This document shows, one piece after another, positions 1-64,000 of a stretch of DNA of 64,000 nt. Below the pieces are notes generated by a model. The model was not told where the DNA came from. It did not search any database and saw nothing but the letters and a program-made list of their open reading frames with translations. Position 1 is the first letter of the stretch. Every line of letters starts with the position of its first letter. The DNA comes from Bacilli bacterium (GTDB lineage: Bacteria; Bacillota_I; Bacilli_A; ML615J-28; CAG-313). The stretch covers positions 62,001-126,000 of the forward strand of contig JAGBDV010000002.1 in the NCBI GenBank assembly GCA_017937305.1, written 5' to 3'. The position numbers and the translations under genes were made by a program.

Positions 1-660
1 TTCTAAAACAATAGGTTCTTGTAATTTCTTATGAAATACAATTAACATTAATAAAAGTGTAGTAAGTCCTGTAACAATAGTAGGAATAGCCATCTTCATA
101 AAATACTCTACAAAATCAATACCAAATGATGTTGCAATATATATATTTGTAGGATTGCCAATTATTAGCATCATACTCCAAGTATTAGCTGCAATAAATT
201 CTGCAATTAAATATGGGATAGGGTTTATCTTTGTATGACGTGCAAAATAACATATAAATGGAGTAAAGGTTAAAATAATAATGTCATTAGATGTAAATAC
301 TGTTAAAATACTAGTTAATGTATAAAGACTTAAGAATATATATATTTGTTTACCTTTTACATGATTAGTAACAACTGTTGCAAGATACTTAAAGAAGTTT
401 ACTTCATCTAAAAAGATTGAAAGTATTGTCATTGAAATAAATAAAATAAGTATTTGAAGTGGTCCAATCTTTGAACTTGTAAAATGTGTATAAAGTTCTG
501 ATATTGTTACCTCTTTAATAAGTAATAAAATAATTGCTCCAACAAGTGCTACAATCCAATATGTTTGTAGTTTAATTTTTTTAATTTTAATTTGAGGCAG
601 TAGTAAGCTTGATAGAATTATTAATAAAATTGTCGCTACTGCAATAATTAAAGAGGCCAT
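1..660 (-). CDS. ArsB/NhaD/SLC13-type ion transporter, partial (N-terminal 220 residues)
   Basis: The reading frame runs without a stop from the ATG at 660 to the window edge, so only the first 220 residues are here and the C-terminal half lies outside. The protein is very hydrophobic, with about six membrane segments. Near residue 165 it carries GNPTNIYIA, the Gly-Asn-Pro-Thr-Asn signature of the ion transporter superfamily (ArsB, NhaD, SLC13/CitMHS). The substrate cannot be told from this half: arsenite, Na+/H+ exchange and dicarboxylates are all possible. The start lies 3 bases after the stop of the upstream SGNH hydrolase gene, so the two are probably co-transcribed. No arsR or arsC gene is visible nearby, which gives no support for an arsenic role. 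Confidence 0.75.
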   Translation of the reverse strand, partial: MASLIIAVATILLIILSSLLLPQIKIKKIKLQTYWIVALVGAIILLLIKEVTISELYTHFTSSKIGPLQILILFISMTILSIFLDEVNFFKYLATVVTNHVKGKQIYIFLSLYTLTSILTVFTSNDIIILTFTPFICYFARHTKINPIPYLIAEFIAANTWSMMLIIGNPTNIYIATSFGIDFVEYFMKMAIPTIVTGLTTLLLMLIVFHKKLQEPIVLE

Positions 661-663
661 GTT

Positions 664-1965
664 TTAAGCCTCTTTTTCCATATCAGCACAAAGTGCACGA
701 TAGAATACATCACCAATTTGTAGGTAGCCTTCCATTGTAGGATGTACACCGTTAGTACCAATACGCTCTAATTTTTCATTACGATTGTTAACCTTAAGCA
801 TTGCCGCAGGCATATTGTTTTCAACATCAAATTGTGCTTTCATATCAATATATCTGCAGAAGTCTTTATATTCTTCCCTCTTACATAAGTTTTCTAAATA
901 TAAATCATAATTAAATGCAGTTGTTACTTCTCCAAAAACATCAGAATAGAATCCACTTGCACCATAGTTTGCTGCAATACCACCATCAATAGAAGGTGAA
1001 TGAATTCCAATAAGTCTAACCTTAATATTTGGGAAGTCTATTTTTGCACGATTAATAAATTCTACAATAAATGGTTCAAAGTGTGAGAAATCTTCATTAA
1101 ATGGTTTATATTGACCATTCCAAGTAAGAAGTACATATAAATAGTCGATTCCTTCAAAGTTATTATCTAAACAATATTTTTTAAAATTAGGCCCATCAAG
1201 CTCTTCATCATAGAATGGATTACCTTTTTCAAAGTAATATTTAGAAACTTTAATATCAGTTGTATGAATACCACCATCGACATTAGTAAATACATCTCCA
1301 ACAGTAGGTAGACATGAATAGTTACCAGGACCACGTTTGAATTTAAGTTTCTTTTCTTCAATAGATTCTAAAACCCACTTTAAATTATTAGATTCCCATG
1401 TTGAATGCTGATCATTTTCATCTAAGTTATGACTTTCTACTTCAATCCATACAGATGATGTTGTTGAAACTGCTTCATTTTTTACAAAGTGACGCCATTG
1501 CCAACCACCATAGCCTTCATATCCTACTTCTTCTTTTTGCATTGTTCCAATGAAATTTAAAGAATCTTTAAATCCAAGTCCAACAGGAGCACCATCATCT
1601 TTAGTAAATCTTCTAAAACCTTCATATGGCCATACACCATTAAATGTGATAGAGTCTCCAACACATAAAATATTCATTTTCTTTTTTGGTCGAGCTGGTT
1701 TTACAACATGAAGATTAGTTGTAGCAGTATCAATCGCATTTCCAAAATCATCATATAATGTAATTGTAAGAGGGTAATCTCCTTCATCACCTGTGCTAGG
1801 TGTATATGTATAATATCTTGGGTAAGGTCTACCTTTAGGGGATGTTACATATATATAATATTTATATGGATTCATACTTCTAACTACACCACGATAGAAT
1901 AGTTCAAATGTATCACCAATAACTAAATCATAATTTTCTGCTAAATATAATAGTTTTTTATTCAT
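664..1965 (-). CDS. SGNH/GDSL-type hydrolase with N-terminal beta-sandwich domain
   Basis: A 433-residue protein. Residues 1-95 look like an Ig-like beta domain ending in a Pro/Lys-rich linker. The rest is an SGNH hydrolase: block I is CVGDSIT with nucleophile Ser105, a Gly-rich GYGGWQW segment follows, a TWNGQ segment may supply the block III Asn, and NGVHP near His408 is the catalytic His block. Family members are esterases or deacetylases acting on lipids or sugar acetyl groups; the substrate here is unknown. No signal peptide or lipobox is seen, so the protein is probably cytoplasmic. An AAGGAG site lies upstream of the ATG. It is followed within 3 bases by the ion transporter gene. Confidence 0.8.
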   Translation of the reverse strand: MNKKLLYLAENYDLVIGDTFELFYRGVVRSMNPYKYYIYVTSPKGRPYPRYYTYTPSTGDEGDYPLTITLYDDFGNAIDTATTNLHVVKPARPKKKMNILCVGDSITFNGVWPYEGFRRFTKDDGAPVGLGFKDSLNFIGTMQKEEVGYEGYGGWQWRHFVKNEAVSTTSSVWIEVESHNLDENDQHSTWESNNLKWVLESIEEKKLKFKRGPGNYSCLPTVGDVFTNVDGGIHTTDIKVSKYYFEKGNPFYDEELDGPNFKKYCLDNNFEGIDYLYVLLTWNGQYKPFNEDFSHFEPFIVEFINRAKIDFPNIKVRLIGIHSPSIDGGIAANYGASGFYSDVFGEVTTAFNYDLYLENLCKREEYKDFCRYIDMKAQFDVENNMPAAMLKVNNRNEKLERIGTNGVHPTMEGYLQIGDVFYRALCADMEKEA

Positions 1966-2019
1966 AAGAATCTCCTTACTTTAAAATAATTCTTATATAG
2001 TTTAGCACATTTTAAGTTT

Positions 2020-2056
2020 TAGATAAAGAGAAAAGCCATATCTTTTAAAGATATGA
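2020..2056 (-). terminator. Rho-independent terminator left behind the subtilase remnant
   Basis: Perfect 9-bp arms at 2037-2045 and 2047-2055 (CATATCTTT/AAAGATATG), followed on the minus strand by a T-rich tract (GCTTTTCTCTTT). It sits just downstream of the broken subtilase, so it probably ended that gene. The tight one-base loop makes it imperfect as a terminator. Confidence 0.5.
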
Positions 2057-2060
2057 CTTC

Positions 2061-2410
2061 TTAAATTATTCTGTAATTATTAAATTGGTTTGTTTCAACT
2101 CCATTCGTAAAACCTCTACATCAATCATTTACTATTAAACTGGATAAATCAGGGTGATTACCATCAATTCCTGTATCCATAACTTGAAAAGGTTTCCTTA
2201 TTATACTCAATATCACTATTTGAACTATTTTTATTTAAAACCAATAAAACCATATTATCAGAAAAAGTATCATCTAACGTTACATTACAATATAGTTTTT
2301 CTTCTAATATTGTTTAAGCCAATAAATTGTTTTTAATACTAAATAATATAAAGATTGATAATATAATAAAAAAATCAAATTAACGCTTTATTGAATATTC
2401 TTTTATTCAT
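2061..2410 (-). pseudogene. Decayed S8 (subtilisin-like) peptidase fragment
   Basis: No intact frame exists, but minus-strand reading gives recognisable pieces in different frames. There is an ATG with a hydrophobic start, then a frame containing NVTLDDTFSDNMVLLVLN, typical of the pro-region of Mollicutes-type subtilases. The stretch MDTGIDGNHPDLSS follows, which is the catalytic Asp motif (D-T/S-G-I-D...H-P-D-L) of S8 peptidases, then SLIVND, a stop and RGFTNGVET. Several stops and at least one frameshift break it, and the His and Ser parts of the triad are missing. It is therefore a truncated, decayed gene. Its terminator-like hairpin remains at 2020-2056 and the next gene upstream is a small lipoprotein. 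Confidence 0.72.
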
Positions 2411-2446
2411 AAATAAACATCCTTTGCTTTACACTTAATCTATATG

Positions 2447-2905
2447 CTAATAATAACAATCTAACTGATCTAATATTTCCTTAGTAATCATCCCTTCATC
2501 GCATGCATCTATTAATGTATGATAAGTATTTTCATAATAAACACTTATAATTTCAGGTAGGAATTTTATTTTATATGAAATATTTTCGATAAAACATCCA
2601 TAATATGGAAGATCAAAATCATAATAAGGCTGTATCTGACGACTAATAACATCACCTAGTATTACAGCTATATGAACACCATCGAAATTTCCAAAATACT
2701 GTTTTATAATAATATCATCAATGTTTTTTGAATATGACGGATTTTTTAAAGTGTGATAACTAATAACACATTGTTTTATATATGTTTCTGTTTCTTTACT
2801 TAATGTTACTTCTTCGTTTTTTGTTTTACAATTTTTGTTACCATCACATCCAAATAAACACATTATAAAAACTAAACTTATACAAAAGATAAATAATCTT
2901 TTCAT
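2447..2905 (-). CDS. Small lipoprotein of unknown function
   Basis: A 152-residue protein starting with a lipoprotein signal: Lys/Arg at positions 2-3, a hydrophobic core, and the lipobox CLFGC with the lipid-bearing Cys at about residue 20. After it comes a Lys/Glu-rich linker and a compact domain of about 110 residues that I do not recognise. A clear AGGAG site precedes the ATG. It stands alone between the decayed subtilase and the YqeY operon. It might have served as a partner of the lost protease, but that is only suggested by position. Confidence 0.6.
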   Translation of the reverse strand: MKRLFIFCISLVFIMCLFGCDGNKNCKTKNEEVTLSKETETYIKQCVISYHTLKNPSYSKNIDDIIIKQYFGNFDGVHIAVILGDVISRQIQPYYDFDLPYYGCFIENISYKIKFLPEIISVYYENTYHTLIDACDEGMITKEILDQLDCYY

Positions 2906-3035
2906 TCTATATCACTCCTTTCAAGGTTATTAACTTTATTACTTAATAATATATTTTAAAGATAATTACCATATTTAACAAATAAATCTTAATCATATAT
3001 AATACATTCCTTTATTTATATTATATGTTATAAAT

Positions 3036-3066
3036 ACAAAAAACTCTCTTATTACTAAGAGAGTTA
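3036..3066 (-). terminator. Rho-independent terminator of the six-gene operon
   Basis: Perfect 9-bp arms AACTCTCTT (3042-3050) and AAGAGAGTT (3057-3065), followed on the minus strand by a T run. It ends the operon that finishes with yqeY. Confidence 0.8.
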
Positions 3067-3089
3067 AAATTTTTAAATTAATCTAAAGA

Positions 3090-3130
3090 CATACTTTAAG
3101 TTAATTATTTTTTAACTATCTTAGAGTATG
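3090..3130. repeat. Imperfect inverted repeat downstream of yqeY
   Basis: CATACTTTAAGTTAA (3090-3104) pairs imperfectly with TTAACTATCTTAGAGTATG (3112-3130), with a short A/T loop. It lies between the yqeY stop and the operon terminator. It could be an mRNA 3' end structure or a small degenerate mobile repeat. Nothing else coding is seen in 3067-3189. Confidence 0.35.
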
Positions 3131-3189
3131 AGATTTTTGCCCCACATTATTATTACACAATATATATAATATTATGTCAAATAATTTTA

Positions 3190-3615
3190 TTACTTACATT
3201 CATTAGCTAGTTTATTAACTAACTTCATGTCACATTTACCTAAATAATTAAGTTTGAAATGTTTCATAATATTAGGCATTGATTTATCTTCTAAAGAATT
3301 AATGATTTCTTTTATTTCTTCTTCTGTTAGTTTTGCAGGAAGATATGCTTCTAGAATTTGTTTTTGTTTTATTAATTCTTCTACTTTTTCTAATCTATTT
3401 GCATTTTTAAATGCAAGAATTTCTTCATCTAGTTCTTTAATTACTTTATTTATTACTAGTAATACATCATCATCAGTTAATGATTCATTTTTAGTTCTTT
3501 TTTCAATTTCTGCTAGTTTTACTTTACCTGTTACAATTTGAAGTACACTTCTTTTAAGTGTATCTTTAGTTTTTAAAGCTTCCATTTGGGCTTTTTTTAA
3601 TTCATCAATTAACAT
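3190..3615 (-). CDS. yqeY: GatB/YqeY domain protein
   Basis: A 141-residue protein matching the usual YqeY length. It starts MLIDELKKAQMEALKTKD, the typical opening of this helical family, and has the K-R-x-x-L-Q segment and the YLPAKLTEEEI segment after a Lys/Glu-rich coiled region. The domain resembles the C-terminal tRNA-binding part of GatB and is thought to bind tRNA or act near amidated aminoacyl-tRNA; no precise function is established. An AGGAGG site lies upstream. It is the last gene of an operon running from 7217 down to 3190, 12 bases after the nitroreductase gene. Confidence 0.88.
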   Translation of the reverse strand: MLIDELKKAQMEALKTKDTLKRSVLQIVTGKVKLAEIEKRTKNESLTDDDVLLVINKVIKELDEEILAFKNANRLEKVEELIKQKQILEAYLPAKLTEEEIKEIINSLEDKSMPNIMKHFKLNYLGKCDMKLVNKLANECK

Positions 3616-3627
3616 AAGTATTTCCTC

Positions 3628-4149
3628 CTATTTATAAATTACATAGTTTTCTTTTCTTGGTTTTGGTAAAACATCTGTTTTATCTTTTGGATAACCTAAG
3701 ATACAGTTTCCAATTCCTTTATATGATTCAGGAATTCCCCATTCTTTTAAAAGTTCTTTCCCTTCTTTTGTTTCAAACATTTCTTTAGCTCTGTGGATCC
3801 AGCAACTAGAAACTCCTACTGAATGGGCTGCATTCATTAAGTTTCCCATAACTAAACTTCCATCTTCTACATATGTTCTAACATTACTATCTGCAAGAAC
3901 TACTATAACAACTGGTGCATTATAGAATGGATCGTTTGTTGTTCCTAAGATAGATGCGTTTAAAAGAGATAATTTATCTCTTAATGCTTTATCTTTTACA
4001 ACAACCATTAATGCTGATTGTTTGTTCATACCACTAGCTGAATAAGTTGCAGCTGTAGTGATTTCATTTAATAAATAATCACTTACAAGTTCATCAGTAT
4101 AAGCTTTAATACTTCTTCTTGAAATAATTGTATTGATTGTTTCATTCAT
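3628..4149 (-). CDS. Nitroreductase-family FMN oxidoreductase
   Basis: A 173-residue protein of the single-domain nitroreductase fold. It opens with INTIISRRSIKAY, where the RRS motif contacts the FMN phosphate, and contains SASGMNKQS (FMN-binding loop), a GNLMNAAHSVGVSSCWIH helix region and GNCILGYP near the C-terminus. Family members reduce nitro compounds or quinones with NAD(P)H, usually as dimers in the cytoplasm; the natural substrate here is unknown. It starts one base after the stop of the upstream B-repeat gene, so translation is probably coupled. Confidence 0.9.
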   Translation of the reverse strand: MNETINTIISRRSIKAYTDELVSDYLLNEITTAATYSASGMNKQSALMVVVKDKALRDKLSLLNASILGTTNDPFYNAPVVIVVLADSNVRTYVEDGSLVMGNLMNAAHSVGVSSCWIHRAKEMFETKEGKELLKEWGIPESYKGIGNCILGYPKDKTDVLPKPRKENYVIYK

Positions 4150-4150
4150 T

Positions 4151-4909
4151 TTATGCAGGGTCTACTTTCTTCCAATCTTTAATATATACTTTTTTAATTT
4201 TCTTTTCTTCACTTCCCCAGTAGTCATAGAAGTCATGACGTTTAAGACGTGCATAAGCAACACTATCTGTTTCTTTTGCAGGTTCTGCATCTTCACTTTC
4301 GGAATTAAACCATCCTAAGAATTCATATCCAGCTACTCTAATTTTAGGAAGGCCTTCTTTTGGAAGACTACTCATAAATGTTCCAGGGATATTATCAATT
4401 GCGTATTTTACGCGATAGCTTTGCCAAAAATGTACTGTTTCAGCTGTATAATAGAAAAGTTTTGATGTATCAACAAGTGCTGCCCAACTTCCTACAAAGA
4501 AGTTATCTGCATAGTTATATGGATCCATACATGTACAACCTTCATCGTTTCTCCACCATGCAAAGAATGTGATTAAGAAGTTAATAAAATCTATATATTT
4601 GTTATTTTTCATACACCAACCAATAAATGTAGTTTCAGGTTCATTTTGTAAAGAACCATCCATTCTAGCTTCTAAGAAGTATTTGTGGAATGCAAATCCA
4701 ATTGCATAACAGTCTTTCATTCCACCTGCAAAAAAGTCTGCAAAGTTAACAAATTCTTCTGCATTATTAATATTATGTGCTTTTAAATCTTCTTCTCCAT
4801 TGTTTGCTTTAATAAAATTATAAAAATCAGTATAGAAACTTTTCTTTAAGCTTTCTTTAGACTCCCATAAGTCTACGTTTAATTCATGGTTAATATATTT
4901 ATAAATCAT
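4151..4909 (-). CDS. Leaderless helical-domain protein with a half InlB B-repeat
   Basis: A 252-residue protein with no signal peptide or membrane segment, rich in Trp, Tyr and Phe (FFAWWRNDEG) and with Cys residues in GCTCMDP. I do not recognise the main body (about 1-190) as a named family. It resembles the insert seen inside B-repeats of the amidase lipoproteins at 14791-18975 and 31430-34342: a DFYNFIKANNG opening is followed by a helical region, a short Pro-Lys linker and then GYEFLGWFNSE, the second half of an InlB B-repeat. It lies between the phosphopantetheinyl transferase and nitroreductase genes with 1-2 base gaps. Function unknown; a cytoplasmic version of a surface-protein module is unusual. 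Confidence 0.6.
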   Translation of the reverse strand: MIYKYINHELNVDLWESKESLKKSFYTDFYNFIKANNGEEDLKAHNINNAEEFVNFADFFAGGMKDCYAIGFAFHKYFLEARMDGSLQNEPETTFIGWCMKNNKYIDFINFLITFFAWWRNDEGCTCMDPYNYADNFFVGSWAALVDTSKLFYYTAETVHFWQSYRVKYAIDNIPGTFMSSLPKEGLPKIRVAGYEFLGWFNSESEDAEPAKETDSVAYARLKRHDFYDYWGSEEKKIKKVYIKDWKKVDPA

Positions 4910-4911
4910 TT

Positions 4912-5541
4912 TTATTTATTCCTTTCTAATAATTCTTTTGGTATATATCTTTCATCTATAGTAATAGACAAAGCGTTAGTTAAAGCTATCATATATTCAT
5001 TACTTGATATATTTATTTTTTTAAGTAGAACATCATCTTCTATAGATATATTAGAAGGGTTAAGTGTAATTGATGTTCCTAGTTTTTTTATATATGCTTC
5101 TTTTGAGGTCCATACTTCAAAGAAGTATATTTTTTTTGATTCTTTATTTAAACTTTGATAAGTGTTATATTCTAAATCATTCATAATACGTCTTGAAAGA
5201 GTATCTTTAACATCTTTGATAAGTTCTATATCAAGACCTATTTCTTCTTTAGATACTGTTAAAGCTATTATTCCATTTGAATGACTTAAACTAAAATATA
5301 GACTTGAATCTTTTATATAAGGTTTACCAGATTCATTGTAAATATATTCTATTTTGTCAATTTCTTGAAAGTAGGTGTTTTCTAAAACATCTGTAAGTAA
5401 TAAATGACTTCCTAATTGTTCTTTGATAAATAAAGTATTTTTACTTTTTTTGATTTTTTCTAATCTTCTTTTATCTATATTTTTATATAACGTTAAATCT
5501 GTTTTTAGATTATTTGCGTTTAGGATATATACAACTGCCAT
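4912..5541 (-). CDS. 4'-phosphopantetheinyl transferase (Sfp type)
   Basis: A 209-residue protein of Sfp/Gsp-type length. It has the three motifs of the family: GKPYI followed by YFSLSHS (P1/P1a), IGLDIELI (the Asp and Glu that bind Mg2+, P2) and WTSKEAYIKKLG (P3). The enzyme moves phosphopantetheine from CoA to carrier proteins, most likely acyl carrier protein here, in the cytoplasm. The ATG overlaps the stop of the asparaginase gene by one base (TAATG), which implies coupled translation. No polyketide or peptide synthetase is in the window, so a housekeeping ACP role is the simpler reading. Confidence 0.88.
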   Translation of the reverse strand: MAVVYILNANNLKTDLTLYKNIDKRRLEKIKKSKNTLFIKEQLGSHLLLTDVLENTYFQEIDKIEYIYNESGKPYIKDSSLYFSLSHSNGIIALTVSKEEIGLDIELIKDVKDTLSRRIMNDLEYNTYQSLNKESKKIYFFEVWTSKEAYIKKLGTSITLNPSNISIEDDVLLKKINISSNEYMIALTNALSITIDERYIPKELLERNK

Positions 5542-6545
5542 TATTCTTTACCTTTATATAAAATATCATAATTTATTGTTGTATAAAATAGTTCTTTAAT
5601 TTTATTTATATCATTTGTTAGTGATAATATCCACATCATTTTTGTTAAGACACTTGGTAAGTTCATATCAAAGGCTTCTAAGAAAGATAGTTTTTCTTTT
5701 GTTCTTAGTGCTACATGATAGATTGACATATCAGATCCTTCTTGTTGAACTTGTGTAGCCATGACAAGTATTTTACCTTGTTTTAGCCAATATTCAATAG
5801 TTCCTAAAATACTATAAGTATCACGATTTGGTATACCACCTGTACCATAACTAGATACTATTACAGCATCATTTTCTTTAAAATATGCATCAATAATATT
5901 TTTATTCATTCCAGGGGTAAGCGTTACAATAGATACTTTTTCATTTAGCTTATTATAAAATTTAACATTTTCTTTTATCTCTTGATATATATATTGGAAT
6001 ATATTCCCGTCAACTATTTTTGCAAGTTCAGGTAGATTAATTGAGTTAAATGCATTAAAACTCTTACTTCTAATCTTTTGAGCTTTTGTACCTGCGATTA
6101 CTTTTCCATCAAATACAACTACAACACCACATGCTTTATCACTTACTGCATATCTAAAACTATCTACTAAATTGTTTCTTGCATCAGTAGAATCTGTACT
6201 AATTGGTTTTTGAGCACCAGTTAATACAATTGGTTTTTTAGAGTTTTGAATTAAGTATGACAGTGCTGATGCAGTATAAGATAATGTATCAGTTCCATGA
6301 CATATTACAAACCCATCATAAGAGTCATAATTTTCCTTAATACACTCTGCAATTTTAATCCAATCTGAAGGAAGCATATCAGTTGAATCTATACACATTA
6401 AGTTAAGTCCAGTAGGATTACAAAATGTTTTTACTACTTCAACTTCATTAAGTAATTCTTCTGGTGTTGCGTGGGGAATGAGTCCAGATGAAGTTTTAAT
6501 GCACGCAATAGTTCCACCAGTTGTAATTAATAATATTTTTTTCAT
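5541..6545 (-). CDS. ansA: L-asparaginase, type I
   Basis: The protein, about 334 residues, has the two catalytic Thr motifs of bacterial asparaginases: ITTGGTIAC near the N-terminus and CHGTDTLSY near residue 85. It hydrolyses asparagine to aspartate and ammonia. No signal peptide is present, so it is the cytoplasmic type I form. I chose the ATG at 6545 rather than the GTG at 6554, because that GTG is part of the AGGTG ribosome site. It is the second gene of the operon. Confidence 0.9.
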   Translation of the reverse strand: MKKILLITTGGTIACIKTSSGLIPHATPEELLNEVEVVKTFCNPTGLNLMCIDSTDMLPSDWIKIAECIKENYDSYDGFVICHGTDTLSYTASALSYLIQNSKKPIVLTGAQKPISTDSTDARNNLVDSFRYAVSDKACGVVVVFDGKVIAGTKAQKIRSKSFNAFNSINLPELAKIVDGNIFQYIYQEIKENVKFYNKLNEKVSIVTLTPGMNKNIIDAYFKENDAVIVSSYGTGGIPNRDTYSILGTIEYWLKQGKILVMATQVQQEGSDMSIYHVALRTKEKLSFLEAFDMNLPSVLTKMMWILSLTNDINKIKELFYTTINYDILYKGKE

Positions 6546-6554
6546 GTTATTCAC

Positions 6555-7217
6555 CTAGTTAATTTTATCAATAAGTTCTTGATAATCTTTTATATAAAAA
6601 TTAGCTATTTCTAGTTTTTCTTTTTCTTCTTTACAAGTTTGTTCATAAACTGCACATGTAATAAAACCAGCTTTACTTGCGGTATTTAAAGCCATTAATA
6701 AATCCTCAAATACCATACAATTAGATATATCTACTCCTAATTTTTTAGCTGCTTCTAAATATATAGTTGGTTTATCTTTACCATCTTTAAAATGATTAAC
6801 TTCTAGGATAAAATCAAATAAATCATATATACCATTTCTTTCTAAACATTTCTTATAACAATCTTCATCATTAGCTGTTGCAGCACAAAATGGAATATTA
6901 TGCTCTTTTAATAACATTAAGAATTCTTTTACATGAGGTTTTAAAACTACTTCATTAGCGTATAGTTCTAAAACACCATTTTTCCATTCTTTGATTATAT
7001 CTTCTTTTTTCTCATTTAAATTAAATCTTTTAATTGTATATTCTGCAGCTTTATCAAGACCAATATGTCCAATTGCTTCTTGATAATCTTTTGGCATTTC
7101 CATATTTCTTTTTGAGAAAAATCTAATATCAACCTCTCCCCAAATTCCACATGAATCAATGAGTGTGCCATCTATATCAAATATAACGCCTTTTATTTCT
7201 AAATTATCTATTTTCAT
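6555..7217 (-). CDS. HAD-superfamily phosphatase, beta-phosphoglucomutase-like
   Basis: A 220-residue HAD hydrolase. Motif I is FDIDGTLID with the nucleophile Asp14, motif II is the Thr in AATANDE, motif III is a Lys near GKDKPTIYLEAAKKLG, and motif IV is MVFEDL. A helical cap of about 70 residues sits between motifs I and II, as in beta-phosphoglucomutase and many sugar or nucleotide phosphatases. Substrate unknown. GAGGT lies upstream of the ATG. It is the first gene of the operon down to yqeY, and the next gene follows after about 9 bases. Confidence 0.85.
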   Translation of the reverse strand: MKIDNLEIKGVIFDIDGTLIDSCGIWGEVDIRFFSKRNMEMPKDYQEAIGHIGLDKAAEYTIKRFNLNEKKEDIIKEWKNGVLELYANEVVLKPHVKEFLMLLKEHNIPFCAATANDEDCYKKCLERNGIYDLFDFILEVNHFKDGKDKPTIYLEAAKKLGVDISNCMVFEDLLMALNTASKAGFITCAVYEQTCKEEKEKLEIANFYIKDYQELIDKIN

Positions 7218-7324
7218 ATTATACCTCGAATTTATTCTATTATACCATATAATGGAAGTTTTTAACTTAAATTAAATATTTTTTTAAAATAAAAGAGCAA
7301 TTTTAATATCTCACGCGATTATAT

Positions 7325-7358
7325 AAAAAAACATCTATAGATTTCTCTATAGATGTTT
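7325..7358 (-). terminator. Rho-independent terminator of gapA
   Basis: Perfect 11-bp arms AACATCTATAG (7330-7340) and CTATAGATGTT (7347-7357), followed on the minus strand by a T run. It lies just past the gapA stop. Confidence 0.85.
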
Positions 7359-7367
7359 AGTTTTTAA

Positions 7368-8441
7368 TTAGCAGTTTTCTGCAAAGTATTTGATTGTTCT
7401 AACCATTTGGCTAGTGTATGAGTTTTCATTGTCATACCAAGAAACTACTTGAACTTGATATAAGCCATTTCCAAGTGGAGCAACCATAGTTTGAGTAGCA
7501 TCAAATAATGAACCAAATCTCATACCAATTACATCTGAAGAAACGATTGGATCTTCATTGTAACCATAAGATTCGCTAGCAGCAGCTTTCATAGCAGCAT
7601 TGATAGCTTCTTTAGTAACGTCTTCACCTTTAACAACAGCTGTTAAAATAGTTGTTGAACCTGTAGGAACTGGAACACGTTGTGCAGCACCGATTAATTT
7701 ACCATTAAGTTCAGGAATAACTAAACCGATTGCTTTAGCAGCACCTGTTGAGTTAGGAACGATGTTAGCAGCACCAGCACGAGCTCTTCTTAAATCACCT
7801 TTTCTATGTGGTCCATCAAGAATCATTTGGTCACCAGTATAAGCATGAATAGTAGCCATGATACCAGATTGAATTTCTGCATAATCATTTAAAGCTTTAG
7901 CCATAGGAGCTAAACAGTTAGTTGTACAAGAAGCAGCAGAGATAATGTTGTCTTCTTTAGTTAAGATGTTTTCGTTAACACCATAAACAACTGTTGGTAA
8001 ATCATTTCCAGCAGGAGCAGAAATAACTACTTTCTTAGCACCAGCATCGATGTGAGCTTGTGATTTAGCTTTTGAACAATAGAAACCAGTACATTCTAAT
8101 ACTACATCTACGTCTAATTCTCCCCAAGGAAGATTTTGTGCTTTAGGTTCAGCATAAATTGTAATTTCTTTTCCATCTACAGTAATAGATCCTGGAACAA
8201 CTACAGTTTTGCCATCTTCAGCAAATTCAGGTTCTTTTGAAGAAACTGTGTGTAAGTTTTCACCGATGTAACCAGCATAACCACCTTGTGCAGTGTCATA
8301 CTTTAATAAGTTTGCAAGCATTTTAGGACTAGTTAAGTCATTGATAGCTACGATTTCGTAACCTTCTGCACCAAACATTTGTCTGAATGCTAAACGACCA
8401 ATACGACCAAATCCATTAATCGCTACTTTTACATTTGCCAT
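7368..8441 (-). CDS. gapA: Glyceraldehyde-3-phosphate dehydrogenase, type I
   Basis: A 357-residue glycolytic enzyme that oxidises glyceraldehyde 3-phosphate to 1,3-bisphosphoglycerate. It has the Rossmann start INGFGRIGR, the catalytic motif [12 protein letters not shown] with Cys172, HAYTGDQ and the C-terminal WYDNENSYT. It is about 20 residues longer than the common 335, with an insertion around residues 53-85 before the ITVDGK strand. Asp35 in the AINDLT segment suggests NAD+ as cofactor. An AGGAGG site precedes the ATG, and it has its own promoter and terminator, so it is a single-gene unit. Confidence 0.96.
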
Positions 8442-8494
8442 TTTTATATTCCTCCTAATTAATTATAAATTTATAAAATGGTTTTACAATATAT

Positions 8495-8523
8495 ATTTTA
8501 CCACTTTTTGTAAAATTATTCAA
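8495..8523 (-). promoter_or_regulatory. gapA promoter with overlapping inverted repeat
   Basis: On the minus strand: -35 TTGAAT (8518-8523), a 17-base spacer and -10 TAAAAT (8495-8500). A perfect inverted repeat, ATTTTAC-N8-GTAAAAT (8495-8516), fills the spacer and -10. Its position suits a repressor operator, but the regulator is unknown. Confidence 0.55.
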
Positions 8524-8620
8524 TTGTTTTACTTATTTACAAAATGATATATATTTTATTAATGCATCTTTTTCTTTTATTTGTCAAAAAGTGTTATAAT
8601 TATTATTACGAGGTGATATA

Positions 8621-10006
8621 TTGACAAGTAGTATAAAACAAAAAAGATATGAAGTAGAAATGATTAATGGAAACATTTTTAAAAATATGATTAAATATTG
8701 TATCCCATTAATGCTTACTGGCATATTACAACTTTTATATAACGCTGCCGACTTAATTGTTGTATCTAACTTTAGTAATGATCCATCTGCTTTAGGGGCT
8801 GTTGGTTCTACTGGTAGTTTAACTGCGCTAGTAGTTAATTTATTTATGGGATTATCAGTAGGTACTAACGTTCTTGCTGCAAGAAAATATGCAGTAGGTG
8901 ATGCTGAAGGAATGAAAAAAGTTGTTCATACATCAGTATTAGTTAGCGTACTTATTGGTGTGGTTGTAGGTTTATTTGGATTTATTTCTGCTAGATGGTT
9001 ATTAGATATGATGAGTAATCCTCTACCTAAAGCAGTTACATATATAAGAATATATTTTATAGGACTTCCTTTTATGCTTTTATATAATTTTGCTGCTGCA
9101 ATCTTAAGAGGTATAGGTGATACAAAACGACCACTTTTCTTTCTTGCAATAAGCGGACTAGTAAATGTGGTTCTTAATTTATTCTTTGTAATTGTTTGTG
9201 GCATGAGTGTTGAGGGTGTTGCTATCGCAACAGTTGCATCGCAAGTTATATCATGTATTATGATAATGTATTGTCTAATTAAAACAAAAGAAAGCTATCA
9301 TTTTGGTTTTAAAGATTTAAAAATTAGCCGAAAAGAACTAATTGGAATGCTAAAGATTGGTCTTCCTGCTGGTATTCAAAGTTCATTATTCTCTATATCA
9401 AACGTATTAATTCAATCATCAATTAATAAATTTGGTGGAGCAGTTATGAACGGTAATACTGCTGCAAATTCACTAGATGGATTTGTTTATACTGGTATGA
9501 ACTCTGTATATCATGCATCAATTGCTTTTACTAGTCAAAATGTTGCTGCTAATAAAAAAGAAAATTTACGTAAAGTTTTACTTTATGCATTACTTCTTGT
9601 GTTTATTATAGGAATACTACTTGGTGGAGGATTTTATATCTTTGGAAATACTTTATTAAAAATATATACACAAGATCCATTTGAAATTAAAGTTGCTTAC
9701 CTAAAAATGACTTATTTATGTCTTCCATATTTCTTATTTGGTATGATGGATGTTGTAAGTGGTAGTATTAGGGGTATGGGGAATTCTTTAGTTCCAATGA
9801 TTACTTCTATTATTGGTATATGTGTAGTAAGGGTACTTTGGATATATCTAATATTTAATCCTAATACTAACTTTACTGATTATAAAGATTTAAGTATTTT
9901 ATTTATTTCATATCCTATTTCATGGATTGCAACACTCGTTGCTAATTTAATAACATATATAATTGTATCTAAAAAAGTAAAACAAAAGATGTGTATAGTG
10001 AATTAA
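8621..10006 (+). CDS. MATE-family efflux transporter
   Basis: A 461-residue protein with 12 predicted membrane segments. It has the MATE opening INGNIFKNMIKYCIPLM, the conserved YNAADLIVV region of helix 1-2 and a mirrored second half starting near residue 235. MATE pumps export drugs or metabolites by Na+ or H+ antiport. The start is a TTG at 8621 with GAGGTG 5-8 bases upstream; an internal ATG at 8660 has no comparable ribosome site. It is transcribed alone and ends in a terminator overlapping its stop. Confidence 0.9.
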   Translation: MTSSIKQKRYEVEMINGNIFKNMIKYCIPLMLTGILQLLYNAADLIVVSNFSNDPSALGAVGSTGSLTALVVNLFMGLSVGTNVLAARKYAVGDAEGMKKVVHTSVLVSVLIGVVVGLFGFISARWLLDMMSNPLPKAVTYIRIYFIGLPFMLLYNFAAAILRGIGDTKRPLFFLAISGLVNVVLNLFFVIVCGMSVEGVAIATVASQVISCIMIMYCLIKTKESYHFGFKDLKISRKELIGMLKIGLPAGIQSSLFSISNVLIQSSINKFGGAVMNGNTAANSLDGFVYTGMNSVYHASIAFTSQNVAANKKENLRKVLLYALLLVFIIGILLGGGFYIFGNTLLKIYTQDPFEIKVAYLKMTYLCLPYFLFGMMDVVSGSIRGMGNSLVPMITSIIGICVVRVLWIYLIFNPNTNFTDYKDLSILFISYPISWIATLVANLITYIIVSKKVKQKMCIVN

Positions 10007-10026
10007 TTCACTTACACATCTTTTTT
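9988..10026 (+). terminator. Rho-independent terminator of the MATE gene
   Basis: A long hairpin from GATGTGTA (9988) to TACACATC (10020) that includes the stop codon, followed by six Ts. It separates the MATE gene from the convergent hepT gene. Confidence 0.85.
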
Positions 10027-10028
10027 AT

Positions 10029-10343
10029 TTATTTTAATAACTCTTCTAACAACAATGGTATATCTTCAACTAATGTTTCGTATAAGGTATCTTGAATAAT
10101 ACCTTCGTAATTATGAACAATTACATTTCTCATACCGATTATTCGTTTCCAATCAATATTACATTTTTCTTTTATTTCTTTTGAAAGTTTTTTTGCATGT
10201 TCAGCTATTTGTAAAATTAGAAAAGAACTAGAATAAACTAATGCCTCATTATTTACAAATTCATCAAAACTTTTCACAGTACTTATATTCTCAATTAACC
10301 AATTACAATATTCAACTATTTTTATTAAATTTTTGTCTTTCAT
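10029..10343 (-). CDS. hepT: HepT-like (DUF86) toxin
   Basis: A 104-residue helical protein with RNVIVHNY near residue 75, the R-x4-H-x-Y motif of HepT/HEPN ribonucleases. In known HepT/MntA pairs the toxin cleaves RNA and is silenced when the MntA partner adds AMP to the Tyr of this motif. Its start overlaps the upstream nucleotidyltransferase gene by 32 bases, with GGGGAT about 10 bases before the ATG. The pairing and gene order match the family, so a toxin role is well supported by context but untested. Confidence 0.85.
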   Translation of the reverse strand: MKDKNLIKIVEYCNWLIENISTVKSFDEFVNNEALVYSSSFLILQIAEHAKKLSKEIKEKCNIDWKRIIGMRNVIVHNYEGIIQDTLYETLVEDIPLLLEELLK

Positions 10344-10821
10344 AAATTACTATCCCCGTTTTTCTTATTTCTAAATCTACTTTAGAGTCTTTGATAATTG
10401 ATGTATCTCTAATTAAATCAATTTCTCTATTAAATAATTCTTCTAAATCTTGAGCAAGTCCATAAAACGCTAGACCTTTAAGTGAAGTTGTAACAACTAA
10501 ATCGATATCACTTGTTGGTTTAGCAAATCCTTTTGCGTAAGAACCAAATAAAATAATTTTTGATATATCATATTTATTAACAACACCTCCTAATTTTTTT
10601 TTAATCATTGTAAATGAATAAACCCCGCCCTTGTCTTTAATTTCTTGTTCTTTATAATAATTTAACAGTTCATCTACAACCAAATCAATTGTCCATTCAG
10701 CTGGCACCCTTGCGCCTTCTTCCCAATTCTGAAATGTTCTTAAGGGAATACCTAAATATGAGCTGGCTTCTTTTTGAGTAAGATTTAAATTTAATCGAAC
10801 TTGTTTTAATATAGATGACAT
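10312..10821 (-). CDS. MntA-like nucleotidyltransferase antitoxin with N-terminal HTH
   Basis: A fusion of two domains. Residues 1-55 are an XRE/Cro-type helix-turn-helix (LNLTQKEASSYLGIPLRTFQNWEEG). Residues about 75-165 are a minimal nucleotidyltransferase with GSYAKG and SDIDLVV, the G-S-x10-D-x-D catalytic pattern of MntA. In the family this domain AMPylates HepT. I chose the ATG at 10821 over the longer frame from 10869 because GGAGG sits 7 bases before it and the longer frame would cover the promoter. The HTH probably binds the palindrome in the promoter spacer (10848-10860) and gives autoregulation. Most MntA proteins lack such an HTH. Confidence 0.82.
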   Translation of the reverse strand: MSSILKQVRLNLNLTQKEASSYLGIPLRTFQNWEEGARVPAEWTIDLVVDELLNYYKEQEIKDKGGVYSFTMIKKKLGGVVNKYDISKIILFGSYAKGFAKPTSDIDLVVTTSLKGLAFYGLAQDLEELFNREIDLIRDTSIIKDSKVDLEIRKTGIVIYERQKFNKNS

Positions 10822-10840
10822 ATATCTATCCTCCATTAAC

Positions 10841-10869
10841 ATTATATCACTCATTGAGTGTTTTGTCAA
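10841..10869 (-). promoter_or_regulatory. Consensus promoter and palindromic operator of the HepT/MntA pair
   Basis: Minus strand: -35 TTGACA (10864-10869), a 17-base spacer and -10 TATAAT (10841-10846), a perfect sigma-A match. The spacer holds the palindrome CACTCA-A-TGAGTG (10848-10860), well placed for repression by the HTH antitoxin. Confidence 0.85.
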
Positions 10870-10879
10870 GCATTTTTTT

Positions 10880-10914
10880 GAAAAAAAGTAATTAGAGAAT
10901 ATCTCTAATTACTT
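10880..10914 (-). terminator. Rho-independent terminator of the ABC exporter operon
   Basis: Perfect 13-bp arms (10886-10898 and 10902-10914) that include the stop codon of the ABC gene, followed on the minus strand by a run of seven or more Ts. Confidence 0.88.
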
Positions 10915-12759
10915 AATTGAATTATCCATTTGTTCTTTGATAAATTGTTTTTTATAAAGGTTATAATAGATTCCTTCTTGAATTAATAATTCTTTGTGAG
11001 TACCAGATTCTTTTATTTCTCCATCTTTAATTACTAGGATTTTATCTGCATCAATAATAGTAGATAATCTATGTGCAACAATGAATGTTGTTCTTCCTTT
11101 CATAAAGTTGTTCATAACACCTTGAATTAGTTTTTCTGTTTCAGTGTCAATTGAAGATGTTGCTTCATCAAGGATTAATATTTTAGGATCTTTAATTATA
11201 GCACGCGCAAAGCTTATTAATTGTCTTTGTCCAAGGGATAGTTTAGAACCACCTTCTCCAACTAAAGTATCATATCCATCTTTTAAAGATGTAATAAATT
11301 CATGAGCTTGAGCTTTTTTAGCGGCATCTATTATTTCATCCATGCTAGCATCAAGTTTCCCATAGGCGATGTTTTCTTTAATTGTTCCATTAAATAAGTG
11401 TGGTGTTTGAAGTACATAACCAATATTTTCATGTAAATGGTTAATACTTCTTTCTTTATAGTTTTTATTGTCAATATATATTTCACCACTAGTTGGTTCA
11501 TAGAATCTACAAAGAAGATTAATAATTGTAGATTTACCTGCACCTGTTGTACCTACTAATGCAACTACTTCTCCTTTATTGACTTTTAGGTTAAAGTTCT
11601 TTAATACTACTTCTTTTTGTGTATAAGAGAAGGTTACATCTTTAAATTCTACATTACCTTCTAAGTCTTCCCAATTTTCGCGTTTAGGGCTCAAAATAGT
11701 GCCATAAATCGCTTTTACTTCTTCAGTGTCATAAATATCTACTTTAGTTTCAATTAAATCAATAATTCTTTCAGCACTTGCTTGTGCTTGTTGTAAATCT
11801 GATAATACTCTTGCAATAGCCATTACAGGATCAAAGAATAGTGTTGTGTAGTTTATAAATAAGTATAATACTTCTACAGTTATTGATATTCCAGCAATGT
11901 AACCTAAAATACCACCACTACCAATTCCAAGCGTAAGTCCCACACCAACATATCCCATTGCAAGAACAATTGGCCAGAAAAGACTTGATCTAAATATTGC
12001 TTTTAATGACTCTTTTTTCATTGTGCTAGTTAGTGTTTTAAATTCATTATATCTTGAATCTTCTAAACAAAGTGTTTTTGTTGTTTTAGCACCTAGAATA
12101 GATTCATTAAAGCTTGCAGTAATTTTAGAATTTGTTTTTCTTACACTACGATATGCTTTTAAAATTGTTTTTGTAAAGAATACACAAACAACAAACATAA
12201 TTGGAGTAATAAAAGTAATAATAAGTGCTAATTTCCAATTTGTAATATATATCATTACAAGTACCCCAAGCATTGTAAATACTGCCCAGAATAAATCTAC
12301 CATTCCCCAAGAAATAATTTCTGATAATTTTCTTGAATCACTTGTAAGTCTAGCCATTATCCAACCTGAAGGTGTTTTATCATAATATGAGAATGGAAGT
12401 TCTTGTAATTTTTCAAAAGCTTCTTTTCTAATCTCATATCCAACCTCTACTTCAACATGGCCTGCCTGTCGTAAAAACAAATAGATTGTAACCATATAAA
12501 GTAAAGCACCAAGTACGTACAATCCAATAAATATCCACTTTTTAGAAAAGTCAGGGTTTTCACTAAAGAATACTTTAATTACTTCTGCATTAAGTAGTGG
12601 AGTAAGTACATCAAGAGCTGCAAGCATAATAACAGATATAATCATTATTATGATGTGCTTTTTTCTTTTTAGAACAAGTTTAATAATTTTTTTCCAAACA
12701 GAAGATGATAATTTGGAAGGTTTATCGTCTAATTCTTCATATTCTAATTCATCGTTCAT
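10909..12759 (-). CDS. ABC exporter, fused permease-ATPase, subunit with canonical catalytic Glu
   Basis: A 616-residue type IV ABC half-transporter: six membrane helices in about 30-330, then the ATPase. Walker A is GTTGAGKST, the signature is LSLGQ (variant of LSGGQ) and Walker B is LILDEATSSID with the catalytic Glu kept. The partner gene immediately upstream has the complementary pattern, so the two form a heterodimer like BmrCD or TM287/288 that exports drugs, lipids or peptides. It is separated from the partner by one base. The C-terminus overlaps the terminator hairpin. Confidence 0.92.
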   Translation of the reverse strand: MNDELEYEELDDKPSKLSSSVWKKIIKLVLKRKKHIIIMIISVIMLAALDVLTPLLNAEVIKVFFSENPDFSKKWIFIGLYVLGALLYMVTIYLFLRQAGHVEVEVGYEIRKEAFEKLQELPFSYYDKTPSGWIMARLTSDSRKLSEIISWGMVDLFWAVFTMLGVLVMIYITNWKLALIITFITPIMFVVCVFFTKTILKAYRSVRKTNSKITASFNESILGAKTTKTLCLEDSRYNEFKTLTSTMKKESLKAIFRSSLFWPIVLAMGYVGVGLTLGIGSGGILGYIAGISITVEVLYLFINYTTLFFDPVMAIARVLSDLQQAQASAERIIDLIETKVDIYDTEEVKAIYGTILSPKRENWEDLEGNVEFKDVTFSYTQKEVVLKNFNLKVNKGEVVALVGTTGAGKSTIINLLCRFYEPTSGEIYIDNKNYKERSINHLHENIGYVLQTPHLFNGTIKENIAYGKLDASMDEIIDAAKKAQAHEFITSLKDGYDTLVGEGGSKLSLGQRQLISFARAIIKDPKILILDEATSSIDTETEKLIQGVMNNFMKGRTTFIVAHRLSTIIDADKILVIKDGEIKESGTHKELLIQEGIYYNLYKKQFIKEQMDNSIK

Positions 12760-12760
12760 A

Positions 12761-14563
12761 CTACTTAACCTCCTTTTCTACAAGATTTAAGAACTCTTCT
12801 TCCAAAGCTCCTTGAATCTTCCAAAGGGAAGCATATAATCCATCTTTATTAGATAATTCTGCATGTGTTCCAATATCTGCGATATTACCATTTTCTAAAA
12901 CAATTATTTTATCTGCTTCTTTTGCAGTAGTGATTCTATGAGTAATAATAATTGTTGTTGTTTCTTTACTATTAGTTTTAATTGAGTTTCTAATAGATTG
13001 ATCAGTTTCAGTATCAACCGCACTTAGTGAGTCATCAAATATTAATACAGGTTTATTTAGAATTAGCATTCTTGCAATAGCTAATCTTTGTTTTTGACCA
13101 CCAGAAAGTGTAACACCTTTTTCTCCAACTAAAGTTTCATATTTTTTATCAAAGTTTAAGATATCAGTATGAACATGTGCCATTTTTGTTGCTTTATATA
13201 CATCATCAATAGTTTTATTTGGTGAAGAGATTCTTACATTTTCTAAGATATTTTTGTTATATAAGAATGGATCTTGTAAAACAATACCAATATGATCTCT
13301 TAACCATTTTTTATCAATATCTTTTAATTCTACTCCATCTATTAAAATACTACCACTAGTATATTCTAACATTCTTTCTAATATATGAACAATTGTCGAT
13401 TTACCGCAACCAGTTTTACCTACTATTGCGATTGTTTCACCAGCTTTAATATCAAATGTAATATTATTAAGTAATTCATTATCGGCATCTTCAAATTTAA
13501 AGCATACATTCTTAAAGGAAATATTTCCTTTAATTTCTGGTTTAAGAGTTCCATTTATAATAAACTCGTCATCTTTAGATAAGATTTCATCAACACGTTT
13601 TGCTGCAACAATTGATTTACCAAAATCACCAATGATTCTTCCAAGTGATCTAATTGGATATACTAACATTGAAATATAACTAATACATACAACAATATCA
13701 CCGACACCGACTAAGTTTTGTTCTGCAAGAAATATACAATAACCTATTGTAACAGCATATTGTAAAATTGTAATACCATCACTAAATCCCCAGAAGTAAG
13801 CCATTGCTTTATTTAAGTGTTCTACTTCTTCTTTATAAACTGTATTCTTTTTGTCAAATTTTTCTATTTCTTCTAATTCATTTGCAAATGCTTTTACAAC
13901 ACGTGCACCATTAACATTTTCTTCAATACACGTAATCATATTAGCTTCAACTTTTTCTATTTCATCAAATTTTTTACTTACATATTTAAAATAAATTGCA
14001 CTCGCAATAAAATTAACTGGAATTACACATAAAGTTATAAGCATTATACCAACATTGATTGAAGCCATTTGAACAGCTCCAGAAATTAGTGATGCAAAGA
14101 TATATAAGATTTGTGGAAGTTGATTACTTAAAAATCCTTTAATCGTTTCAATATCAGAAGTACATCTTTGAATTAAATCTCCACTATCAACATTGTTATG
14201 ATAACTATACGATAAATTTCCAATATGTCTAAATAATTTATTACGCATATTTAGTGATATACCTTCAGCATACACACCTTTTAAATAACCATTCAATAGC
14301 ATTAAACCACCACGAATAATTTGGAAGAGTACAAGTGTTACTGCAACGATAATAACACTTTTAATTGGTTCAAAGCTATTAAAGAAATTTATTAAAAAAC
14401 TTGGTAATGTATTTACTGAATCTTTTTGTTCTAAAATGTTATCAAATACATACTTAATAAATTGTGGAACATACGAATATGTAACTGGAACTATGATTGT
14501 TAATAAACAAATTATAAGAAGAATAAGAATAAAAGGCTTTGCCCATTTTAGTAATTTTTTCAT
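12761..14563 (-). CDS. ABC exporter, fused permease-ATPase, subunit with degenerate catalytic site
   Basis: A 600-residue half-transporter with six membrane helices in about 12-300 and an ATPase domain with Walker A GKTGCGKST and canonical signature LSGGQ. Walker B reads LIFDDSLSAVD: the catalytic Glu is replaced by Asp, as in the degenerate site of heterodimeric exporters. First gene of a two-gene operon; an AGGAG-like site precedes the ATG. Substrate unknown. The pairing with the canonical partner downstream is strong evidence for a heterodimer. Confidence 0.92.
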   Translation of the reverse strand: MKKLLKWAKPFILILLIICLLTIIVPVTYSYVPQFIKYVFDNILEQKDSVNTLPSFLINFFNSFEPIKSVIIVAVTLVLFQIIRGGLMLLNGYLKGVYAEGISLNMRNKLFRHIGNLSYSYHNNVDSGDLIQRCTSDIETIKGFLSNQLPQILYIFASLISGAVQMASINVGIMLITLCVIPVNFIASAIYFKYVSKKFDEIEKVEANMITCIEENVNGARVVKAFANELEEIEKFDKKNTVYKEEVEHLNKAMAYFWGFSDGITILQYAVTIGYCIFLAEQNLVGVGDIVVCISYISMLVYPIRSLGRIIGDFGKSIVAAKRVDEILSKDDEFIINGTLKPEIKGNISFKNVCFKFEDADNELLNNITFDIKAGETIAIVGKTGCGKSTIVHILERMLEYTSGSILIDGVELKDIDKKWLRDHIGIVLQDPFLYNKNILENVRISSPNKTIDDVYKATKMAHVHTDILNFDKKYETLVGEKGVTLSGGQKQRLAIARMLILNKPVLIFDDSLSAVDTETDQSIRNSIKTNSKETTTIIITHRITTAKEADKIIVLENGNIADIGTHAELSNKDGLYASLWKIQGALEEEFLNLVEKEVK

Positions 14564-14727
14564 AATAGTCTCCTTTTTTATTTTCTTATTTATCTAAAAT
14601 AAAATTTTTTACTTATTCATGATTACCACCTCTAATTATTTCTATTATATCAAAATGGTATTTAGTTTACAATCATTATACAATCAATAGGCCTTAATTA
14701 TAAAATTATGTTCTTGTGTAAATAAAT

Positions 14728-14765
14728 GGAAAACGTTTGCAAAGTACATATATATATGGTATATT
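14728..14765 (+). promoter_or_regulatory. Promoter with cre-like element before the 1394-residue amidase lipoprotein
   Basis: -35 TTGCAA (14737-14742), a 17-base spacer ending TGG, and -10 TATATT (14760-14765). The -35 lies inside GGAAAACGTTTGCAAA (14728-14743), a near-palindrome of LacI/CcpA operator type. The same element and spacing precede the gene starting at 31265. The rest of 14564-14727 shows nothing coding. Confidence 0.6.
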
Positions 14766-14790
14766 ATTATAGTAAAGGAGAATATGATAA

Positions 14791-17700
14791 ATGAAAAAAC
14801 TTTCTAAATTTTTATTTGTCTTTCTTCTTGGTGCATTATGTTTAATTGCATCATGTAAGAAAGAAATTCAAGAAGTAACTTTTACAAATATTCCAGAATC
14901 AATGTATGTAAATGATTCATTCACAGTGGAATACTCAAAACAAGAGGATGTAACAGCTACATTTGTTAGTAGCAATATTAATGTTGCAACTGTTGAAGGA
15001 GAAAAAGTTACTGCTGTTGCTGCAGGTGAATTTACATTAACTGCAACATTTACTTTAGGAAAAAAGACAAAAGAATATAAACACACAATTACTGTTCTTA
15101 ATGCAGAATTTAATATTAATTATAATTTAAATGAAGGTGTGCTACCTGGTGATGCTCCTAGTAAATATAATGTAAAGAATCTACCTCTTACACTAGTTAA
15201 TCCAACTCGTGAAGGATATATCTTTAGTGGTTGGTATTTAAGTGAAGATTTTAGTGGCAATCAAGTTACTGAAATTGTAAAAGGTTCAATTGGAGAAGTT
15301 AACCTTTATGCAAAATGGGTTGAGGCTCCAGTTTATCTTACTATTACTTATAGTTTAAATAGTGGTAAACTTCCTGATGGTGCTCCTACAGAGTTCGTTA
15401 AAGGTATTGGTGTTAAACTTCCTGTTCCTACACGCGAAGGTTATAACTTCTTAGGTTGGACAAAGACAAAAACTGGACAAACTTATATTTCAGAAATTAG
15501 TGAAACAGAAACTACTAATGTAACAGTTTATGCTCAATGGGAAAAAATTATCTACTATGGTAATATCACATATGAATTAAATGGTGGTACATTACCTGAA
15601 GGTGCTGCTTCTAAATATGAAGAAGGAAAAGCATTTACTCTTCCTATTCCTACACAAGAAGGTTATAAATTCTTAGGATGGTCTAAAGAAGCTGGTTCTA
15701 CTTCTTATATTGAAAAGATTCCTGCAACTCAAAAAGGTGATGTAACTGTTTATGCAAACTGGGAAGAAATTAAAGAACCTAGTGTTGGGGATCCATTCAC
15801 AGTTGAATTTGAACTAAATGGTGGTGCTTGGAGCTGGACAACTGGTACAGTTGTTGATGCTTCTAAAGGAATTGATTCTGTATCTAATTTACCAGAAATC
15901 TTCATGGCTGATTTCTACACTTATTTAGTTGAAAATAATTTACTAAACTCAAGTAAAGTTTCTACAAAGATTCAAGTAAATAACTGGGCTGCATTTAGTG
16001 CAAACAATGGTGACCCTGTTGCATTATACAATACTACTTCAACTGTTAAAACTGGTGCTGCTGATGGTTATAGTGAATTATTCTTTGATAGTATTAATGG
16101 TTATGTTGCTGTTGGTGGATTCTTAGGTACAAGTCCTTATAAAGAAAAATATGCTAATGTTACAAAACACATGATTCAAATGACACTTTATAGATATAGT
16201 ACTGTTCCAGTAACTGATAAAACATTCAAAGCTGGTGCTGGATTTGTTCTTGATGGATATTTCTATGGTACTCAAGGATTACTTGCAAGTTCTAAAGCAA
16301 ATTATCAAGAATTTAATGCTTTACGTGCTTTAATTCCAACTCCAACTGTTGGTTATGATAATAGTACTGCAACTCAAAATACTTATTTAGTATCTGAAGG
16401 TGTTATTGGCACTGAATTAAAACTTGTTGCTCCAGTTAAAGAAGGACATATGTTCTTAGGCTGGTATGATAATGCAGAATTTGCTGGTGAAAAAATTGAA
16501 AGCGTTAAGGCTGGTTGCAAATTATATGCTTGTTGGTTTGATTTAAATGCACCTGCTCCAACATTTAAGATTGAATATGAATTAAATGGTGGAACAAATG
16601 ATGCTGATGCACCTACAAGTTATACTCAAGGTGATGCAGTTGAATTACTTAAACCAACTAGAAGTGGTTATACTTTCCTTGGTTGGTCAACTGATGCTGA
16701 AGGTAATAATATTGTTACAGAAATTGCTGCTACTTCAAAAGGTGATGTAAAATTATATGCTAACTGGGCAGAAGGTGAAGAAGAAATTTACACAATTGAA
16801 TATAAATATTCAGAAGGTAAACTACCTACTTATACTGTTGATTCACTAGAAGCATTTACTGCTTACTTCTTTGAAAAATTCCACGCATGGAGTGGATCTT
16901 CAGCCTCTGTTGAAGACTTTAAGAATGCTGCACTAGGTGCTTGGTCAAGTGGTTCTGATGGTGGTTATAAATTATATCTTCAAAATGCACGTGGACAAGT
17001 TAATGAAAGTTACTTTGTTCATGCAGCTGAAAATATCGAACTATGGACTCCTTGGATGGATGTAATGGATGCTAAAGTTACAGAAATTAATGGTTCACAA
17101 AATGCTTGGGGTTCTAACTATGTAGGTTACTTAAGAATTGCTGCATTCTTCAAACAATCTGCATCATACTGGACAGCAGCTCGTACTGAAGACGTTTATA
17201 AAGGTTTAGCAATTCCTAAAGAATTAGTTAATGAATATAGACCTGGTGATAGTTTTGAATTACTAGAATTAAGTGTTAATGATGGAAGAACATTCCTTGG
17301 TTGGTATGATCAAAATGGAAATAAAGTTGAAAGAATTACTGCAACTTCAAAAGAAGATTTAGTATTAACTGCTAAATGGAGTGAAGCAATTCCTGTTGAA
17401 ACATTTGAAATTACAAATGAAATTACTAAATTATTAAAACTTGGTACTCATCAATTAACTTGGACTATTGGTCCAGATAATGCAACATTCAAGAAACTTA
17501 CATTTGCATCAAGTGATGAAAGTGTATTAACAGTTTCAGAAAATGGTTTAATTGAAGCAATTAATATTGGTACTGCAAAAGTATTAATTACAGTTTACGG
17601 TAATACTTCACTTAACACTGAAATTGAAATTGAAGTTTATGTTGATCCTTATATTGATGGTGAATTCGTTGATGAAACATATGTTGTCGCTGAACAATCA

Positions 17701-18975
17701 ATTCAACTTGCTGCTAAATATGTTGGCAAGAACACAACAAACTTAGTATGGGCTTCTAAAACTCCAGATATTGCATCAGTTGATGAAACAGGTGCTGTTA
17801 CAGGTCATAAAGAAGGTCTTGCAGAAATCGTAGTTTCTGATGCAAATAATGACAAAGTATCATTTACATTCTACGTTACTGTTCTTAAAGAAGCTCCTAC
17901 AGGAATGTTAAAATTATTACTTGATAGTAATAATAAAGAAGTATATACAAAAGATCATTTACTAATCGGTATTAAGATTGGTAGTGATGGTGCTTATTAC
18001 TCTGATATTGTAGGTAGCGTATCTAAATTATTCTTTGAAGATTATGAAGTTCATACAGACTATTATCTTGAAAATCCAAATAATAAATCTAATTATAGTT
18101 CAGGTGGTGTTCAATTTATTACTGTTCACTATGCTGCTGATATGCCATATTCATCTTCTGCAATGTTTAATGGTGGTAAAAACCTTGCTTCTTACAATAA
18201 ATCATGTAACACAAACGGAACTCAAGCTTCATGGCATTATAGTGTTGGTAACGATGGTATTTGGGCTTCTCAAAATGAAGCTTATGCTGCATGGCATGCT
18301 GGTTCAAGTAAAACTATGACATGGACCAACAGTGGTGTTACAACTAGTCAAGTTGGTACAGATGTTTTACCTACAGATGTTAAATTAGGTAGTGATGGAT
18401 ACTTCTATATTAAAGGTGTTAAGACAACTGTTAAGAATACTACTTCAAGTACTAAACTTAATGGTATGGGATTAGCTGTTAAATTAGAAGGTACTACATG
18501 GCAATTAGGTGGCCATTACTATAACTCAACTTATCAATACATTTCTTCTACTGGTGGTAATAATAACTCAATCGGTATGGAAACATCAGTTAGAGAAGGT
18601 TCTGACCTATGGTTAACATGGCAATACACTGCTCAACTTTGTGCTAAACTTCTATTAAAATATAAATTACCTATTCAAAGACTAGTAGGTCACCACTTCT
18701 TCAGTGGTAAATGGTGTCCTCAACCAATGCTAGAAAATGATCTAGAAATTTGGCATGAATTTGTAGAACTTACAAGACAACAAATGGATTTATATGAAAA
18801 CTATGCTGATTATAAATTATCATTTGCAAGTGAAAGTTCTTACTTAAAAGATAATGGTAGAGTAAAAGAATTACCTAATTATCCTGAATGTGTAACTTAT
18901 ACTGTAACTTATACAACAGGATCAACAACTAAGACAATTACATTATCTTCAGTTCTTCCAGGTAACTTAGAATAA
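14791..18975 (+). CDS. Giant surface lipoprotein: Ig-like, InlB B-repeats, BIG2, peptidoglycan amidase
   Basis: A 1394-residue lipoprotein with lipobox LIASC (Cys22). Order: Ig-like domain 25-105; three InlB B-repeats 107-328; a B-repeat interrupted by about 170 extra residues (333-590); an intact B-repeat 590-665; a second interrupted repeat (668-865); two BIG2-type Ig domains 870-1035; an amidase_2 domain about 1080-1320; a C-terminal tail. In the amidase, ITVHYAAD gives one zinc His, SWHYSVGNDG matches the active-site Tyr region, and GHHFFSGKWCPQ gives the second zinc His plus the Lys-x-Cys pair of T7-lysozyme-type N-acetylmuramoyl-L-alanine amidases. It should cut peptidoglycan outside the cell. 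An AAGGAG site lies upstream. Single-gene unit with its own promoter. Confidence 0.88.
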   Translation: MKKLSKFLFVFLLGALCLIASCKKEIQEVTFTNIPESMYVNDSFTVEYSKQEDVTATFVSSNINVATVEGEKVTAVAAGEFTLTATFTLGKKTKEYKHTITVLNAEFNINYNLNEGVLPGDAPSKYNVKNLPLTLVNPTREGYIFSGWYLSEDFSGNQVTEIVKGSIGEVNLYAKWVEAPVYLTITYSLNSGKLPDGAPTEFVKGIGVKLPVPTREGYNFLGWTKTKTGQTYISEISETETTNVTVYAQWEKIIYYGNITYELNGGTLPEGAASKYEEGKAFTLPIPTQEGYKFLGWSKEAGSTSYIEKIPATQKGDVTVYANWEEIKEPSVGDPFTVEFELNGGAWSWTTGTVVDASKGIDSVSNLPEIFMADFYTYLVENNLLNSSKVSTKIQVNNWAAFSANNGDPVALYNTTSTVKTGAADGYSELFFDSINGYVAVGGFLGTSPYKEKYANVTKHMIQMTLYRYSTVPVTDKTFKAGAGFVLDGYFYGTQGLLASSKANYQEFNALRALIPTPTVGYDNSTATQNTYLVSEGVIGTELKLVAPVKEGHMFLGWYDNAEFAGEKIESVKAGCKLYACWFDLNAPAPTFKIEYELNGGTNDADAPTSYTQGDAVELLKPTRSGYTFLGWSTDAEGNNIVTEIAATSKGDVKLYANWAEGEEEIYTIEYKYSEGKLPTYTVDSLEAFTAYFFEKFHAWSGSSASVEDFKNAALGAWSSGSDGGYKLYLQNARGQVNESYFVHAAENIELWTPWMDVMDAKVTEINGSQNAWGSNYVGYLRIAAFFKQSASYWTAARTEDVYKGLAIPKELVNEYRPGDSFELLELSVNDGRTFLGWYDQNGNKVERITATSKEDLVLTAKWSEAIPVETFEITNEITKLLKLGTHQLTWTIGPDNATFKKLTFASSDESVLTVSENGLIEAINIGTAKVLITVYGNTSLNTEIEIEVYVDPYIDGEFVDETYVVAEQSIQLAAKYVGKNTTNLVWASKTPDIASVDETGAVTGHKEGLAEIVVSDANNDKVSFTFYVTVLKEAPTGMLKLLLDSNNKEVYTKDHLLIGIKIGSDGAYYSDIVGSVSKLFFEDYEVHTDYYLENPNNKSNYSSGGVQFITVHYAADMPYSSSAMFNGGKNLASYNKSCNTNGTQASWHYSVGNDGIWASQNEAYAAWHAGSSKTMTWTNSGVTTSQVGTDVLPTDVKLGSDGYFYIKGVKTTVKNTTSSTKLNGMGLAVKLEGTTWQLGGHYYNSTYQYISSTGGNNNSIGMETSVREGSDLWLTWQYTAQLCAKLLLKYKLPIQRLVGHHFFSGKWCPQPMLENDLEIWHEFVELTRQQMDLYENYADYKLSFASESSYLKDNGRVKELPNYPECVTYTVTYTTGSTTKTITLSSVLPGNLE

Positions 18976-18982
18976 AAAAATA

Positions 18983-19012
18983 AAATATCCCATTTATATA
19001 AATGGGATATTT
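18983..19012. terminator. Bidirectional terminator between convergent genes
   Basis: Perfect 13-bp arms AAATATCCCATTT (18983-18995) and AAATGGGATATTT (19000-19012) with A/T runs on both sides. It serves the lipoprotein gene on the plus strand and the permease operon on the minus strand. Confidence 0.85.
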
Positions 19013-19013
19013 T

Positions 19014-19778
19014 TTATTTTATTGAAATTATTTTAGAATGTTTACTAATAAGTTTTACAAGCAAATCTCCAACAGCTACAATTACAATTATTATTATTAA
19101 CCACGCGAGTAATGGACCATAACCTTCTAAATTACCTTTTAAATTCACTAGCACTCCACCGATTGTTCCATCTACTTGATTCATATATTCACTCATAATC
19201 ATTACTTTAAGTCCTAATCCAAAAGACTGTAAGAATGTAGTAACAATATATGGAACACATAAAGGAACGTAGACAGCGATAAATTTTCTAAAAGGATTAA
19301 TATTTAACATCTTTAAATCATCAATAATCGATTTATCTATATTATCTATTGCTCCAATAATTCCTTCAATCATTAATGGAAAGATCACTAAGAATGCAAC
19401 AATACTAGGAGCTATATCTCGATATTCAAAAAAAGCATATAAAATATAGATAGATATTATTGCAAAAGGAGCAGCCTTTAAAATATTAATGATTGGTTTA
19501 AAAAAGTAAATTGAATGGGGAATTATTATATATATGAAGCTAATTAATAAAGCTATTAAAAATGCAGATAATATAACTATTACAACATTTAAAAGAGTTA
19601 TACCCAAAACTTTAATACTAGAATGATTACTAAATATATATCCAATGTTTTTAAAAATCTCTAAAACTTTAGGAAATACATAATCATTATTTTGATAAAC
19701 AGCAACTAATTGCCAAATAACAAATATTAAGATGATTGATGAACAACCAAATAAATATTTTTTAATAGTAGAATTCAT
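19014..19778 (-). CDS. ABC importer permease, SsuC/TauC/ThiX type
   Basis: A 254-residue permease with about six membrane segments and a loop near residue 165-180 (LNINPFRKFIAVYVPLCVPY) that fits the binding-protein-dependent permease EAA region in weak form. It starts inside the 3' end of the substrate-binding protein gene (17-base overlap), so both are co-translated. The family imports sulfonates, nitrate, thiamine precursors and similar small molecules. No ATP-binding subunit lies next to it, because the gene ends at a terminator facing the lipoprotein gene. The missing ATPase must be encoded elsewhere. Confidence 0.82.
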   Translation of the reverse strand: MNSTIKKYLFGCSSIILIFVIWQLVAVYQNNDYVFPKVLEIFKNIGYIFSNHSSIKVLGITLLNVVIVILSAFLIALLISFIYIIIPHSIYFFKPIINILKAAPFAIISIYILYAFFEYRDIAPSIVAFLVIFPLMIEGIIGAIDNIDKSIIDDLKMLNINPFRKFIAVYVPLCVPYIVTTFLQSFGLGLKVMIMSEYMNQVDGTIGGVLVNLKGNLEGYGPLLAWLIIIIVIVAVGDLLVKLISKHSKIISIK

Positions 19779-20694
19779 CTACTGGTAAACTTCCTCCCAT
19801 TTGTTTAGAGAACCCTAAATCCATCATCATTTGTAAATAGTAATTAACTGCTTCTTTATCACTTTCTAAAATTTGATAGTGGCAATTAGGAATTGCAGAA
19901 ACTAATACTTCCTTACCTAATGTTGCAAATGAAGAGTGTAATAAAACAGCTTTTTCTGCACAAACATTTGGATTTTCATTGGCATTTATAATTGCATTTT
20001 TCATTTCTTCTAATTGGTCTTTAATAAATTTATGTTTTGTAATACTTTTCTTTACAAAGATACCAGCTTGAGGATAAGACTCATTTCCAGTCATTTTAGC
20101 CCACTCATCTTGTAAATCAATAATTGATAAATTAAGTTTAGATTTTAACTTTGAAATAGCAGGTTCAGCAGAAACAACGATTTCAGCTTTTCCTCCTGCA
20201 AGAAGTGTATTTGCTTCTGCAACATCTGAAACATATTCTACAGTTACAGTAATATCTGAATGATGTTTAAGTAATGCTTGCATTACAATATCAGGTGTAG
20301 AGTTTTTACCAAATGCAACAACAGTCTTACCATCTAAATCTTTAAACGAATTTAGTGGGGATTTACTTGCAAGATATAAGTTACCCCAAACAAATGTTTT
20401 ATACAATACATATTCTTGATTAACTTGATACATTTTTGCACCTAAATTTACTGGTGCTACAATAACATCATGACTACCTGAAGTAAATGCTGCAACTAAA
20501 GGTTCACTACCTGCAACAACTTCTGCTTTTACATCTGTATTATCAACTGCATATTCAGCTAATCCTAATGCTGGAGTTCCGCTTGGCATAATTATTGATA
20601 ATTCTTCTTTTGCTCCTTCATCATTTGTTATTGTACAACTTGTAACAACAATTCCCATTAATAAAATAAATAAACTTAAAATAATTTTTTTCAT
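19762..20694 (-). CDS. ABC importer substrate-binding lipoprotein (NMT1/SsuA-like)
   Basis: A lipoprotein of about 310 residues with lipobox VVTSC. The mature part has the pattern of NMT1/THI5/SsuA binding proteins: IIMPSGTPALGLAEYA at the ligand cleft, a LDGKTVVAFG segment and a hinge around SAEPAISKL. The ATG at 20694 is preferred over the one at 20712 because GGAGA sits 8 bases before it and the extra residues (MKRRHI) add nothing. The ligand is unknown; sulfonate-, nitrate- or pyrimidine-like compounds are typical. The promoter carries a Crp/Fnr-type palindrome at -41.5, next to a divergent Crp/Fnr regulator gene. Confidence 0.85.
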   Translation of the reverse strand: MKKIILSLFILLMGIVVTSCTITNDEGAKEELSIIMPSGTPALGLAEYAVDNTDVKAEVVAGSEPLVAAFTSGSHDVIVAPVNLGAKMYQVNQEYVLYKTFVWGNLYLASKSPLNSFKDLDGKTVVAFGKNSTPDIVMQALLKHHSDITVTVEYVSDVAEANTLLAGGKAEIVVSAEPAISKLKSKLNLSIIDLQDEWAKMTGNESYPQAGIFVKKSITKHKFIKDQLEEMKNAIINANENPNVCAEKAVLLHSSFATLGKEVLVSAIPNCHYQILESDKEAVNYYLQMMMDLGFSKQMGGSLPVDEFYY

Positions 20695-20761
20695 AATATG
20701 TCTCCTTTTCATGTAACTTTAATATTTATTATATTTATTATTTCTTATTATTTGCATTTAT

Positions 20762-20804
20762 ATTATACATTTGTTAAAATAAATATGTTGTAACAAATGT
20801 TACA
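20762..20804 (-). promoter_or_regulatory. Activator-type promoter of the ABC importer with Crp/Fnr palindrome
   Basis: Minus strand -10 TATAAT at 20762-20767 without a good -35. The perfect palindrome TGTAACAAATGTTACA (20789-20804) is centred 41.5 bases upstream of the inferred start (20755), the class II activator position. A second inverted repeat, ACATTTGTTA/TAACAAATGT (20768-20777 and 20791-20800), overlaps it. Confidence 0.65.
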
Positions 20805-20818
20805 CTTTTGGAGAAAAT

Positions 20819-21409
20819 ATGAATATTATTAATTTACTTAAAGAACAAGAAATAAAAGAAAATGTAAGATATAAAACTTTTGATAAAGAGCAAGTTGTTT
20901 TTGATGAAGGTGCTAAATGTTATGGGATAGGAATTGTTATTGAAGGAGAGATTCTTATCAAAACATTTACTTATAATATTAAAGAAGAAATCATTACTAT
21001 TATTAAAGAGAATAATATATTTGGACAATTTCTATTGTTTTCAAAAAATGATAAATATCTTGGTATGGGCATTACCTCTAAAAAAACAAAAATTGCATAT
21101 ATATCAAAAGCTAATCTTCTTTTATTATTATCATCTAATAAAGCTTTTTTAGAAGAATACTTAAAACTTATTTGTGATGAAGCTGTAAAAATCAAACAAC
21201 AATCAAAACTTCTTGCACATAAAAATATAAGAGATAGAATTATGTTTTATTTAATGACTCATCAAAAAGATAAAATTGTATATTTAAAATCAGTAACTTT
21301 TCTTGCAAACACATTATCAATACCAAGACCTAGTATTTCAAGAGAACTTACTAATATGGAAAATGATGGTTTAATAAAAAGAGCAGGTAAACTTATATAT
21401 ATAAAATAG
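20819..21409 (+). CDS. Crp/Fnr-family transcriptional regulator
   Basis: A 196-residue regulator. Residues 1-125 form a cyclic-nucleotide-binding-type beta barrel (FDEGAKCYGIGIVIEGEI, FGQFLLFS), followed by a dimer helix. A winged helix-turn-helix lies at about 135-196 with TFLANTLSIPRPSISRELTNM as the recognition unit. No N-terminal Cys cluster for an Fe-S centre is visible, so the signal is not oxygen through the classic FNR cluster. The gene is divergent from the ABC importer, and a palindrome in the shared region probably serves both as activator site for the importer and as autoregulatory site. GGAG lies before the ATG. Confidence 0.88.
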   Translation: MNIINLLKEQEIKENVRYKTFDKEQVVFDEGAKCYGIGIVIEGEILIKTFTYNIKEEIITIIKENNIFGQFLLFSKNDKYLGMGITSKKTKIAYISKANLLLLLSSNKAFLEEYLKLICDEAVKIKQQSKLLAHKNIRDRIMFYLMTHQKDKIVYLKSVTFLANTLSIPRPSISRELTNMENDGLIKRAGKLIYIK

Positions 21410-21431
21410 CAGTACAAAGTACTGCTATTTT
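21403..21431. terminator. Bidirectional terminator
   Basis: Perfect 13-bp arms AAAATAGCAGTAC (21403-21415) and GTACTGCTATTTT (21419-21431), with a T run on the plus strand. It separates the Crp/Fnr gene from the convergent metal exporter gene. Confidence 0.85.
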
Positions 21432-21432
21432 T

Positions 21433-22332
21433 TTAAAAGCCTATTATTAAACAAATAATATAACCTACAAATAAGCTTACGCCAAACATAATTCCTAAGA
21501 TTGTAAAACTATTTTTTACATTTGTTTTTCTTTTAAATAAGAACACAAGTCCAAGTCCTGCGTTCATGCAAAGACCTGAAATACAAGCACCAAAACTTAA
21601 CCCCCCAAGTAAGTATACATTTGTTATTGCAACGCTTGCAGCACAGTTTGGAATCATACCAATTAGTGTTGCAAATAATGGAGCTAGATACTTATTAGTT
21701 TGAAGAAATGAAGAAAGATTATCTTCACCAATAAAATGGATTGCTGTGTTAAAGATAAGGGTAATACCTAATACATATGCAAATATCTTAAGTGAATGAA
21801 CTAGTGGATGCCAAAGATGTTTATAAACTTTTGAACGTTCATCTCCACCCTCAATTGGATGGCTACAACAACCAATATGAACATCTTCTTCAAAACTTTC
21901 GTGACAATGTTCTAAATGTTCATGTACTTCATGTTTGTTTTTTGTATGAAAGAAATCAACAATATAACCTGTTGCAAAACCAATAATAAATTTTAATCCA
22001 AGCATCAATAAAATTGATAAAATATTTTCTTTATTTGCTTGGGATAGTAAAATTGGTAAAGCTTCATCGCTACATGCTAAAAATAAAGCAATTAAAGTTC
22101 CCATTGTAATGTGGCGTTTAACATATAAGTCAGATGCCACAACACTAAACCCACATTGAGGGACAAGACCAAGTGCTGATGCAATAACAGGACTAAAGCG
22201 ATTTTTCTTTCCTAATCCTTTTGCAATACGTTCTTCAACAAAACTAATTATAAAATATAAAATAAGCGCAACAACAAATACTTTTAAGCTTTCTTCTAAT
22301 GAGTGTAATATAATATGTAATGTTTCGCCCAT
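21433..22332 (-). CDS. Putative 10-TM heavy-metal exporter (ArsP_2/SO_0444-like)
   Basis: About 300 residues with two repeated bundles of membrane helices. Each bundle carries a GLVPQCGFSV or GMIPNCAASV motif, and a long His/Cys/Glu-rich loop (HEVHEHLEHCHE, then HIGCCSHP) lies between them. This matches the putative metal-efflux permeases annotated as arsenic or Cu/Zn exporters; the actual metal is not established. The start at 22332 follows AGGAGG and lies one base past the Fur-family stop; the longer frame from 22401 would overlap that gene by 68 bases. Co-transcribed with the Fur-family gene, and the His-rich loop suits Zn2+. Confidence 0.8.
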   Translation of the reverse strand: MGETLHIILHSLEESLKVFVVALILYFIISFVEERIAKGLGKKNRFSPVIASALGLVPQCGFSVVASDLYVKRHITMGTLIALFLACSDEALPILLSQANKENILSILLMLGLKFIIGFATGYIVDFFHTKNKHEVHEHLEHCHESFEEDVHIGCCSHPIEGGDERSKVYKHLWHPLVHSLKIFAYVLGITLIFNTAIHFIGEDNLSSFLQTNKYLAPLFATLIGMIPNCAASVAITNVYLLGGLSFGACISGLCMNAGLGLVFLFKRKTNVKNSFTILGIMFGVSLFVGYIICLIIGF

Positions 22333-22333
22333 T

Positions 22334-22756
22334 TTATTCCTCCTGTTTATTTTTTTGACATTCTTCACATAAGCCGTATAAAACAACACGACCTGGATCA
22401 ACTTTAAATTTATGATCTTTTACGACATGATTAATGATTTCATTTATGTGAGGGCATTCTAAATGCTGCAATGTCCCGCATTCAATACACATTAAATGGA
22501 AATGTTCTTTGCAATCTTCGCTAGAATCTACATATTGATAACATGCTTTATCAGATTCAGATAATATATATTTTTTTACATCACCAGTAGATACTAATAC
22601 ATCTAAATAACGATATAGGGTTGCACGAGATACACTAACTTTTTGTGCATTTAAGATAAATAACATATCATCTACTGTTAAATGTTTATTTTTATTATTT
22701 TTTAACATTTCTAAAATAAATACTTTTTGTCTTGTATTATAAACTTTAACTTCCAT
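22334..22756 (-). CDS. Fur-family metal-responsive repressor (Zur-like)
   Basis: About 140 residues with a winged helix (TRQKVFILEML, then SRATLYRYLDVL) and a C-terminal metal domain with HFHLMCIECG and a second Cys pair in GLCEEC, the two CxxC units of the structural zinc site. The start at 22756 follows GGAG; the frame upstream of it would cover the operator. A TGAGA-N5-TCTCA palindrome lies 20-35 bases upstream. The exporter gene follows within one base. The pairing with an exporter is unusual for a classic Zur, which represses uptake, so the regulator may act as an inducible repressor of efflux. Confidence 0.85.
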   Translation of the reverse strand: MEVKVYNTRQKVFILEMLKNNKNKHLTVDDMLFILNAQKVSVSRATLYRYLDVLVSTGDVKKYILSESDKACYQYVDSSEDCKEHFHLMCIECGTLQHLECPHINEIINHVVKDHKFKVDPGRVVLYGLCEECQKNKQEE

Positions 22757-22776
22757 AAATAACTCCAAATTGAAAT

Positions 22777-22791
22777 TGAGACTCATTCTCA
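22777..22791 (-). promoter_or_regulatory. Fur/Zur-type operator upstream of the Fur-family gene
   Basis: Inverted repeat TGAGA-CTCAT-TCTCA, similar to Fur/Zur boxes, located between a minus-strand TATAAT (-10, near 22800) and the start codon. The position suits autorepression of the two-gene unit. Confidence 0.6.
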
Positions 22792-22906
22792 TATTTATAT
22801 TATACACTATTATAATATATTAGTAAATTAATTTGATTTTTTTTCTAAAAGTACTTGAAATATCTTTTAACTTATTATAAAATATAAGTACAAGGAGGAA
22901 TATTCT

Positions 22907-23506
22907 ATGAAAAAAATTATTACAATAGGACGAGAATGTGGTAGTGGTGGACATACTATTGCTTTAAAAGTTGCTGAAGCTTTAGGGATTCCTTGCTATG
23001 ATAAAGAGATTATTTCTATGGTTGCAGATAAATGTATGGTGTCAAAAGAATATGCTGAAAAAGTTGGTGAACTACTAACTAATTCAATGTTTCAATCATA
23101 CTATGGTTATGGTGAAGTCAGATTCCCATATTCATCACCATCTCTTCAAGATCAAATTAATTCTACACAAGTTGATATTATTAATAATTTAGCTGAAAAT
23201 TCTTCTTGTGTAATAGTTGGGCGTGGAGCTGATTATATATTAAGAAAAAGAGATGATGTTCTAAATATCTTTATTAAAGCTTCCATGGAACATAAAGTAA
23301 TGTTATCAAAAGAAAAACATGATTTAACAAATAAAGAGGCTAAAACAATTCTTTTAAAACGTGATAAAGAACGTTCTAAACATTATTATTTCTATACAGG
23401 TCAAACATGGGGTGACGCTAAAAACTATCATTTAGTTTTAGATAGTGGTGTTCTTGGAGAAGAAACATGTGTTAAATTAATCGTTGAGGCATTTAAAAAT
23501 TCATAA
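22907..23506 (+). CDS. Cytidylate-kinase-like family protein
   Basis: A 199-residue P-loop protein. It opens with IITIGRECGSGGHTI (P-loop GRECGSGG), followed by the helix VAEALGIPCYDKEII, a VIVGRGADYILR strand-helix unit and a lid region LLKRDKERSKHYYFYTGQ. This is the pattern of the cytidylate_kin-like family common in Firmicutes, which is distinct from true Cmk. It probably phosphorylates a nucleotide or small molecule; substrate unknown. AGGAGG lies before the ATG. Single-gene unit with its own terminator. Confidence 0.85.
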   Translation: MKKIITIGRECGSGGHTIALKVAEALGIPCYDKEIISMVADKCMVSKEYAEKVGELLTNSMFQSYYGYGEVRFPYSSPSLQDQINSTQVDIINNLAENSSCVIVGRGADYILRKRDDVLNIFIKASMEHKVMLSKEKHDLTNKEAKTILLKRDKERSKHYYFYTGQTWGDAKNYHLVLDSGVLGEETCVKLIVEAFKNS

Positions 23507-23526
23507 GAATTTTATAAAGTAAATAC

Positions 23527-23575
23527 AAATCCTTTTGTCAATCATATATATTGATTAAACAAGAGGATTTTTTGT
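23527..23575 (+). terminator. Rho-independent terminator
   Basis: AAATCCTTTTGT pairs with ACAAGAGGATTT with one mismatch, and an inner AATCA/TGATT stem lengthens it. A TTTTTTG tract follows on the plus strand. Confidence 0.75.
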
Positions 23576-23649
23576 TTTTATCATTATTACTTATCAAATT
23601 AAAATTTTATGTTATACTAATAATAGAATTTAAATAGGAGGTGTTATAT

Positions 23650-25017
23650 ATGTACGCAAAATGTGCATGGAAAAAATATTCTTCTTCTGATTTAGAACAA
23701 GTATTTAAATTTAATGAAGAATATAAAGATTATATTACAAAAGGAAAAACTGAACGTCTATGTGTTGATGAAGCAGTTAAAATTTCAGAAGAACATGGTT
23801 TTAAACCATTATCTAGTTATGATAAATTAAATCCTGGTGATAAAGTATATGTTACTAATAAAGGTAAAAACATTGCATGCTTTGTAATTGGAGATAAACC
23901 AGTTGAAGAAGGTCTAAGAGTTCTTGGAGCTCATATTGATTCACCTAGAATTGATATTAAACAAAATCCATTATATGAAAAAAATGGTTTTGCACTACTT
24001 GATGCTCACTATTATGGTGGAATTAAAAAATATCAATGGGTAACTATTCCTCTTGCATTACACGGTGTTGTTTGTAAAAAAGATGGAAGTACCATCAATG
24101 TATGTATTGGTGAAGACGAAAAAGATCCAGTACTTGGTATTAGTGATTTATTAATTCACCTATCTGCAGATCAAATGCAAAAGCCAGGTGCAAAAGTTAT
24201 TGAAGGTGAAGACCTTGATTTAACACTAGGTAATATGCCTTTAGAAGGTGAAGAAAAAGATGCTGTTAAAGCTAATGTTTTAAAACTATTAAAAGAAAAA
24301 TATGATTTTGAAGAAGAAGACTTTATCAGTGCTGAACTTGAAATTGTACCTGCTGGTCCTGCAAGAGATTATGGATTAGACAGAAGCATGGTTGCAGGAT
24401 ATGGACATGATGATAGAGTTTGTGCTTATACTTCTTTAAGAGCTGTTCTTGATGCAGGAAAATGTGAATATACAACTTGTGCTATTTTAGTAGATAAAGA
24501 GGAAGTTGGTTCAATAGGTGCAACAGGTGCTCATTCAAAATTCTTTGAAAATACAGTTGCAGAACTAATTAATCTTTCAACTACATATTCAGAACTTAAA
24601 GTTCGTCACGCAATGGAAAACACTAAAATGTTATCAAGTGATGTTTCTGCAGGATTTGATCCACTATATGCTGGTGTAAATGATCCTAAAAATGCTGCAT
24701 ATTTAGGTAATGGTATTTGTTTCAATAAATATACAGGTTCTCGTGGTAAGAGTGGTTGTAATGATGCAATGCCAGAATATATGGCAGAAATTAGAAGAAC
24801 AATGGATGATAATAACATTAATTATCAAACAGCTGAACTTGGACGTGTTGACCAAGGTGGTGGTGGAACAATTGCATACATTCTTGGTAATTATAATATG
24901 AATGTTATTGATGCAGGTATCGCAGTACTTAATATGCATGCTCCAATGGAAATTGTTTCTAAAGCCGATGTATATGAAGCATACTGCGCATATAAAGCAT
25001 TTATTTCTAAATTATAA
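23650..25017 (+). CDS. M18-family aminopeptidase
   Basis: About 455 residues. The metal and catalytic motifs of M18 (aspartyl aminopeptidase, ApeA/PepM18-like) are present: LGAHIDSPR, GYGHDDRV, DKEEVGSIGATG and, at the C-terminus, NMHAPMEIVSKAD. The enzyme removes N-terminal residues, often Asp or Glu, from cytosolic peptides and uses two zinc ions; the family forms large tetrahedral dodecamers. I chose the ATG at 23650 because AGGAGG ends 8 bases before it; the GTG at 23641 is part of that site. It stands alone with a strong terminator. Confidence 0.93.
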   Translation: MYAKCAWKKYSSSDLEQVFKFNEEYKDYITKGKTERLCVDEAVKISEEHGFKPLSSYDKLNPGDKVYVTNKGKNIACFVIGDKPVEEGLRVLGAHIDSPRIDIKQNPLYEKNGFALLDAHYYGGIKKYQWVTIPLALHGVVCKKDGSTINVCIGEDEKDPVLGISDLLIHLSADQMQKPGAKVIEGEDLDLTLGNMPLEGEEKDAVKANVLKLLKEKYDFEEEDFISAELEIVPAGPARDYGLDRSMVAGYGHDDRVCAYTSLRAVLDAGKCEYTTCAILVDKEEVGSIGATGAHSKFFENTVAELINLSTTYSELKVRHAMENTKMLSSDVSAGFDPLYAGVNDPKNAAYLGNGICFNKYTGSRGKSGCNDAMPEYMAEIRRTMDDNNINYQTAELGRVDQGGGGTIAYILGNYNMNVIDAGIAVLNMHAPMEIVSKADVYEAYCAYKAFISKL

Positions 25018-25023
25018 AAAAAA

Positions 25024-25056
25024 GGTTAGTAGATATATATCTACTAACCAATTTTT
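25024..25056. terminator. Bidirectional terminator between aminopeptidase and 2065-residue lipoprotein
   Basis: Perfect 13-bp arms GGTTAGTAGATAT/ATATCTACTAACC (25024-25049) with an A run before and a T run after. Confidence 0.88.
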
Positions 25057-25067
25057 TTATTTAGATT

Positions 25068-28000
25068 TTAGTAAATTTTACCAAAGTTACCTTCATTCCA
25101 AATTAATTTTGCAGAATAAGAACCATCCCATTGAGTCCATGATGTTGTACCAGGAATTACACTGTAAAGAGTAATTGTTTTAGATACGCCACCAATAGTA
25201 ACTGTAACATCATAAGAAACAGTTGTAGTAGTCTTAGGAGGATTATAAACACGACCTGTATTATCAACGATATCAGGGTTATTTGATTTCATTGTAATTT
25301 CAGCATCAGCATAATCTTTCATGATAATATAGTTAACTTCAACCATCTTCATAAATTCATCCCAATATTGACCAGCTCTAATTGATTGAGGACAGTTTTT
25401 ACCACTCCATGTATTATGTTCTTTAACTCTATCTAGACCTAAACCATTTCTAATACAAATATCAGCAACTAATTGACCTGTTCTTTGCCATGTGTCATAA
25501 ATATCACCAGATACATTTACACACATTTCAATACCTACTGAGTTATTATTACCACCATAGTTACCGATGGAACCAGCTGCAACTTGAGAGAAATCTACTC
25601 TTAATGGAGCAACATAGTAATAGCCATCAACAATCTTGTAACTAGGACCTAAAGTTGTGAAATGAGCTTTAGAAGGATTTGCAATAGTCTTAGTACCATT
25701 AGAAATTGGAACTGAAATATTTGTTCTTTGACCATCAATTGTTAAGTACCAATTTGAACCATCTTGAACCATATCAAATTCTGGATCCTTTTCACCAGCT
25801 TTAACACCTGTTGTTAACCAAGAGAATGAGTAACCTGTACCATCACCTGCATGGTATGCACGATATTTTTCACGAACTACACCTAAAATTTCATAGTTAC
25901 CTGTTGTATAATGAATTGATGTACCACCAGTTGACATTGATGAGCCAATTGAATGAACTGTACCAGTAAGAGTCGCAGTATCATGAACTGTAACAAATTC
26001 AATTGTATCTTCAGCACGACGTTCTTTATGGTTAGAAGTATCTGTAATAGCATCTGAATTTGCATAATATTGTTCATTTACAACATAAGGAGTAAATAAG
26101 AAGTAGTTAACGCTACCATACATAGAATCATAGTATCTTTGCGTACCATCATTATATAAGCAAACATTACCAGCATCAACTAATGCAAAGTTATATTCAG
26201 AAATTAATTTAACAACTTCATCAACTTTTGTTTCTTCAGCAAGATCAGCAACGATTAATTGGATCTTAACTTTGAAATTAGAACCACTATTATCACTAAC
26301 TGTAATAGTTACTGTACCTTCTTTTAATGCTTTAACATAACCATCTGCATCTACAGTTGCGATTGAAGAATCACTTGAATCAAAAGACATTACAACATTT
26401 TCAGTATTTTTACCTAATGCATGTGCATGAATTTGAACTTCTTCTCCAACACTTAATACACCATCAAATTCATCTTCGAAATCGACTTCAATTGATGGAA
26501 TTGAATAAACTGTAATTGTATAAGTCTTAATAGCGTAACCTACATAATCTCTAATTGTAATTGTACAAGTACCAGCATTATTAGCAGTCATTAAACCACC
26601 TTTTGTTACACTTATAATATCTGGGTCACTAGTTTCAAATAAAACATCTTGGAAGTATGCATCAGTTGGAAGAACTTTTGCAACAATTTGGAATGTATCA
26701 CCTGTTATCATTTCTTCTATAATAGCATCTACTTGCATATCAGTTACTGGAGTTAATTCATTCCATTTAGCTTTTAGTGCCACATCTGCTTTTAAATCAA
26801 ATACTGTTTCGTATTTATTACCTAAAGCATCGTACCAACCATCAAATTCATAACCAAGTTTAAATGGTGTAATTAATTTATCATTTGTAGTTACATCAAT
26901 AGTAATTTTGCTTTCAGTAGGAGCAACATCATAGAATTTTACTTCACCAGGAGTTGTATTATCCATATCAATTGGATTACGGCTAAATGCAACAACTTGA
27001 CCTACTTTAATAGATGTAGTTACGATTGGGTGTAATTGCCCTTTATTGTTGTGTGAGTTAGAAATAGTTAATACATATTCAGCACCAGCAGCCCATGAAG
27101 ATGGACCTGATTGAATAATGTTTTTAACAACATATAAACCACTTACTTCATCTTTACCAATATAAATTCTATCAGAGAATGTAGCACCAGGGTCACATGA
27201 AGTTGTACCTAAGAATACATATTGTGCATAGTTAGTACCAGTCCAGAAAGCACCTTCATTGTAGTTGTAGTTATTAACCGTTAATGTTGCAGCAGGAGTA
27301 CCTAATTTTAAGTAAGACTCACCTGATACACCACCATCTAAATCATATTCAACTACAAATGCACTAATTCGTTGCCAATTTGCATATAGAGTTATATCTT
27401 CTATATTGTCTTTACCAATCGAATCAATATAATCAGTTGAATTAGGTTTAATACTCCAACCAAGGAATGTCCAACCATCACGAACTGGAGTACCTAGTAC
27501 TAATTCAGAACCAGCCATTACTAAATTATCTGCGTTATAAACACCACCATCTAATTCATAAGTAACTTTATAGAATTTAACAGCATCAGCAACATTAATT
27601 GTTGGTTTAGTAGTAAGTGTAGTACCGTAAGATTTGCAATGTTTAAATAAAGATGCATGCTTAGATAAATCTGTAATTACTTGACCATTATTATCTTCAT
27701 AGTAGTTTTCAGCAAATACTGCTAAATGCGGGTTAGTACTTTCTGAATCACCTGTACCATTATATGATTGATAATAGAATTCAGTTGGTAAACCTAAGAA
27801 AATATTGTTTTTAATATCACAAGACCAAGGACCATCTGAGTTGCCTTGACCATTGTTTCTAAAGTAAATACCATTGTAACAATGATCAAAAATGTTTTCT
27901 TCGATTGTAATTACACCACCGTGTTCTTGATAACTCCATGCACCAATCGTACCACTGTTAGCAGTATTAGTCATCAAACCACCACACTTGATGAATTCAT

Positions 28001-31000
28001 TACCTTTAAATATAATTACAGTTGAAGTACTAGCTTTACCACTATAGCTCTTGAAGTATACAGCATTTTGACCTTTTCCAACAGTAGGATTTTCGAATTT
28101 ATTATTAGTGAATGATAATACACCATAAACATAACCGCCATCAATTCTGATACAGTCACGAGTATAATTATAGAATTCATTATTATCAACAGTTAAATTG
28201 TAGTTTCTACCTACATGAATATTTTCTGCAGCAACGTTTTCAAATTTATTATTATTAAATGCAAAGTTTGTTGCACTATTAACAGCACTGTAAGCAAATT
28301 GAATGAAACCAGAATCAACATAGTTCGTTGTAGGTTTATATTCTGCAGCAACTAAAGTTGAATCAACAACTAAATTGTTTTGGAAAATAAATCCTGAATA
28401 ATCACCCGATTTACCAGTAACTTGAGCAGCACCAGTAAATTTTAAACCATCAATGACAAGATTCTTAGCAGCAGCATTAACTGTAATAACAGATTTAATT
28501 ACAGCTTCAGCAGCACGATTAGTTGCGTGACCTGCAACGCCAGCATTAGGACCTTGAATTGTAAGGTTTGGTGTTTTAATTGTTACAGCTTCATTATAAT
28601 CACCAGCAACAAGTTTAATAATATCTCCATTTTGAGCAGCAGCTAAAGCAGCAGATAATGTTGCATAATGTCCTTCTTCAGTTGTACCATCAACGATTAA
28701 GAATGGTTCTCTCCATTTTGCAACAAGAGTTAATTCACCTGTTGTTCCAGCAGGAATAGATTCAACTTTTACACCATTTAAGAACCAACCACTAAATAGG
28801 TAACCTTCTTTTTCAACGATAGGTAAGCTTTCAATACCCAAATCTTTATCATAAGCAAATGGATAAGTAGAAATAATTTCACCTTCAGCAGCATCAAATG
28901 TTACTTTAAAATATTGATCTGGATATTTTTCAGCAAGAATTAACATATAACGAGATGCTCTATCTGCTTCACTCTTCGCAACAGTTACATCAGCTGTAAC
29001 AGTTGAGATAGCTGATAATTCAGAAGGAGCAATATTAAATGCTTTACCATCTACATCTAAATATAAGTTTTCATCAAAGACTAATTTATTTGCAGCTGTA
29101 GGATGAGCAAATTTAGTTACATTATCAAATGTATTATATTTAATATATGATGTTTCTGCAATACTTTCGAAGTAACCTGGTTGATTAGCAGTTGTTCCAA
29201 CAAAATAGTTGTTATAAGCTTCTAAAGAACCGCCTCTTACTCTAAATAAAGCAGCAGCTGAGTTAGCAACAACACCACTTCCTAAACCTTCAACTTTATT
29301 ACTTAATAAGATAGTCTTTTTAATACCAGTTGTAGTCCATAAAGCAAATTGGCCAATTGAATAAATATGAGAATTTTCAATTGTTAGTATAGCACTTGAA
29401 CTTCCACCAACAAATTTAACAAATGTATTCATATCTGAAACTGTACAACTTGCAAATGTTAATTCTTCAACAGAACCACCATCTTGGAAATAAACACCAG
29501 CTGTTGAGCTTCCACCACCGATACCTTTTAAGTGAACACCATTAAATACTACTTTCTTAGCAGCAATGTTACCTGAAATATCTTTTGCAACATTGATTAA
29601 TGCTTCATCTGCACCAAATTCAGAAACAGGTAAATCAGCATTAGGACCAACAATTTCAAAGCTCTTATTAATAACAACACCTAAAGTATATTCACCAGCA
29701 GCTAAAATAATCTTAGATCCATCAGCTGCACCAGCTATTGCTTCATCTAGTGTAGCGTAATCTAAACCAGCACCTACATAAACAGCACCTTCGATGACTT
29801 CTTGCCATTGTGCATAAACCTTAATATCTTCTTTTTCTGTAGCACCTACAGTTGTAATATAATCAGTAGATTCTATTTCTTTTGTCCAACCTAAGAATTT
29901 AAAACCTTCTTTTGTAGGAATTGGCAATGTAACTGCAACACCTTCTTCAAATTCGACAGGAGCATTTTCACCTTGTACACCACCATTTAATTCATAAGAA
30001 ATTTCATATTTAATAATTATTAATTCCCATTGTGCGTAAACTTTAACATCACCTGTTTCAGTTGCAGCAATTTCAGTAATATATGCAGTACCTGTTTCTT
30101 CTTTTGTCCAACCTAAGAATTTATAACCATCTTTTGTAGGAGTAGGGAGAGTATAACAAGTACCTTCTTCATATTGATCTTCTGCATTATCAGGATTTGT
30201 ACCACCGTTTAATTCATAAACGATATTAGAGAATACAGGAATTTTTTCCCAGTTTGCATATAATTTAACATCAGCTTTAAGTGAACTTGCAATCTTAGTG
30301 ATATATGTAGTAGATCCTTCAACTGTAGACCAACCTAGGAATGTATAACCTTCTTTAGTAGGATTAACAAGTTGAGTTTCTTCACCTTGTACATATTCAA
30401 CTGGAGAGTTAGCACCTAAAGTACCACCATCAAGTTCATATGTAATTGCATGTTTGATATCTGCAAAGTTTGCATATAGTGTAATATCACCAGTTTGACC
30501 AGCAGCAATTTCAGTTACATATTCAGTTGAACCTTCAACTAAGCTCCAACCTAAGAATTGTTTGTTTGCTTTTGTTGCAGCTGCAATTGCAAGTGGAAGA
30601 TTTCTTACATCATATTTAGCAGGGTTGCTTGATGCATTCTTACCACCATTTAATTCATAAGTGATTGTATATTCACCTTGTTGAACTTCTATGTTCCATT
30701 CTTGTTTAACTTCTTTATAACCATTAGTTGCAGTTGCAGTAATTTTTGCTGATCCTGCAGCTTTAGCTTCAAAGTTATTTCCATCAACAGAAAGAATTTC
30801 TGCGTTAGATACTTCATAACTTACTGTTACATCACTTCCTGCTTCATGAGTAATTGAGAATTTATCTCCAACATACACATTTTCAGGAAGAGCACTATAA
30901 GTTACGCTTCCAACTTCAGGTGCTAATACATTAACTTTAACAGTTACTGTAGCGCCTTCATATTCTTTCCATGTAGCAGTAACATTTGCAGTACCTATTC

Positions 31001-31265
31001 CTACTGCTGTTATGCTATCATTTTCTACTTTAACAATATTTGCGTCACTTGATACGATATCAAGATTTGCTAGAATATCTTCTTCTGTGTACTTTTTAAC
31101 TTCTGTAGCAGATAGTTTTAATTCCACAGCTTCGCCGATTATTACACTAATTTCAGATTTTTCAGCAGAAAGTGTAACTTTCTTCTTACCTGAACATGAA
31201 GCAAGTGTAACTAATACAGCAATGAAGATTAAGCTTAATAAAAATGCTTTCTTAAAAAACTTCAT
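25068..31265 (-). CDS. Giant surface lipoprotein: Ig-like, B-repeats, two beta-helices, BIG2, amidase
   Basis: A 2065-residue lipoprotein with lipobox LASC (Cys24). Order: two Ig-like domains 25-193; four InlB B-repeats 195-487; a right-handed beta-helix (pectin-lyase-like) about 495-740; a B-repeat 785-850; a second beta-helix about 853-1220; a B-repeat 1235-1298; a B-repeat with a long insert 1300-1503; two BIG2 domains 1505-1672; amidase_2 about 1735-1980; a C-terminal tail to 2065. Active-site pieces are FVTVHDTATLTG, SIHYTTGNYE, and EHNTWSGKNCPQ with the Lys-x-Cys pair. The beta-helices suggest polysaccharide or surface binding. It should cut peptidoglycan outside the cell. Adjacent to the paralogous 970-residue lipoprotein upstream, with its own cre-like promoter. 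Confidence 0.88.
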   Translation of the reverse strand: MKFFKKAFLLSLIFIAVLVTLASCSGKKKVTLSAEKSEISVIIGEAVELKLSATEVKKYTEEDILANLDIVSSDANIVKVENDSITAVGIGTANVTATWKEYEGATVTVKVNVLAPEVGSVTYSALPENVYVGDKFSITHEAGSDVTVSYEVSNAEILSVDGNNFEAKAAGSAKITATATNGYKEVKQEWNIEVQQGEYTITYELNGGKNASSNPAKYDVRNLPLAIAAATKANKQFLGWSLVEGSTEYVTEIAAGQTGDITLYANFADIKHAITYELDGGTLGANSPVEYVQGEETQLVNPTKEGYTFLGWSTVEGSTTYITKIASSLKADVKLYANWEKIPVFSNIVYELNGGTNPDNAEDQYEEGTCYTLPTPTKDGYKFLGWTKEETGTAYITEIAATETGDVKVYAQWELIIIKYEISYELNGGVQGENAPVEFEEGVAVTLPIPTKEGFKFLGWTKEIESTDYITTVGATEKEDIKVYAQWQEVIEGAVYVGAGLDYATLDEAIAGAADGSKIILAAGEYTLGVVINKSFEIVGPNADLPVSEFGADEALINVAKDISGNIAAKKVVFNGVHLKGIGGGSSTAGVYFQDGGSVEELTFASCTVSDMNTFVKFVGGSSSAILTIENSHIYSIGQFALWTTTGIKKTILLSNKVEGLGSGVVANSAAALFRVRGGSLEAYNNYFVGTTANQPGYFESIAETSYIKYNTFDNVTKFAHPTAANKLVFDENLYLDVDGKAFNIAPSELSAISTVTADVTVAKSEADRASRYMLILAEKYPDQYFKVTFDAAEGEIISTYPFAYDKDLGIESLPIVEKEGYLFSGWFLNGVKVESIPAGTTGELTLVAKWREPFLIVDGTTEEGHYATLSAALAAAQNGDIIKLVAGDYNEAVTIKTPNLTIQGPNAGVAGHATNRAAEAVIKSVITVNAAAKNLVIDGLKFTGAAQVTGKSGDYSGFIFQNNLVVDSTLVAAEYKPTTNYVDSGFIQFAYSAVNSATNFAFNNNKFENVAAENIHVGRNYNLTVDNNEFYNYTRDCIRIDGGYVYGVLSFTNNKFENPTVGKGQNAVYFKSYSGKASTSTVIIFKGNEFIKCGGLMTNTANSGTIGAWSYQEHGGVITIEENIFDHCYNGIYFRNNGQGNSDGPWSCDIKNNIFLGLPTEFYYQSYNGTGDSESTNPHLAVFAENYYEDNNGQVITDLSKHASLFKHCKSYGTTLTTKPTINVADAVKFYKVTYELDGGVYNADNLVMAGSELVLGTPVRDGWTFLGWSIKPNSTDYIDSIGKDNIEDITLYANWQRISAFVVEYDLDGGVSGESYLKLGTPAATLTVNNYNYNEGAFWTGTNYAQYVFLGTTSCDPGATFSDRIYIGKDEVSGLYVVKNIIQSGPSSWAAGAEYVLTISNSHNNKGQLHPIVTTSIKVGQVVAFSRNPIDMDNTTPGEVKFYDVAPTESKITIDVTTNDKLITPFKLGYEFDGWYDALGNKYETVFDLKADVALKAKWNELTPVTDMQVDAIIEEMITGDTFQIVAKVLPTDAYFQDVLFETSDPDIISVTKGGLMTANNAGTCTITIRDYVGYAIKTYTITVYSIPSIEVDFEDEFDGVLSVGEEVQIHAHALGKNTENVVMSFDSSDSSIATVDADGYVKALKEGTVTITVSDNSGSNFKVKIQLIVADLAEETKVDEVVKLISEYNFALVDAGNVCLYNDGTQRYYDSMYGSVNYFLFTPYVVNEQYYANSDAITDTSNHKERRAEDTIEFVTVHDTATLTGTVHSIGSSMSTGGTSIHYTTGNYEILGVVREKYRAYHAGDGTGYSFSWLTTGVKAGEKDPEFDMVQDGSNWYLTIDGQRTNISVPISNGTKTIANPSKAHFTTLGPSYKIVDGYYYVAPLRVDFSQVAAGSIGNYGGNNNSVGIEMCVNVSGDIYDTWQRTGQLVADICIRNGLGLDRVKEHNTWSGKNCPQSIRAGQYWDEFMKMVEVNYIIMKDYADAEITMKSNNPDIVDNTGRVYNPPKTTTTVSYDVTVTIGGVSKTITLYSVIPGTTSWTQWDGSYSAKLIWNEGNFGKIY

Positions 31266-31322
31266 ATTTTTCTCCTTTACAGTTTTTTAACAGAAATATT
31301 ATTTTAATATCTCCTTATAAAT

Positions 31323-31360
31323 ATTTTACCATTATAAAGTAACTTTTGCAAGCGTTTTCT
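31323..31360 (-). promoter_or_regulatory. Promoter with cre consensus before the 2065-residue lipoprotein
   Basis: Minus strand -35 TTGCAA (31346-31351), a 17-base spacer and -10 TAAAAT (31323-31328). The stretch TTGCAAGCGTTTTCT (31346-31360) fits the CcpA cre consensus WTGNAANCGNWNNCW at every position and covers the -35, as at the 14791 gene. Confidence 0.65.
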
Positions 31361-31381
31361 TAATATTTGACAATTTAAAAG

Positions 31382-31415
31382 AAAAATCCTCTTATTCTAT
31401 AATTTAGAATAAGAG
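31382..31415 (-). terminator. Rho-independent terminator of the 970-residue lipoprotein gene
   Basis: Perfect 11-bp arms CTCTTATTCTA (31389-31399) and TAGAATAAGAG (31405-31415), followed on the minus strand by GATTTTTC. Confidence 0.85.
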
Positions 31416-31429
31416 AATTTTAATAATTT

Positions 31430-34342
31430 CTATCTATCTACATAAATACCTTGTACCATTGATGCAAGAGTAATCGATTTACTTTCACCATCTTTTGTAA
31501 ATGTAATTGTATAAGTAACACATGTAGATTGTTCTGGTTGATTTACAACTCTACCATTTTTATTAACGATATCTGGATTATTAGAAGTAATTGATACTTC
31601 ATAACCAGCATACTTAGTTAATAGTTCATATTCTGCTTCAACAAGTTCTAAGAATTCCCACCAAATTTCTAAATCGTTTTCAAGCATTGGTTGAGGACAA
31701 TCTTTTGCAGTATAGAAGTGGTGACCTCTAACTCTTGTAATATCAAGATTTTGTCTTACCATAATATCAGCAACTAGTTGTGCAGTTTTTTGCCATGTCC
31801 ACCAAAGGTCAGAACCTTCATTTACACATGATTCAATACCGATAGAATTTCTATTACCACCTGTTGAACAAATACGTCCTTCATAAACTTGAGTATATGC
31901 CCACCAAGTTGTACCCATGTAATATTCATCACCAACAATCTTGAATGGTAAACTTTGATCATTAATAAATGATTCAGCTTCTCTATTGTAGAAGGCATTA
32001 CCACTATAAGAAGAATTAGATGAGATAGTACCATCAGCATTTAATTTATGATCAGTACCTCTTGAGCTATAATTCCAAGGTTTAGGCATAGGAATTGTAG
32101 TTTTCTTTCCATTAATTTCATAATAGAAGTCATCTGAAATTGTAAAGTTAGGATACATTGGATCAGCAGCGGCTACTTTAACACCAGATGGAATCCATTT
32201 AAATTCACCAACTTGAGCAAGTGCACCAGAATCCCCTGCATGCCATGCACCTTTTGATTCATCCATACAGTAGAATACACCATCATTACCAGTTGTATAG
32301 TGAATTGATGTAGAACCATTTGTTGCGAAGTAACTTGCGTTTGCTGCAGCATTAGCTCCTTTTGCCATATTACCTGTATAGTGAACTGTAATGAATTCAA
32401 TTGAACTCATTGTGCCATATGTAGCTTGAGATTGATTTGATTTATCATAATAAGTTGTATCTTTTTTCAAATTACTATTACCAAATAATTTAGATACACT
32501 TCCTAAAATATCCTTACGATAAGTGTTACCAATATTTAGGTCGTATCTTGTAAATACATTACTTTCATTTGATCTAAGTGCTAAATCTAAAATTCCCTCA
32601 GGTAATGCTTCTAAAACCATTACAACAAATTCAAGTTTTAATTCAGCATTCTTTGGATCTTTTGCAACAATCTTAGCTTCACCAGCATTAATACCAGTTA
32701 CATTACCACTTTCATCTACAGTAGCAATTTCTGGAGTTAATGATTCCCATACAACTTCACTCGTAGATTCATCACGGTAATTTACTATACCATTTAGTTT
32801 AATATTTTCATCGATTAAAACATAAGAATTAGTTTCATATGAACCATCAATATAATCACCAGTATATACTTCTAATTCAAACTTAACATCTAAATCACGA
32901 TTTCCATTTACTTGAACAGTAATAAATGTAATACCATTACTTAAAGCTTTAATAACACCTCTTGCGTTTACTGTTGCAACACTTTCATCACTTGAATAGA
33001 ATTTAACAGTATTATCAGTTACATTTTTAGGACCAATAGTCCATACTAATTGATGAGATGTAAATAATAATAATTCAGAAATTTGATTAATTTCAAATGT
33101 TTCTGCAAATACTTCTTCTTCCCATTTTGCATAGAATACTTTGTTTCCAGTATCAGATGCACCAAGTTTAGTAATAGGGTTACCACTAAATTCTGGATTA
33201 TCATACCAACCTAAAAATTTTAAGCCACTTTCTAATGATAATACAGGAAGAGTTAATTCTTGTCCTGCTTTATATTTAGATGGTACTTCTTCTTTAATTG
33301 GAGTAACATCACACATTTTTTGAATATAATTTGAGAAATACTTTTCGCCTGATGAATTCCATGAAATGAATTGATGCATTCTTACCATTGCGGCATACGT
33401 ATCTGTATAGAAGTTTTGATCTTTACTTACTACTAACATTGCAGTGTTAAATTGTAAGAAGAATTTACTCCATTTTTGATAATATTTAGGAGTATTTAAG
33501 AAATAGTTAGTTTGACCAGTTGTTGAAGGATTATTTTTTAAAGAAGGGTTACGTAATTTAATATCTTCATATGCTTCTAGTTGTTGTTTAATTTTGCTAA
33601 CATAATCATCAAAGCTAGAAGTTTCTCCATTACCTTGTGCCCATTCATATAAATCTTTAAATAATTCATCAACTATTTCTTCACGATTTTTAGCAGCTCT
33701 TGTAGGCCAAATTGCATCTTCTTTATTCGCTTCAAATTTAACTTTATAAACGCCTACTGGAGTTACTTCTACTAGCCATTCTTGAATATCTTCTTCATAT
33801 CCATTACTTGCAGTTGCAGTAATGATTACATCACCTTCATCATTAGCTGTAAATTTATTGTCTTTTACTGATAAAATATTTTCATCAGATGTTTCATATT
33901 TTACTGTTACTTCTTTTTCTGATTGATGTTCAATTGTGAATGTATCACCTATAAAAATGTTTTCTGGTAGTTCTGAATATGTAATAACACCTAATTTAGG
34001 AGCAACTACATTTACTTTTACTGTAGCTGTTGCACCATCATATTCTTTCCATGTTGCAGTGACTTCTGCAGTACCAACTTCTACTGCAACAGCTTTATCA
34101 TCTTTAATTTTAATTACTTTATCATCACTTGATGATAATTTTAAATTTGATAATATATCTTCTTCAGAGTATTTTTTTGCTCCTGTTGCAGATAATTTCA
34201 AATCAACTACATCACCTACTGAAACAGTAATTTCTTCAGTTGTTGCAGAAAGCGAAACTTTCTTTTTAGCACCACAAGAAACTAATGTTACAAATAAGGT
34301 AATTAATACAAAACTTAATAATGCTTTCTTAAAAAACTTCAT
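31430..34342 (-). CDS. Surface lipoprotein: Ig-like, interrupted B-repeat, BIG2, peptidoglycan amidase
   Basis: A 970-residue lipoprotein with lipobox LVSC (Cys23) and a signal nearly identical to the 2065-residue neighbour. Order: two Ig-like domains 25-192; one B-repeat split by a helical, Trp/Tyr-rich insert (about 196-405, with FKDLYEWAQG and later LKFLGWYDNPEF); two BIG2 domains 410-575; amidase_2 about 620-890; a C-terminal tail. Active-site pieces: FITVHYTGN, SIHYTTGNDG and GHHFYTAKDCPQ (zinc His, Lys, Cys). The N-terminal Ig pair is closely similar to that of the 2065-residue protein, so the two look like a tandem duplication with loss or gain of middle domains. It has its own promoter and terminator. 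Confidence 0.88.
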   Translation of the reverse strand: MKFFKKALLSFVLITLFVTLVSCGAKKKVSLSATTEEITVSVGDVVDLKLSATGAKKYSEEDILSNLKLSSSDDKVIKIKDDKAVAVEVGTAEVTATWKEYDGATATVKVNVVAPKLGVITYSELPENIFIGDTFTIEHQSEKEVTVKYETSDENILSVKDNKFTANDEGDVIITATASNGYEEDIQEWLVEVTPVGVYKVKFEANKEDAIWPTRAAKNREEIVDELFKDLYEWAQGNGETSSFDDYVSKIKQQLEAYEDIKLRNPSLKNNPSTTGQTNYFLNTPKYYQKWSKFFLQFNTAMLVVSKDQNFYTDTYAAMVRMHQFISWNSSGEKYFSNYIQKMCDVTPIKEEVPSKYKAGQELTLPVLSLESGLKFLGWYDNPEFSGNPITKLGASDTGNKVFYAKWEEEVFAETFEINQISELLLFTSHQLVWTIGPKNVTDNTVKFYSSDESVATVNARGVIKALSNGITFITVQVNGNRDLDVKFELEVYTGDYIDGSYETNSYVLIDENIKLNGIVNYRDESTSEVVWESLTPEIATVDESGNVTGINAGEAKIVAKDPKNAELKLEFVVMVLEALPEGILDLALRSNESNVFTRYDLNIGNTYRKDILGSVSKLFGNSNLKKDTTYYDKSNQSQATYGTMSSIEFITVHYTGNMAKGANAAANASYFATNGSTSIHYTTGNDGVFYCMDESKGAWHAGDSGALAQVGEFKWIPSGVKVAAADPMYPNFTISDDFYYEINGKKTTIPMPKPWNYSSRGTDHKLNADGTISSNSSYSGNAFYNREAESFINDQSLPFKIVGDEYYMGTTWWAYTQVYEGRICSTGGNRNSIGIESCVNEGSDLWWTWQKTAQLVADIMVRQNLDITRVRGHHFYTAKDCPQPMLENDLEIWWEFLELVEAEYELLTKYAGYEVSITSNNPDIVNKNGRVVNQPEQSTCVTYTITFTKDGESKSITLASMVQGIYVDR

Positions 34343-34368
34343 ATTTATCTCCTTTATAGCATTCTAAG

Positions 34369-34427
34369 AATGATTATAATCATTTCTTTTTCGTATTTAT
34401 TATACTAGGTTTATGTTTTTTGTTCAA
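34369..34427 (-). promoter_or_regulatory. Promoter and palindrome before the 970-residue lipoprotein
   Basis: Minus strand -35 TTGAAC (34422-34427), 17-base spacer, -10 TATAAT (34399-34404). A perfect 16-base palindrome AATGATTATAATCATT (34369-34384) lies just after the inferred start; it resembles Fur/PerR-type boxes. No cre-like element is present here, unlike the two paralogues. Confidence 0.6.
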
Positions 34428-34447
34428 GTAAAGTTTTAAATTAATTT

Positions 34448-34488
34448 TTAAAATAAAATTCCTAGCCTACATTGTAGACTAGGAATTT
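34448..34488 (-). terminator. Rho-independent terminator of the hyd operon
   Basis: 15-bp arms AAATTCCTAGCCTAC (34456-34470) and GTAGACTAGGAATTT (34474-34488) with one mismatch, followed on the minus strand by a T-rich tract. Confidence 0.85.
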
Positions 34489-34514
34489 GTGTTATTTATA
34501 TAATCGGATTTGTT

Positions 34515-36284
34515 TTATTTTTCAGGGAATCTTTCTCTTGAATGATAATGAGTATGTAATAACTCATGAGCTTTATGAGAATTAGGTTCACCTAAGAATT
34601 CTTTATAAAGTGCTTGAATTTGTGTATTATTATGAGATTGACGAAGAGTTTGTCTTTCATCTTCAGAATAAAGAGCTTGAGCACGTTTTTGTTTAAATGT
34701 ATCTAAAATATTAGTATCTTCATTAGGTAAGAACATTGGTTTAACATATGGTTGACCACCACCGTTAATACATCCACCAGGACAACCCATGATTTCAATG
34801 AATGTATATGGGCTCTTACCATCTCTGATTTGATCCATTAATACTTTAGCATTCTTCATACCAGATGCAATAGCGACTTTAATTACGTTTCCATTGATAT
34901 TGATTTCAGCTTCTTTTAAACCATCCATACCACGAACAGCTTCAAATTTAATAGCTTCGTGTTCTTTACCAGTTAATGCAAAGTAAGCAGTTCTAAGTGC
35001 AGCTTCCATAACACCACCAGTAGCACCGAAGATAACACCAGCACCAGTGTATTCACCCATGATGTCTTGGTCAAATTCTTCATCAGGAAGTTTATTAAAG
35101 TTAATACCACTACGTTTGATTAATTTTGCAAGTTCTCTTGTAGTAAGTACTGCATCAACATCTCTTAATCCTTCACATTCCATTTCAGGACGTTCTTTTT
35201 CAAATTTCTTAGCTGTACAAGGCATAATTGATACAACGAAAATATCTTTTGGATCAATATTGTTCTTTTCAGCATAGTAAGATTTGATAATAGCACCTTG
35301 CATTTGGTGTGGAGATTTACAGCTTGATAAATGATCTAATTGATCTCCGTAATAATATTCAGCATAGTTAACCCAACCTGGAGAACATGAAGTAATCATT
35401 GGAAGAACACCATCATTTTTAATTCTACCAAGAAGTTCATTTGCTTCTTCCATAATAGTTAAGTCAGCAGCAAAGTTTGTATCATAAACTTTAGCAAAGC
35501 CAAGTCTCTTAAGTGCAGCAACCATTTTACCAGTAACAGCAGTACCAATAGGTAAACCAAATTCTTCACCTAAAGCAGCTCTTACAGCAGGAGCAGTTTG
35601 AACAACTACATGTTTGCCAGCAAGCATAGCAGCATCAACTTTTTCAATTTCACTCTTTTCAGAAAGTGCACCAGTAGGACATACGCTTACACATTGGCCA
35701 CAAAGGATACAAGGAGTTTCAGAGAATGAACGTTCAGCAGCAGGAGCAACGATTGTACTAAAGCCACGTTTTTCAAATCCTAAGATACCAGTACCATGAG
35801 CATTTTGACAACGAGCAACACAACGACCGCAAAGGATACATTTAGAAGTGTCACGAACTAAAGATGGAGTTAAATCATCATAGCTAACTGGAGTCTTAGC
35901 ACCTAAGAATTTACCTTCTCTAGCACCAGTGATTTGAGCTACATATAATAATTCACAATGTCCATTCTTTTCACATTGTTGACAGTTCATTGAGTGATTT
36001 GATAATAATAATTCAACACTTAAACGACGAGCAGCAGCAGCTTTTGGAGAAGAAATTTTAATTTCCATACCTTCAGCAACTGGATATACACATGATGCAA
36101 CTAATCCTCTTGCACCTGTTGCTTCAACTAGACAAACACGACAAGAAGCTAAGCTACATTCACCATGATTAAAGCTACATAATGAAGGGATTTCATAACC
36201 ACATTCTCTTGCAGCTTCTAAAATTGTAAGGCCTTCTTCTACTTGATAAGCAACGCCTTCGATTTTAATATTAATTTTTGCCAT
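34515..36284 (-). CDS. hydA: [FeFe] hydrogenase catalytic subunit (HydA, NuoG-like N-terminus)
   Basis: A 589-residue subunit. N-terminal [2Fe-2S] ferredoxin domain (CSFNHGECSLASCRVC), a His-Cys3 [4Fe-4S] site (HSMNCQQCEKNGHC), two 4Cys clusters (CILCGRCVARC and CILCGQCVSVC), then the H-cluster domain. The three H-cluster motifs are TSCSPGW near 295, MPCTAKKFE near 353 and MGCPGGCINGGGQP near 500. It makes or uses H2 at the H-cluster. With the NuoF- and NuoE-like genes upstream it matches trimeric electron-bifurcating hydrogenases that couple NADH and reduced ferredoxin to H2. The maturases HydEFG are not in this window. Confidence 0.95.
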   Translation of the reverse strand: MAKINIKIEGVAYQVEEGLTILEAARECGYEIPSLCSFNHGECSLASCRVCLVEATGARGLVASCVYPVAEGMEIKISSPKAAAARRLSVELLLSNHSMNCQQCEKNGHCELLYVAQITGAREGKFLGAKTPVSYDDLTPSLVRDTSKCILCGRCVARCQNAHGTGILGFEKRGFSTIVAPAAERSFSETPCILCGQCVSVCPTGALSEKSEIEKVDAAMLAGKHVVVQTAPAVRAALGEEFGLPIGTAVTGKMVAALKRLGFAKVYDTNFAADLTIMEEANELLGRIKNDGVLPMITSCSPGWVNYAEYYYGDQLDHLSSCKSPHQMQGAIIKSYYAEKNNIDPKDIFVVSIMPCTAKKFEKERPEMECEGLRDVDAVLTTRELAKLIKRSGINFNKLPDEEFDQDIMGEYTGAGVIFGATGGVMEAALRTAYFALTGKEHEAIKFEAVRGMDGLKEAEININGNVIKVAIASGMKNAKVLMDQIRDGKSPYTFIEIMGCPGGCINGGGQPYVKPMFLPNEDTNILDTFKQKRAQALYSEDERQTLRQSHNNTQIQALYKEFLGEPNSHKAHELLHTHYHSRERFPEK

Positions 36285-36299
36285 TAGAATATACCTCCA

Positions 36300-38162
36300 T
36301 TATTTCTTAATAATTGCGTGGAATGGACAAGAAGAAATACACATACCACACTTAATACATTTATCTTGATCAATAACAAATGGTTGTTTGATTACACCAG
36401 AGATTGCACCAACTGGACAAACACGTGAGCACTTAGAGCAACCTTTACATTGTTCAGGAACAATATAGTATTGCATTAAATCTTTACAGATATGAGCAGG
36501 ACATTGTTTGTCAACTACGTGTGCAATGTATTCATCTTTGAATTGACGCATTGTTGAAAGTACTGGGTTAGCAGCAGTTTGACCTAAACCACATAGTGAG
36601 TTAGATTTAACAGCTTCTGATAAATCTTCTAGATCAGCAAGATCTTGTAAAGTTCCTTGACCTTTAGTAATCTTTTCAAGAATTTCAAGAATACGTTTTG
36701 TACCAATACGACATGGAGAACATTTACCACATGATTCATCACAAATAAATTCCATATAGAATTTAGCAACGTCAACCATACAGTTATCTTCATCCATAAC
36801 GATAGCACCACCAGAACCCATCATTGAGCCAAGTGCAACTAAGTTATCAAAGTCGATTGGAGTATCTAAATCTTTAGCAGTTAAACATCCACCTGATGGA
36901 CCACCAGTTTGGATAGCTTTGAACTCTTTACCATTAGGAATTCCACCACCAATTTCGTAAATTAAATCACGAACTGTAGTACCCATAGGAATTTCGACTA
37001 GACCAACGTTATTAACTTTACCACCAAGAGCGAATACTTTAGTACCTTTAGATCTTTCAGTACCCATAGATGCGAACTTTTCAGCACCTTCTCTTAAGAT
37101 GTATGGAACACATGCAAGTGTTTCTACGTTGTTAATAATAGATGGTTTTTGCCATAAACCTTTAACAGCTGGGAATGGAGGTCTTGGACGTGGCATACCA
37201 CGTTTACCTTCAATTGAGTTAAGTAATGCAGTTTCTTCACCACATACGAATGCACCAGCACCTAAACGAATATGAACATCAAAACTGAAATCAGTTCCTA
37301 AAATATTTTCACCTAATAAACCAATTTTCTTAGCTTCTTCAATAGCTTTACGAAGTCTTGCAACAGCAGTTGGATATTCAGCACGAACATAGAAATAACC
37401 ATTTTGAGCACCAATTGCATAACCAGCAATAGCCATACCTTCAATAACAGCTAGAGGGTTACCTTCTAAGATTGAACGGTCCATGAATGCACCTGGGTCA
37501 CCTTCGTCACCATTACATACTACATATTTTTCAGCAGAGTTTTGATTTAAAGCAAATTGCCATTTTCTACCAGTAGGGAAACCACCGCCTCCACGACCAC
37601 GTAGACCAGCAGCTAATACTTCATCAATAACTTCTTGTTGAGTCATACTTAAAGCTCTTAATAAACCTTTATAAGCACCGTAACCTAAAGCTTCTTCAAT
37701 GTTTTCAGGATTGATTACACCACAACCATGTAATGCAACACGTACTTGTTTTTTATAGAAAGTGATTTCATCTTGTTTTTGAATCTTTTCTTTTGTAACA
37801 GGGTCAACATAAAGAAGTCTTTCAACGATTTCACCGTTTAATAAATCTTTTTCAACGATTTCTTCAACGTCTGAAACTTGAACACCACGATATAGAGTGT
37901 CTTCAGGGAAAATCTTAACGAAAGGTCCTTGTGAACAGAAACCAAAACATCCTACTTGGTTAACTGATACTTTTGCGTCAATTCCTTTTGCAGGAATTAA
38001 TTCTTGGAATTTTTCAAGGATAGCTTGTGCATCACTTGATAAACATCCTGTACCACCACAAATAACGATTGAACGTTTTCCACCTTTACCAGAGAATTTG
38101 TCATTAATTTGTTCAGAACAAACTTCAATCTTTTGTAATAATTCTTGTTTAGTATTAATCAT
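36300..38162 (-). CDS. hydB: Bifurcating hydrogenase subunit HydB (NuoF-like, NADH/FMN)
   Basis: A 620-residue diaphorase subunit. N-terminal thioredoxin-like [2Fe-2S] domain (CGGTGC, then GCFGFC), NuoF core with the NADH/FMN loop GLRGRGGGGFPTG near residue 190, the [4Fe-4S] motif ESCGKCSPCRIGT, and a C-terminal double [4Fe-4S] ferredoxin (CKGCSKCSRVCP and CIKCGMCISSCP). It oxidises NADH or reduces NAD+ and passes electrons to HydA and ferredoxin. The ATG overlaps the hydC stop by one base (TAATG), so the subunits are translationally coupled. Confidence 0.95.
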   Translation of the reverse strand: MINTKQELLQKIEVCSEQINDKFSGKGGKRSIVICGGTGCLSSDAQAILEKFQELIPAKGIDAKVSVNQVGCFGFCSQGPFVKIFPEDTLYRGVQVSDVEEIVEKDLLNGEIVERLLYVDPVTKEKIQKQDEITFYKKQVRVALHGCGVINPENIEEALGYGAYKGLLRALSMTQQEVIDEVLAAGLRGRGGGGFPTGRKWQFALNQNSAEKYVVCNGDEGDPGAFMDRSILEGNPLAVIEGMAIAGYAIGAQNGYFYVRAEYPTAVARLRKAIEEAKKIGLLGENILGTDFSFDVHIRLGAGAFVCGEETALLNSIEGKRGMPRPRPPFPAVKGLWQKPSIINNVETLACVPYILREGAEKFASMGTERSKGTKVFALGGKVNNVGLVEIPMGTTVRDLIYEIGGGIPNGKEFKAIQTGGPSGGCLTAKDLDTPIDFDNLVALGSMMGSGGAIVMDEDNCMVDVAKFYMEFICDESCGKCSPCRIGTKRILEILEKITKGQGTLQDLADLEDLSEAVKSNSLCGLGQTAANPVLSTMRQFKDEYIAHVVDKQCPAHICKDLMQYYIVPEQCKGCSKCSRVCPVGAISGVIKQPFVIDQDKCIKCGMCISSCPFHAIIKK

Positions 38163-38650
38163 TAGTTTGCACCTCCCATTTTACGATATTCTTCAATGAT
38201 TGCTGGAACTTGAGAAACTGCAACTTTTGGATAAACTTTACCATTAATTGATAAAGCAGGAGCAATACCACAAGCACCGATACAACGTAATGCTTCTAAA
38301 GTGAATAAACCATCTTCAGTAGTTTCACCTGGTTTAATGTTTAAAATTTCTGAGAATTTGTCAATAACTTGTTGTGCGCCTTTAACGTAACAAGCAGTAC
38401 CTAGACATACACCAATAACATATTTCCCTTTTGGATTTAAAGAGAAGAATGAATAGAATGTAACTACACCATAAATTTCTGCAACAGGTACTCCAATTTG
38501 TTCAGACACTAATTCTTGTACTTCAAGAGGGATGTAACCAAATTCCTTTTGGATGTCACTTAAGATCATCATTAAAGGAGTTTTCTCATCTTTGTATCTT
38601 GAAATAATTTCAATAATTTGCTTTTCAGCATGAGCTTGTAAATGAGCCAT
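38162..38650 (-). CDS. hydC: Bifurcating hydrogenase subunit HydC (NuoE-like)
   Basis: A 162-residue NuoE-type protein with a helical N-terminus and a thioredoxin-like [2Fe-2S] domain. The four Cys ligands are seen in CLGTACYVKG and RCIGACGIAP. It completes the HydABC trimer. It is the first gene of the operon, with GGAGG upstream of the ATG and a TTGCAA/TATAAT promoter about 65-90 bases before it. Confidence 0.94.
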   Translation of the reverse strand: MAHLQAHAEKQIIEIISRYKDEKTPLMMILSDIQKEFGYIPLEVQELVSEQIGVPVAEIYGVVTFYSFFSLNPKGKYVIGVCLGTACYVKGAQQVIDKFSEILNIKPGETTEDGLFTLEALRCIGACGIAPALSINGKVYPKVAVSQVPAIIEEYRKMGGAN

Positions 38651-38710
38651 AAATTAACCTCCGATTTTTTGTTACGATTATATTAATAACACTATAATAC
38701 GTCCGGATAT

Positions 38711-38739
38711 ATTATATCAAATTCTTTTTATTTTTGCAA
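38711..38739 (-). promoter_or_regulatory. Promoter of hydCBA
   Basis: Minus strand -35 TTGCAA (38734-38739), 17-base spacer, -10 TATAAT (38711-38716). No Rex-type TTGTGAAN4TTCACAA box was seen. An ATCCGGACGT stretch just after the -10 is GC-rich against its surroundings and might be a binding site. Confidence 0.65.
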
Positions 38740-38828
38740 GTTATATATCCAATTTTTCAATATTTGCTAAAAAGTAACAACATGATAAAAATAATTAATA
38801 GGAAATAATTATTTAACTATTTAATGTG

Positions 38829-38872
38829 AAAAAGAGTTAAAAACTATAAAATTCATAGTGATTAACTCTTTT
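38829..38872 (-). terminator. Rho-independent terminator of the pseudouridine synthase gene
   Basis: AAGAGTTAA (38832-38840) pairs with TTAACTCTT (38862-38870), extended by an inner ACTAT/ATAGT stem; a CTTTTTC tract follows on the minus strand. Confidence 0.75.
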
Positions 38873-38940
38873 AATGATTAAAATATAAAATTAATTTATT
38901 CTTTTAATTAGCACAATTTCTTGTCCTTATACTATAGAAT

Positions 38941-39921
38941 TTACTTAAAAAGCTTTTTAAATATAGCAGGAATATCTGCTTTAAAATACAAAATTTCCTT
39001 TGTTATTGGATGTTTAAATTTAAGCGTAGACGCGTGAAGCCCAAGTCTTTTTATTGGATCAGATGGCTTACCATATTTATCGTCACCAACAATTGGATGA
39101 CCCAAATCATTCATTGCAACTCTTATTTGATTCTTTCTTCCTGTTTCAATTGTGACATCTAACAGTGAATATTTAGAAGATTCTTTTATTACTTTATAGT
39201 TAGTAATTGCTTTTATCCCATCACCTTCTTTATGAGAATCATACATAAGATGTGTGTCTGTTTCTTTTAGCCAACTAATAATTTTATCTTCTTTTTTAGG
39301 CATTTTTCCTTCTACAATAGCTATATATCCACGTTCTTTTACAAGTGTATTCCAGTTTTTAGATAGTAATTCTTTTAATTCATAACTCTTTGTAAATAGA
39401 AGTAATCCTGATGTTTCTTTATCTAATCTATGTACTTGAAAGCATCTTGCATGTTTATTTTTAGTTGACATATATTCTAGAACTAATTTATATGCAGTTT
39501 CAGTTTTCTCATGATCACTTTCAATTGTAAGCAAACCATTAGGTTTATTAATAACTAAAAGATCATCATCTTCATAAATAATATTAATATTAACTTTTTT
39601 CTTTACTTCTTGTTTTACAACTTGGCTTCTGTCATATTGTTCTTTTGAAACTTGAACAATATCACCTTTATATAAACGATAGTTAAATTGCGTAACAGGA
39701 AGTCCGTTTACTGCAACATGTCTTTTAGAAAGAATTGTCTTAACATTGTTTCTTGATTGATCGTGGTAGATTTGATATAAAAATTCTAGAAGTTCTATTT
39801 CTTTATTGACAGAATACTCTTTAATATTTTGATTATGATAAGCTTTTTTCTTTTTTTCTAGATATTCTTCTTTTCTTTTAATTTGTTCTTTAATATATTT
39901 TTTTCTTGCGTTATTAGGCAT
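38941..39921 (-). CDS. RluA-family pseudouridine synthase
   Basis: About 326 residues. A Lys-rich N-terminal helix of roughly 55 residues is followed by an S4 RNA-binding domain (TILSKRHVAVNGLPV, YKGDIV). The RluA catalytic domain has HRLDKETSGLLLFTKS, whose Asp is the catalytic residue, and ends with LGLHASTLKF and HPITKE. It converts uridine to pseudouridine in rRNA or tRNA; the exact site cannot be told. I prefer the ATG at 39921, 8 bases after AAGGA, to the one at 39927, which is only 2 bases after it. Single gene between two terminators. Confidence 0.9.
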   Translation of the reverse strand: MPNNARKKYIKEQIKRKEEYLEKKKKAYHNQNIKEYSVNKEIELLEFLYQIYHDQSRNNVKTILSKRHVAVNGLPVTQFNYRLYKGDIVQVSKEQYDRSQVVKQEVKKKVNINIIYEDDDLLVINKPNGLLTIESDHEKTETAYKLVLEYMSTKNKHARCFQVHRLDKETSGLLLFTKSYELKELLSKNWNTLVKERGYIAIVEGKMPKKEDKIISWLKETDTHLMYDSHKEGDGIKAITNYKVIKESSKYSLLDVTIETGRKNQIRVAMNDLGHPIVGDDKYGKPSDPIKRLGLHASTLKFKHPITKEILYFKADIPAIFKKLFK

Positions 39922-39939
39922 ATTCATTGTCCTTATTAT

Positions 39940-39975
39940 ATATAAAATTATAACTCATCAAAAGATGAGTTATAA
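39940..39975 (-). terminator. Rho-independent terminator of serS
   Basis: Perfect 12-bp arms TTATAACTCATC (39948-39959) and GATGAGTTATAA (39964-39975), followed on the minus strand by TTTTATATAT. Confidence 0.82.
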
Positions 39976-39979
39976 AGTA

Positions 39980-41266
39980 TTATTTTTTAGGTGTAAGTAA
40001 TTCTTTACCACCCATATATGGTTGAAGTGCTTTAGGAACTCTGATTGATCCATCAGCATTATAGTTGTTTTCTAATACTGCAATTAATCCACGAGGTGTT
40101 GCAAGAACAGTATTGTTTAAAGTATGACAAAGGTAAGTTCCGTTTTCATCTTTAGATTTAATACCAAGTCTTCTTGCTTGTGCATCACCTAGTGTTGAAC
40201 AGCTACCTACTTCAAAATATTTCTTTTGTCGTGGAGACCAAGCTTCTATGTCACATGATTTAACTTTTAAGTCTGCTAAATCACCTGAACAACATTCAAG
40301 TGTTCTTACTGGAACGTCTAAGCTTCTAAAGAATTCAACTGTATAACTCCACATTTTGTTATACCAATCCATTGATTCTTCTTTTTTACAAATTACAACC
40401 ATTTCTTGTTTTTCAAATTGATGAACTCTATATAGTCCTCTTTCTTCTAGTCCATGAGCACCTACTTCTTTTCTGAAACATGGGCTATATGATGTAAGAG
40501 TTAACGGTAATTCTTTTTCTGGGATAATTTGTCCTTTGAATTTACCAATCATAGAGTGTTCTGAAGTACCAATTAAGAATAGGTCTTCCCCTTCAATTTT
40601 ATACATCATAGCATCCATTTCTTCAAATGACATAACACCACTTACTACATCACTTCTAATCATGAATGGAGGAACACAGTATGTGAAGCCTTTATCAATC
40701 ATAAAATCTCTTGCATATGATAGCATTGCAGAGTGTAGTCTTGCGATATCACCCATTAAGTAATAGAAACCATTACCTGATGTTCTTCCAGCAGCTTCTT
40801 TGTCTACACCATTAAGTGCTGCTACGATATCTGCATGATAAGGGATTTCATATTCTGGTACAAATGGCTCACCGTATTTTTGATTTTCTACATTACATGA
40901 ATCGTCTTCACCAATTGGAACTGAAGGATCAATAATATTTGGAATTACTAGCATTTTTTCACGAAGTTCTTTTTGTAATTCTTCTACTGCTGGTTCGATT
41001 CCTGCAAGTTCTTTATTTACTTCAACAACTTGTGCTTTGATTGCGTTAGCTTCTTCTACTTTCTTTTCACGCATTAGCATTCCAATTTTTCCACTTAAGT
41101 CATTTCTTTCTTTTCTTAAGTTATCACCTTTTTGTTTTAGATCACGAATCTTTATATCAAGGCTAATTACTTCATCAACTAAAACTAGCTTTTTTTCTTG
41201 GAATTTCTTTTTAATATTCTCTTTTACAATTTCAGGGTTTTCTCTAATAAATTTAATGTCTAACAT
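39980..41266 (-). CDS. serS: Seryl-tRNA synthetase
   Basis: A 428-residue class II synthetase. A coiled-coil arm at about 27-105 (Lys/Glu-rich, KGDNLRKERNDLSGK) binds tRNA-Ser. The catalytic core has motif 2 SYSPCFRKEVGAHG...RVHQFEKQE and motif 3 with NTVLATPRGLIAVLEN. The helix that usually reads TSEVPL or TAEVPL here reads TSEHSMIG, a family variant. It charges tRNA-Ser and tRNA-Sec. The upstream region is only about 60 bases, too short for a T-box leader. Single-gene unit. Confidence 0.96.
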   Translation of the reverse strand: MLDIKFIRENPEIVKENIKKKFQEKKLVLVDEVISLDIKIRDLKQKGDNLRKERNDLSGKIGMLMREKKVEEANAIKAQVVEVNKELAGIEPAVEELQKELREKMLVIPNIIDPSVPIGEDDSCNVENQKYGEPFVPEYEIPYHADIVAALNGVDKEAAGRTSGNGFYYLMGDIARLHSAMLSYARDFMIDKGFTYCVPPFMIRSDVVSGVMSFEEMDAMMYKIEGEDLFLIGTSEHSMIGKFKGQIIPEKELPLTLTSYSPCFRKEVGAHGLEERGLYRVHQFEKQEMVVICKKEESMDWYNKMWSYTVEFFRSLDVPVRTLECCSGDLADLKVKSCDIEAWSPRQKKYFEVGSCSTLGDAQARRLGIKSKDENGTYLCHTLNNTVLATPRGLIAVLENNYNADGSIRVPKALQPYMGGKELLTPKK

Positions 41267-41330
41267 ATTTATATCCTCTTCATATTATTTTCTTATATAG
41301 TTTACCATAATTTAATGATTTATTCAATCA

Positions 41331-42407
41331 TTACACTAATTTAACATATTTATAACTTTCAACTACATCATCTTTAGTTGTTTCAATAGTATATTCTATA
41401 CCTTTTACGCACTTAGGTAATTTAGTAAGTACACCATTAGGTTCTAAATATTCCGAATGAGGAATAAGTTTAATTTGATATCCTTCTTTAACAAATTCTA
41501 AAATGTCTTTTTCTACTTCTACTAAGTGTAAGAAATATTCCCATAAGTTATTAACTCTTAAAGTTTGAGGACAGTTCTTTCCACTAAAGAAGTGATGTTG
41601 TTTAATATCATAAATTTCTAAATCATTTTCATCAAGTAGTTTTGCAACTAATTTAGCACATCTCATAAAGGATAACCAAACATTAGTACCTTCATTAACA
41701 CATGTTTCAATACCAATAGAGTTATTATTTCCTCCACGGTTTGCAATCTTTTCATATGTTTTATTAAAGTATGTTTCACCTAAATAGAAATATTCATCAT
41801 CAACAGCCATACAAATACCTTGGTCATTAATATCGTCAACAGTACATACTCTTTTAATTACTTTACCGTCTACTTCTTTTTCAAACATCGGTGCAGGAAC
41901 AGTTGTTTTTTCACCGTTAATTGTATAAAAACTATCTTCACTAATGCCAAGTTCAAACTTATCCGATACTTTTACGCCAGTATTATATAAAGTGTAATCA
42001 TATTGTGTTGTATCACCTGCGTGATATGCTACTTCATTATCAGGAATATTATGATATATCCCATCATTTCCAACTACATATTGAAAACTAGCTTTGTATG
42101 GTTCTTTTGTATCTACCCACATTTCTTTATAAACAGTATCACTCCAAAATTTTGCAGTGTGTTTTGCACCTGTATCGCCTGTATCATGAACTGTTATATA
42201 TACTTTAGGTTTTATTCTTAAATCTCTATTTTCATTTTTTTCTTTTGCGATATGTTCTTTAATATCTAAAGATTCAAATAAATAAGGAGTTATTGAAGAT
42301 ATCATTGTTTGTTTAAAGATTTTTTGCCAACCACAAACAACAATTTCTTTTTTAAATACTTCTTCAGTGTTATTTAATTTATTAAAATATTCTAAAACTT
42401 TATTCAT
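41331..42407 (-). CDS. Leaderless peptidoglycan amidase (amidase_2), paralogue of the lipoproteins
   Basis: A 358-residue protein made of the amidase_2 domain and C-terminal tail only. Active-site pieces match the lipoprotein amidases: VYITVHDTGD (zinc His), SFQYVVGNDG, NRGGNNNSIGIETC and QHHFFSGKNCPQ (second His, Lys-x-Cys). The tail near residue 315-358 (SEYLEPNGVLTKLP) is shared with the three lipoproteins. No signal peptide, lipobox or membrane helix is seen, so it is either cytoplasmic or released by lysis or an unknown route. Promoter TTAACA-N18-TATAAT near 42440-42480 and GGAGG before the ATG. It could be an autolysin, a peptidoglycan-fragment recycling enzyme or an endolysin-like protein. 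Confidence 0.85.
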   Translation of the reverse strand: MNKVLEYFNKLNNTEEVFKKEIVVCGWQKIFKQTMISSITPYLFESLDIKEHIAKEKNENRDLRIKPKVYITVHDTGDTGAKHTAKFWSDTVYKEMWVDTKEPYKASFQYVVGNDGIYHNIPDNEVAYHAGDTTQYDYTLYNTGVKVSDKFELGISEDSFYTINGEKTTVPAPMFEKEVDGKVIKRVCTVDDINDQGICMAVDDEYFYLGETYFNKTYEKIANRGGNNNSIGIETCVNEGTNVWLSFMRCAKLVAKLLDENDLEIYDIKQHHFFSGKNCPQTLRVNNLWEYFLHLVEVEKDILEFVKEGYQIKLIPHSEYLEPNGVLTKLPKCVKGIEYTIETTKDDVVESYKYVKLV

Positions 42408-42575
42408 ATTTATCCTCCGAATCTATATAATTAATCATTTCTTTATTTTATTATAGCACATTTTTTTAATTTTTGTTAAAATTAATTTATTAAAGTTTTA
42501 TTTAAGTGGAAAAATAAAATGTTTTATGATAGAATATATATATATTATGTTTATTTATGAAACGAGGTATTAAAT

Positions 42576-43985
42576 ATGAAGTATGATGTTATATTAGTTG
42601 GCGCTGGTCCAATGGGGATTTATGCTGCTTATGAATTAATGACGAAGAAAAAAGATTTAAAAGTTTTATTAATTGATAAGGGGAGAAATATATATAACCG
42701 TAAGTGTCCGATTCTAGAAAAGAAACTCGAAAAATGTCCAGTAGATAAAAAGGGAAGAATTGGTTGTAAACCTGGATGTTCAATGACTACAGGATTCGGT
42801 GGTAGTGGTGCTTATTCTGATGGTAAGTTCAATATCACGAGTGAATTTGGTGGTTGGATGACTGACTATTTGCCTGAAGAGGAAGTAATTGATTTAATCA
42901 AATATGTAGATGCAATAAACTTAAAGCATGGTGCTCCTGAAGAAATTACTGATCCTTATACTGATGAAGTATTTGAAATCGAGAAAAAAGGTATCGCAGT
43001 TGGTTTAAAACTTTTACGTAGCCAAGTTAGACATTTAGGTACAGAAATTAACCTTAAGGTTCTTGCAAATATCTATGAAGAAATGAAGCCTCATATTGAC
43101 TATTTATTTGAAAAAGCTGTTAAAGATGTTATTGTTGAAGATAATACTGTTAAAGGTGTTATTATGGAAGATGATTCAATTCTTTACGCTGATTATGTTG
43201 TACTTGGTGTTGGTAGAAATGGTTCTGAGTGGCTTGCAAGCACATTATCAAAACATGATGTTAAATTTAAAAACAATCGTGTTGACTTAGGTGTACGTGT
43301 TGAAACTAATGATATTATTATGGATGAAATTAATCGTAATTTATATGAAGGTAAATTCATCTTTAATACAAGTGTTGGTACACAAGTTAGAACATTCTGT
43401 TCTAATCCTTCAGGTCATGTAGTAGTTGAAAACCACAATGGTGTAATGCTATGTAATGGTCATTCATATAATGATGTAAAATTAGGATCTAAAAACACTA
43501 ACTTTGCATTACTTGTTTCTCAAGAATTTGATGATCCATTTAATGATCCAAATGAATATGCATATGAAATTAGTAAACTTGCAAATAAGCTTTCAGATGG
43601 TTCTGTAATTGTACAAAAATATGGAGATATTAAAAAAGGACGTCGTTCTACTCCTAAACGTATTGCAGAAGGTTTTGTAAAACCTACATTAAAAGAAGCT
43701 GTTCCAGGAGATTTAGGATTAGTTCTTCCTTATAACTTCATGAAATCATTAATCGAAATGATTGAAGCATTAAATCATGTAAGTCCTGGTATCGCTAGTG
43801 ATCATACTTTATTCTATGGTGTTGAAGCTAAATTCTATAGCGATTGTCCGGTTGTATCAAATGATTTTGAAACTAGCATTCATAATTTATATGTTGGAGG
43901 GGATGGCGCAGGTATTACAAGAGGTCTTGCACAAGCTGGTGCTAATGGTGTTAAGATTGCAAGAATAATCATTAATAAAAAATAA
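42576..43985 (+). CDS. FAD-dependent oxidoreductase of the COG2509 type
   Basis: A 469-residue flavoprotein. The Rossmann FAD motif is ILVGAGPMGIYAAYEL near the N-terminus, and a Cys-rich segment follows (KCPILEKKLEKCPVDKKGRIGCKPGC), then GFGGSGAYSDGKFN, a pattern of the uncharacterised FAD-dependent dehydrogenases. The C-terminal FAD-binding GGDGAGITRGLAQAGANG completes the fold. Reaction and substrate are unknown; the Cys cluster could bind a metal or take part in redox. An ACGAGG site precedes the ATG. The hpt gene follows 15 bases later on the same strand. Confidence 0.85.
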   Translation: MKYDVILVGAGPMGIYAAYELMTKKKDLKVLLIDKGRNIYNRKCPILEKKLEKCPVDKKGRIGCKPGCSMTTGFGGSGAYSDGKFNITSEFGGWMTDYLPEEEVIDLIKYVDAINLKHGAPEEITDPYTDEVFEIEKKGIAVGLKLLRSQVRHLGTEINLKVLANIYEEMKPHIDYLFEKAVKDVIVEDNTVKGVIMEDDSILYADYVVLGVGRNGSEWLASTLSKHDVKFKNNRVDLGVRVETNDIIMDEINRNLYEGKFIFNTSVGTQVRTFCSNPSGHVVVENHNGVMLCNGHSYNDVKLGSKNTNFALLVSQEFDDPFNDPNEYAYEISKLANKLSDGSVIVQKYGDIKKGRRSTPKRIAEGFVKPTLKEAVPGDLGLVLPYNFMKSLIEMIEALNHVSPGIASDHTLFYGVEAKFYSDCPVVSNDFETSIHNLYVGGDGAGITRGLAQAGANGVKIARIIINKK

Positions 43986-44000
43986 AACAAAGAGGATAAC

Positions 44001-44552
44001 ATGAATTTAAATAATGACATTAAAAAAATACTAGTAACAAATGAACAAATTGAGGCTCGTTGTAAAGAATTAGGTGAACAAATTGATATTGACTATGAAG
44101 ACAAAAAGCCTATTTTATTATCTCTTTTAAGAGGTAGTATACCTTTTGTTACAACTTTATCAAAATATATTTCTATTCCAATTGAATTCGATTACATGAA
44201 AGTATCGAGTTACCATGGCGGAACTTCTTCTACAGGTAATGTAGCAGTAACAATTCTTCCTGCTTCAAAACTTGAAGGGCGTCATCTTATCATAGTTGAA
44301 GATATTGTTGATACTGGATTTACTTTAAGTACTGTTGTTAAAATTCTTAAAACTTATAAACCTGCTTCAATTGAAGTTGCTTCTTTGCTAGACAAGCCTT
44401 CAATGAGAAAAGTAGACGATTTAGATATTAAGTATGTTGGATTTATTGTTCCTGCTGAATTTGTAGTAGGATTTGGTCTTGATTATAATGAATTATATCG
44501 TCAACTTCCTTATGTTGGGGTTTTAAAAGAAGAAGTATATACAAAAAAATAA
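44001..44552 (+). CDS. hpt: Hypoxanthine phosphoribosyltransferase
   Basis: A 183-residue purine salvage enzyme that makes IMP or GMP from hypoxanthine or guanine and PRPP. It has LLRGSIPF (PPi loop), FDYMKVSSYHGGTSSTG (flexible loop) and the PRPP motif IIVEDIVDTGFTL. AGAGG lies upstream of the ATG. It is the second gene after the FAD protein, and a strong bidirectional terminator follows its stop. Confidence 0.95.
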   Translation: MNLNNDIKKILVTNEQIEARCKELGEQIDIDYEDKKPILLSLLRGSIPFVTTLSKYISIPIEFDYMKVSSYHGGTSSTGNVAVTILPASKLEGRHLIIVEDIVDTGFTLSTVVKILKTYKPASIEVASLLDKPSMRKVDDLDIKYVGFIVPAEFVVGFGLDYNELYRQLPYVGVLKEEVYTKK

Positions 44553-44555
44553 AAT

Positions 44556-44584
44556 AACCTGTTCGGTAATACCGAACAGGTTTT
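44556..44584. terminator. Bidirectional terminator after hpt
   Basis: Perfect 12-bp arms AACCTGTTCGGT (44556-44567) and ACCGAACAGGTT (44571-44582), GC-richer than the surroundings, with A and T runs on either side. Confidence 0.9.
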
Positions 44585-45716
44585 AATTATTTTGGCGCTT
44601 AAATTTATACATCAACTCATCAGCTCTTCTGATTGTCTTATTAATGTTTTTATCAAGTTCTTCATCAAAGATTGCATAACCAGCTGAATATGATAAATCT
44701 TCAGTTTCTTTAAAATTATAGAATTCTTCTTTAATATTACTAAGTAATTTTTTAATGATTTCTTTTGTTGCATTAGGAATGAATACTACGAATTCATCTC
44801 CACCAATTCTATACATAACACCAATACGTTCTTTTAGATTCTTATATGAATTTGCAAAATTACAAATAAATCTGTCTCCTGCATCATGACCTTTTTCATC
44901 ATTTAATTTCTTAAGTCCATTTAAGTCAAATACAACAACACCAACATTTTTCATTTCATTCTTAACAATCATGTTGTTTAAGTCTATTTGATAAGCATTT
45001 CTATTTTTAAGACCAGTCATAATATCAGTATTAGACATATCTTGGTAGAATGGATTTGAAATACGTTTAAATACAATATATGATACAACTCCTGCAAGTA
45101 ATAACGATAAACCAATAATAATCGGAATAAAAATACGAATATTATGGAAAGTTTGATATTGTCTGCTTGCATCAAAGATAATACCTAAGGCACCAATAAC
45201 TTCTTCACCTTCTAGTATAGGATAATAAAATGAATAAAATTGGCTGATATCTAGATTTTTAATATCACTTGGGTAAACTCTTTGTCCATCAAATGCATGT
45301 GAAATCTTATCATATGTTCTTGGATCAACAGCTTGACCTGGATATTTATAGTTTTCTGATTCAGTAGTTAAATTACTAACATGATGTCTAATAACACCTT
45401 CATTATCCATATACGCAGTAAAAATATAAGCTATGCCCGCAGCTTTTGATATATAAGCTAATTCTTTTTGTAATTCTTTATATCTTTCTATATTAACATC
45501 AGTTTCTAAAGTAATAATATTAAAATCAGTTCTACTTATTTCTTGACAAACAAGCTCATAAGTGTCTTCTGCATGGTATCTAATATTATCAAGGGTGTGA
45601 GTATAAGTAACATTATACATAATTGATGTACATGAAACTGTTGCAAGAATTACGATAATTGTTGTTAGTAACATTACTTGAATATCTACTCTTTTTAATA
45701 GTCCGTGTAATTTCAT
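44583..45716 (-). CDS. Membrane-anchored diguanylate cyclase (GGDEF)
   Basis: A 377-residue protein. One membrane helix lies at about 14-33, an extracytoplasmic sensor of about 165 residues follows, a second helix at about 199-220, and then the GGDEF domain. The active site reads YRIGGDEFVVF (about 302-312), so cyclic di-GMP synthesis is expected. No RxxD inhibitory site is seen five residues before it. The sensor has a Cache-like look (FYYPILEGEEVIGALGIIFD) and probably binds a small external ligand. No PilZ or EAL protein is in the window. Single gene. Confidence 0.88.
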   Translation of the reverse strand: MKLHGLLKRVDIQVMLLTTIIVILATVSCTSIMYNVTYTHTLDNIRYHAEDTYELVCQEISRTDFNIITLETDVNIERYKELQKELAYISKAAGIAYIFTAYMDNEGVIRHHVSNLTTESENYKYPGQAVDPRTYDKISHAFDGQRVYPSDIKNLDISQFYSFYYPILEGEEVIGALGIIFDASRQYQTFHNIRIFIPIIIGLSLLLAGVVSYIVFKRISNPFYQDMSNTDIMTGLKNRNAYQIDLNNMIVKNEMKNVGVVVFDLNGLKKLNDEKGHDAGDRFICNFANSYKNLKERIGVMYRIGGDEFVVFIPNATKEIIKKLLSNIKEEFYNFKETEDLSYSAGYAIFDEELDKNINKTIRRADELMYKFKRQNN

Positions 45717-45818
45717 AGCAAATTCTCTTCTTTCTCTTTTTTATTATATACTATTTTATTTTATATTTCAAGAAAAAGAAAAACTACATCTATTTTTTAA
45801 AGAAATAGTCTATCGATA

Positions 45819-46745
45819 TCATAATAAATCTAGTAAAATATTATAATTAATTAGATTTAATATTATAGAAAAAATTATTGGTATTGGAAATATTAATACA
45901 CTAAATAAAATAATTAAAATAAAAGATGAATTTTTAATTTTTTTCAATTTAAATCGCATAAAAGTAATAAATTGATAAATCAGATAAAAACTATACATAA
46001 ATAATATAGTTGAAAGCATTATTATTACTATTTGAATTAATTCATTATTATTATATACATATCTATTAAATAAAAACAATAGTAGGATAATAAGTAATAT
46101 ATATCCAATAGCATATATTGTTTTAAATTTTAGTGGTAATTTAATCTTTAATGTATAATCTTTTATCAGTTTTAGTCTTATAACTATTAATGCAAAAACT
46201 AAATACAATAAAATTGATTTAATTAAGGAATCAACAATAATGATAATAATAACCGAAATATTAACAATAGAAGATATTAGTTCAGTATTTTGAAAACCTA
46301 TTGTATTTGCGAAATTTAATGCAAGTTCTTCTAAATCAGCCCAATAGCCTATTCCATTAATTAATTCAAATGAATAAATGCTTAATAATGATGCACATAA
46401 ACAAGAAATAAAAGTTAGTACATAATTAATTATTTTAACTTTATTATACTTTTCTAAGCAACCAAAAACAAAACCAATAATTATATTTGGCATTATTACC
46501 ATTAATGCAATTAATGGATTGACAAATAAGAATGATAAAGTAATTGATGCTGCAAGAACTGCAATGGAATAGCTAATCTTATTACGGGCTATATATATCG
46601 CCATAAGAAGTGGAGTGAAATAATATATTAGACTATCTGTTCCAGTAATTAAATATCTTGATATTATTGCAAGAAGTGCATATCCAGCAGTAAATATTCC
46701 ACCTTCAGTAATTGCTTTTATCGATTGATTAATTTTTTTACTCAT
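45819..46745 (-). CDS. YybS-like (DUF2232) membrane protein
   Basis: A 308-residue, very hydrophobic protein with about eight membrane segments. It opens KAITEGGIFTAGYALLAIIS and has FVNPLIALMVIMPNIIIGF, the pattern of the YybS/DUF2232 family, which resembles ECF-type S components. Function unknown. It begins one base after the CBS-domain gene stop, so the two are linked. It is the only gene here that ends in UGA, and a TAG follows two codons later. Confidence 0.65.
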   Translation of the reverse strand: MSKKINQSIKAITEGGIFTAGYALLAIISRYLITGTDSLIYYFTPLLMAIYIARNKISYSIAVLAASITLSFLFVNPLIALMVIMPNIIIGFVFGCLEKYNKVKIINYVLTFISCLCASLLSIYSFELINGIGYWADLEELALNFANTIGFQNTELISSIVNISVIIIIIVDSLIKSILLYLVFALIVIRLKLIKDYTLKIKLPLKFKTIYAIGYILLIILLLFLFNRYVYNNNELIQIVIIMLSTILFMYSFYLIYQFITFMRFKLKKIKNSSFILIILFSVLIFPIPIIFSIILNLINYNILLDLL

Positions 46746-46746
46746 A

Positions 46747-47142
46747 CTATCTTTTTAAAAAATAATCAATAATATCTTGTCTTGTAACAATGCCAATAAA
46801 CATGTCTCGATCATCAATTACAGGAATAAAGTTTTCTGTTTTAGACAAATTAATTAAGTTAGACATATCTTCTGTAACTCTTATTGGTTGATTATCTCTT
46901 CTTCTTTCTATATCTTTTAATAGTACTTTTTCAGAAGCCTTTAAATCAAATACACCTTGGTCCTTGAAATACCACAAAAAATCTCCTTCTGAAATAGTAC
47001 CTATATATTTACCTTCTTCATCAATTAAGGGCACTGCGGTAAAACCACTTCTATTCATAATTTCAAGACCCGCTCTTAAAGTATTATTTGTATTTAGAAC
47101 TGTTAAATTTGCTTTTGGTTTTAAGAAAAATAATATATTCAT
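46747..47142 (-). CDS. CBS-domain pair protein
   Basis: A 131-residue protein made of two CBS motifs, the first with AVPLIDEEGKYIGTISEGD and the second with IPVIDDRDMFIGIVTRQDII. Such pairs bind adenine nucleotides and act as small energy or nucleotide sensors; the target is unknown. AAGGAG lies before the ATG. The YybS-like gene follows one base after the stop, so it may be the partner being regulated. Confidence 0.88.
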   Translation of the reverse strand: MNILFFLKPKANLTVLNTNNTLRAGLEIMNRSGFTAVPLIDEEGKYIGTISEGDFLWYFKDQGVFDLKASEKVLLKDIERRRDNQPIRVTEDMSNLINLSKTENFIPVIDDRDMFIGIVTRQDIIDYFLKR

Positions 47143-47184
47143 ATAATTACTCCTTTTTGTAAAAGTCTATAATATGAGTTTTAA

Positions 47185-47967
47185 CTAATTGTTAATAACC
47201 TCGTCATTGTTTATTATTTTCTTTGGAGTTGAAAAAATTAATATTAAAGATTTGACAATGTTAATATAGTATGTAATAGAAAGAAATATTAGTAAAGGAA
47301 TTATAATTAAATAAATAGAACCAAATGACAATAACAACTCAATTGCTGCACCATTACTTAATTCTCCAGATGCATCTACATTTTCTCTTATAAATGTGAA
47401 AACATTTCCTAATACAAATAACATTATTGTAAAAAGTAGCATTAATAAGAAGTTTGATACTGCAAATTTCTTTGTAGCTTTTCTTAATTTATTAGTATGT
47501 TCTTTATCGACATTTTGATATTGAATTCCATTTCCAAAAGATTTAAGCGCATATCCAAAGAAAAATACTGCTACTGTACTAGTTAAAAAGAATGTTCCAT
47601 ACGATTTCATGAAATTTTGCGTTAATGATAATAAAAGTGCTTCATTTTGAGGGTTTTTTAGTGCAATAGAATAAAATTCAAATATACCAACGTACTTTCC
47701 TCCGATAATTAATGGTGAAAACAGTGTAAATAAAAATACTGCAATAATACCAACAATTGATAAAATAGCACCATTATTGAATTCTTGATAATGTGTTTCT
47801 TTATATAATCCTTTTAATCCTATCATCATTAAAAATAATGATATTAATAAAGTAATTGGTAATGAGACAACTTCTATATGTTGTCCGATTCCAATAAATG
47901 GTACCATTGCCATTATAAATTGTAATATAATAGATATTCCAATTAAAATAAAATTCTTCTTTCTCAT
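47185..47967 (-). CDS. Multi-pass membrane protein of unknown function
   Basis: A 260-residue protein with about six membrane segments and a short charged loop near residue 150-165 (VDKEHTNKLRKATKKFA). I do not recognise the family; it slightly resembles small DUF996-like proteins. It lies between the MFS transporter and the CBS gene on the same strand with gaps of about 40-70 bases. Confidence 0.6.
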   Translation of the reverse strand: MRKKNFILIGISIILQFIMAMVPFIGIGQHIEVVSLPITLLISLFLMMIGLKGLYKETHYQEFNNGAILSIVGIIAVFLFTLFSPLIIGGKYVGIFEFYSIALKNPQNEALLLSLTQNFMKSYGTFFLTSTVAVFFFGYALKSFGNGIQYQNVDKEHTNKLRKATKKFAVSNFLLMLLFTIMLFVLGNVFTFIRENVDASGELSNGAAIELLLSFGSIYLIIIPLLIFLSITYYINIVKSLILIFSTPKKIINNDEVINN

Positions 47968-48021
47968 AATAATCTCCTTTTTTATTATTATATCAAATCT
48001 TACTCAATATAGCAAGAATTC

Positions 48022-48053
48022 AAAAAAAGATTCTAAATTAAATTTTAGAATCT
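48022..48053 (-). terminator. Rho-independent terminator of the MFS gene
   Basis: Perfect 10-bp arms AGATTCTAAA (48028-48037) and TTTAGAATCT (48044-48053), including the stop codon region; a run of seven Ts follows on the minus strand. Confidence 0.82.
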
Positions 48054-49216
48054 CTTCTTTTAATTATATATATAAATATTGTAATTACTGCAGCAACACC
48101 AAGCATGCCTGAACATATATAAAATAATAAAACAGAACTATTAGCATAGATTACACCCCCAATTAAGACCCCAATAATACTTCCTAAAGAGATGAAGCTT
48201 TGTCTAAGCCCCATTAAGATACCAGATTGAATGTTTTTATGTTCATTTAAATATTCAACAATAACAGGTTCAATAATTGCTTTTGTGATAATAAATATCA
48301 TATAAAAAGTATATATATTAAATAATAAATTAGGTAATGTAAAAGTAAGTAATAACATTGCTGAACCGATGATTGATAAAATTGAAAGTGTAAGTAATGG
48401 TTTAAATCTTTTAATTATTAATGGTGTAAATAATAGATTTACTAATAATGTTAAGCACCCTACTATTAAATTAACTGTTCCTAGTTTTAAAGATCCATAT
48501 CCAGAATCAGAGAAATACACATCTAAATATTTTGAAACATCAGTAAAGGATATATTAATTACTGCAATAACAAATAAAAATATTACTAAAGATATAGGCA
48601 ATAATTTTATATCATTTAAACTCTTTAAAGGATTTATACTTCTTACATTTAGTTTTTCTTCATCTTTAAAATTCATCAATATTAATACATATAACGCAAA
48701 AACTAGCATGGATAATGCCTGGATAAAAAAGACATAATGATAATTTGGATTAAATACTTCTCCTAAAGCTCCACCAATAAAAGAACCAAGAGAAGTTCCT
48801 ACAAGTTGTAATGAAATGAAAGTTGCATAAAGTCTAGGACCATTATATTTAGATAAATCCTTACTTCTTGTCATATATGATAAGAATGATACTAAAATAC
48901 CTCCACTAAATATTCCTGAAAATAATCTAGCAGCGATAATTAGATATTGATTTTTTAATACTCCAAATAATATTTGTCCTACTCCATAAAATACTAAGCA
49001 AATAATTAAAATCCATTTTCTCCCCTTTGCATCTCCAAGTGCTCCCCATATAGGAGCAAATATTAACATCCCTAAAGACATTGCAGCAAAGAAATAACCA
49101 AAAACAATTTTATCTAAGCCTAATTGATTTATATAATAAGGAGTAATTGGATGTCCAATGTTAGTTGTGATTCCAACAAGTAATCCAGCTATTAATAAAG
49201 ATATATATTTTTTCAT
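48038..49216 (-). CDS. MFS transporter
   Basis: A 392-residue protein with 12 membrane segments and the MFS loop 2-3 motif GALGDAKGRKWILI. The N-half has FSGIFSGGILVSFLSYM and the C-half MGLRQSFISLGSIIGVLIGG, as in drug/H+ antiporters of the DHA1 type. Substrate unknown. It has its own terminator. Confidence 0.88.
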   Translation of the reverse strand: MKKYISLLIAGLLVGITTNIGHPITPYYINQLGLDKIVFGYFFAAMSLGMLIFAPIWGALGDAKGRKWILIICLVFYGVGQILFGVLKNQYLIIAARLFSGIFSGGILVSFLSYMTRSKDLSKYNGPRLYATFISLQLVGTSLGSFIGGALGEVFNPNYHYVFFIQALSMLVFALYVLILMNFKDEEKLNVRSINPLKSLNDIKLLPISLVIFLFVIAVINISFTDVSKYLDVYFSDSGYGSLKLGTVNLIVGCLTLLVNLLFTPLIIKRFKPLLTLSILSIIGSAMLLLTFTLPNLLFNIYTFYMIFIITKAIIEPVIVEYLNEHKNIQSGILMGLRQSFISLGSIIGVLIGGVIYANSSVLLFYICSGMLGVAAVITIFIYIIKRRDSKI

Positions 49217-49255
49217 ATTTTCACCTATTTAATATATATGATTTATTTTAATAAA

Positions 49256-49280
49256 TAAAACATAGGTTAAGACCTATGTT
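49256..49280 (-). terminator. Rho-independent terminator of the MATE gene
   Basis: Perfect 9-bp arms AACATAGGT (49259-49267) and ACCTATGTT (49272-49280); a T-rich tract follows on the minus strand. Confidence 0.8.
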
Positions 49281-49282
49281 TA

Positions 49283-50689
49283 TTAAATTTCTACGTTTAA
49301 TTCGTTTTTATGCTTTTTTGTCTCTTTCATTAAGAAAGATAATAGCAATCCTAAAGCAACAAATACTGATATGCTTTCAGCAATAGGAGTAGCCCATAAA
49401 ACACCAAATTCACCAATTGAATCAACTAAGATAAACATTAGAGGAATATCTAATAGGCCTTTTCTTAAGATTGATAAGATAAACGATGAAACTTTTTTTC
49501 CTGTTGCTTGAAAGACCGTATTAGTTGCAAATGAAATCGAACAAAGCGGTACAGCTACTTCAATAATATGTAAGAATTCTACACCATACCTAATTACATT
49601 TTCTTGTCCTGGAACAAAGAATGCAACAAGTTGTCTTGTAAAAAGTTGGAATAATGTTATTGCAGCTAGTGAAAAACCAATTGCAGTTGCAAACATAAAA
49701 GCAATTCCTTTTTTCATACGTTTAACATTTTTTGCAGCATAGTTATACGCAATAAACGGTAGCATACCTTGAGTTATACCCATACATATGTTAAATGCTA
49801 AGGTATTAATCTTTTTAGCAACACCAAGTCCTGCAAGTGAAGGGCTTTGAAGCTCAACAGGTACTGCACCTTTTACCAAAGTATTTGCAAAAATATTAGA
49901 TACCATTGCAAGTGTTGTACTTAATGCAGCAGGGAAACCAATAAATAATACTTCTTTAGGAATTGAATGTTTTAATGAAATATCCTTTGGATTTAATGTA
50001 AAAACTTTAATTTCTTTATGTTTAATTATATATATGATAAAGAAAATTGTAGCTGCAACATTAGAAAGCATTGTTGCTAGACCTGCTCCTAATACTTCAT
50101 TTCCTTTTGGTAATAGTACAAACATAAATAAAGGGTCTAAAATTATATTTAAAACTCCACCTAAACCCATACCAATACTTGCTTCTTTAGATGCACCTAC
50201 TGCTCTAACTAGATGTCCAAATACATTATTTAAAATTGTGGGAAGACTACCTATAATCATTGTAATTAATGCATAGTTAAATATATATTCATATGTAACA
50301 TCTGATCCACCAACAGCATAGATAATAGGCTTTGCAAATATTAATATTACTAGACTATATAATATAGATGCAGCAATACTTCCCCATAATGAGAATGCAA
50401 ATACATGCTTAGCTTTATTAGGTTCTTTTCTTCCAAGATATCTTGCAATTAAGCTAGAACCCCCAATTCCAAATAGACTTGCTACTGCATTCATGATAAT
50501 AAATACAGGCATTATTACCGATAAAGCTGCAACTGCATTTTCATCTTTTGTTTGTCCTAAGAACCATGTGTCAGCATAGTTATAAATAATCATTATAATT
50601 TGTGAGATAATTGTAGGTATAGCTAAACTGATAAATGCTTTAGGAATAGAATATTCTTCAAATATTTTTGTTTTGTTATTTTGTTCCAT
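49283..50689 (-). CDS. MATE-family efflux transporter
   Basis: A 468-residue protein with 12 membrane segments, opening FEEYSIPKAFISLAIPTIISQ with the MATE YNYADTWFLG region and GIGGSSLIARYLGR. It is a different subfamily from the MATE at 8621-10006 (NorM/DinF-like). Exports drugs or metabolites by ion antiport; substrate unknown. Single-gene unit with its own terminator. Confidence 0.9.
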   Translation of the reverse strand: MEQNNKTKIFEEYSIPKAFISLAIPTIISQIIMIIYNYADTWFLGQTKDENAVAALSVIMPVFIIMNAVASLFGIGGSSLIARYLGRKEPNKAKHVFAFSLWGSIAASILYSLVILIFAKPIIYAVGGSDVTYEYIFNYALITMIIGSLPTILNNVFGHLVRAVGASKEASIGMGLGGVLNIILDPLFMFVLLPKGNEVLGAGLATMLSNVAATIFFIIYIIKHKEIKVFTLNPKDISLKHSIPKEVLFIGFPAALSTTLAMVSNIFANTLVKGAVPVELQSPSLAGLGVAKKINTLAFNICMGITQGMLPFIAYNYAAKNVKRMKKGIAFMFATAIGFSLAAITLFQLFTRQLVAFFVPGQENVIRYGVEFLHIIEVAVPLCSISFATNTVFQATGKKVSSFILSILRKGLLDIPLMFILVDSIGEFGVLWATPIAESISVFVALGLLLSFLMKETKKHKNELNVEI

Positions 50690-50754
50690 ATTAAATCTCC
50701 ATTAAATATATTATACCACTTTTTATAAATTTTTAGTCAGAAATGGCATTAAAA

Positions 50755-50776
50755 AAAGTACTCTTTAGAGTACTTT
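50755..50776. terminator. Rho-independent terminator
   Basis: Perfect 10-bp arms AAAGTACTCT (50755-50764) and AGAGTACTTT (50767-50776) with A and T runs on the two sides. It ends the 388-residue membrane protein gene on the minus strand. Confidence 0.8.
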
Positions 50777-50782
50777 TTGCTA

Positions 50783-51949
50783 TTATTTATAATGTTTTAA
50801 TAAATATCCTTCTTTTACTTCCTTGATTGACTTTGAAGCTTCTTCACTTAAGTTATTTAAAACATCTTCTAAACCAATAATATAGATTGAATTTTCACAT
50901 ATATCATTATATAAATCTCTTGAAAGTGGAATAATAAAATCTTGAATATCTTTGTATTCTTCTTTTTCTGGCAATTGTGAACATATAAAAATATTAACTG
51001 GAGCATTAGATTTTGAATAAATACAAACAGTGTAAAGATTTAATTCGTGATAATCAAAGAAATATGTTTGTTCTTCATTGATTACTTTTAATCCTTCTTT
51101 TTTGAAGAATATTGTTCTTTCATCTTTAGTATTACCATTATTTAAATAATCAATATAATCTTCAATAAATATATTTAAATTCTTACTGTATAATCTTGGC
51201 TTAAAGATAATTATTAATGCAATCAATCCACCAATTAAAAGTAAGCAAATTGCCAATAAAATATATTTATTATTAATTACTGATTTTAACATAATTGAAC
51301 CAAATATAGCAACCATTACTACAATTAGTGCCACTTTATTAATTAATTTTTCTCTATTTAAAATCTTTACTGTTTGTGAGTTTGGACTAATCATTGAGTT
51401 TGTTATTGCGTTACTATTGCAAATAATATATTCAATATAGTCAACATCTTTAGTAGAAGGTTCTTTAAAGTATGTAATTAAATTAAGTACCATAAGTGTT
51501 AACATAACTGCTGCAACAATGATATAAAAGATTATTAATTGATTGTTAGATTTAATTGCAGATGCAAGTCTGTCATAAAGTACTTCATCATTAATTGTTA
51601 CTTTATATATATCTTTAGATTCTAAATCATAGATTAGTTCGATTTTATCATCTATTTTTAAATTATCTTTTATTTTAGGTAAGTTTGATACTACTTCAAC
51701 ATTTAGTAACACAGTAGTTGAATGATTATTATCTTTTAAATCTTTGATATTAAATACATATTCATTTTCTTTTACTTCAAATGTTTCAACAATCCCTTTT
51801 GTTGAATCAAATGATTCTTCATTTAAATTTTTATTATTAGAAAATGCATTAAATATCATTAAGCCGCATACTACAAGAATTAATGCAGTAAATAGTAAAT
51901 AACGTTTTGATTTTTGTTTTTTAGGGTTTTGAACGTTTATTGTTTTCAT
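50783..51949 (-). CDS. Membrane protein of unknown function with four helices
   Basis: A 388-residue protein. It has a Lys-rich N-terminus and a membrane helix at about 18-36. A beta-rich outside segment to about 130 follows, then three more helices at about 140-163, 205-225 and 230-250. A cytoplasmic C-terminal domain of about 130 residues closes it (FFKKEGLKVINEEQTYFF). I do not recognise it. The C-terminal part might be PH-like. It starts three bases after the YitT gene stop, so it is probably co-transcribed with yitT. Confidence 0.6.
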   Translation of the reverse strand: MKTINVQNPKKQKSKRYLLFTALILVVCGLMIFNAFSNNKNLNEESFDSTKGIVETFEVKENEYVFNIKDLKDNNHSTTVLLNVEVVSNLPKIKDNLKIDDKIELIYDLESKDIYKVTINDEVLYDRLASAIKSNNQLIIFYIIVAAVMLTLMVLNLITYFKEPSTKDVDYIEYIICNSNAITNSMISPNSQTVKILNREKLINKVALIVVMVAIFGSIMLKSVINNKYILLAICLLLIGGLIALIIIFKPRLYSKNLNIFIEDYIDYLNNGNTKDERTIFFKKEGLKVINEEQTYFFDYHELNLYTVCIYSKSNAPVNIFICSQLPEKEEYKDIQDFIIPLSRDLYNDICENSIYIIGLEDVLNNLSEEASKSIKEVKEGYLLKHYK

Positions 51950-51952
51950 ATT

Positions 51953-52903
51953 CTACTCCTTTTCTGGATCAGGTGATGGTCTAGTCCAGCCTTCTCCGTT
52001 AATTTCATGTGCTCTATGTATTGAAACAAAAGCAGTTTTATCAATAATATTTACAATATTAATCAAAGTGGAATATTGTCTCATTGTAAATGATACCATA
52101 ACAACTTTTTTACCTTTTTTAGAAAACCCTCCTGTGGCTTCTAAAATTGTAGTTGTTCTGTCTAATTTAGAAATAATAGCTTGATTAATTTCTTCGTGTT
52201 TATCCGAAACAATTTGTGCAATAAATGCTTGAGATTCACCTAAGAATAATTTGTCAATAACTATTGCACATATAAATGCTGAAGCAATACCAAGTAAAGA
52301 AAGTGTTAAATCTTTTAAAACAAATACACCAGCAAGTACTACTGCTACATCTACTATAAATATTACTACAGAACTTCGTAATCGTTTGAACCATTTACAA
52401 ATCACAAATGCGATAATATCAGTACCACCAGTTGAACCACCACCTAAGAATGCAATAGCACAACCAACTCCGACAAAGGCTCCACCAAATACCGATCCTA
52501 ATAATACACTAATTTCACCATATTGAGCAGATATATCAAAGAAATTATTAAATACGCCTGACTCTACTAATCTTACTGAAATTGAAAAGACTGGCGAATA
52601 AACTATAGTAGATATTAATGTTTTTAAAGAGAATGATTTTCCAAGAACAAACAATCCTAGTAAAAATAATCCCCATGTTACTACAAATACATATATATCA
52701 TATGATTTAAACGCAAGAAACTCAAATTCAGGAATTAAATTATTTAAAGTGATTGCGATTCCCGCGATACCACCAGTGATAATATCAAACGGAAATAAAA
52801 ACACTCCAGTACCAAACGCAAGAATTACCGTTCCAATTATTACTAAGAAGATATTCTTAATCATTATGAAGATTTCTTTTTTTGAATATTTATTTTTATT
52901 CAT
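51953..52903 (-). CDS. yitT: YitT-family membrane protein (DUF161/DUF2179)
   Basis: A 316-residue protein with about six membrane segments (1-200) and a cytosolic DUF2179 domain (VSDKHEEINQAIISKLDRTTTILEATG). Hallmarks are FLFPFDIITGGIAGIAI, GCAIAFLGGGSTGGTDIIAF and GGFSKKGKKVVMV. The function of the family is unknown; a ligand-gated transporter has been proposed. GAGGT lies before the ATG. The 388-residue membrane protein follows. Confidence 0.9.
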   Translation of the reverse strand: MNKNKYSKKEIFIMIKNIFLVIIGTVILAFGTGVFLFPFDIITGGIAGIAITLNNLIPEFEFLAFKSYDIYVFVVTWGLFLLGLFVLGKSFSLKTLISTIVYSPVFSISVRLVESGVFNNFFDISAQYGEISVLLGSVFGGAFVGVGCAIAFLGGGSTGGTDIIAFVICKWFKRLRSSVVIFIVDVAVVLAGVFVLKDLTLSLLGIASAFICAIVIDKLFLGESQAFIAQIVSDKHEEINQAIISKLDRTTTILEATGGFSKKGKKVVMVSFTMRQYSTLINIVNIIDKTAFVSIHRAHEINGEGWTRPSPDPEKE

Positions 52904-52980
52904 TTGTTAACCTCTTTTTGTTTTATAATATTATCATACCACAAAATATAATATTTTAAAAATAATTTATTAATCAATTA

Positions 52981-53037
52981 TTATTTCATTAGTTTTTTTG
53001 CTATATTTCCTTCTGTAAAATTATTTACTTGTGACAT
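52981..53037 (-). pseudogene. N-terminal remnant of a MATE transporter
   Basis: A short frame of 18 codons, MSQVNNFTEGNIAKKLMK, with a good AGGAG site 6 bases before the ATG, then a stop. The N-T-E-G-N-I-x-K-x-L-M-K pattern is the usual opening of MATE pumps of the VmrA/DinF type (compare INGNIFKNMIK at 8621-10006). The rest of the gene is gone, so this is the 5' end left after a deletion. No other coding matter is seen in 52904-53118. Confidence 0.55.
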
Positions 53038-53094
53038 ATATTCTCCTAACTTTTAACTTTATATATTATAACATATTTTCTTTTTTAAAAAATA

Positions 53095-53120
53095 AAAATG
53101 CTATGTTAACATAGCATTTT
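53095..53120. terminator. Rho-independent terminator of the 125-residue protein gene
   Basis: Perfect 13-bp arms AAAATGCTATGTT and AACATAGCATTTT (53095-53120) with A and T runs on the two sides, overlapping the stop codon. Confidence 0.82.
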
Positions 53121-53496
53121 ATTCTTCAGATTCTATTATGAATGCATCAATAGGTTTTTTATTATTTCCCTCAATAAACTTATGTAGATTAGTTAGTTTA
53201 ATCCTATTGATAAAACTAGTAATATCATCAAACTCAAATGAATTATAAAGTATAAAGAATGGAGCTTCTGCCATATATATAGCACTTAATGTTATATTTT
53301 TTTCATAAGTTCCATAATTACAAATAGCTATTAGATGTAGATTAAAATGTTCAAAATCATTTAGTGGTGAAACACCAGATTCTATACGATAAACTATTGA
53401 TTTTGAAGATTCTACTGCAACCCTTTCTTTAAATATTTCTAATAGATTGGTTAATGATAAGTCTTGGTTTAAAAGTAAAATGTTTTCCTTTTTCAT
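53119..53496 (-). CDS. Small protein of unknown function
   Basis: A 125-residue soluble protein with mixed helix-strand character and no signal or membrane helix. I do not recognise it. A GGGGG site precedes the ATG at a normal distance, and a terminator follows, so it is a single-gene unit. The region 53497-53588 upstream is plain A/T-rich DNA. Confidence 0.55.
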   Translation of the reverse strand: MKKENILLLNQDLSLTNLLEIFKERVAVESSKSIVYRIESGVSPLNDFEHFNLHLIAICNYGTYEKNITLSAIYMAEAPFFILYNSFEFDDITSFINRIKLTNLHKFIEGNNKKPIDAFIIESEE

Positions 53497-53588
53497 GTTA
53501 TCCCCCTTTTTGCTATCTTTAGTATTCTTTTAAACAAGTAATATAATCTCACAAAATAACATAAATTTCATTAAATATACATTATTTT

Positions 53589-53915
53589 TTATAATTTATT
53601 ATATTTTTCCGATGAACCATATGATTTTTCAATCGGATATTTTACAGCATTTTGATCCATCTTCTTATGAATGCAATCAATAATATCAACATTTAAGACA
53701 AGTGATAATTGTATACAGTAATTCATTACGTCTGATAATTCTTCTAATAAATGTTCTTTATCAAATTCAGTATCAGACCATTGAAAGCATTCTAATAATT
53801 CTGCAGCTTCAATAGAAATTGATTTTGCAAGGTTTACTGGTGTATGAAATTGTTCCCAATTTCTATCTTTAGTAAATTTATCTATTCTTTCTTTTAATTC
53901 TTCAAAACGTTCCAT
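53589..53915 (-). CDS. MazG-like nucleotide pyrophosphohydrolase
   Basis: A 108-residue protein of the short MazG-like/iMazG kind. The metal motif is seen as SISIEAAELLECFQW and LLEELSDVMNYCIQLS, the E-x3-E...E-x2-D pattern. It hydrolyses nucleoside triphosphates to monophosphates, usually to remove odd nucleotides such as dUTP or 8-oxo forms. It starts 8 bases after the stop of the membrane-anchored EEP gene, so the two are co-transcribed. Confidence 0.88.
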   Translation of the reverse strand: MERFEELKERIDKFTKDRNWEQFHTPVNLAKSISIEAAELLECFQWSDTEFDKEHLLEELSDVMNYCIQLSLVLNVDIIDCIHKKMDQNAVKYPIEKSYGSSEKYNKL

Positions 53916-53923
53916 ATATACCT

Positions 53924-55081
53924 CTATTTAAATTTAAACTTCAATAATACAGGATCATGATCACTAAATGCAAAGTGTTCTAAATCTTTATTTCCACTTT
54001 TTGTAACAATTGTGTCACATGATACTACTTCAATATTATTAGAAATAATAAATCCATCAATTGAAGTTACATACCCTTCTCCAATTTCCCATTCTACAGA
54101 TATATCTCTTGATGTTGGAGCATTTGAACTACAAATTACTTGATACCCTTCAGTAATAGCACAAGTATTATCTTCATTAAAGAACATTTGTAACCAAACT
54201 GGTTTCTTATGAGATATGTAATCTATAAATGGATTTGTTGTTTCGCTATAATTGTGAAGTGGGTTGTTAATTAATAAATCATGATTGAAATCTCCACCAA
54301 CTATTACATAATAACCTTTTTGTTTTACCTCATCTAAATAACTATTTAATTCATTTAGTTGTTTTTCCCTAATTACTCCACCTTCATCGTATGCAGACAT
54401 ATGGATATTAACAATAATTAACTTATTATTATTTGATAGTTGAAATTCATTTGCAACAAAACATCTATCTAAATCAAATAATTTTGAAAAGTCTTCTGCG
54501 ACAGTTAATGAATATCTTGTTGATGATTCTATTTTATATCTAGATAATGTAGCAATACCTGCATTTACTCTTCCGTGCATATCGTGAAGTGGATAAGGTA
54601 AATAAACACTATGGAAATTAACTCCAAATGTAGATGTATAGGTATTAAAACTATTTTTTATCATTTGATATTGATCAACAAAATAACTTCTTGTAGAATA
54701 TGTATCTACTTCTTGGAACAAGCAAAAATCAGGATCTAAGTCGACAATTGTTTGAATAGCATTTGATGTATTAAATTGTACTACTTCTTTAGAACGAGCT
54801 TTTGACCACTTTCCTTTTGTTTCTTTTCCTTCTTTTGTTTCTCCAGAATCCATAAAGAAAGTATAATCTTGAGAATGAGCTCCAAATCCAATATTATATG
54901 TGGAAATTGTATATTCTTCATTAATATCAATAACAGCATAACTTTGATTATTTTCTATTTCTAGTATTTGTTTATCTTCAATTCTGTAATATGATGAGAA
55001 CACAAATATTACATATGCAACAATTACTAGAATAATTAAACTAAAGAATAGACCTATACTTTTTAAAATTTTCTTTTTCAT
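53924..55081 (-). CDS. Membrane-anchored endonuclease/exonuclease/phosphatase-fold protein
   Basis: A 385-residue protein with an N-terminal membrane helix (about 8-30) and an EEP domain outside. Motifs: TYNIGFG, LFQEVD with the metal Glu, GGDFNHD and the C-terminal FSDHDPVLLKF with the catalytic His. EEP enzymes cut nucleic acids, phosphoinositides or sphingomyelin; the anchored form suggests an extracellular nuclease or phosphodiesterase. No lipobox is seen. A MazG-like gene follows on the same strand, which would fit salvage of nucleotides from external DNA. Confidence 0.85.
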   Translation of the reverse strand: MKKKILKSIGLFFSLIILVIVAYVIFVFSSYYRIEDKQILEIENNQSYAVIDINEEYTISTYNIGFGAHSQDYTFFMDSGETKEGKETKGKWSKARSKEVVQFNTSNAIQTIVDLDPDFCLFQEVDTYSTRSYFVDQYQMIKNSFNTYTSTFGVNFHSVYLPYPLHDMHGRVNAGIATLSRYKIESSTRYSLTVAEDFSKLFDLDRCFVANEFQLSNNNKLIIVNIHMSAYDEGGVIREKQLNELNSYLDEVKQKGYYVIVGGDFNHDLLINNPLHNYSETTNPFIDYISHKKPVWLQMFFNEDNTCAITEGYQVICSSNAPTSRDISVEWEIGEGYVTSIDGFIISNNIEVVSCDTIVTKSGNKDLEHFAFSDHDPVLLKFKFK

Positions 55082-55150
55082 ATTTATTATCTTCTTTCTT
55101 ATCTATAATTATATCAAATTTATTATTTTTTTTCTATAAATAAATTAAAA

Positions 55151-55176
55151 AACTAGTAGAAATATTACTACTAGTT
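55151..55176 (-). terminator. Rho-independent terminator of the ECF S/DUF4430 operon
   Basis: Perfect 9-bp arms AACTAGTAG (55151-55159) and CTACTAGTT (55168-55176) overlapping the stop codon, followed on the minus strand by a T run. Confidence 0.75.
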
Positions 55177-55695
55177 ATAAAATTTATTTAATACAACATC
55201 AAAAGCTTTTGAACAATGATTATATAGCCATATTATGGATAAAAAACTACTGCATGCAAGAATGGCTTCAAATGGTAAATCTGCAATTAAGTAATATGTA
55301 ATTATAGATAAATTAACAGTGCTATTTGCAACTAGAATATTAGGTATTATAAATATCCATGAAAATATTAATGATCCTATTATTCCTACAGTGCCTAATA
55401 TCAAAGATGAATTTGTCTTTTTAAAGAATGTGCAACAAATAAGTGGTATACTTAACCAACCTAAAACCATAAATGGAAAATAATATAGATTTAGACTTCC
55501 AGTAATTAAGCAATCTAGTAACGTATGAATTACAATAATAATACTTGTTTTAACAAATCCTAACTTCTTACTAAATAATACTAGTAGTAAAACTGTTAAC
55601 TGAATATTAGGTAGAAAAGATAATATCTGTTCTTGAACAAAAACTATTGATATACATGCAGCAACTAATACAATATCTTTAATAGAAAACTTCAT
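55171..55695 (-). CDS. ECF transporter S component, probably for a cobalamin-type ligand
   Basis: A protein of about 174 residues with six membrane segments, in the pattern of small ECF S components. I chose the ATG at 55695, 4 bases after the DUF4430 stop; a TTG at 55713 lies inside the DUF4430 gene. S components bind a vitamin in the membrane and use a shared ECF ATPase/T module, which is not in this window. The cobalamin riboswitch upstream and the DUF4430 gene between them point to B12 or a precursor. Confidence 0.75.
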   Translation of the reverse strand: MKFSIKDIVLVAACISIVFVQEQILSFLPNIQLTVLLLVLFSKKLGFVKTSIIIVIHTLLDCLITGSLNLYYFPFMVLGWLSIPLICCTFFKKTNSSLILGTVGIIGSLIFSWIFIIPNILVANSTVNLSIITYYLIADLPFEAILACSSFLSIIWLYNHCSKAFDVVLNKFYN

Positions 55696-55699
55696 AATT

Positions 55700-56101
55700 T
55701 TATTCCCAATCAAAAATAAATTCAGTAATTATCAAAGATATTTTAGTTCCATCTTTAAATTCAATATCAGAAAGACCAACTTCACTCATTTTATTATCAA
55801 CATATATACTAATAAATGTAGACCAGTCTGCTGGAGTATTATAATCTTCAATTGACATAATCATTCCGTTTTGATAAGTTACATTATTAAAGTTATTTTC
55901 AATTAAAACACTAAGCTCATCATTTTCTTTAAATGTAATTTCTTTTGATTTTACAACTTCATTATCAAGATTAATTACTTCTACTGTAATTACTCCATCA
56001 TAATCTGGCTTAAAACTATCTTTTAGAAAATATACAGATAGAGCTATTATCCCTACTGCAATAACACTTAAGATAATTTTAATAATTAAATTCTTTTTCA
56101 T
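55700..56101 (-). CDS. DUF4430 domain protein, membrane-anchored
   Basis: About 133 residues: a membrane helix at about 6-27, then a beta-rich DUF4430 domain on the outside (EITFKENDELSVLIENNF, then DWSTFISIYVDN). DUF4430 resembles the intrinsic-factor/transcobalamin C-terminal domain and is often next to B12 uptake genes. The ATG at 56101 is chosen over an upstream TTG. The gene lies directly behind a cobalamin riboswitch and in front of an ECF S component, so a role as a B12 capture protein is likely. Confidence 0.8.
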   Translation of the reverse strand: MKKNLIIKIILSVIAVGIIALSVYFLKDSFKPDYDGVITVEVINLDNEVVKSKEITFKENDELSVLIENNFNNVTYQNGMIMSIEDYNTPADWSTFISIYVDNKMSEVGLSDIEFKDGTKISLIITEFIFDWE

Positions 56102-56164
56102 TTCTTCATTAATTATCAATATTAAAAACCGAACTCCAGCAGTTTATGTATATATCTAATTATC

Positions 56165-56345
56165 CTCCATATATATTTTATTTAGTTATAGGCAAGTCTC
56201 CTGACTCTAATTTCATCCTACTAATCACCTTCTCAAAATATGTTACTCAATGGTTTTTGATGTTCGTCCTTTATTACAGTTGCTGGAACAGTCCAAGACT
56301 TTCACTTGGTTCCTTATTATCTTTATCGCTAAAGACCTAAAACTA
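56165..56345 (-). ncRNA. Cobalamin riboswitch
   Basis: On the minus strand the core of the B12 family is clear: TTCCAGCAACTGTAATAAAG (P3-P4 region), then ACCATTGAG, GAGAAGGTG, AGTAGGATGA, and the B12 box AGTCAGGAGACTTGCCT (56190-56206). It lies about 60 bases before the DUF4430 gene. The sequence between carries TGCTGGAG followed by a T tract. TGCTGGA can pair with TCCAGCA in the core, which would be one way to form or break a terminator. A promoter -10 TATAAT is near 56350. Confidence 0.92.
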
Positions 56346-56360
56346 TATATATTATAATAA

Positions 56361-56404
56361 AATAAATAGTTCTTGAGGTAAGTTTTGCTCAAGAACTATT
56401 TATT
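56361..56404. repeat. Orphan 17-bp perfect hairpin
   Basis: AATAAATAGTTCTTGAG and CTCAAGAACTATTTATT, 17-bp perfect arms with a 10-base loop. No gene ends at it on either strand: the riboswitch begins on one side and the esterase promoter follows on the other. It may be a terminator left after a gene was lost, or a DNA-binding site. Confidence 0.55.
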
Positions 56405-56468
56405 AATTTACCTTTTTAATTGATTTTTAGAAACAATTATTTATAATATATTTTAAGAGGAAAATAAT

Positions 56469-57347
56469 ATGAAATACAATATTGATAAAAAATTTGGTAT
56501 GTGGAGATATATGAAAAGCCCAATGAATAGATTTGTTTTTGGTTTTGCAAATTTCTTACTATCTATTATGCCAAAAAGACTTAAGTCAAAAGATTTAATA
56601 ATAACAAAACTGAGATTAAAAAACTGTAATATATATTTTATTACTCCTAAAAAAGAATCTAATAATACTTTAATGTATTTTCATGGTGGTGCTTTTTGTT
56701 TTAAGGGAGGACCAAATCACTTTAAAAATATCAAAGAATATGCAAGAAAAACAAGCGTTACAATAGTTTATGCAGATTATCATATGGCATATCAAAGTGA
56801 TGAAGAAATATGTGTAAAAGAATGCTTTGAAGCATATAATTACATTTTACTTTATTCTCAAGTATTGGGTATAAATACAGATAATATCGGGTTTGCAGGA
56901 GATTCAGCGGGTGGATATATATCACTTAGTGTTATTAATGAGTGTTTTAAAAGAAAAATTAAGCTACCTAAATATCAAATGTTGATATATCCTGTTGTTT
57001 CTAAAAATAAGGAATTTAAATCAATTAAAGAATTTACTGATACTCCTATGTGGAATAGTAAATTAAATAAAAGAATGTGGGAGATTTATGCAAATGGTAA
57101 ATTTACATTTGATCCATTAATTGATGATATTTCATTTATGCCTCCTACATATATAGAAGTGTGCGAATTTGATTGTTTACATGATGAAGGGGTAGAGTTA
57201 TCAAAGAGATTATGTTCTTTAAATATAGATAATACTTTAAATGAAACATATAAAACAATGCACGGATATGATGTATGTTTTAAACATCCTATAGTAGTTA
57301 AGTCTTTTGAAGAAAGAATTAATTTTATAAAAAGATTTCATAAATAA
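56469..57347 (+). CDS. Alpha/beta hydrolase, HSL-family esterase
   Basis: A 292-residue protein with the hormone-sensitive-lipase pattern: oxyanion motif YFHGGAFCFKGG, nucleophile motif GFAGDSAGGYI, an Asp in EFDCLHDEG and a His in HGYDVCF. No signal peptide is seen. It should hydrolyse short-chain esters; the substrate is unknown. A promoter TTGATT-N16-TATAAT and AGAGG lie upstream. Confidence 0.88.
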   Translation: MKYNIDKKFGMWRYMKSPMNRFVFGFANFLLSIMPKRLKSKDLIITKLRLKNCNIYFITPKKESNNTLMYFHGGAFCFKGGPNHFKNIKEYARKTSVTIVYADYHMAYQSDEEICVKECFEAYNYILLYSQVLGINTDNIGFAGDSAGGYISLSVINECFKRKIKLPKYQMLIYPVVSKNKEFKSIKEFTDTPMWNSKLNKRMWEIYANGKFTFDPLIDDISFMPPTYIEVCEFDCLHDEGVELSKRLCSLNIDNTLNETYKTMHGYDVCFKHPIVVKSFEERINFIKRFHK

Positions 57348-57373
57348 AAAAAAGAACCAAATGGTTCTTTTTT
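57347..57373. terminator. Bidirectional terminator
   Basis: AAAAAGAACCA and TGGTTCTTTTT arms with A and T runs. It lies between the esterase and the convergent degV gene. Confidence 0.82.
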
Positions 57374-58242
57374 TATTTATACTCCTTTAAAGATTTTCCA
57401 TTTATTTTAGGGGTTACTAAAACTCCTATTGTACCAGGCCCACAATGAGCGCAAATATTAATTGGAATAACTCCTATAATAGGTCTATATCCATTTAATT
57501 TATCACTAATGTAATCACTAAGCATGTTTATAACATTAACGTCACCATCAAACGAGATAATTGTATAGTCGTATAAATTAGTAGGACAGTTAAGATAGTT
57601 TTGATCGATCTTTTCATAAAATGCTTTTTTTATGCTTTTAGTCATACCATCTTTTACAAGTGCTCCATCAACAAATGAAAGAACAGGTTTTAAACCTAAA
57701 ACATTACCTACAGCTGCAATGGCAGGAGAAATTCTTCCCCCTTTTTTTAGCGTCGTTAAGTTTTTAGGAATTAACCAAATAAAGTTATCTTTTTTTCTTA
57801 ACTCTATATTTTTACAAATAGTTTCAATATCAGTTCCTTTTTCTACTTCTTCTTTTGCATAAAGAGCATGAGATAACATTAATGATGATCCAGAATATGA
57901 GTCGATAACAATTAGTTTTCCATCAAAATATTCTTTTGCAATATTAGTAAATAAACTAAACATTGATGATAATTTTGAAGATATTGTAAAATGGATTACT
58001 TGATCATATTCTTTAAATAGATTTTCAAAATATTCAATTATCACTCCTGGAGGAGGAGTAGATGTTTTAATTACTGCGTTATTATTCATATATTCTAATA
58101 GTTGCTCTTGATTAATAGTCACACCATCTAAATATTCAACATCATTAACAATTACATTTAATGGAAATTCACTAATACCATTTTTCTTTAATACTTCACT
58201 GTTAATTAAACAAGAAGTATCAGCTGAAATTCTTATCTTCAT
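57373..58242 (-). CDS. DegV-family fatty-acid-binding protein
   Basis: A 289-residue protein of the DegV/FakB type: ISADTSCLI at the N-terminus, then KTSTPPPG, HFTISSKLSSMF and VIDSYSGSSLMLSHAL. The C-terminal part ends in HCGPGTIGVL. These proteins bind one fatty acid and present it to a FakA kinase, which is not in the window. GGAG lies before the ATG. Divergent from the TetR gene. Confidence 0.92.
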   Translation of the reverse strand: MKIRISADTSCLINSEVLKKNGISEFPLNVIVNDVEYLDGVTINQEQLLEYMNNNAVIKTSTPPPGVIIEYFENLFKEYDQVIHFTISSKLSSMFSLFTNIAKEYFDGKLIVIDSYSGSSLMLSHALYAKEEVEKGTDIETICKNIELRKKDNFIWLIPKNLTTLKKGGRISPAIAAVGNVLGLKPVLSFVDGALVKDGMTKSIKKAFYEKIDQNYLNCPTNLYDYTIISFDGDVNVINMLSDYISDKLNGYRPIIGVIPINICAHCGPGTIGVLVTPKINGKSLKEYK

Positions 58243-58475
58243 AATTTTCTCCTTTTAATTTAATTTGTTAATTTATTCTTCCCGATTTCTTATTCATTAA
58301 TAATCAAATTTAATTCTAATATTTATGTTTTTTCTTTGACAAGTTTTTATATGTTTAGTAAAATATTAGATGTTACAATTGTAATATCCTTATATAATTA
58401 TAATTAAAAAAATAATAAAAAACTATTAAATGAACTTTTTCAAAATATAAAACTGACAAATTGGAGGTATTTGTA

Positions 58476-59012
58476 ATGACTTTATCAATTAATGAACATA
58501 ATAAGAAACATAATAGGATTGTATGCGAAAGTTTAAGAGAAGCTTTAATTATACTGATGAATGAAAAAAACTATTATAAAATTTCAATTTGTGAATTATG
58601 TGAAAAAGCTGGAGTTTCTAGAATGGCTTTTTATAATAATTATGAGTCTAAAGATAATTTGCTTAGACAAATTATTTATTTTCAAACTAATTTGTTAATT
58701 GAAAGAATCGGAAGTCCATTTAGAGAAAAAACAAATGTAGAGTGGTACGTTAAAATGTTTGAATGTATAAAAGAGAATAATATATATCTTAAAACTATTT
58801 TTAATGCTGATTTTAAATTTGAATATCTATCTGCAATTAATGATTTAGTATTACACGATGGATCAATATCTTCTACAGACAAATACTTACGTTTAATGTG
58901 GGCTGGTGGTGTTGTTAATACTATTATATACTGGGTTGAATCAAATATGAATGATTCTATAATAGAAATGGCAAATTTCTGTTATAATAATTTATCGGTT
59001 TGGACAAAATAA
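58476..59012 (+). CDS. TetR-family transcriptional regulator
   Basis: About 178 residues. The N-terminal HTH reads ISICELCEKAGVSRMAFYNNYESKDNLL, a clear TetR pattern. The C-terminal ligand domain is all-helical and not tied to a subgroup. The ATG at 58476 is chosen because GGAGG lies 8 bases before it; the TTG at 58461 precedes that site. It is divergent from degV, so it may control that gene or itself. The intergenic region 58243-58475 has no obvious strong palindrome. Confidence 0.88.
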   Translation: MTLSINEHNKKHNRIVCESLREALIILMNEKNYYKISICELCEKAGVSRMAFYNNYESKDNLLRQIIYFQTNLLIERIGSPFREKTNVEWYVKMFECIKENNIYLKTIFNADFKFEYLSAINDLVLHDGSISSTDKYLRLMWAGGVVNTIIYWVESNMNDSIIEMANFCYNNLSVWTK

Positions 59013-59013
59013 T

Positions 59014-59057
59014 AAAAAGAAGTAACAAACGTTTTATTCGTTATGTTACTTCTTTTT
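59014..59057 (+). terminator. Rho-independent terminator of the TetR gene
   Basis: Perfect 13-bp arms AAAAAGAAGTAAC (59014-59026) and GTTACTTCTTTTT (59045-59057), extended by an ACG/CGT inner stem; a T tract follows. Confidence 0.85.
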
Positions 59058-59061
59058 ATAT

Positions 59062-59160
59062 TATACTCAAAAGATATTTGATATTCCTCTTTTATTACAA
59101 TTGCTGAAAACTGTCAAAGACTTTCACTTTGTTTCTTAATATCAATTTCCTTAAAGAAAT
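59062..59160 (-). ncRNA. Decayed 5' fragment of a cobalamin riboswitch
   Basis: Minus-strand reading gives TTAAGAAACAAAGTGAAAGT, CTTTGACAGTT and TTCAGCAATTGTAATAAAAG, closely matching the first half of the intact riboswitch at 56165-56345. It follows that switch as far as the TTGAGTA segment. The 3' half with the B12 box is absent and runs into the TetR terminator. No gene lies downstream on this strand to be controlled, so it is a relic. Confidence 0.68.
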
Positions 59161-59181
59161 AAAATGTATATAATATATATC

Positions 59182-59643
59182 TTAAAATTTTAAATTATTG
59201 TCTTTTAATTGTAATATTTTTTCTTTTACTTTATCTACATCGTAAATCTTACCAATAACAAGCTTTAAGCCACTGATTTTTATAATAATAATATCACCAA
59301 ATTCAAAAGGCTCTGAGCTTCTATATGGATGTTCTTTTACTGCACGTACTTCTTTAATTTCTTTTAATGGTATTATAGTTATTTTTTTATATTCATTAAA
59401 ATATAAATTATCTTCATCATATTCTAATATTATTTTAGGCTGTTTTAACACTTTGACTAATATGCAGAACATTGCGATAGTACCGCCTAGGCACATCAAA
59501 AATAAAATTAGAGCTCTAATATCAAAACCACTTATTATAAATCCTAAAAATATTAATAAAGTAATTAGCAAACAAAATACTACACCTGTAATTATACCGC
59601 CTGTGAATCCTTTTACTTTTATTCCTAGTTGTTCCTTTTTCAT
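59182..59643 (-). CDS. Two-helix membrane protein with PH-like domain
   Basis: A 153-residue protein with two membrane helices (about 14-37 and 43-63) and a C-terminal beta-rich domain (ILEYDEDNLYFNEYKKITIIP) that looks like a bacterial PH (bPH) domain. Function unknown. GGAAC-like site upstream is weak. It is followed by two zinc-ribbon membrane protein genes on the same strand. Confidence 0.6.
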   Translation of the reverse strand: MKKEQLGIKVKGFTGGIITGVVFCLLITLLIFLGFIISGFDIRALILFLMCLGGTIAMFCILVKVLKQPKIILEYDEDNLYFNEYKKITIIPLKEIKEVRAVKEHPYRSSEPFEFGDIIIIKISGLKLVIGKIYDVDKVKEKILQLKDNNLKF

Positions 59644-59683
59644 AATATACTGTTATTTTATTAATAATAGTTTAATCCTAATT

Positions 59684-60157
59684 TTAATTTGCAGCTGATG
59701 ATAAAATCATCATTAAAAAAATAAATCCTAAAATTCCGAAAACTGTTCCTAATATAGATTTTAACAATCCTGAACCAGCACGCTCTTTTACATTTTCTTT
59801 ATTAGAGTGCTTTCCTAATATACCAAATACTATTCCTGGAACACCTGGTAAAAATGCATATAATCCTATGAATGGAATCCAGAATATACATAAGGAAACT
59901 ATACCTAAAATATTTGATACTTTTGAAAATGCAGACCAACAACCAGCTTCTTCTTTAGGTGCTTCTTTTGCTTTAGGTTGAATAGCTTCAACGAATCTAT
60001 AACCGCATACGCAGATATTACAATCATAATGAACTATTTTTTGACAACTAGGACAAAATTTAGTTTTTAATTTTGCATTATCATGGTTTTCAGTTCCACA
60101 ATATGGACAAAAATCAGTTCCTTCAATTAAATTTGCATTACAATTTCTGCATTTCAT
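59684..60157 (-). CDS. Zinc-ribbon membrane protein (DUF4190-like)
   Basis: A 157-residue protein: two zinc ribbons (CRNCNANL...FCPYCG, and FCPSCQK...CNICVCG), a linker, then two membrane helices with the DUF4190-type LPGVPGIVFGILGKHS. Function unknown. It is closely similar in plan to the gene just upstream (60174-60587), so the two are a tandem duplication. Confidence 0.8.
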   Translation of the reverse strand: MKCRNCNANLIEGTDFCPYCGTENHDNAKLKTKFCPSCQKIVHYDCNICVCGYRFVEAIQPKAKEAPKEEAGCWSAFSKVSNILGIVSLCIFWIPFIGLYAFLPGVPGIVFGILGKHSNKENVKERAGSGLLKSILGTVFGILGFIFLMMILSSAAN

Positions 60158-60173
60158 ACTATTTTACTCCTTT

Positions 60174-60587
60174 TTAATAAGCGCTATTTAATATAGCAAT
60201 GATAATAATAAAATACCACACAAAGAACAATACAAAAGATAAAATAGTACCGACTAACGACTTTGTGAAACCACGTTGTGCAATATCACTAACTCCATTT
60301 TTTTTAGAACGTTTTCCTAATGCTCCAAATACAATACCTGGTACACCTGGAAGCATTGCAAATAACCCTAATATTGGAATCCAGAATGTACTAATTGCAA
60401 CAATTCCTAATGTGTTAGAAATGTTTGCAAAGTTTTCCCAACAACTAGCTTCTGTTTCTACTTCTTCTTTTTTTGTTTCATTAATAACTTCAACTTTTTG
60501 TTCTTGTTGATATTCAGATTTTGTTCCACAATATGGACAAAAAGCAGTGTTATCTAATAATTCTGCATTACAATTTTTACATTTCAT
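60174..60587 (-). CDS. Zinc-ribbon membrane protein (DUF4190-like), paralogue
   Basis: A 137-residue protein with one zinc ribbon (CKNCNAELLDNTAFCPYCG), a Glu-rich linker and two membrane helices with LPGVPGIVFGALGKRS. It is a paralogue of the 157-residue protein downstream, lacking its second ribbon. GAGG lies before the ATG. The upstream region 60588-60828 holds no clear gene; a 13-codon frame there was not accepted. Confidence 0.8.
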   Translation of the reverse strand: MKCKNCNAELLDNTAFCPYCGTKSEYQQEQKVEVINETKKEEVETEASCWENFANISNTLGIVAISTFWIPILGLFAMLPGVPGIVFGALGKRSKKNGVSDIAQRGFTKSLVGTILSFVLFFVWYFIIIIAILNSAY

Positions 60588-60793
60588 TTTTTAATTCCTC
60601 CATAAACACTTTTATATTAACATTTTTTATTTTTTCTGTCAATATATTATATGAAAATAAGATTAATTTATCTTTTTAAAAGTAAAAAATCTTTTAATAT
60701 AATTGTATCTTCAATTTTATTTTCTTTGTTTTCATAATCAAAATCCTTTTTAAATAAATTATATCACAAGAAAATCAAATATACAATATATAG

Positions 60794-60826
60794 AATAAAA
60801 ATAACCAGTTAAAAACTGGTTATTTT
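60794..60826 (-). terminator. Rho-independent terminator of the acyltransferase gene
   Basis: Perfect 12-bp arms AAATAACCAGTT and AACTGGTTATTT (60799-60825), followed on the minus strand by TTTTATTC. Confidence 0.85.
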
Positions 60827-60828
60827 AT

Positions 60829-62151
60829 TTATTCTTTATTTTTTAAATCAATTCCTAATTCTAAACCTTCATACATGTAATCATTCCATTTAAAGTTTTT
60901 ATAATAGTTTACATGATAACGATGCATTTCTTCTACTAATAAACAGAATTTTCCAACTGTTTGATGTTTAGGAAATACATCAAAGTATTCTCCTTTTAAG
61001 TAGAAATTAAAGAAACTTGAATCTACTTCTGTAATTAGGGTATATAAATTATTGTAATCAATGCTAAATTCGTAAGGTTCACCATTTCTAGTGCCTTTAT
61101 AATGCATACCTTTATGGTCAACTCTTATTTTACCTTCACCTACAATAAAGCTTGTTTTATTTTTGCCAACTAGCTTATATTCATCAAGATTTCCTATCTT
61201 ACATTCATCTTCAAAATAGTAATCAGGGTTTTGTCTTATTTCTTTGATAATGTCTTGACGTTCTTGTTCTACCCATTCAAATGGAGATTCTGGTATTACT
61301 GCGTTTTCATATGGATGGAATTCATAATAATCATCCATTGTAGCACCATTCCCACATGAACTACATTCAATCTTATTTAAAACACCCTTCATAGTGAATT
61401 CTTTTCCACATTTAGGACATTTGAAGCAGAAATCTTCTAAACGATGACAAATTCTACCTTTTGTATTCCACTTAATTTTCTTTTCTTTGTTCCATGCGTA
61501 TTCATTTCTTCTAAATTTTTCATTGATGATATCATCCATTTCTTCAACAGATAGATTTATTACATCTTCTTTAGAAAATAAAAGCGACATTGTAGCGTGA
61601 GTTTCACCAAAGCGTTCATCTAAGCATACTTTTGTGTTTTGTAAGTATTGTCCTTCTAAGTAACATAAATATACTGGCACTTTAAAATGTTTAAACATTT
61701 TAGATGTTCCTGGTACAATTGGTTTATTTCCGCCGTAGTCACTTGCTAATCCTTCTGGAGCAAATGTTACACATCCACCTTTTTTGATTACTTTACTTGT
61801 TGCAGCGATAGTTAGTTTATCAGGATAATAGTTTTTCTTAGGGATTACTCTATTTAATCCAAAAATAAATGAGAATTTTTTTCTATAGAATTCACTATTT
61901 CCTGCAATCATATTAGTAATTCTAGGATATGTAGCACCCATTACATACATATGATCTATTCTTGATAAATGATTAAAGATAACAAAACATGGTCCTTCAC
62001 AATCATTTACATCATCAATAATATGAAACTTAGGTTTATATTTTCTTCCAACAATGTCTAACATTATTGTTTTATAAAGCCACGCAATAAATCTTGGTGC
62101 AGGTTTATATTCTCTTTTTGCAAGTTTTTTTGATATTGGTAATTTTGCCAT
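60829..62151 (-). CDS. Lysophospholipid acyltransferase (PlsC-like) with zinc ribbon
   Basis: About 440 residues. The acyltransferase motif I is NHLSRID (about 60-66) and a later motif is FAPEGLASD. A zinc ribbon (CPKCGKEFT...ECSSCG, about 240-270) and a C-terminal domain of about 170 residues follow, an unusual extension beyond a PlsC core. It should add acyl chains to a glycerol phosphate or related lipid. The ATG at 62151 is chosen because GAGGAAG ends 3-8 bases before it; the ATG at 62163 lies in front of that site. Single gene. Confidence 0.85.
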   Translation of the reverse strand: MAKLPISKKLAKREYKPAPRFIAWLYKTIMLDIVGRKYKPKFHIIDDVNDCEGPCFVIFNHLSRIDHMYVMGATYPRITNMIAGNSEFYRKKFSFIFGLNRVIPKKNYYPDKLTIAATSKVIKKGGCVTFAPEGLASDYGGNKPIVPGTSKMFKHFKVPVYLCYLEGQYLQNTKVCLDERFGETHATMSLLFSKEDVINLSVEEMDDIINEKFRRNEYAWNKEKKIKWNTKGRICHRLEDFCFKCPKCGKEFTMKGVLNKIECSSCGNGATMDDYYEFHPYENAVIPESPFEWVEQERQDIIKEIRQNPDYYFEDECKIGNLDEYKLVGKNKTSFIVGEGKIRVDHKGMHYKGTRNGEPYEFSIDYNNLYTLITEVDSSFFNFYLKGEYFDVFPKHQTVGKFCLLVEEMHRYHVNYYKNFKWNDYMYEGLELGIDLKNKE

Positions 62152-62227
62152 ATTCTTCCTCATATTTCTTTATTTTTTTGTAAATTACTCTTTATTATAA
62201 CATAATAATTCATAATAGACAAGCAAT

Positions 62228-62266
62228 TTTAAAATGTCCGCTTTACCAAAATTAGTAAAACGGACA
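62228..62266 (-). terminator. Rho-independent terminator of the YwaF-like gene
   Basis: TGTCCGCTTTAC (62235-62246) pairs with GTAAAACGGACA (62255-62266) with one G-U type mismatch, followed on the minus strand by ATTTTAAAATT. Confidence 0.75.
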
Positions 62267-62287
62267 AATTTGTTATTTATGTATTAT

Positions 62288-62986
62288 CTATTTATTTTTA
62301 TTTAACTTGTTTCTTTTTATTAATTCTACTATTAAAAGAATTATAGCATATACAGTAAGATATATAGGTATCATTACCCATATTGTAAAAATAGTGCCAT
62401 CGATTGCAGGAGCAGTCATATAAAATGGATTATTGAATTTAAGTACACACATTAAAAATGATCCATATGCTAAATATGAAGTAAATCCAAATAATGTACA
62501 ATACCATTTCTTATATGTAAGATGCAGATAATCCATGAAAAATACTAAAATTATAACAATAGCAGACCAAGTATGATGCATCATACCAAGAATTGTTGGC
62601 TGATACAAAAATGAAGGGTTTTGACCAATAAAATTTGGATAAAATGTAGTTATTACTCCTCCACCTAATGCAATAAGCCAAATAAAATGTAATATTTTAT
62701 TGTCTTTTTTCCCAATAAGTAGCGATATTGATAAAACATAACTTGATGTACTACATACACTATCAGTTATTAATTTCATCCAATCTGCTTTTTCATATTC
62801 GAATACTAACGCAAGTCTATTAGTAAATATAATTATAAATAATATCGCTGCTGCAATTTTAATAACTATTGTTTTTTCTTTATCTGTTTTTGCCAATCTT
62901 TTTGCTAATATACAAGCAATAATAGCAACTGTAATACTAACTAATATATATATTAAGTGTTCTTTTCCAAATACTTGTGGATTCAT
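62288..62986 (-). CDS. YwaF-like integral membrane protein (TIGR02206 family)
   Basis: A 232-residue protein with about seven membrane segments. The N-terminus FGKEHLIYILVSI and the central MMHHTWSAIVIILVFF and YLAYGSFLM segments match the YwaF/TMEM164-like family. Function unknown. No partner gene is adjacent. A conserved His pair in MMHH could be functional. Confidence 0.7.
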   Translation of the reverse strand: MNPQVFGKEHLIYILVSITVAIIACILAKRLAKTDKEKTIVIKIAAAILFIIIFTNRLALVFEYEKADWMKLITDSVCSTSSYVLSISLLIGKKDNKILHFIWLIALGGGVITTFYPNFIGQNPSFLYQPTILGMMHHTWSAIVIILVFFMDYLHLTYKKWYCTLFGFTSYLAYGSFLMCVLKFNNPFYMTAPAIDGTIFTIWVMIPIYLTVYAIILLIVELIKRNKLNKNK

Positions 62987-63100
62987 ACTCTCACCTTTTG
63001 TTTCTTTTTTTACAATTTACCATATTTTAGAAATATTTACAATAGTAAACTGATTAGAATGCTTTTTTTAATAATTAGAATGCAGGTGTTTAATTTTTTA

Positions 63101-63137
63101 TATATAAAAGACTTCATATAAAATATGAAGTCTTTAG
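63101..63137 (-). terminator. Rho-independent terminator of the small operon
   Basis: Perfect 12-bp arms AAAGACTTCATA (63107-63118) and TATGAAGTCTTT (63124-63135); a T-rich tract follows on the minus strand. Confidence 0.8.
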
Positions 63138-63150
63138 TTTAATTTAGTAT

Positions 63151-63300
63151 TTATTCAAATACTGCATATAATGTTACATCACCCATAGTTCCTGCAGGAA
63201 GTTGAGTAAATGTTGTAGTTGATGAAGCTTCTAGTGCCCATCCTTTAAATGTTTTCTTTTCTTCACTTTCTAAATATTTTAATAATTCTTCTTTATTCAT
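63151..63300 (-). CDS. 49-residue leaderless protein with half an InlB B-repeat
   Basis: A short gene below usual size cut-offs: MNKEELLKYLESEEKKTFK, then the second half of a B-repeat (FKGWALEASSTTTFTQLPAG, ending GDVTLYAVFE). AAGGT lies about 8 bases before the ATG and the gene starts 11 bases after the next gene, so it belongs to the small operon. No signal is present, so the half-repeat is in the cytoplasm. The coding signal is good, but the function is unknown. Confidence 0.7.
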   Translation of the reverse strand: MNKEELLKYLESEEKKTFKGWALEASSTTTFTQLPAGTMGDVTLYAVFE

Positions 63301-63311
63301 AAAATAATACC

Positions 63312-63629
63312 TTATTTTTTGATTGGATAAACATAAAATAATTCATTTTTACTAAATAATTCTATATAATAATTTATATTATTATCATTTATTTTACTAA
63401 CTTCTATTATTTTAGTTTCTGTTATATTTTGTTTTATTTCTTTTTTTAAAATCAGAATTTTACAGATAAAATTTACAATATTTAAAAAGAAAAAGAATGA
63501 TAGTATATAAAATATTATTTTTATAACAATATTTTCAATTTTAAAATTAATTAAAAATAAAAAACAACCAAGAAAATTTAAAGCAACGAAGTAACTTTTA
63601 GATTCTTTATACATTTTTATTAAATTCAT
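63312..63629 (-). CDS. Small membrane protein of unknown function
   Basis: A 105-residue protein with two membrane helices (about 13-30 and 33-56) and a short soluble C-terminus. It follows the edge gene by 11 bases and precedes the 49-residue half-repeat gene by 11 bases, so the three form an operon. I do not recognise it. Confidence 0.55.
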   Translation of the reverse strand: MNLIKMYKESKSYFVALNFLGCFLFLINFKIENIVIKIIFYILSFFFFLNIVNFICKILILKKEIKQNITETKIIEVSKINDNNINYYIELFSKNELFYVYPIKK

Positions 63630-63640
63630 ATTTTAATTAC

Positions 63641-64000
63641 CTACATTTTCTCAATTTCTAACATTAGTTCTTTTAAAACATAAATTGTTTCGTATCTTTT
63701 CTTAACAGATATTGATCTTAAAATATCATTTAAATTATTATCTTTAAATATATTTATTATATATTCATCATTATCTTGATAATAATTCATAGCTATAGCA
63801 TATCCATTTTTGTATTTAACAAAAAATGAATCTTTATTATTTTTTTTAGTTATATATATTAAACTACAATTTTCATATGGTAAATTAGAAAATATACTAC
63901 TAAATTTTAAATTATCCTGAGTTGTTGTTATTGTTAAAACAATACATAGAATAAATAGAATGAAAAATAGCACAACAAAAATCGAACAAAATAGATTTTT
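63641..64000 (-). CDS. Membrane-anchored protein of unknown function, start outside the window
   Basis: The frame stays open to the window edge, so the true start is beyond 64000. A GTG at 63973 could also serve as start. A hydrophobic helix at the N-terminus (VVLFFILFILCIVLTI) is followed by a soluble domain of about 90 residues. I do not recognise it. Its neighbours downstream are the small membrane protein and the half-repeat protein. Confidence 0.55.
   Translation of the reverse strand, partial: KNLFCSIFVVLFFILFILCIVLTITTTQDNLKFSSIFSNLPYENCSLIYITKKNNKDSFFVKYKNGYAIAMNYYQDNDEYIINIFKDNNLNDILRSISVKKRYETIYVLKELMLEIEKM

Follow-up and report, generated by a model that had tools for sequence, protein, structure and literature searches.

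Helical domains nested in InlB B-repeats of lipoproteins from one bacterial order, and their exchange between host proteins

InlB B-repeats, or Listeria-Bacteroides repeats (PF09479 Flg_new, TIGR02543; structure 2y5p), occur widely in the surface proteins of bacteria, where they are generally regarded as inert spacers. The known repeat is unbroken and approximately 70 aa in length. Host repeats encoded in the window (here, the whole 64,000-nucleotide stretch of DNA that was analysed) match this type by both sequence and fold, but those that are split hold 130-180 aa after strand 1. Cell-wall amidases of the Amidase_2 type (PF01510) are also represented: P0001, P0002 and P0003 each carry a C-terminal copy with the conserved His and Cys.

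P0001 (positions 14791-18975, + strand) is a lipoprotein of 1394 aa with a LIASC lipobox within residues 1-45. It has a Big_2-like domain followed by B-repeats (two of which are split, by inserts I1 and I2), two Big_2 domains and the C-terminal amidase (residues 1104-1314; 18100-18732, + strand), which was identified at the sequence level by a profile match to PF01510 and by conserved His/His/His/Cys positions. P0002 (31430-34342, - strand), a lipoprotein of 970 aa, consists of a Big domain, a single B-repeat (split by I3), two Big_2 domains and Amidase_2. P0003 (25068-31265, - strand; 2065 aa) has Big_2 domains, B-repeats and the C-terminal Amidase_2; between its B-repeats, two long segments (residues approximately 497-790 and 855-1220) give the impression, from sequence, of right-handed beta-helices (NosD-like), with no Pfam match. 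PF09479 scores 213.7 bits in P0001 and 33.0 bits in P0002, both above the gathering score (cut-off 27). Judged from their sequences, all three proteins are lipoprotein-like, and their B-repeats and amidases are themselves of kinds already known.

Two repeats of the 1394-aa protein and one of the 970-aa protein had been noted as split, and this is borne out: both halves of each repeat are present, and the ORFs of P0001 and P0002 are real. The P0001 repeat that holds I1 spans residues 336-582 (15796-16536, + strand) and the one that holds I2 spans residues 667-863 (16789-17379, + strand), with an unsplit B-repeat between them (residues 592-661; 16564-16773, + strand). The split repeat of P0002 spans residues 199-407 (33122-33748, - strand). 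The split repeats are 247, 197 and 209 residues in length, respectively; a continuous repeat of approximately 65-70 residues is found only where the repeat is unsplit. Strand 1 is kept in each case (FTVEFELNGG for I1, YTIEYKYSEG for I2 and YKVKFEANKE for I3), and the second half resumes in each with FLGWYD, followed by LYACW (I1), LTAKW (I2) or FYAKW (I3). The PF09479 match on P0002 covers residues 352-406 and starts at profile position 11, which agrees with insertion after approximately position 10.

I1 (P0001 residues approximately 346-526; 15826-16368, + strand) is a divergent insert of 181 aa that is placed in family C on weak homology. I2 (P0001 residues approximately 675-806; 16813-17208, + strand; 132 aa) and I3 (P0002 residues approximately 207-347; 33302-33724, - strand; 141 aa) both belong to family A and are predicted to have five helices. 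The insert length originally given, 120-170 residues, holds for I2 and I3 and is exceeded by I1. An opening thought to be shared by the inserts (DFYTYL, FFEKFHAW, LFKDLYEW) proves to be the first helix of the domain, with the pattern F..DFY.[YFW]. The close attributed to them, Pro-x-x-Lys-x-Gly, does not hold up: it is the B-repeat's own PTKEGY.FLGW consensus, it occurs in unsplit repeats too, and it is missing before FLGWYD in I2 and I3. The same insertion place in a B-repeat of P0003 is taken by I5, an apparently beta-rich segment (residues 1308-1461; 26883-27344, - strand) with relatives at about 20 loci, most of which are followed by the second half of a B-repeat.

In an AlphaFold model of P0001 residues 327-868 (15 sequences), I2 has pLDDT values of mostly 88-97. 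Strand 1 of the repeat is followed by a short strand, by helices at 360-375, 381-393, 423-440, 450-462 and 470-478 and then by strands at 481-483, 509-513 and 531-537 (model numbering). The unsplit repeat of this model has its strands in an identical order and lacks the helices. The I3 core modelled alone (pLDDT 90.1, pTM 0.83) has a strand at 9-11, helices at 15-32, 39-51, 80-100, 110-122 and 125-141, and a strand at 143-145. The models of I2 and I3 therefore agree in their order of five helices, as the expectation of one fold for all inserts would have it; no such agreement extends to I1, which is of low confidence in the P0001 model (pLDDT below 50; five sequences for I1). The predicted domain is compact (short strand, helices 1-5, short strand) and occupies the loop that follows strand 1 of the B-repeat, its helices lying between strands 1 and 2.

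When the P0001 model was compared with the PDB using Foldseek, the B-repeat structure 2y5p was the second best match (E 0.0075, prob 1.00, TMt 0.70), assigning the B-repeat fold to the host repeats; the search also matched the T. denticola sialidase TDE_0471 (10qf). I3 alone has no fold match in the PDB by Foldseek (best E 1.4, prob 0.06, TM at most 0.24). Searches with 28 diverse members gave no match in Pfam, NCBIfam or PHROGs (best E-values 0.012, 0.067 and 0.021) and none among PDB chain sequences up to E 1. The value of 0.012 is that of a single member against the NNH5/NACHT helical domain, a candidate that was rejected as below the cut-off. The inserts thus did not divide among different known families; none matched any family in Pfam, NCBIfam, PHROGs or the PDB. 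We found no description of domains nested in B-repeats in the literature, most subscription papers being outside the reach of the search. Relative to the curated libraries and literature searched, the nested family, its site, its exchange and its cytosolic branch are undescribed.

The window encodes one further protein of this kind, P0004 (4151-4909, - strand; 252 aa), in which a family B domain (I4; residues approximately 8-185) lies in a decayed B-repeat. Aligning the cores of I2 and I3 gives z = 6.2, a value reached by 0 of 500 shuffles, and together with their models this indicates that they are one domain. In the same shuffle test z is 3.0 for I1/I4 and 1.8 for I3/I4, and direct alignments of I1 with I2 and with I3 give no signal above shuffles. 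Profiles A and B are collinear over 127 columns (hhalign P = 3.7e-4, with a probability of only 36%). When the search was iterated from family A alone, family B members entered at E-values of 4e-7 to 5e-5 before any inclusion of B, with the exception of surface protein L255, which had already been taken in by the first search. After A and B were merged, family C members were among the best excluded sequences (L072 at 1.7e-4, L082 at 4.5e-4 and I1 of P0001 at 0.0057), with matches collinear over much of the domain. These E-values were computed on a small ORF set, and for this reason we call P0004 a member, remote and recognized by profile iteration, and I1 only a probable, very divergent one. 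The proposal that the three inserts and 4151-4909 belong in one profile accordingly stands for I2, I3 and P0004 and is weak for I1.

Sequences differ down to approximately 20% identity while the helices stay. The shared core comprises F..DFY in helix 1, [YF]F.[NG] before helix 3, Y..K[WY] in helix 3 and N..[QD].[FW] between helices 3 and 4; conserved polar and aromatic residues are F281, W291, N306, Q309 and R321 (P0002 numbering). Family B has motifs of its own, WR.DEG and N.x.DFF..SWA..VD..KFFY. There is a substantial minority chance that only I2, I3 and P0004 form one family and that I1 is unrelated, having merely entered the same loop as did I5, which demonstrates that unrelated domains use this slot. 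The lack of I1 alignments above shuffles, the low-confidence I1 model and an hhalign match limited to the DFYTYL helix all fit such an origin; the collinear, next-best matches of family C to the merged profile argue against it, and we favour the divergent relationship.

Of 395 genomes sampled across the class, 43 belong to the window's order, and 32 of these have the helical family; among the other 352 or so, a single genome has it (G107). In a phylum-wide sample of 392 genomes, matches are found within the order only. The G107 copy (G107:C180:10599-11027) lies in a 424-aa protein of a genome from another family of the class, and its 64-67% identity to order members points to transfer or to MAG contamination. 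G107 apart, the family is restricted to one bacterial order. Within the taxonomic family of the window, family A has 22 copies in 11 of 15 genomes by profile search, family B is found in 13 of 15 (secreted copies counted) and family C in 6 of 15. The window's genome has seven copies, I1 included. Just past the end of the window (contig C12; L310:1398-4859), a 1153-aa lipoprotein resembling the GDPD-containing L066 has B-repeats with two kinds of insert, one of family A and one of I5 type. A phage origin was considered and rejected: a viral-contig scan with A4 gave no relative, and BFVD matches are apparently to B-repeats and not to the helical part.

The order has 90 copies, and 83 of them sit at the same place inside a B-repeat, with an F.GW core directly downstream; two of the seven others are cut by contig ends. 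Surface protein L255 (L255:3040-6354) has two tandem copies with no recognizable B-repeats around them, which may represent a stage that preceded or followed nesting. Several results support the reading of the insert as a genuine nested domain: this frequency, the homologues in the order, the I2 and I3 models and the lack of a known-family match. Domain-bearing hosts are lipoproteins, some of which have Amidase_2, GH18 or GDPD: Amidase_2 of the window's type is present in 19 of 79 domain proteins, and many others have no identified catalytic domain. When named genomes were scanned with the amidase, those found were mostly gut MAGs carrying the labels Bacilli, Erysipelotrichaceae, Acholeplasmatales or Anaeroplasma.

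Nested domains move between otherwise different host proteins. Between P0001 and its orthologue L071 from the same genus, identity is 84% for the amidase, 89% for I1 and 38% for I2, making I1 the most and I2 the least conserved segment of P0001. The insert in the I2 slot of L071 instead closely resembles the one found in a second, different amidase encoded in its genome, L075, with which it shares 91% of core residues. DNA identity between these two inserts is mostly 92-95% over about 125 codons, compared with mostly 45-65% in the flanks (77% in the FLGWYD half-repeat), and a second assembly shows the same island (L074/L073). Among systematically listed insert pairs at or above 55% identity, it is in the L071/L075 group that the insert exceeds its flanks most. 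In the amidase tree, P0001, L071, L072 and L074 form a clade (support 100/100); this clade is rejected by the insert data (AU p = 1.2e-5) and the L071-L075 insert clade is rejected by the amidase data (AU p = 8e-50), effects that are large, for clades picked after the identities had been seen. Slow evolution of the insert could produce such an island with no exchange, and insert identity does exceed flank identity in most pairs. This explanation is very improbable: third bases at identical residues also agree more often inside the island (0.83) than downstream (0.58; upstream, 0.76), the insert and amidase trees conflict, and the very same slot is the least conserved between P0001 and its orthologue. 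The clear swap counts as a single event in a lineage, shared by two sister genomes; one or two further incongruences exist, with L066 and L068 also conflicting between the insert and amidase trees.

Neither P0004 nor its orthologues have a signal peptide. In one genus, the P0004 orthologue has an N-terminal Dabb stress-response barrel (L088:5502-6518, L091:6235-7251 and L092:5329-6345; PF07876, Pfam E 5.5e-14 for L088). A second family of the order has proteins of 413-425 aa, also with no signal peptide, that are composed of two B-repeats with a nested domain in each (L271:3865-5142, L272:3047-4300, L274:5077-6318 and L275:4748-6004). They begin with the opening residues of strand 1. Their B-repeats are apparently intracellular, and the branch poses the question of what B-repeats do inside cells. 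The P0004 neighbours are a phosphopantetheinyl transferase and a nitroreductase in one genus and a germination protease and a short-chain dehydrogenase in another; they differ between genera, so no function was drawn from them.

From the nesting, the shared fold predicted for I2 and I3, the relationship of P0004, the restriction to one order and the movement between hosts, we infer a recognition role as the most likely one. The full proposal, to which we give roughly even chances, is that one undescribed family of nested five-helix domains provides exchangeable recognition modules on a B-repeat stalk, swapped by repeat recombination and with an intracellular branch. The B-repeat would be both stalk and socket; the helical domain would recognize something outside the cell, such as a wall glycan, a peptide or a surface protein of an adhered or digested cell, and would position the amidase (or GH18 or GDPD) on it. 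Recombination in the flanking repeats would then swap the domain and change the target of the lipoprotein-anchored enzyme, mostly an N-acetylmuramoyl-L-alanine amidase, while the P0004 branch may have been put to a different, intracellular use. Several observations sit poorly with this proposal: many domain proteins have no identified catalytic domain, a conserved branch with no signal peptide, fused to Dabb in one genus, does not fit a purely extracellular role, and I1, at 89% identity, above the amidase, is unlike a variable, changing recognition module. The amidase may act on own or foreign walls, since the window's genome encodes two penicillin-binding transpeptidases (C15:19371-20288 and C23:78463-79185). 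Anaeroplasma is known as wall-less, and a wall-less Anaeroplasma digesting other bacteria was rejected as a scenario: such transpeptidases are also found in a MAG labelled Anaeroplasma bactoclasticum. Either that label or the textbook trait may be unfit for this group.

A purely structural domain, that is, a bulky side branch with no ligand that stiffens or spaces the stalk, would account for its position among Big and B-repeat domains, for helices that persist at approximately 20% identity and for the many hosts with no identified catalytic domain. We consider it unlikely, as exchange of exactly this segment and conservation of F281, W291, N306, Q309 and R321 are hard to explain for a spacer, and the cytosol needs none. 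Somewhat less probable still is an enzymatic origin, in which a present or former enzyme was captured into B-repeats, with the family B motifs as its active site and partial decay in family A. Many residues of family B are invariant, including W-R-x-D-E, the family exists free-standing with no signal peptide, and its domain is found in most genomes of the taxonomic family; however, the free-standing forms are also built inside B-repeats (the 420-aa proteins have two complete ones), the WR.DEG stretch is missing from family A, and Foldseek with I3 matched no enzyme fold in the PDB. Beyond the recognition proposal, it is a tentative idea, less probable than not, that B-repeats in this order offer, in the loop following strand 1, a general plug-in site at which lineage-specific nested domains (helical or I5), with a fold not in the PDB, are recombined between surface enzymes. 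If true, this would be a protein-level cassette system for retargeting enzymes.

The helical family is a defined domain family absent from the curated libraries searched, and its site is a natural one at which a B-repeat tolerates large insertions, which would be useful for protein display. The testable idea is that gut bacteria might vary the targets of their wall-cutting enzymes by swapping a domain, like a drill bit in a chuck. Compared with known Amidase_2 enzymes, the nested domain lies outside the amidase and elsewhere accompanies GH18, GDPD, Dabb or nothing identified. Carbohydrate- and cell-wall-binding modules are alike by hypothesis, in that a non-catalytic module would be exchanged independently of the enzyme. 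Those modules are fused end to end, whereas the domain described here is helical, matches no family or PDB fold and is nested in a repeat: the B-repeats would serve as sockets for a whole domain that is moved between enzymes with its borders kept.
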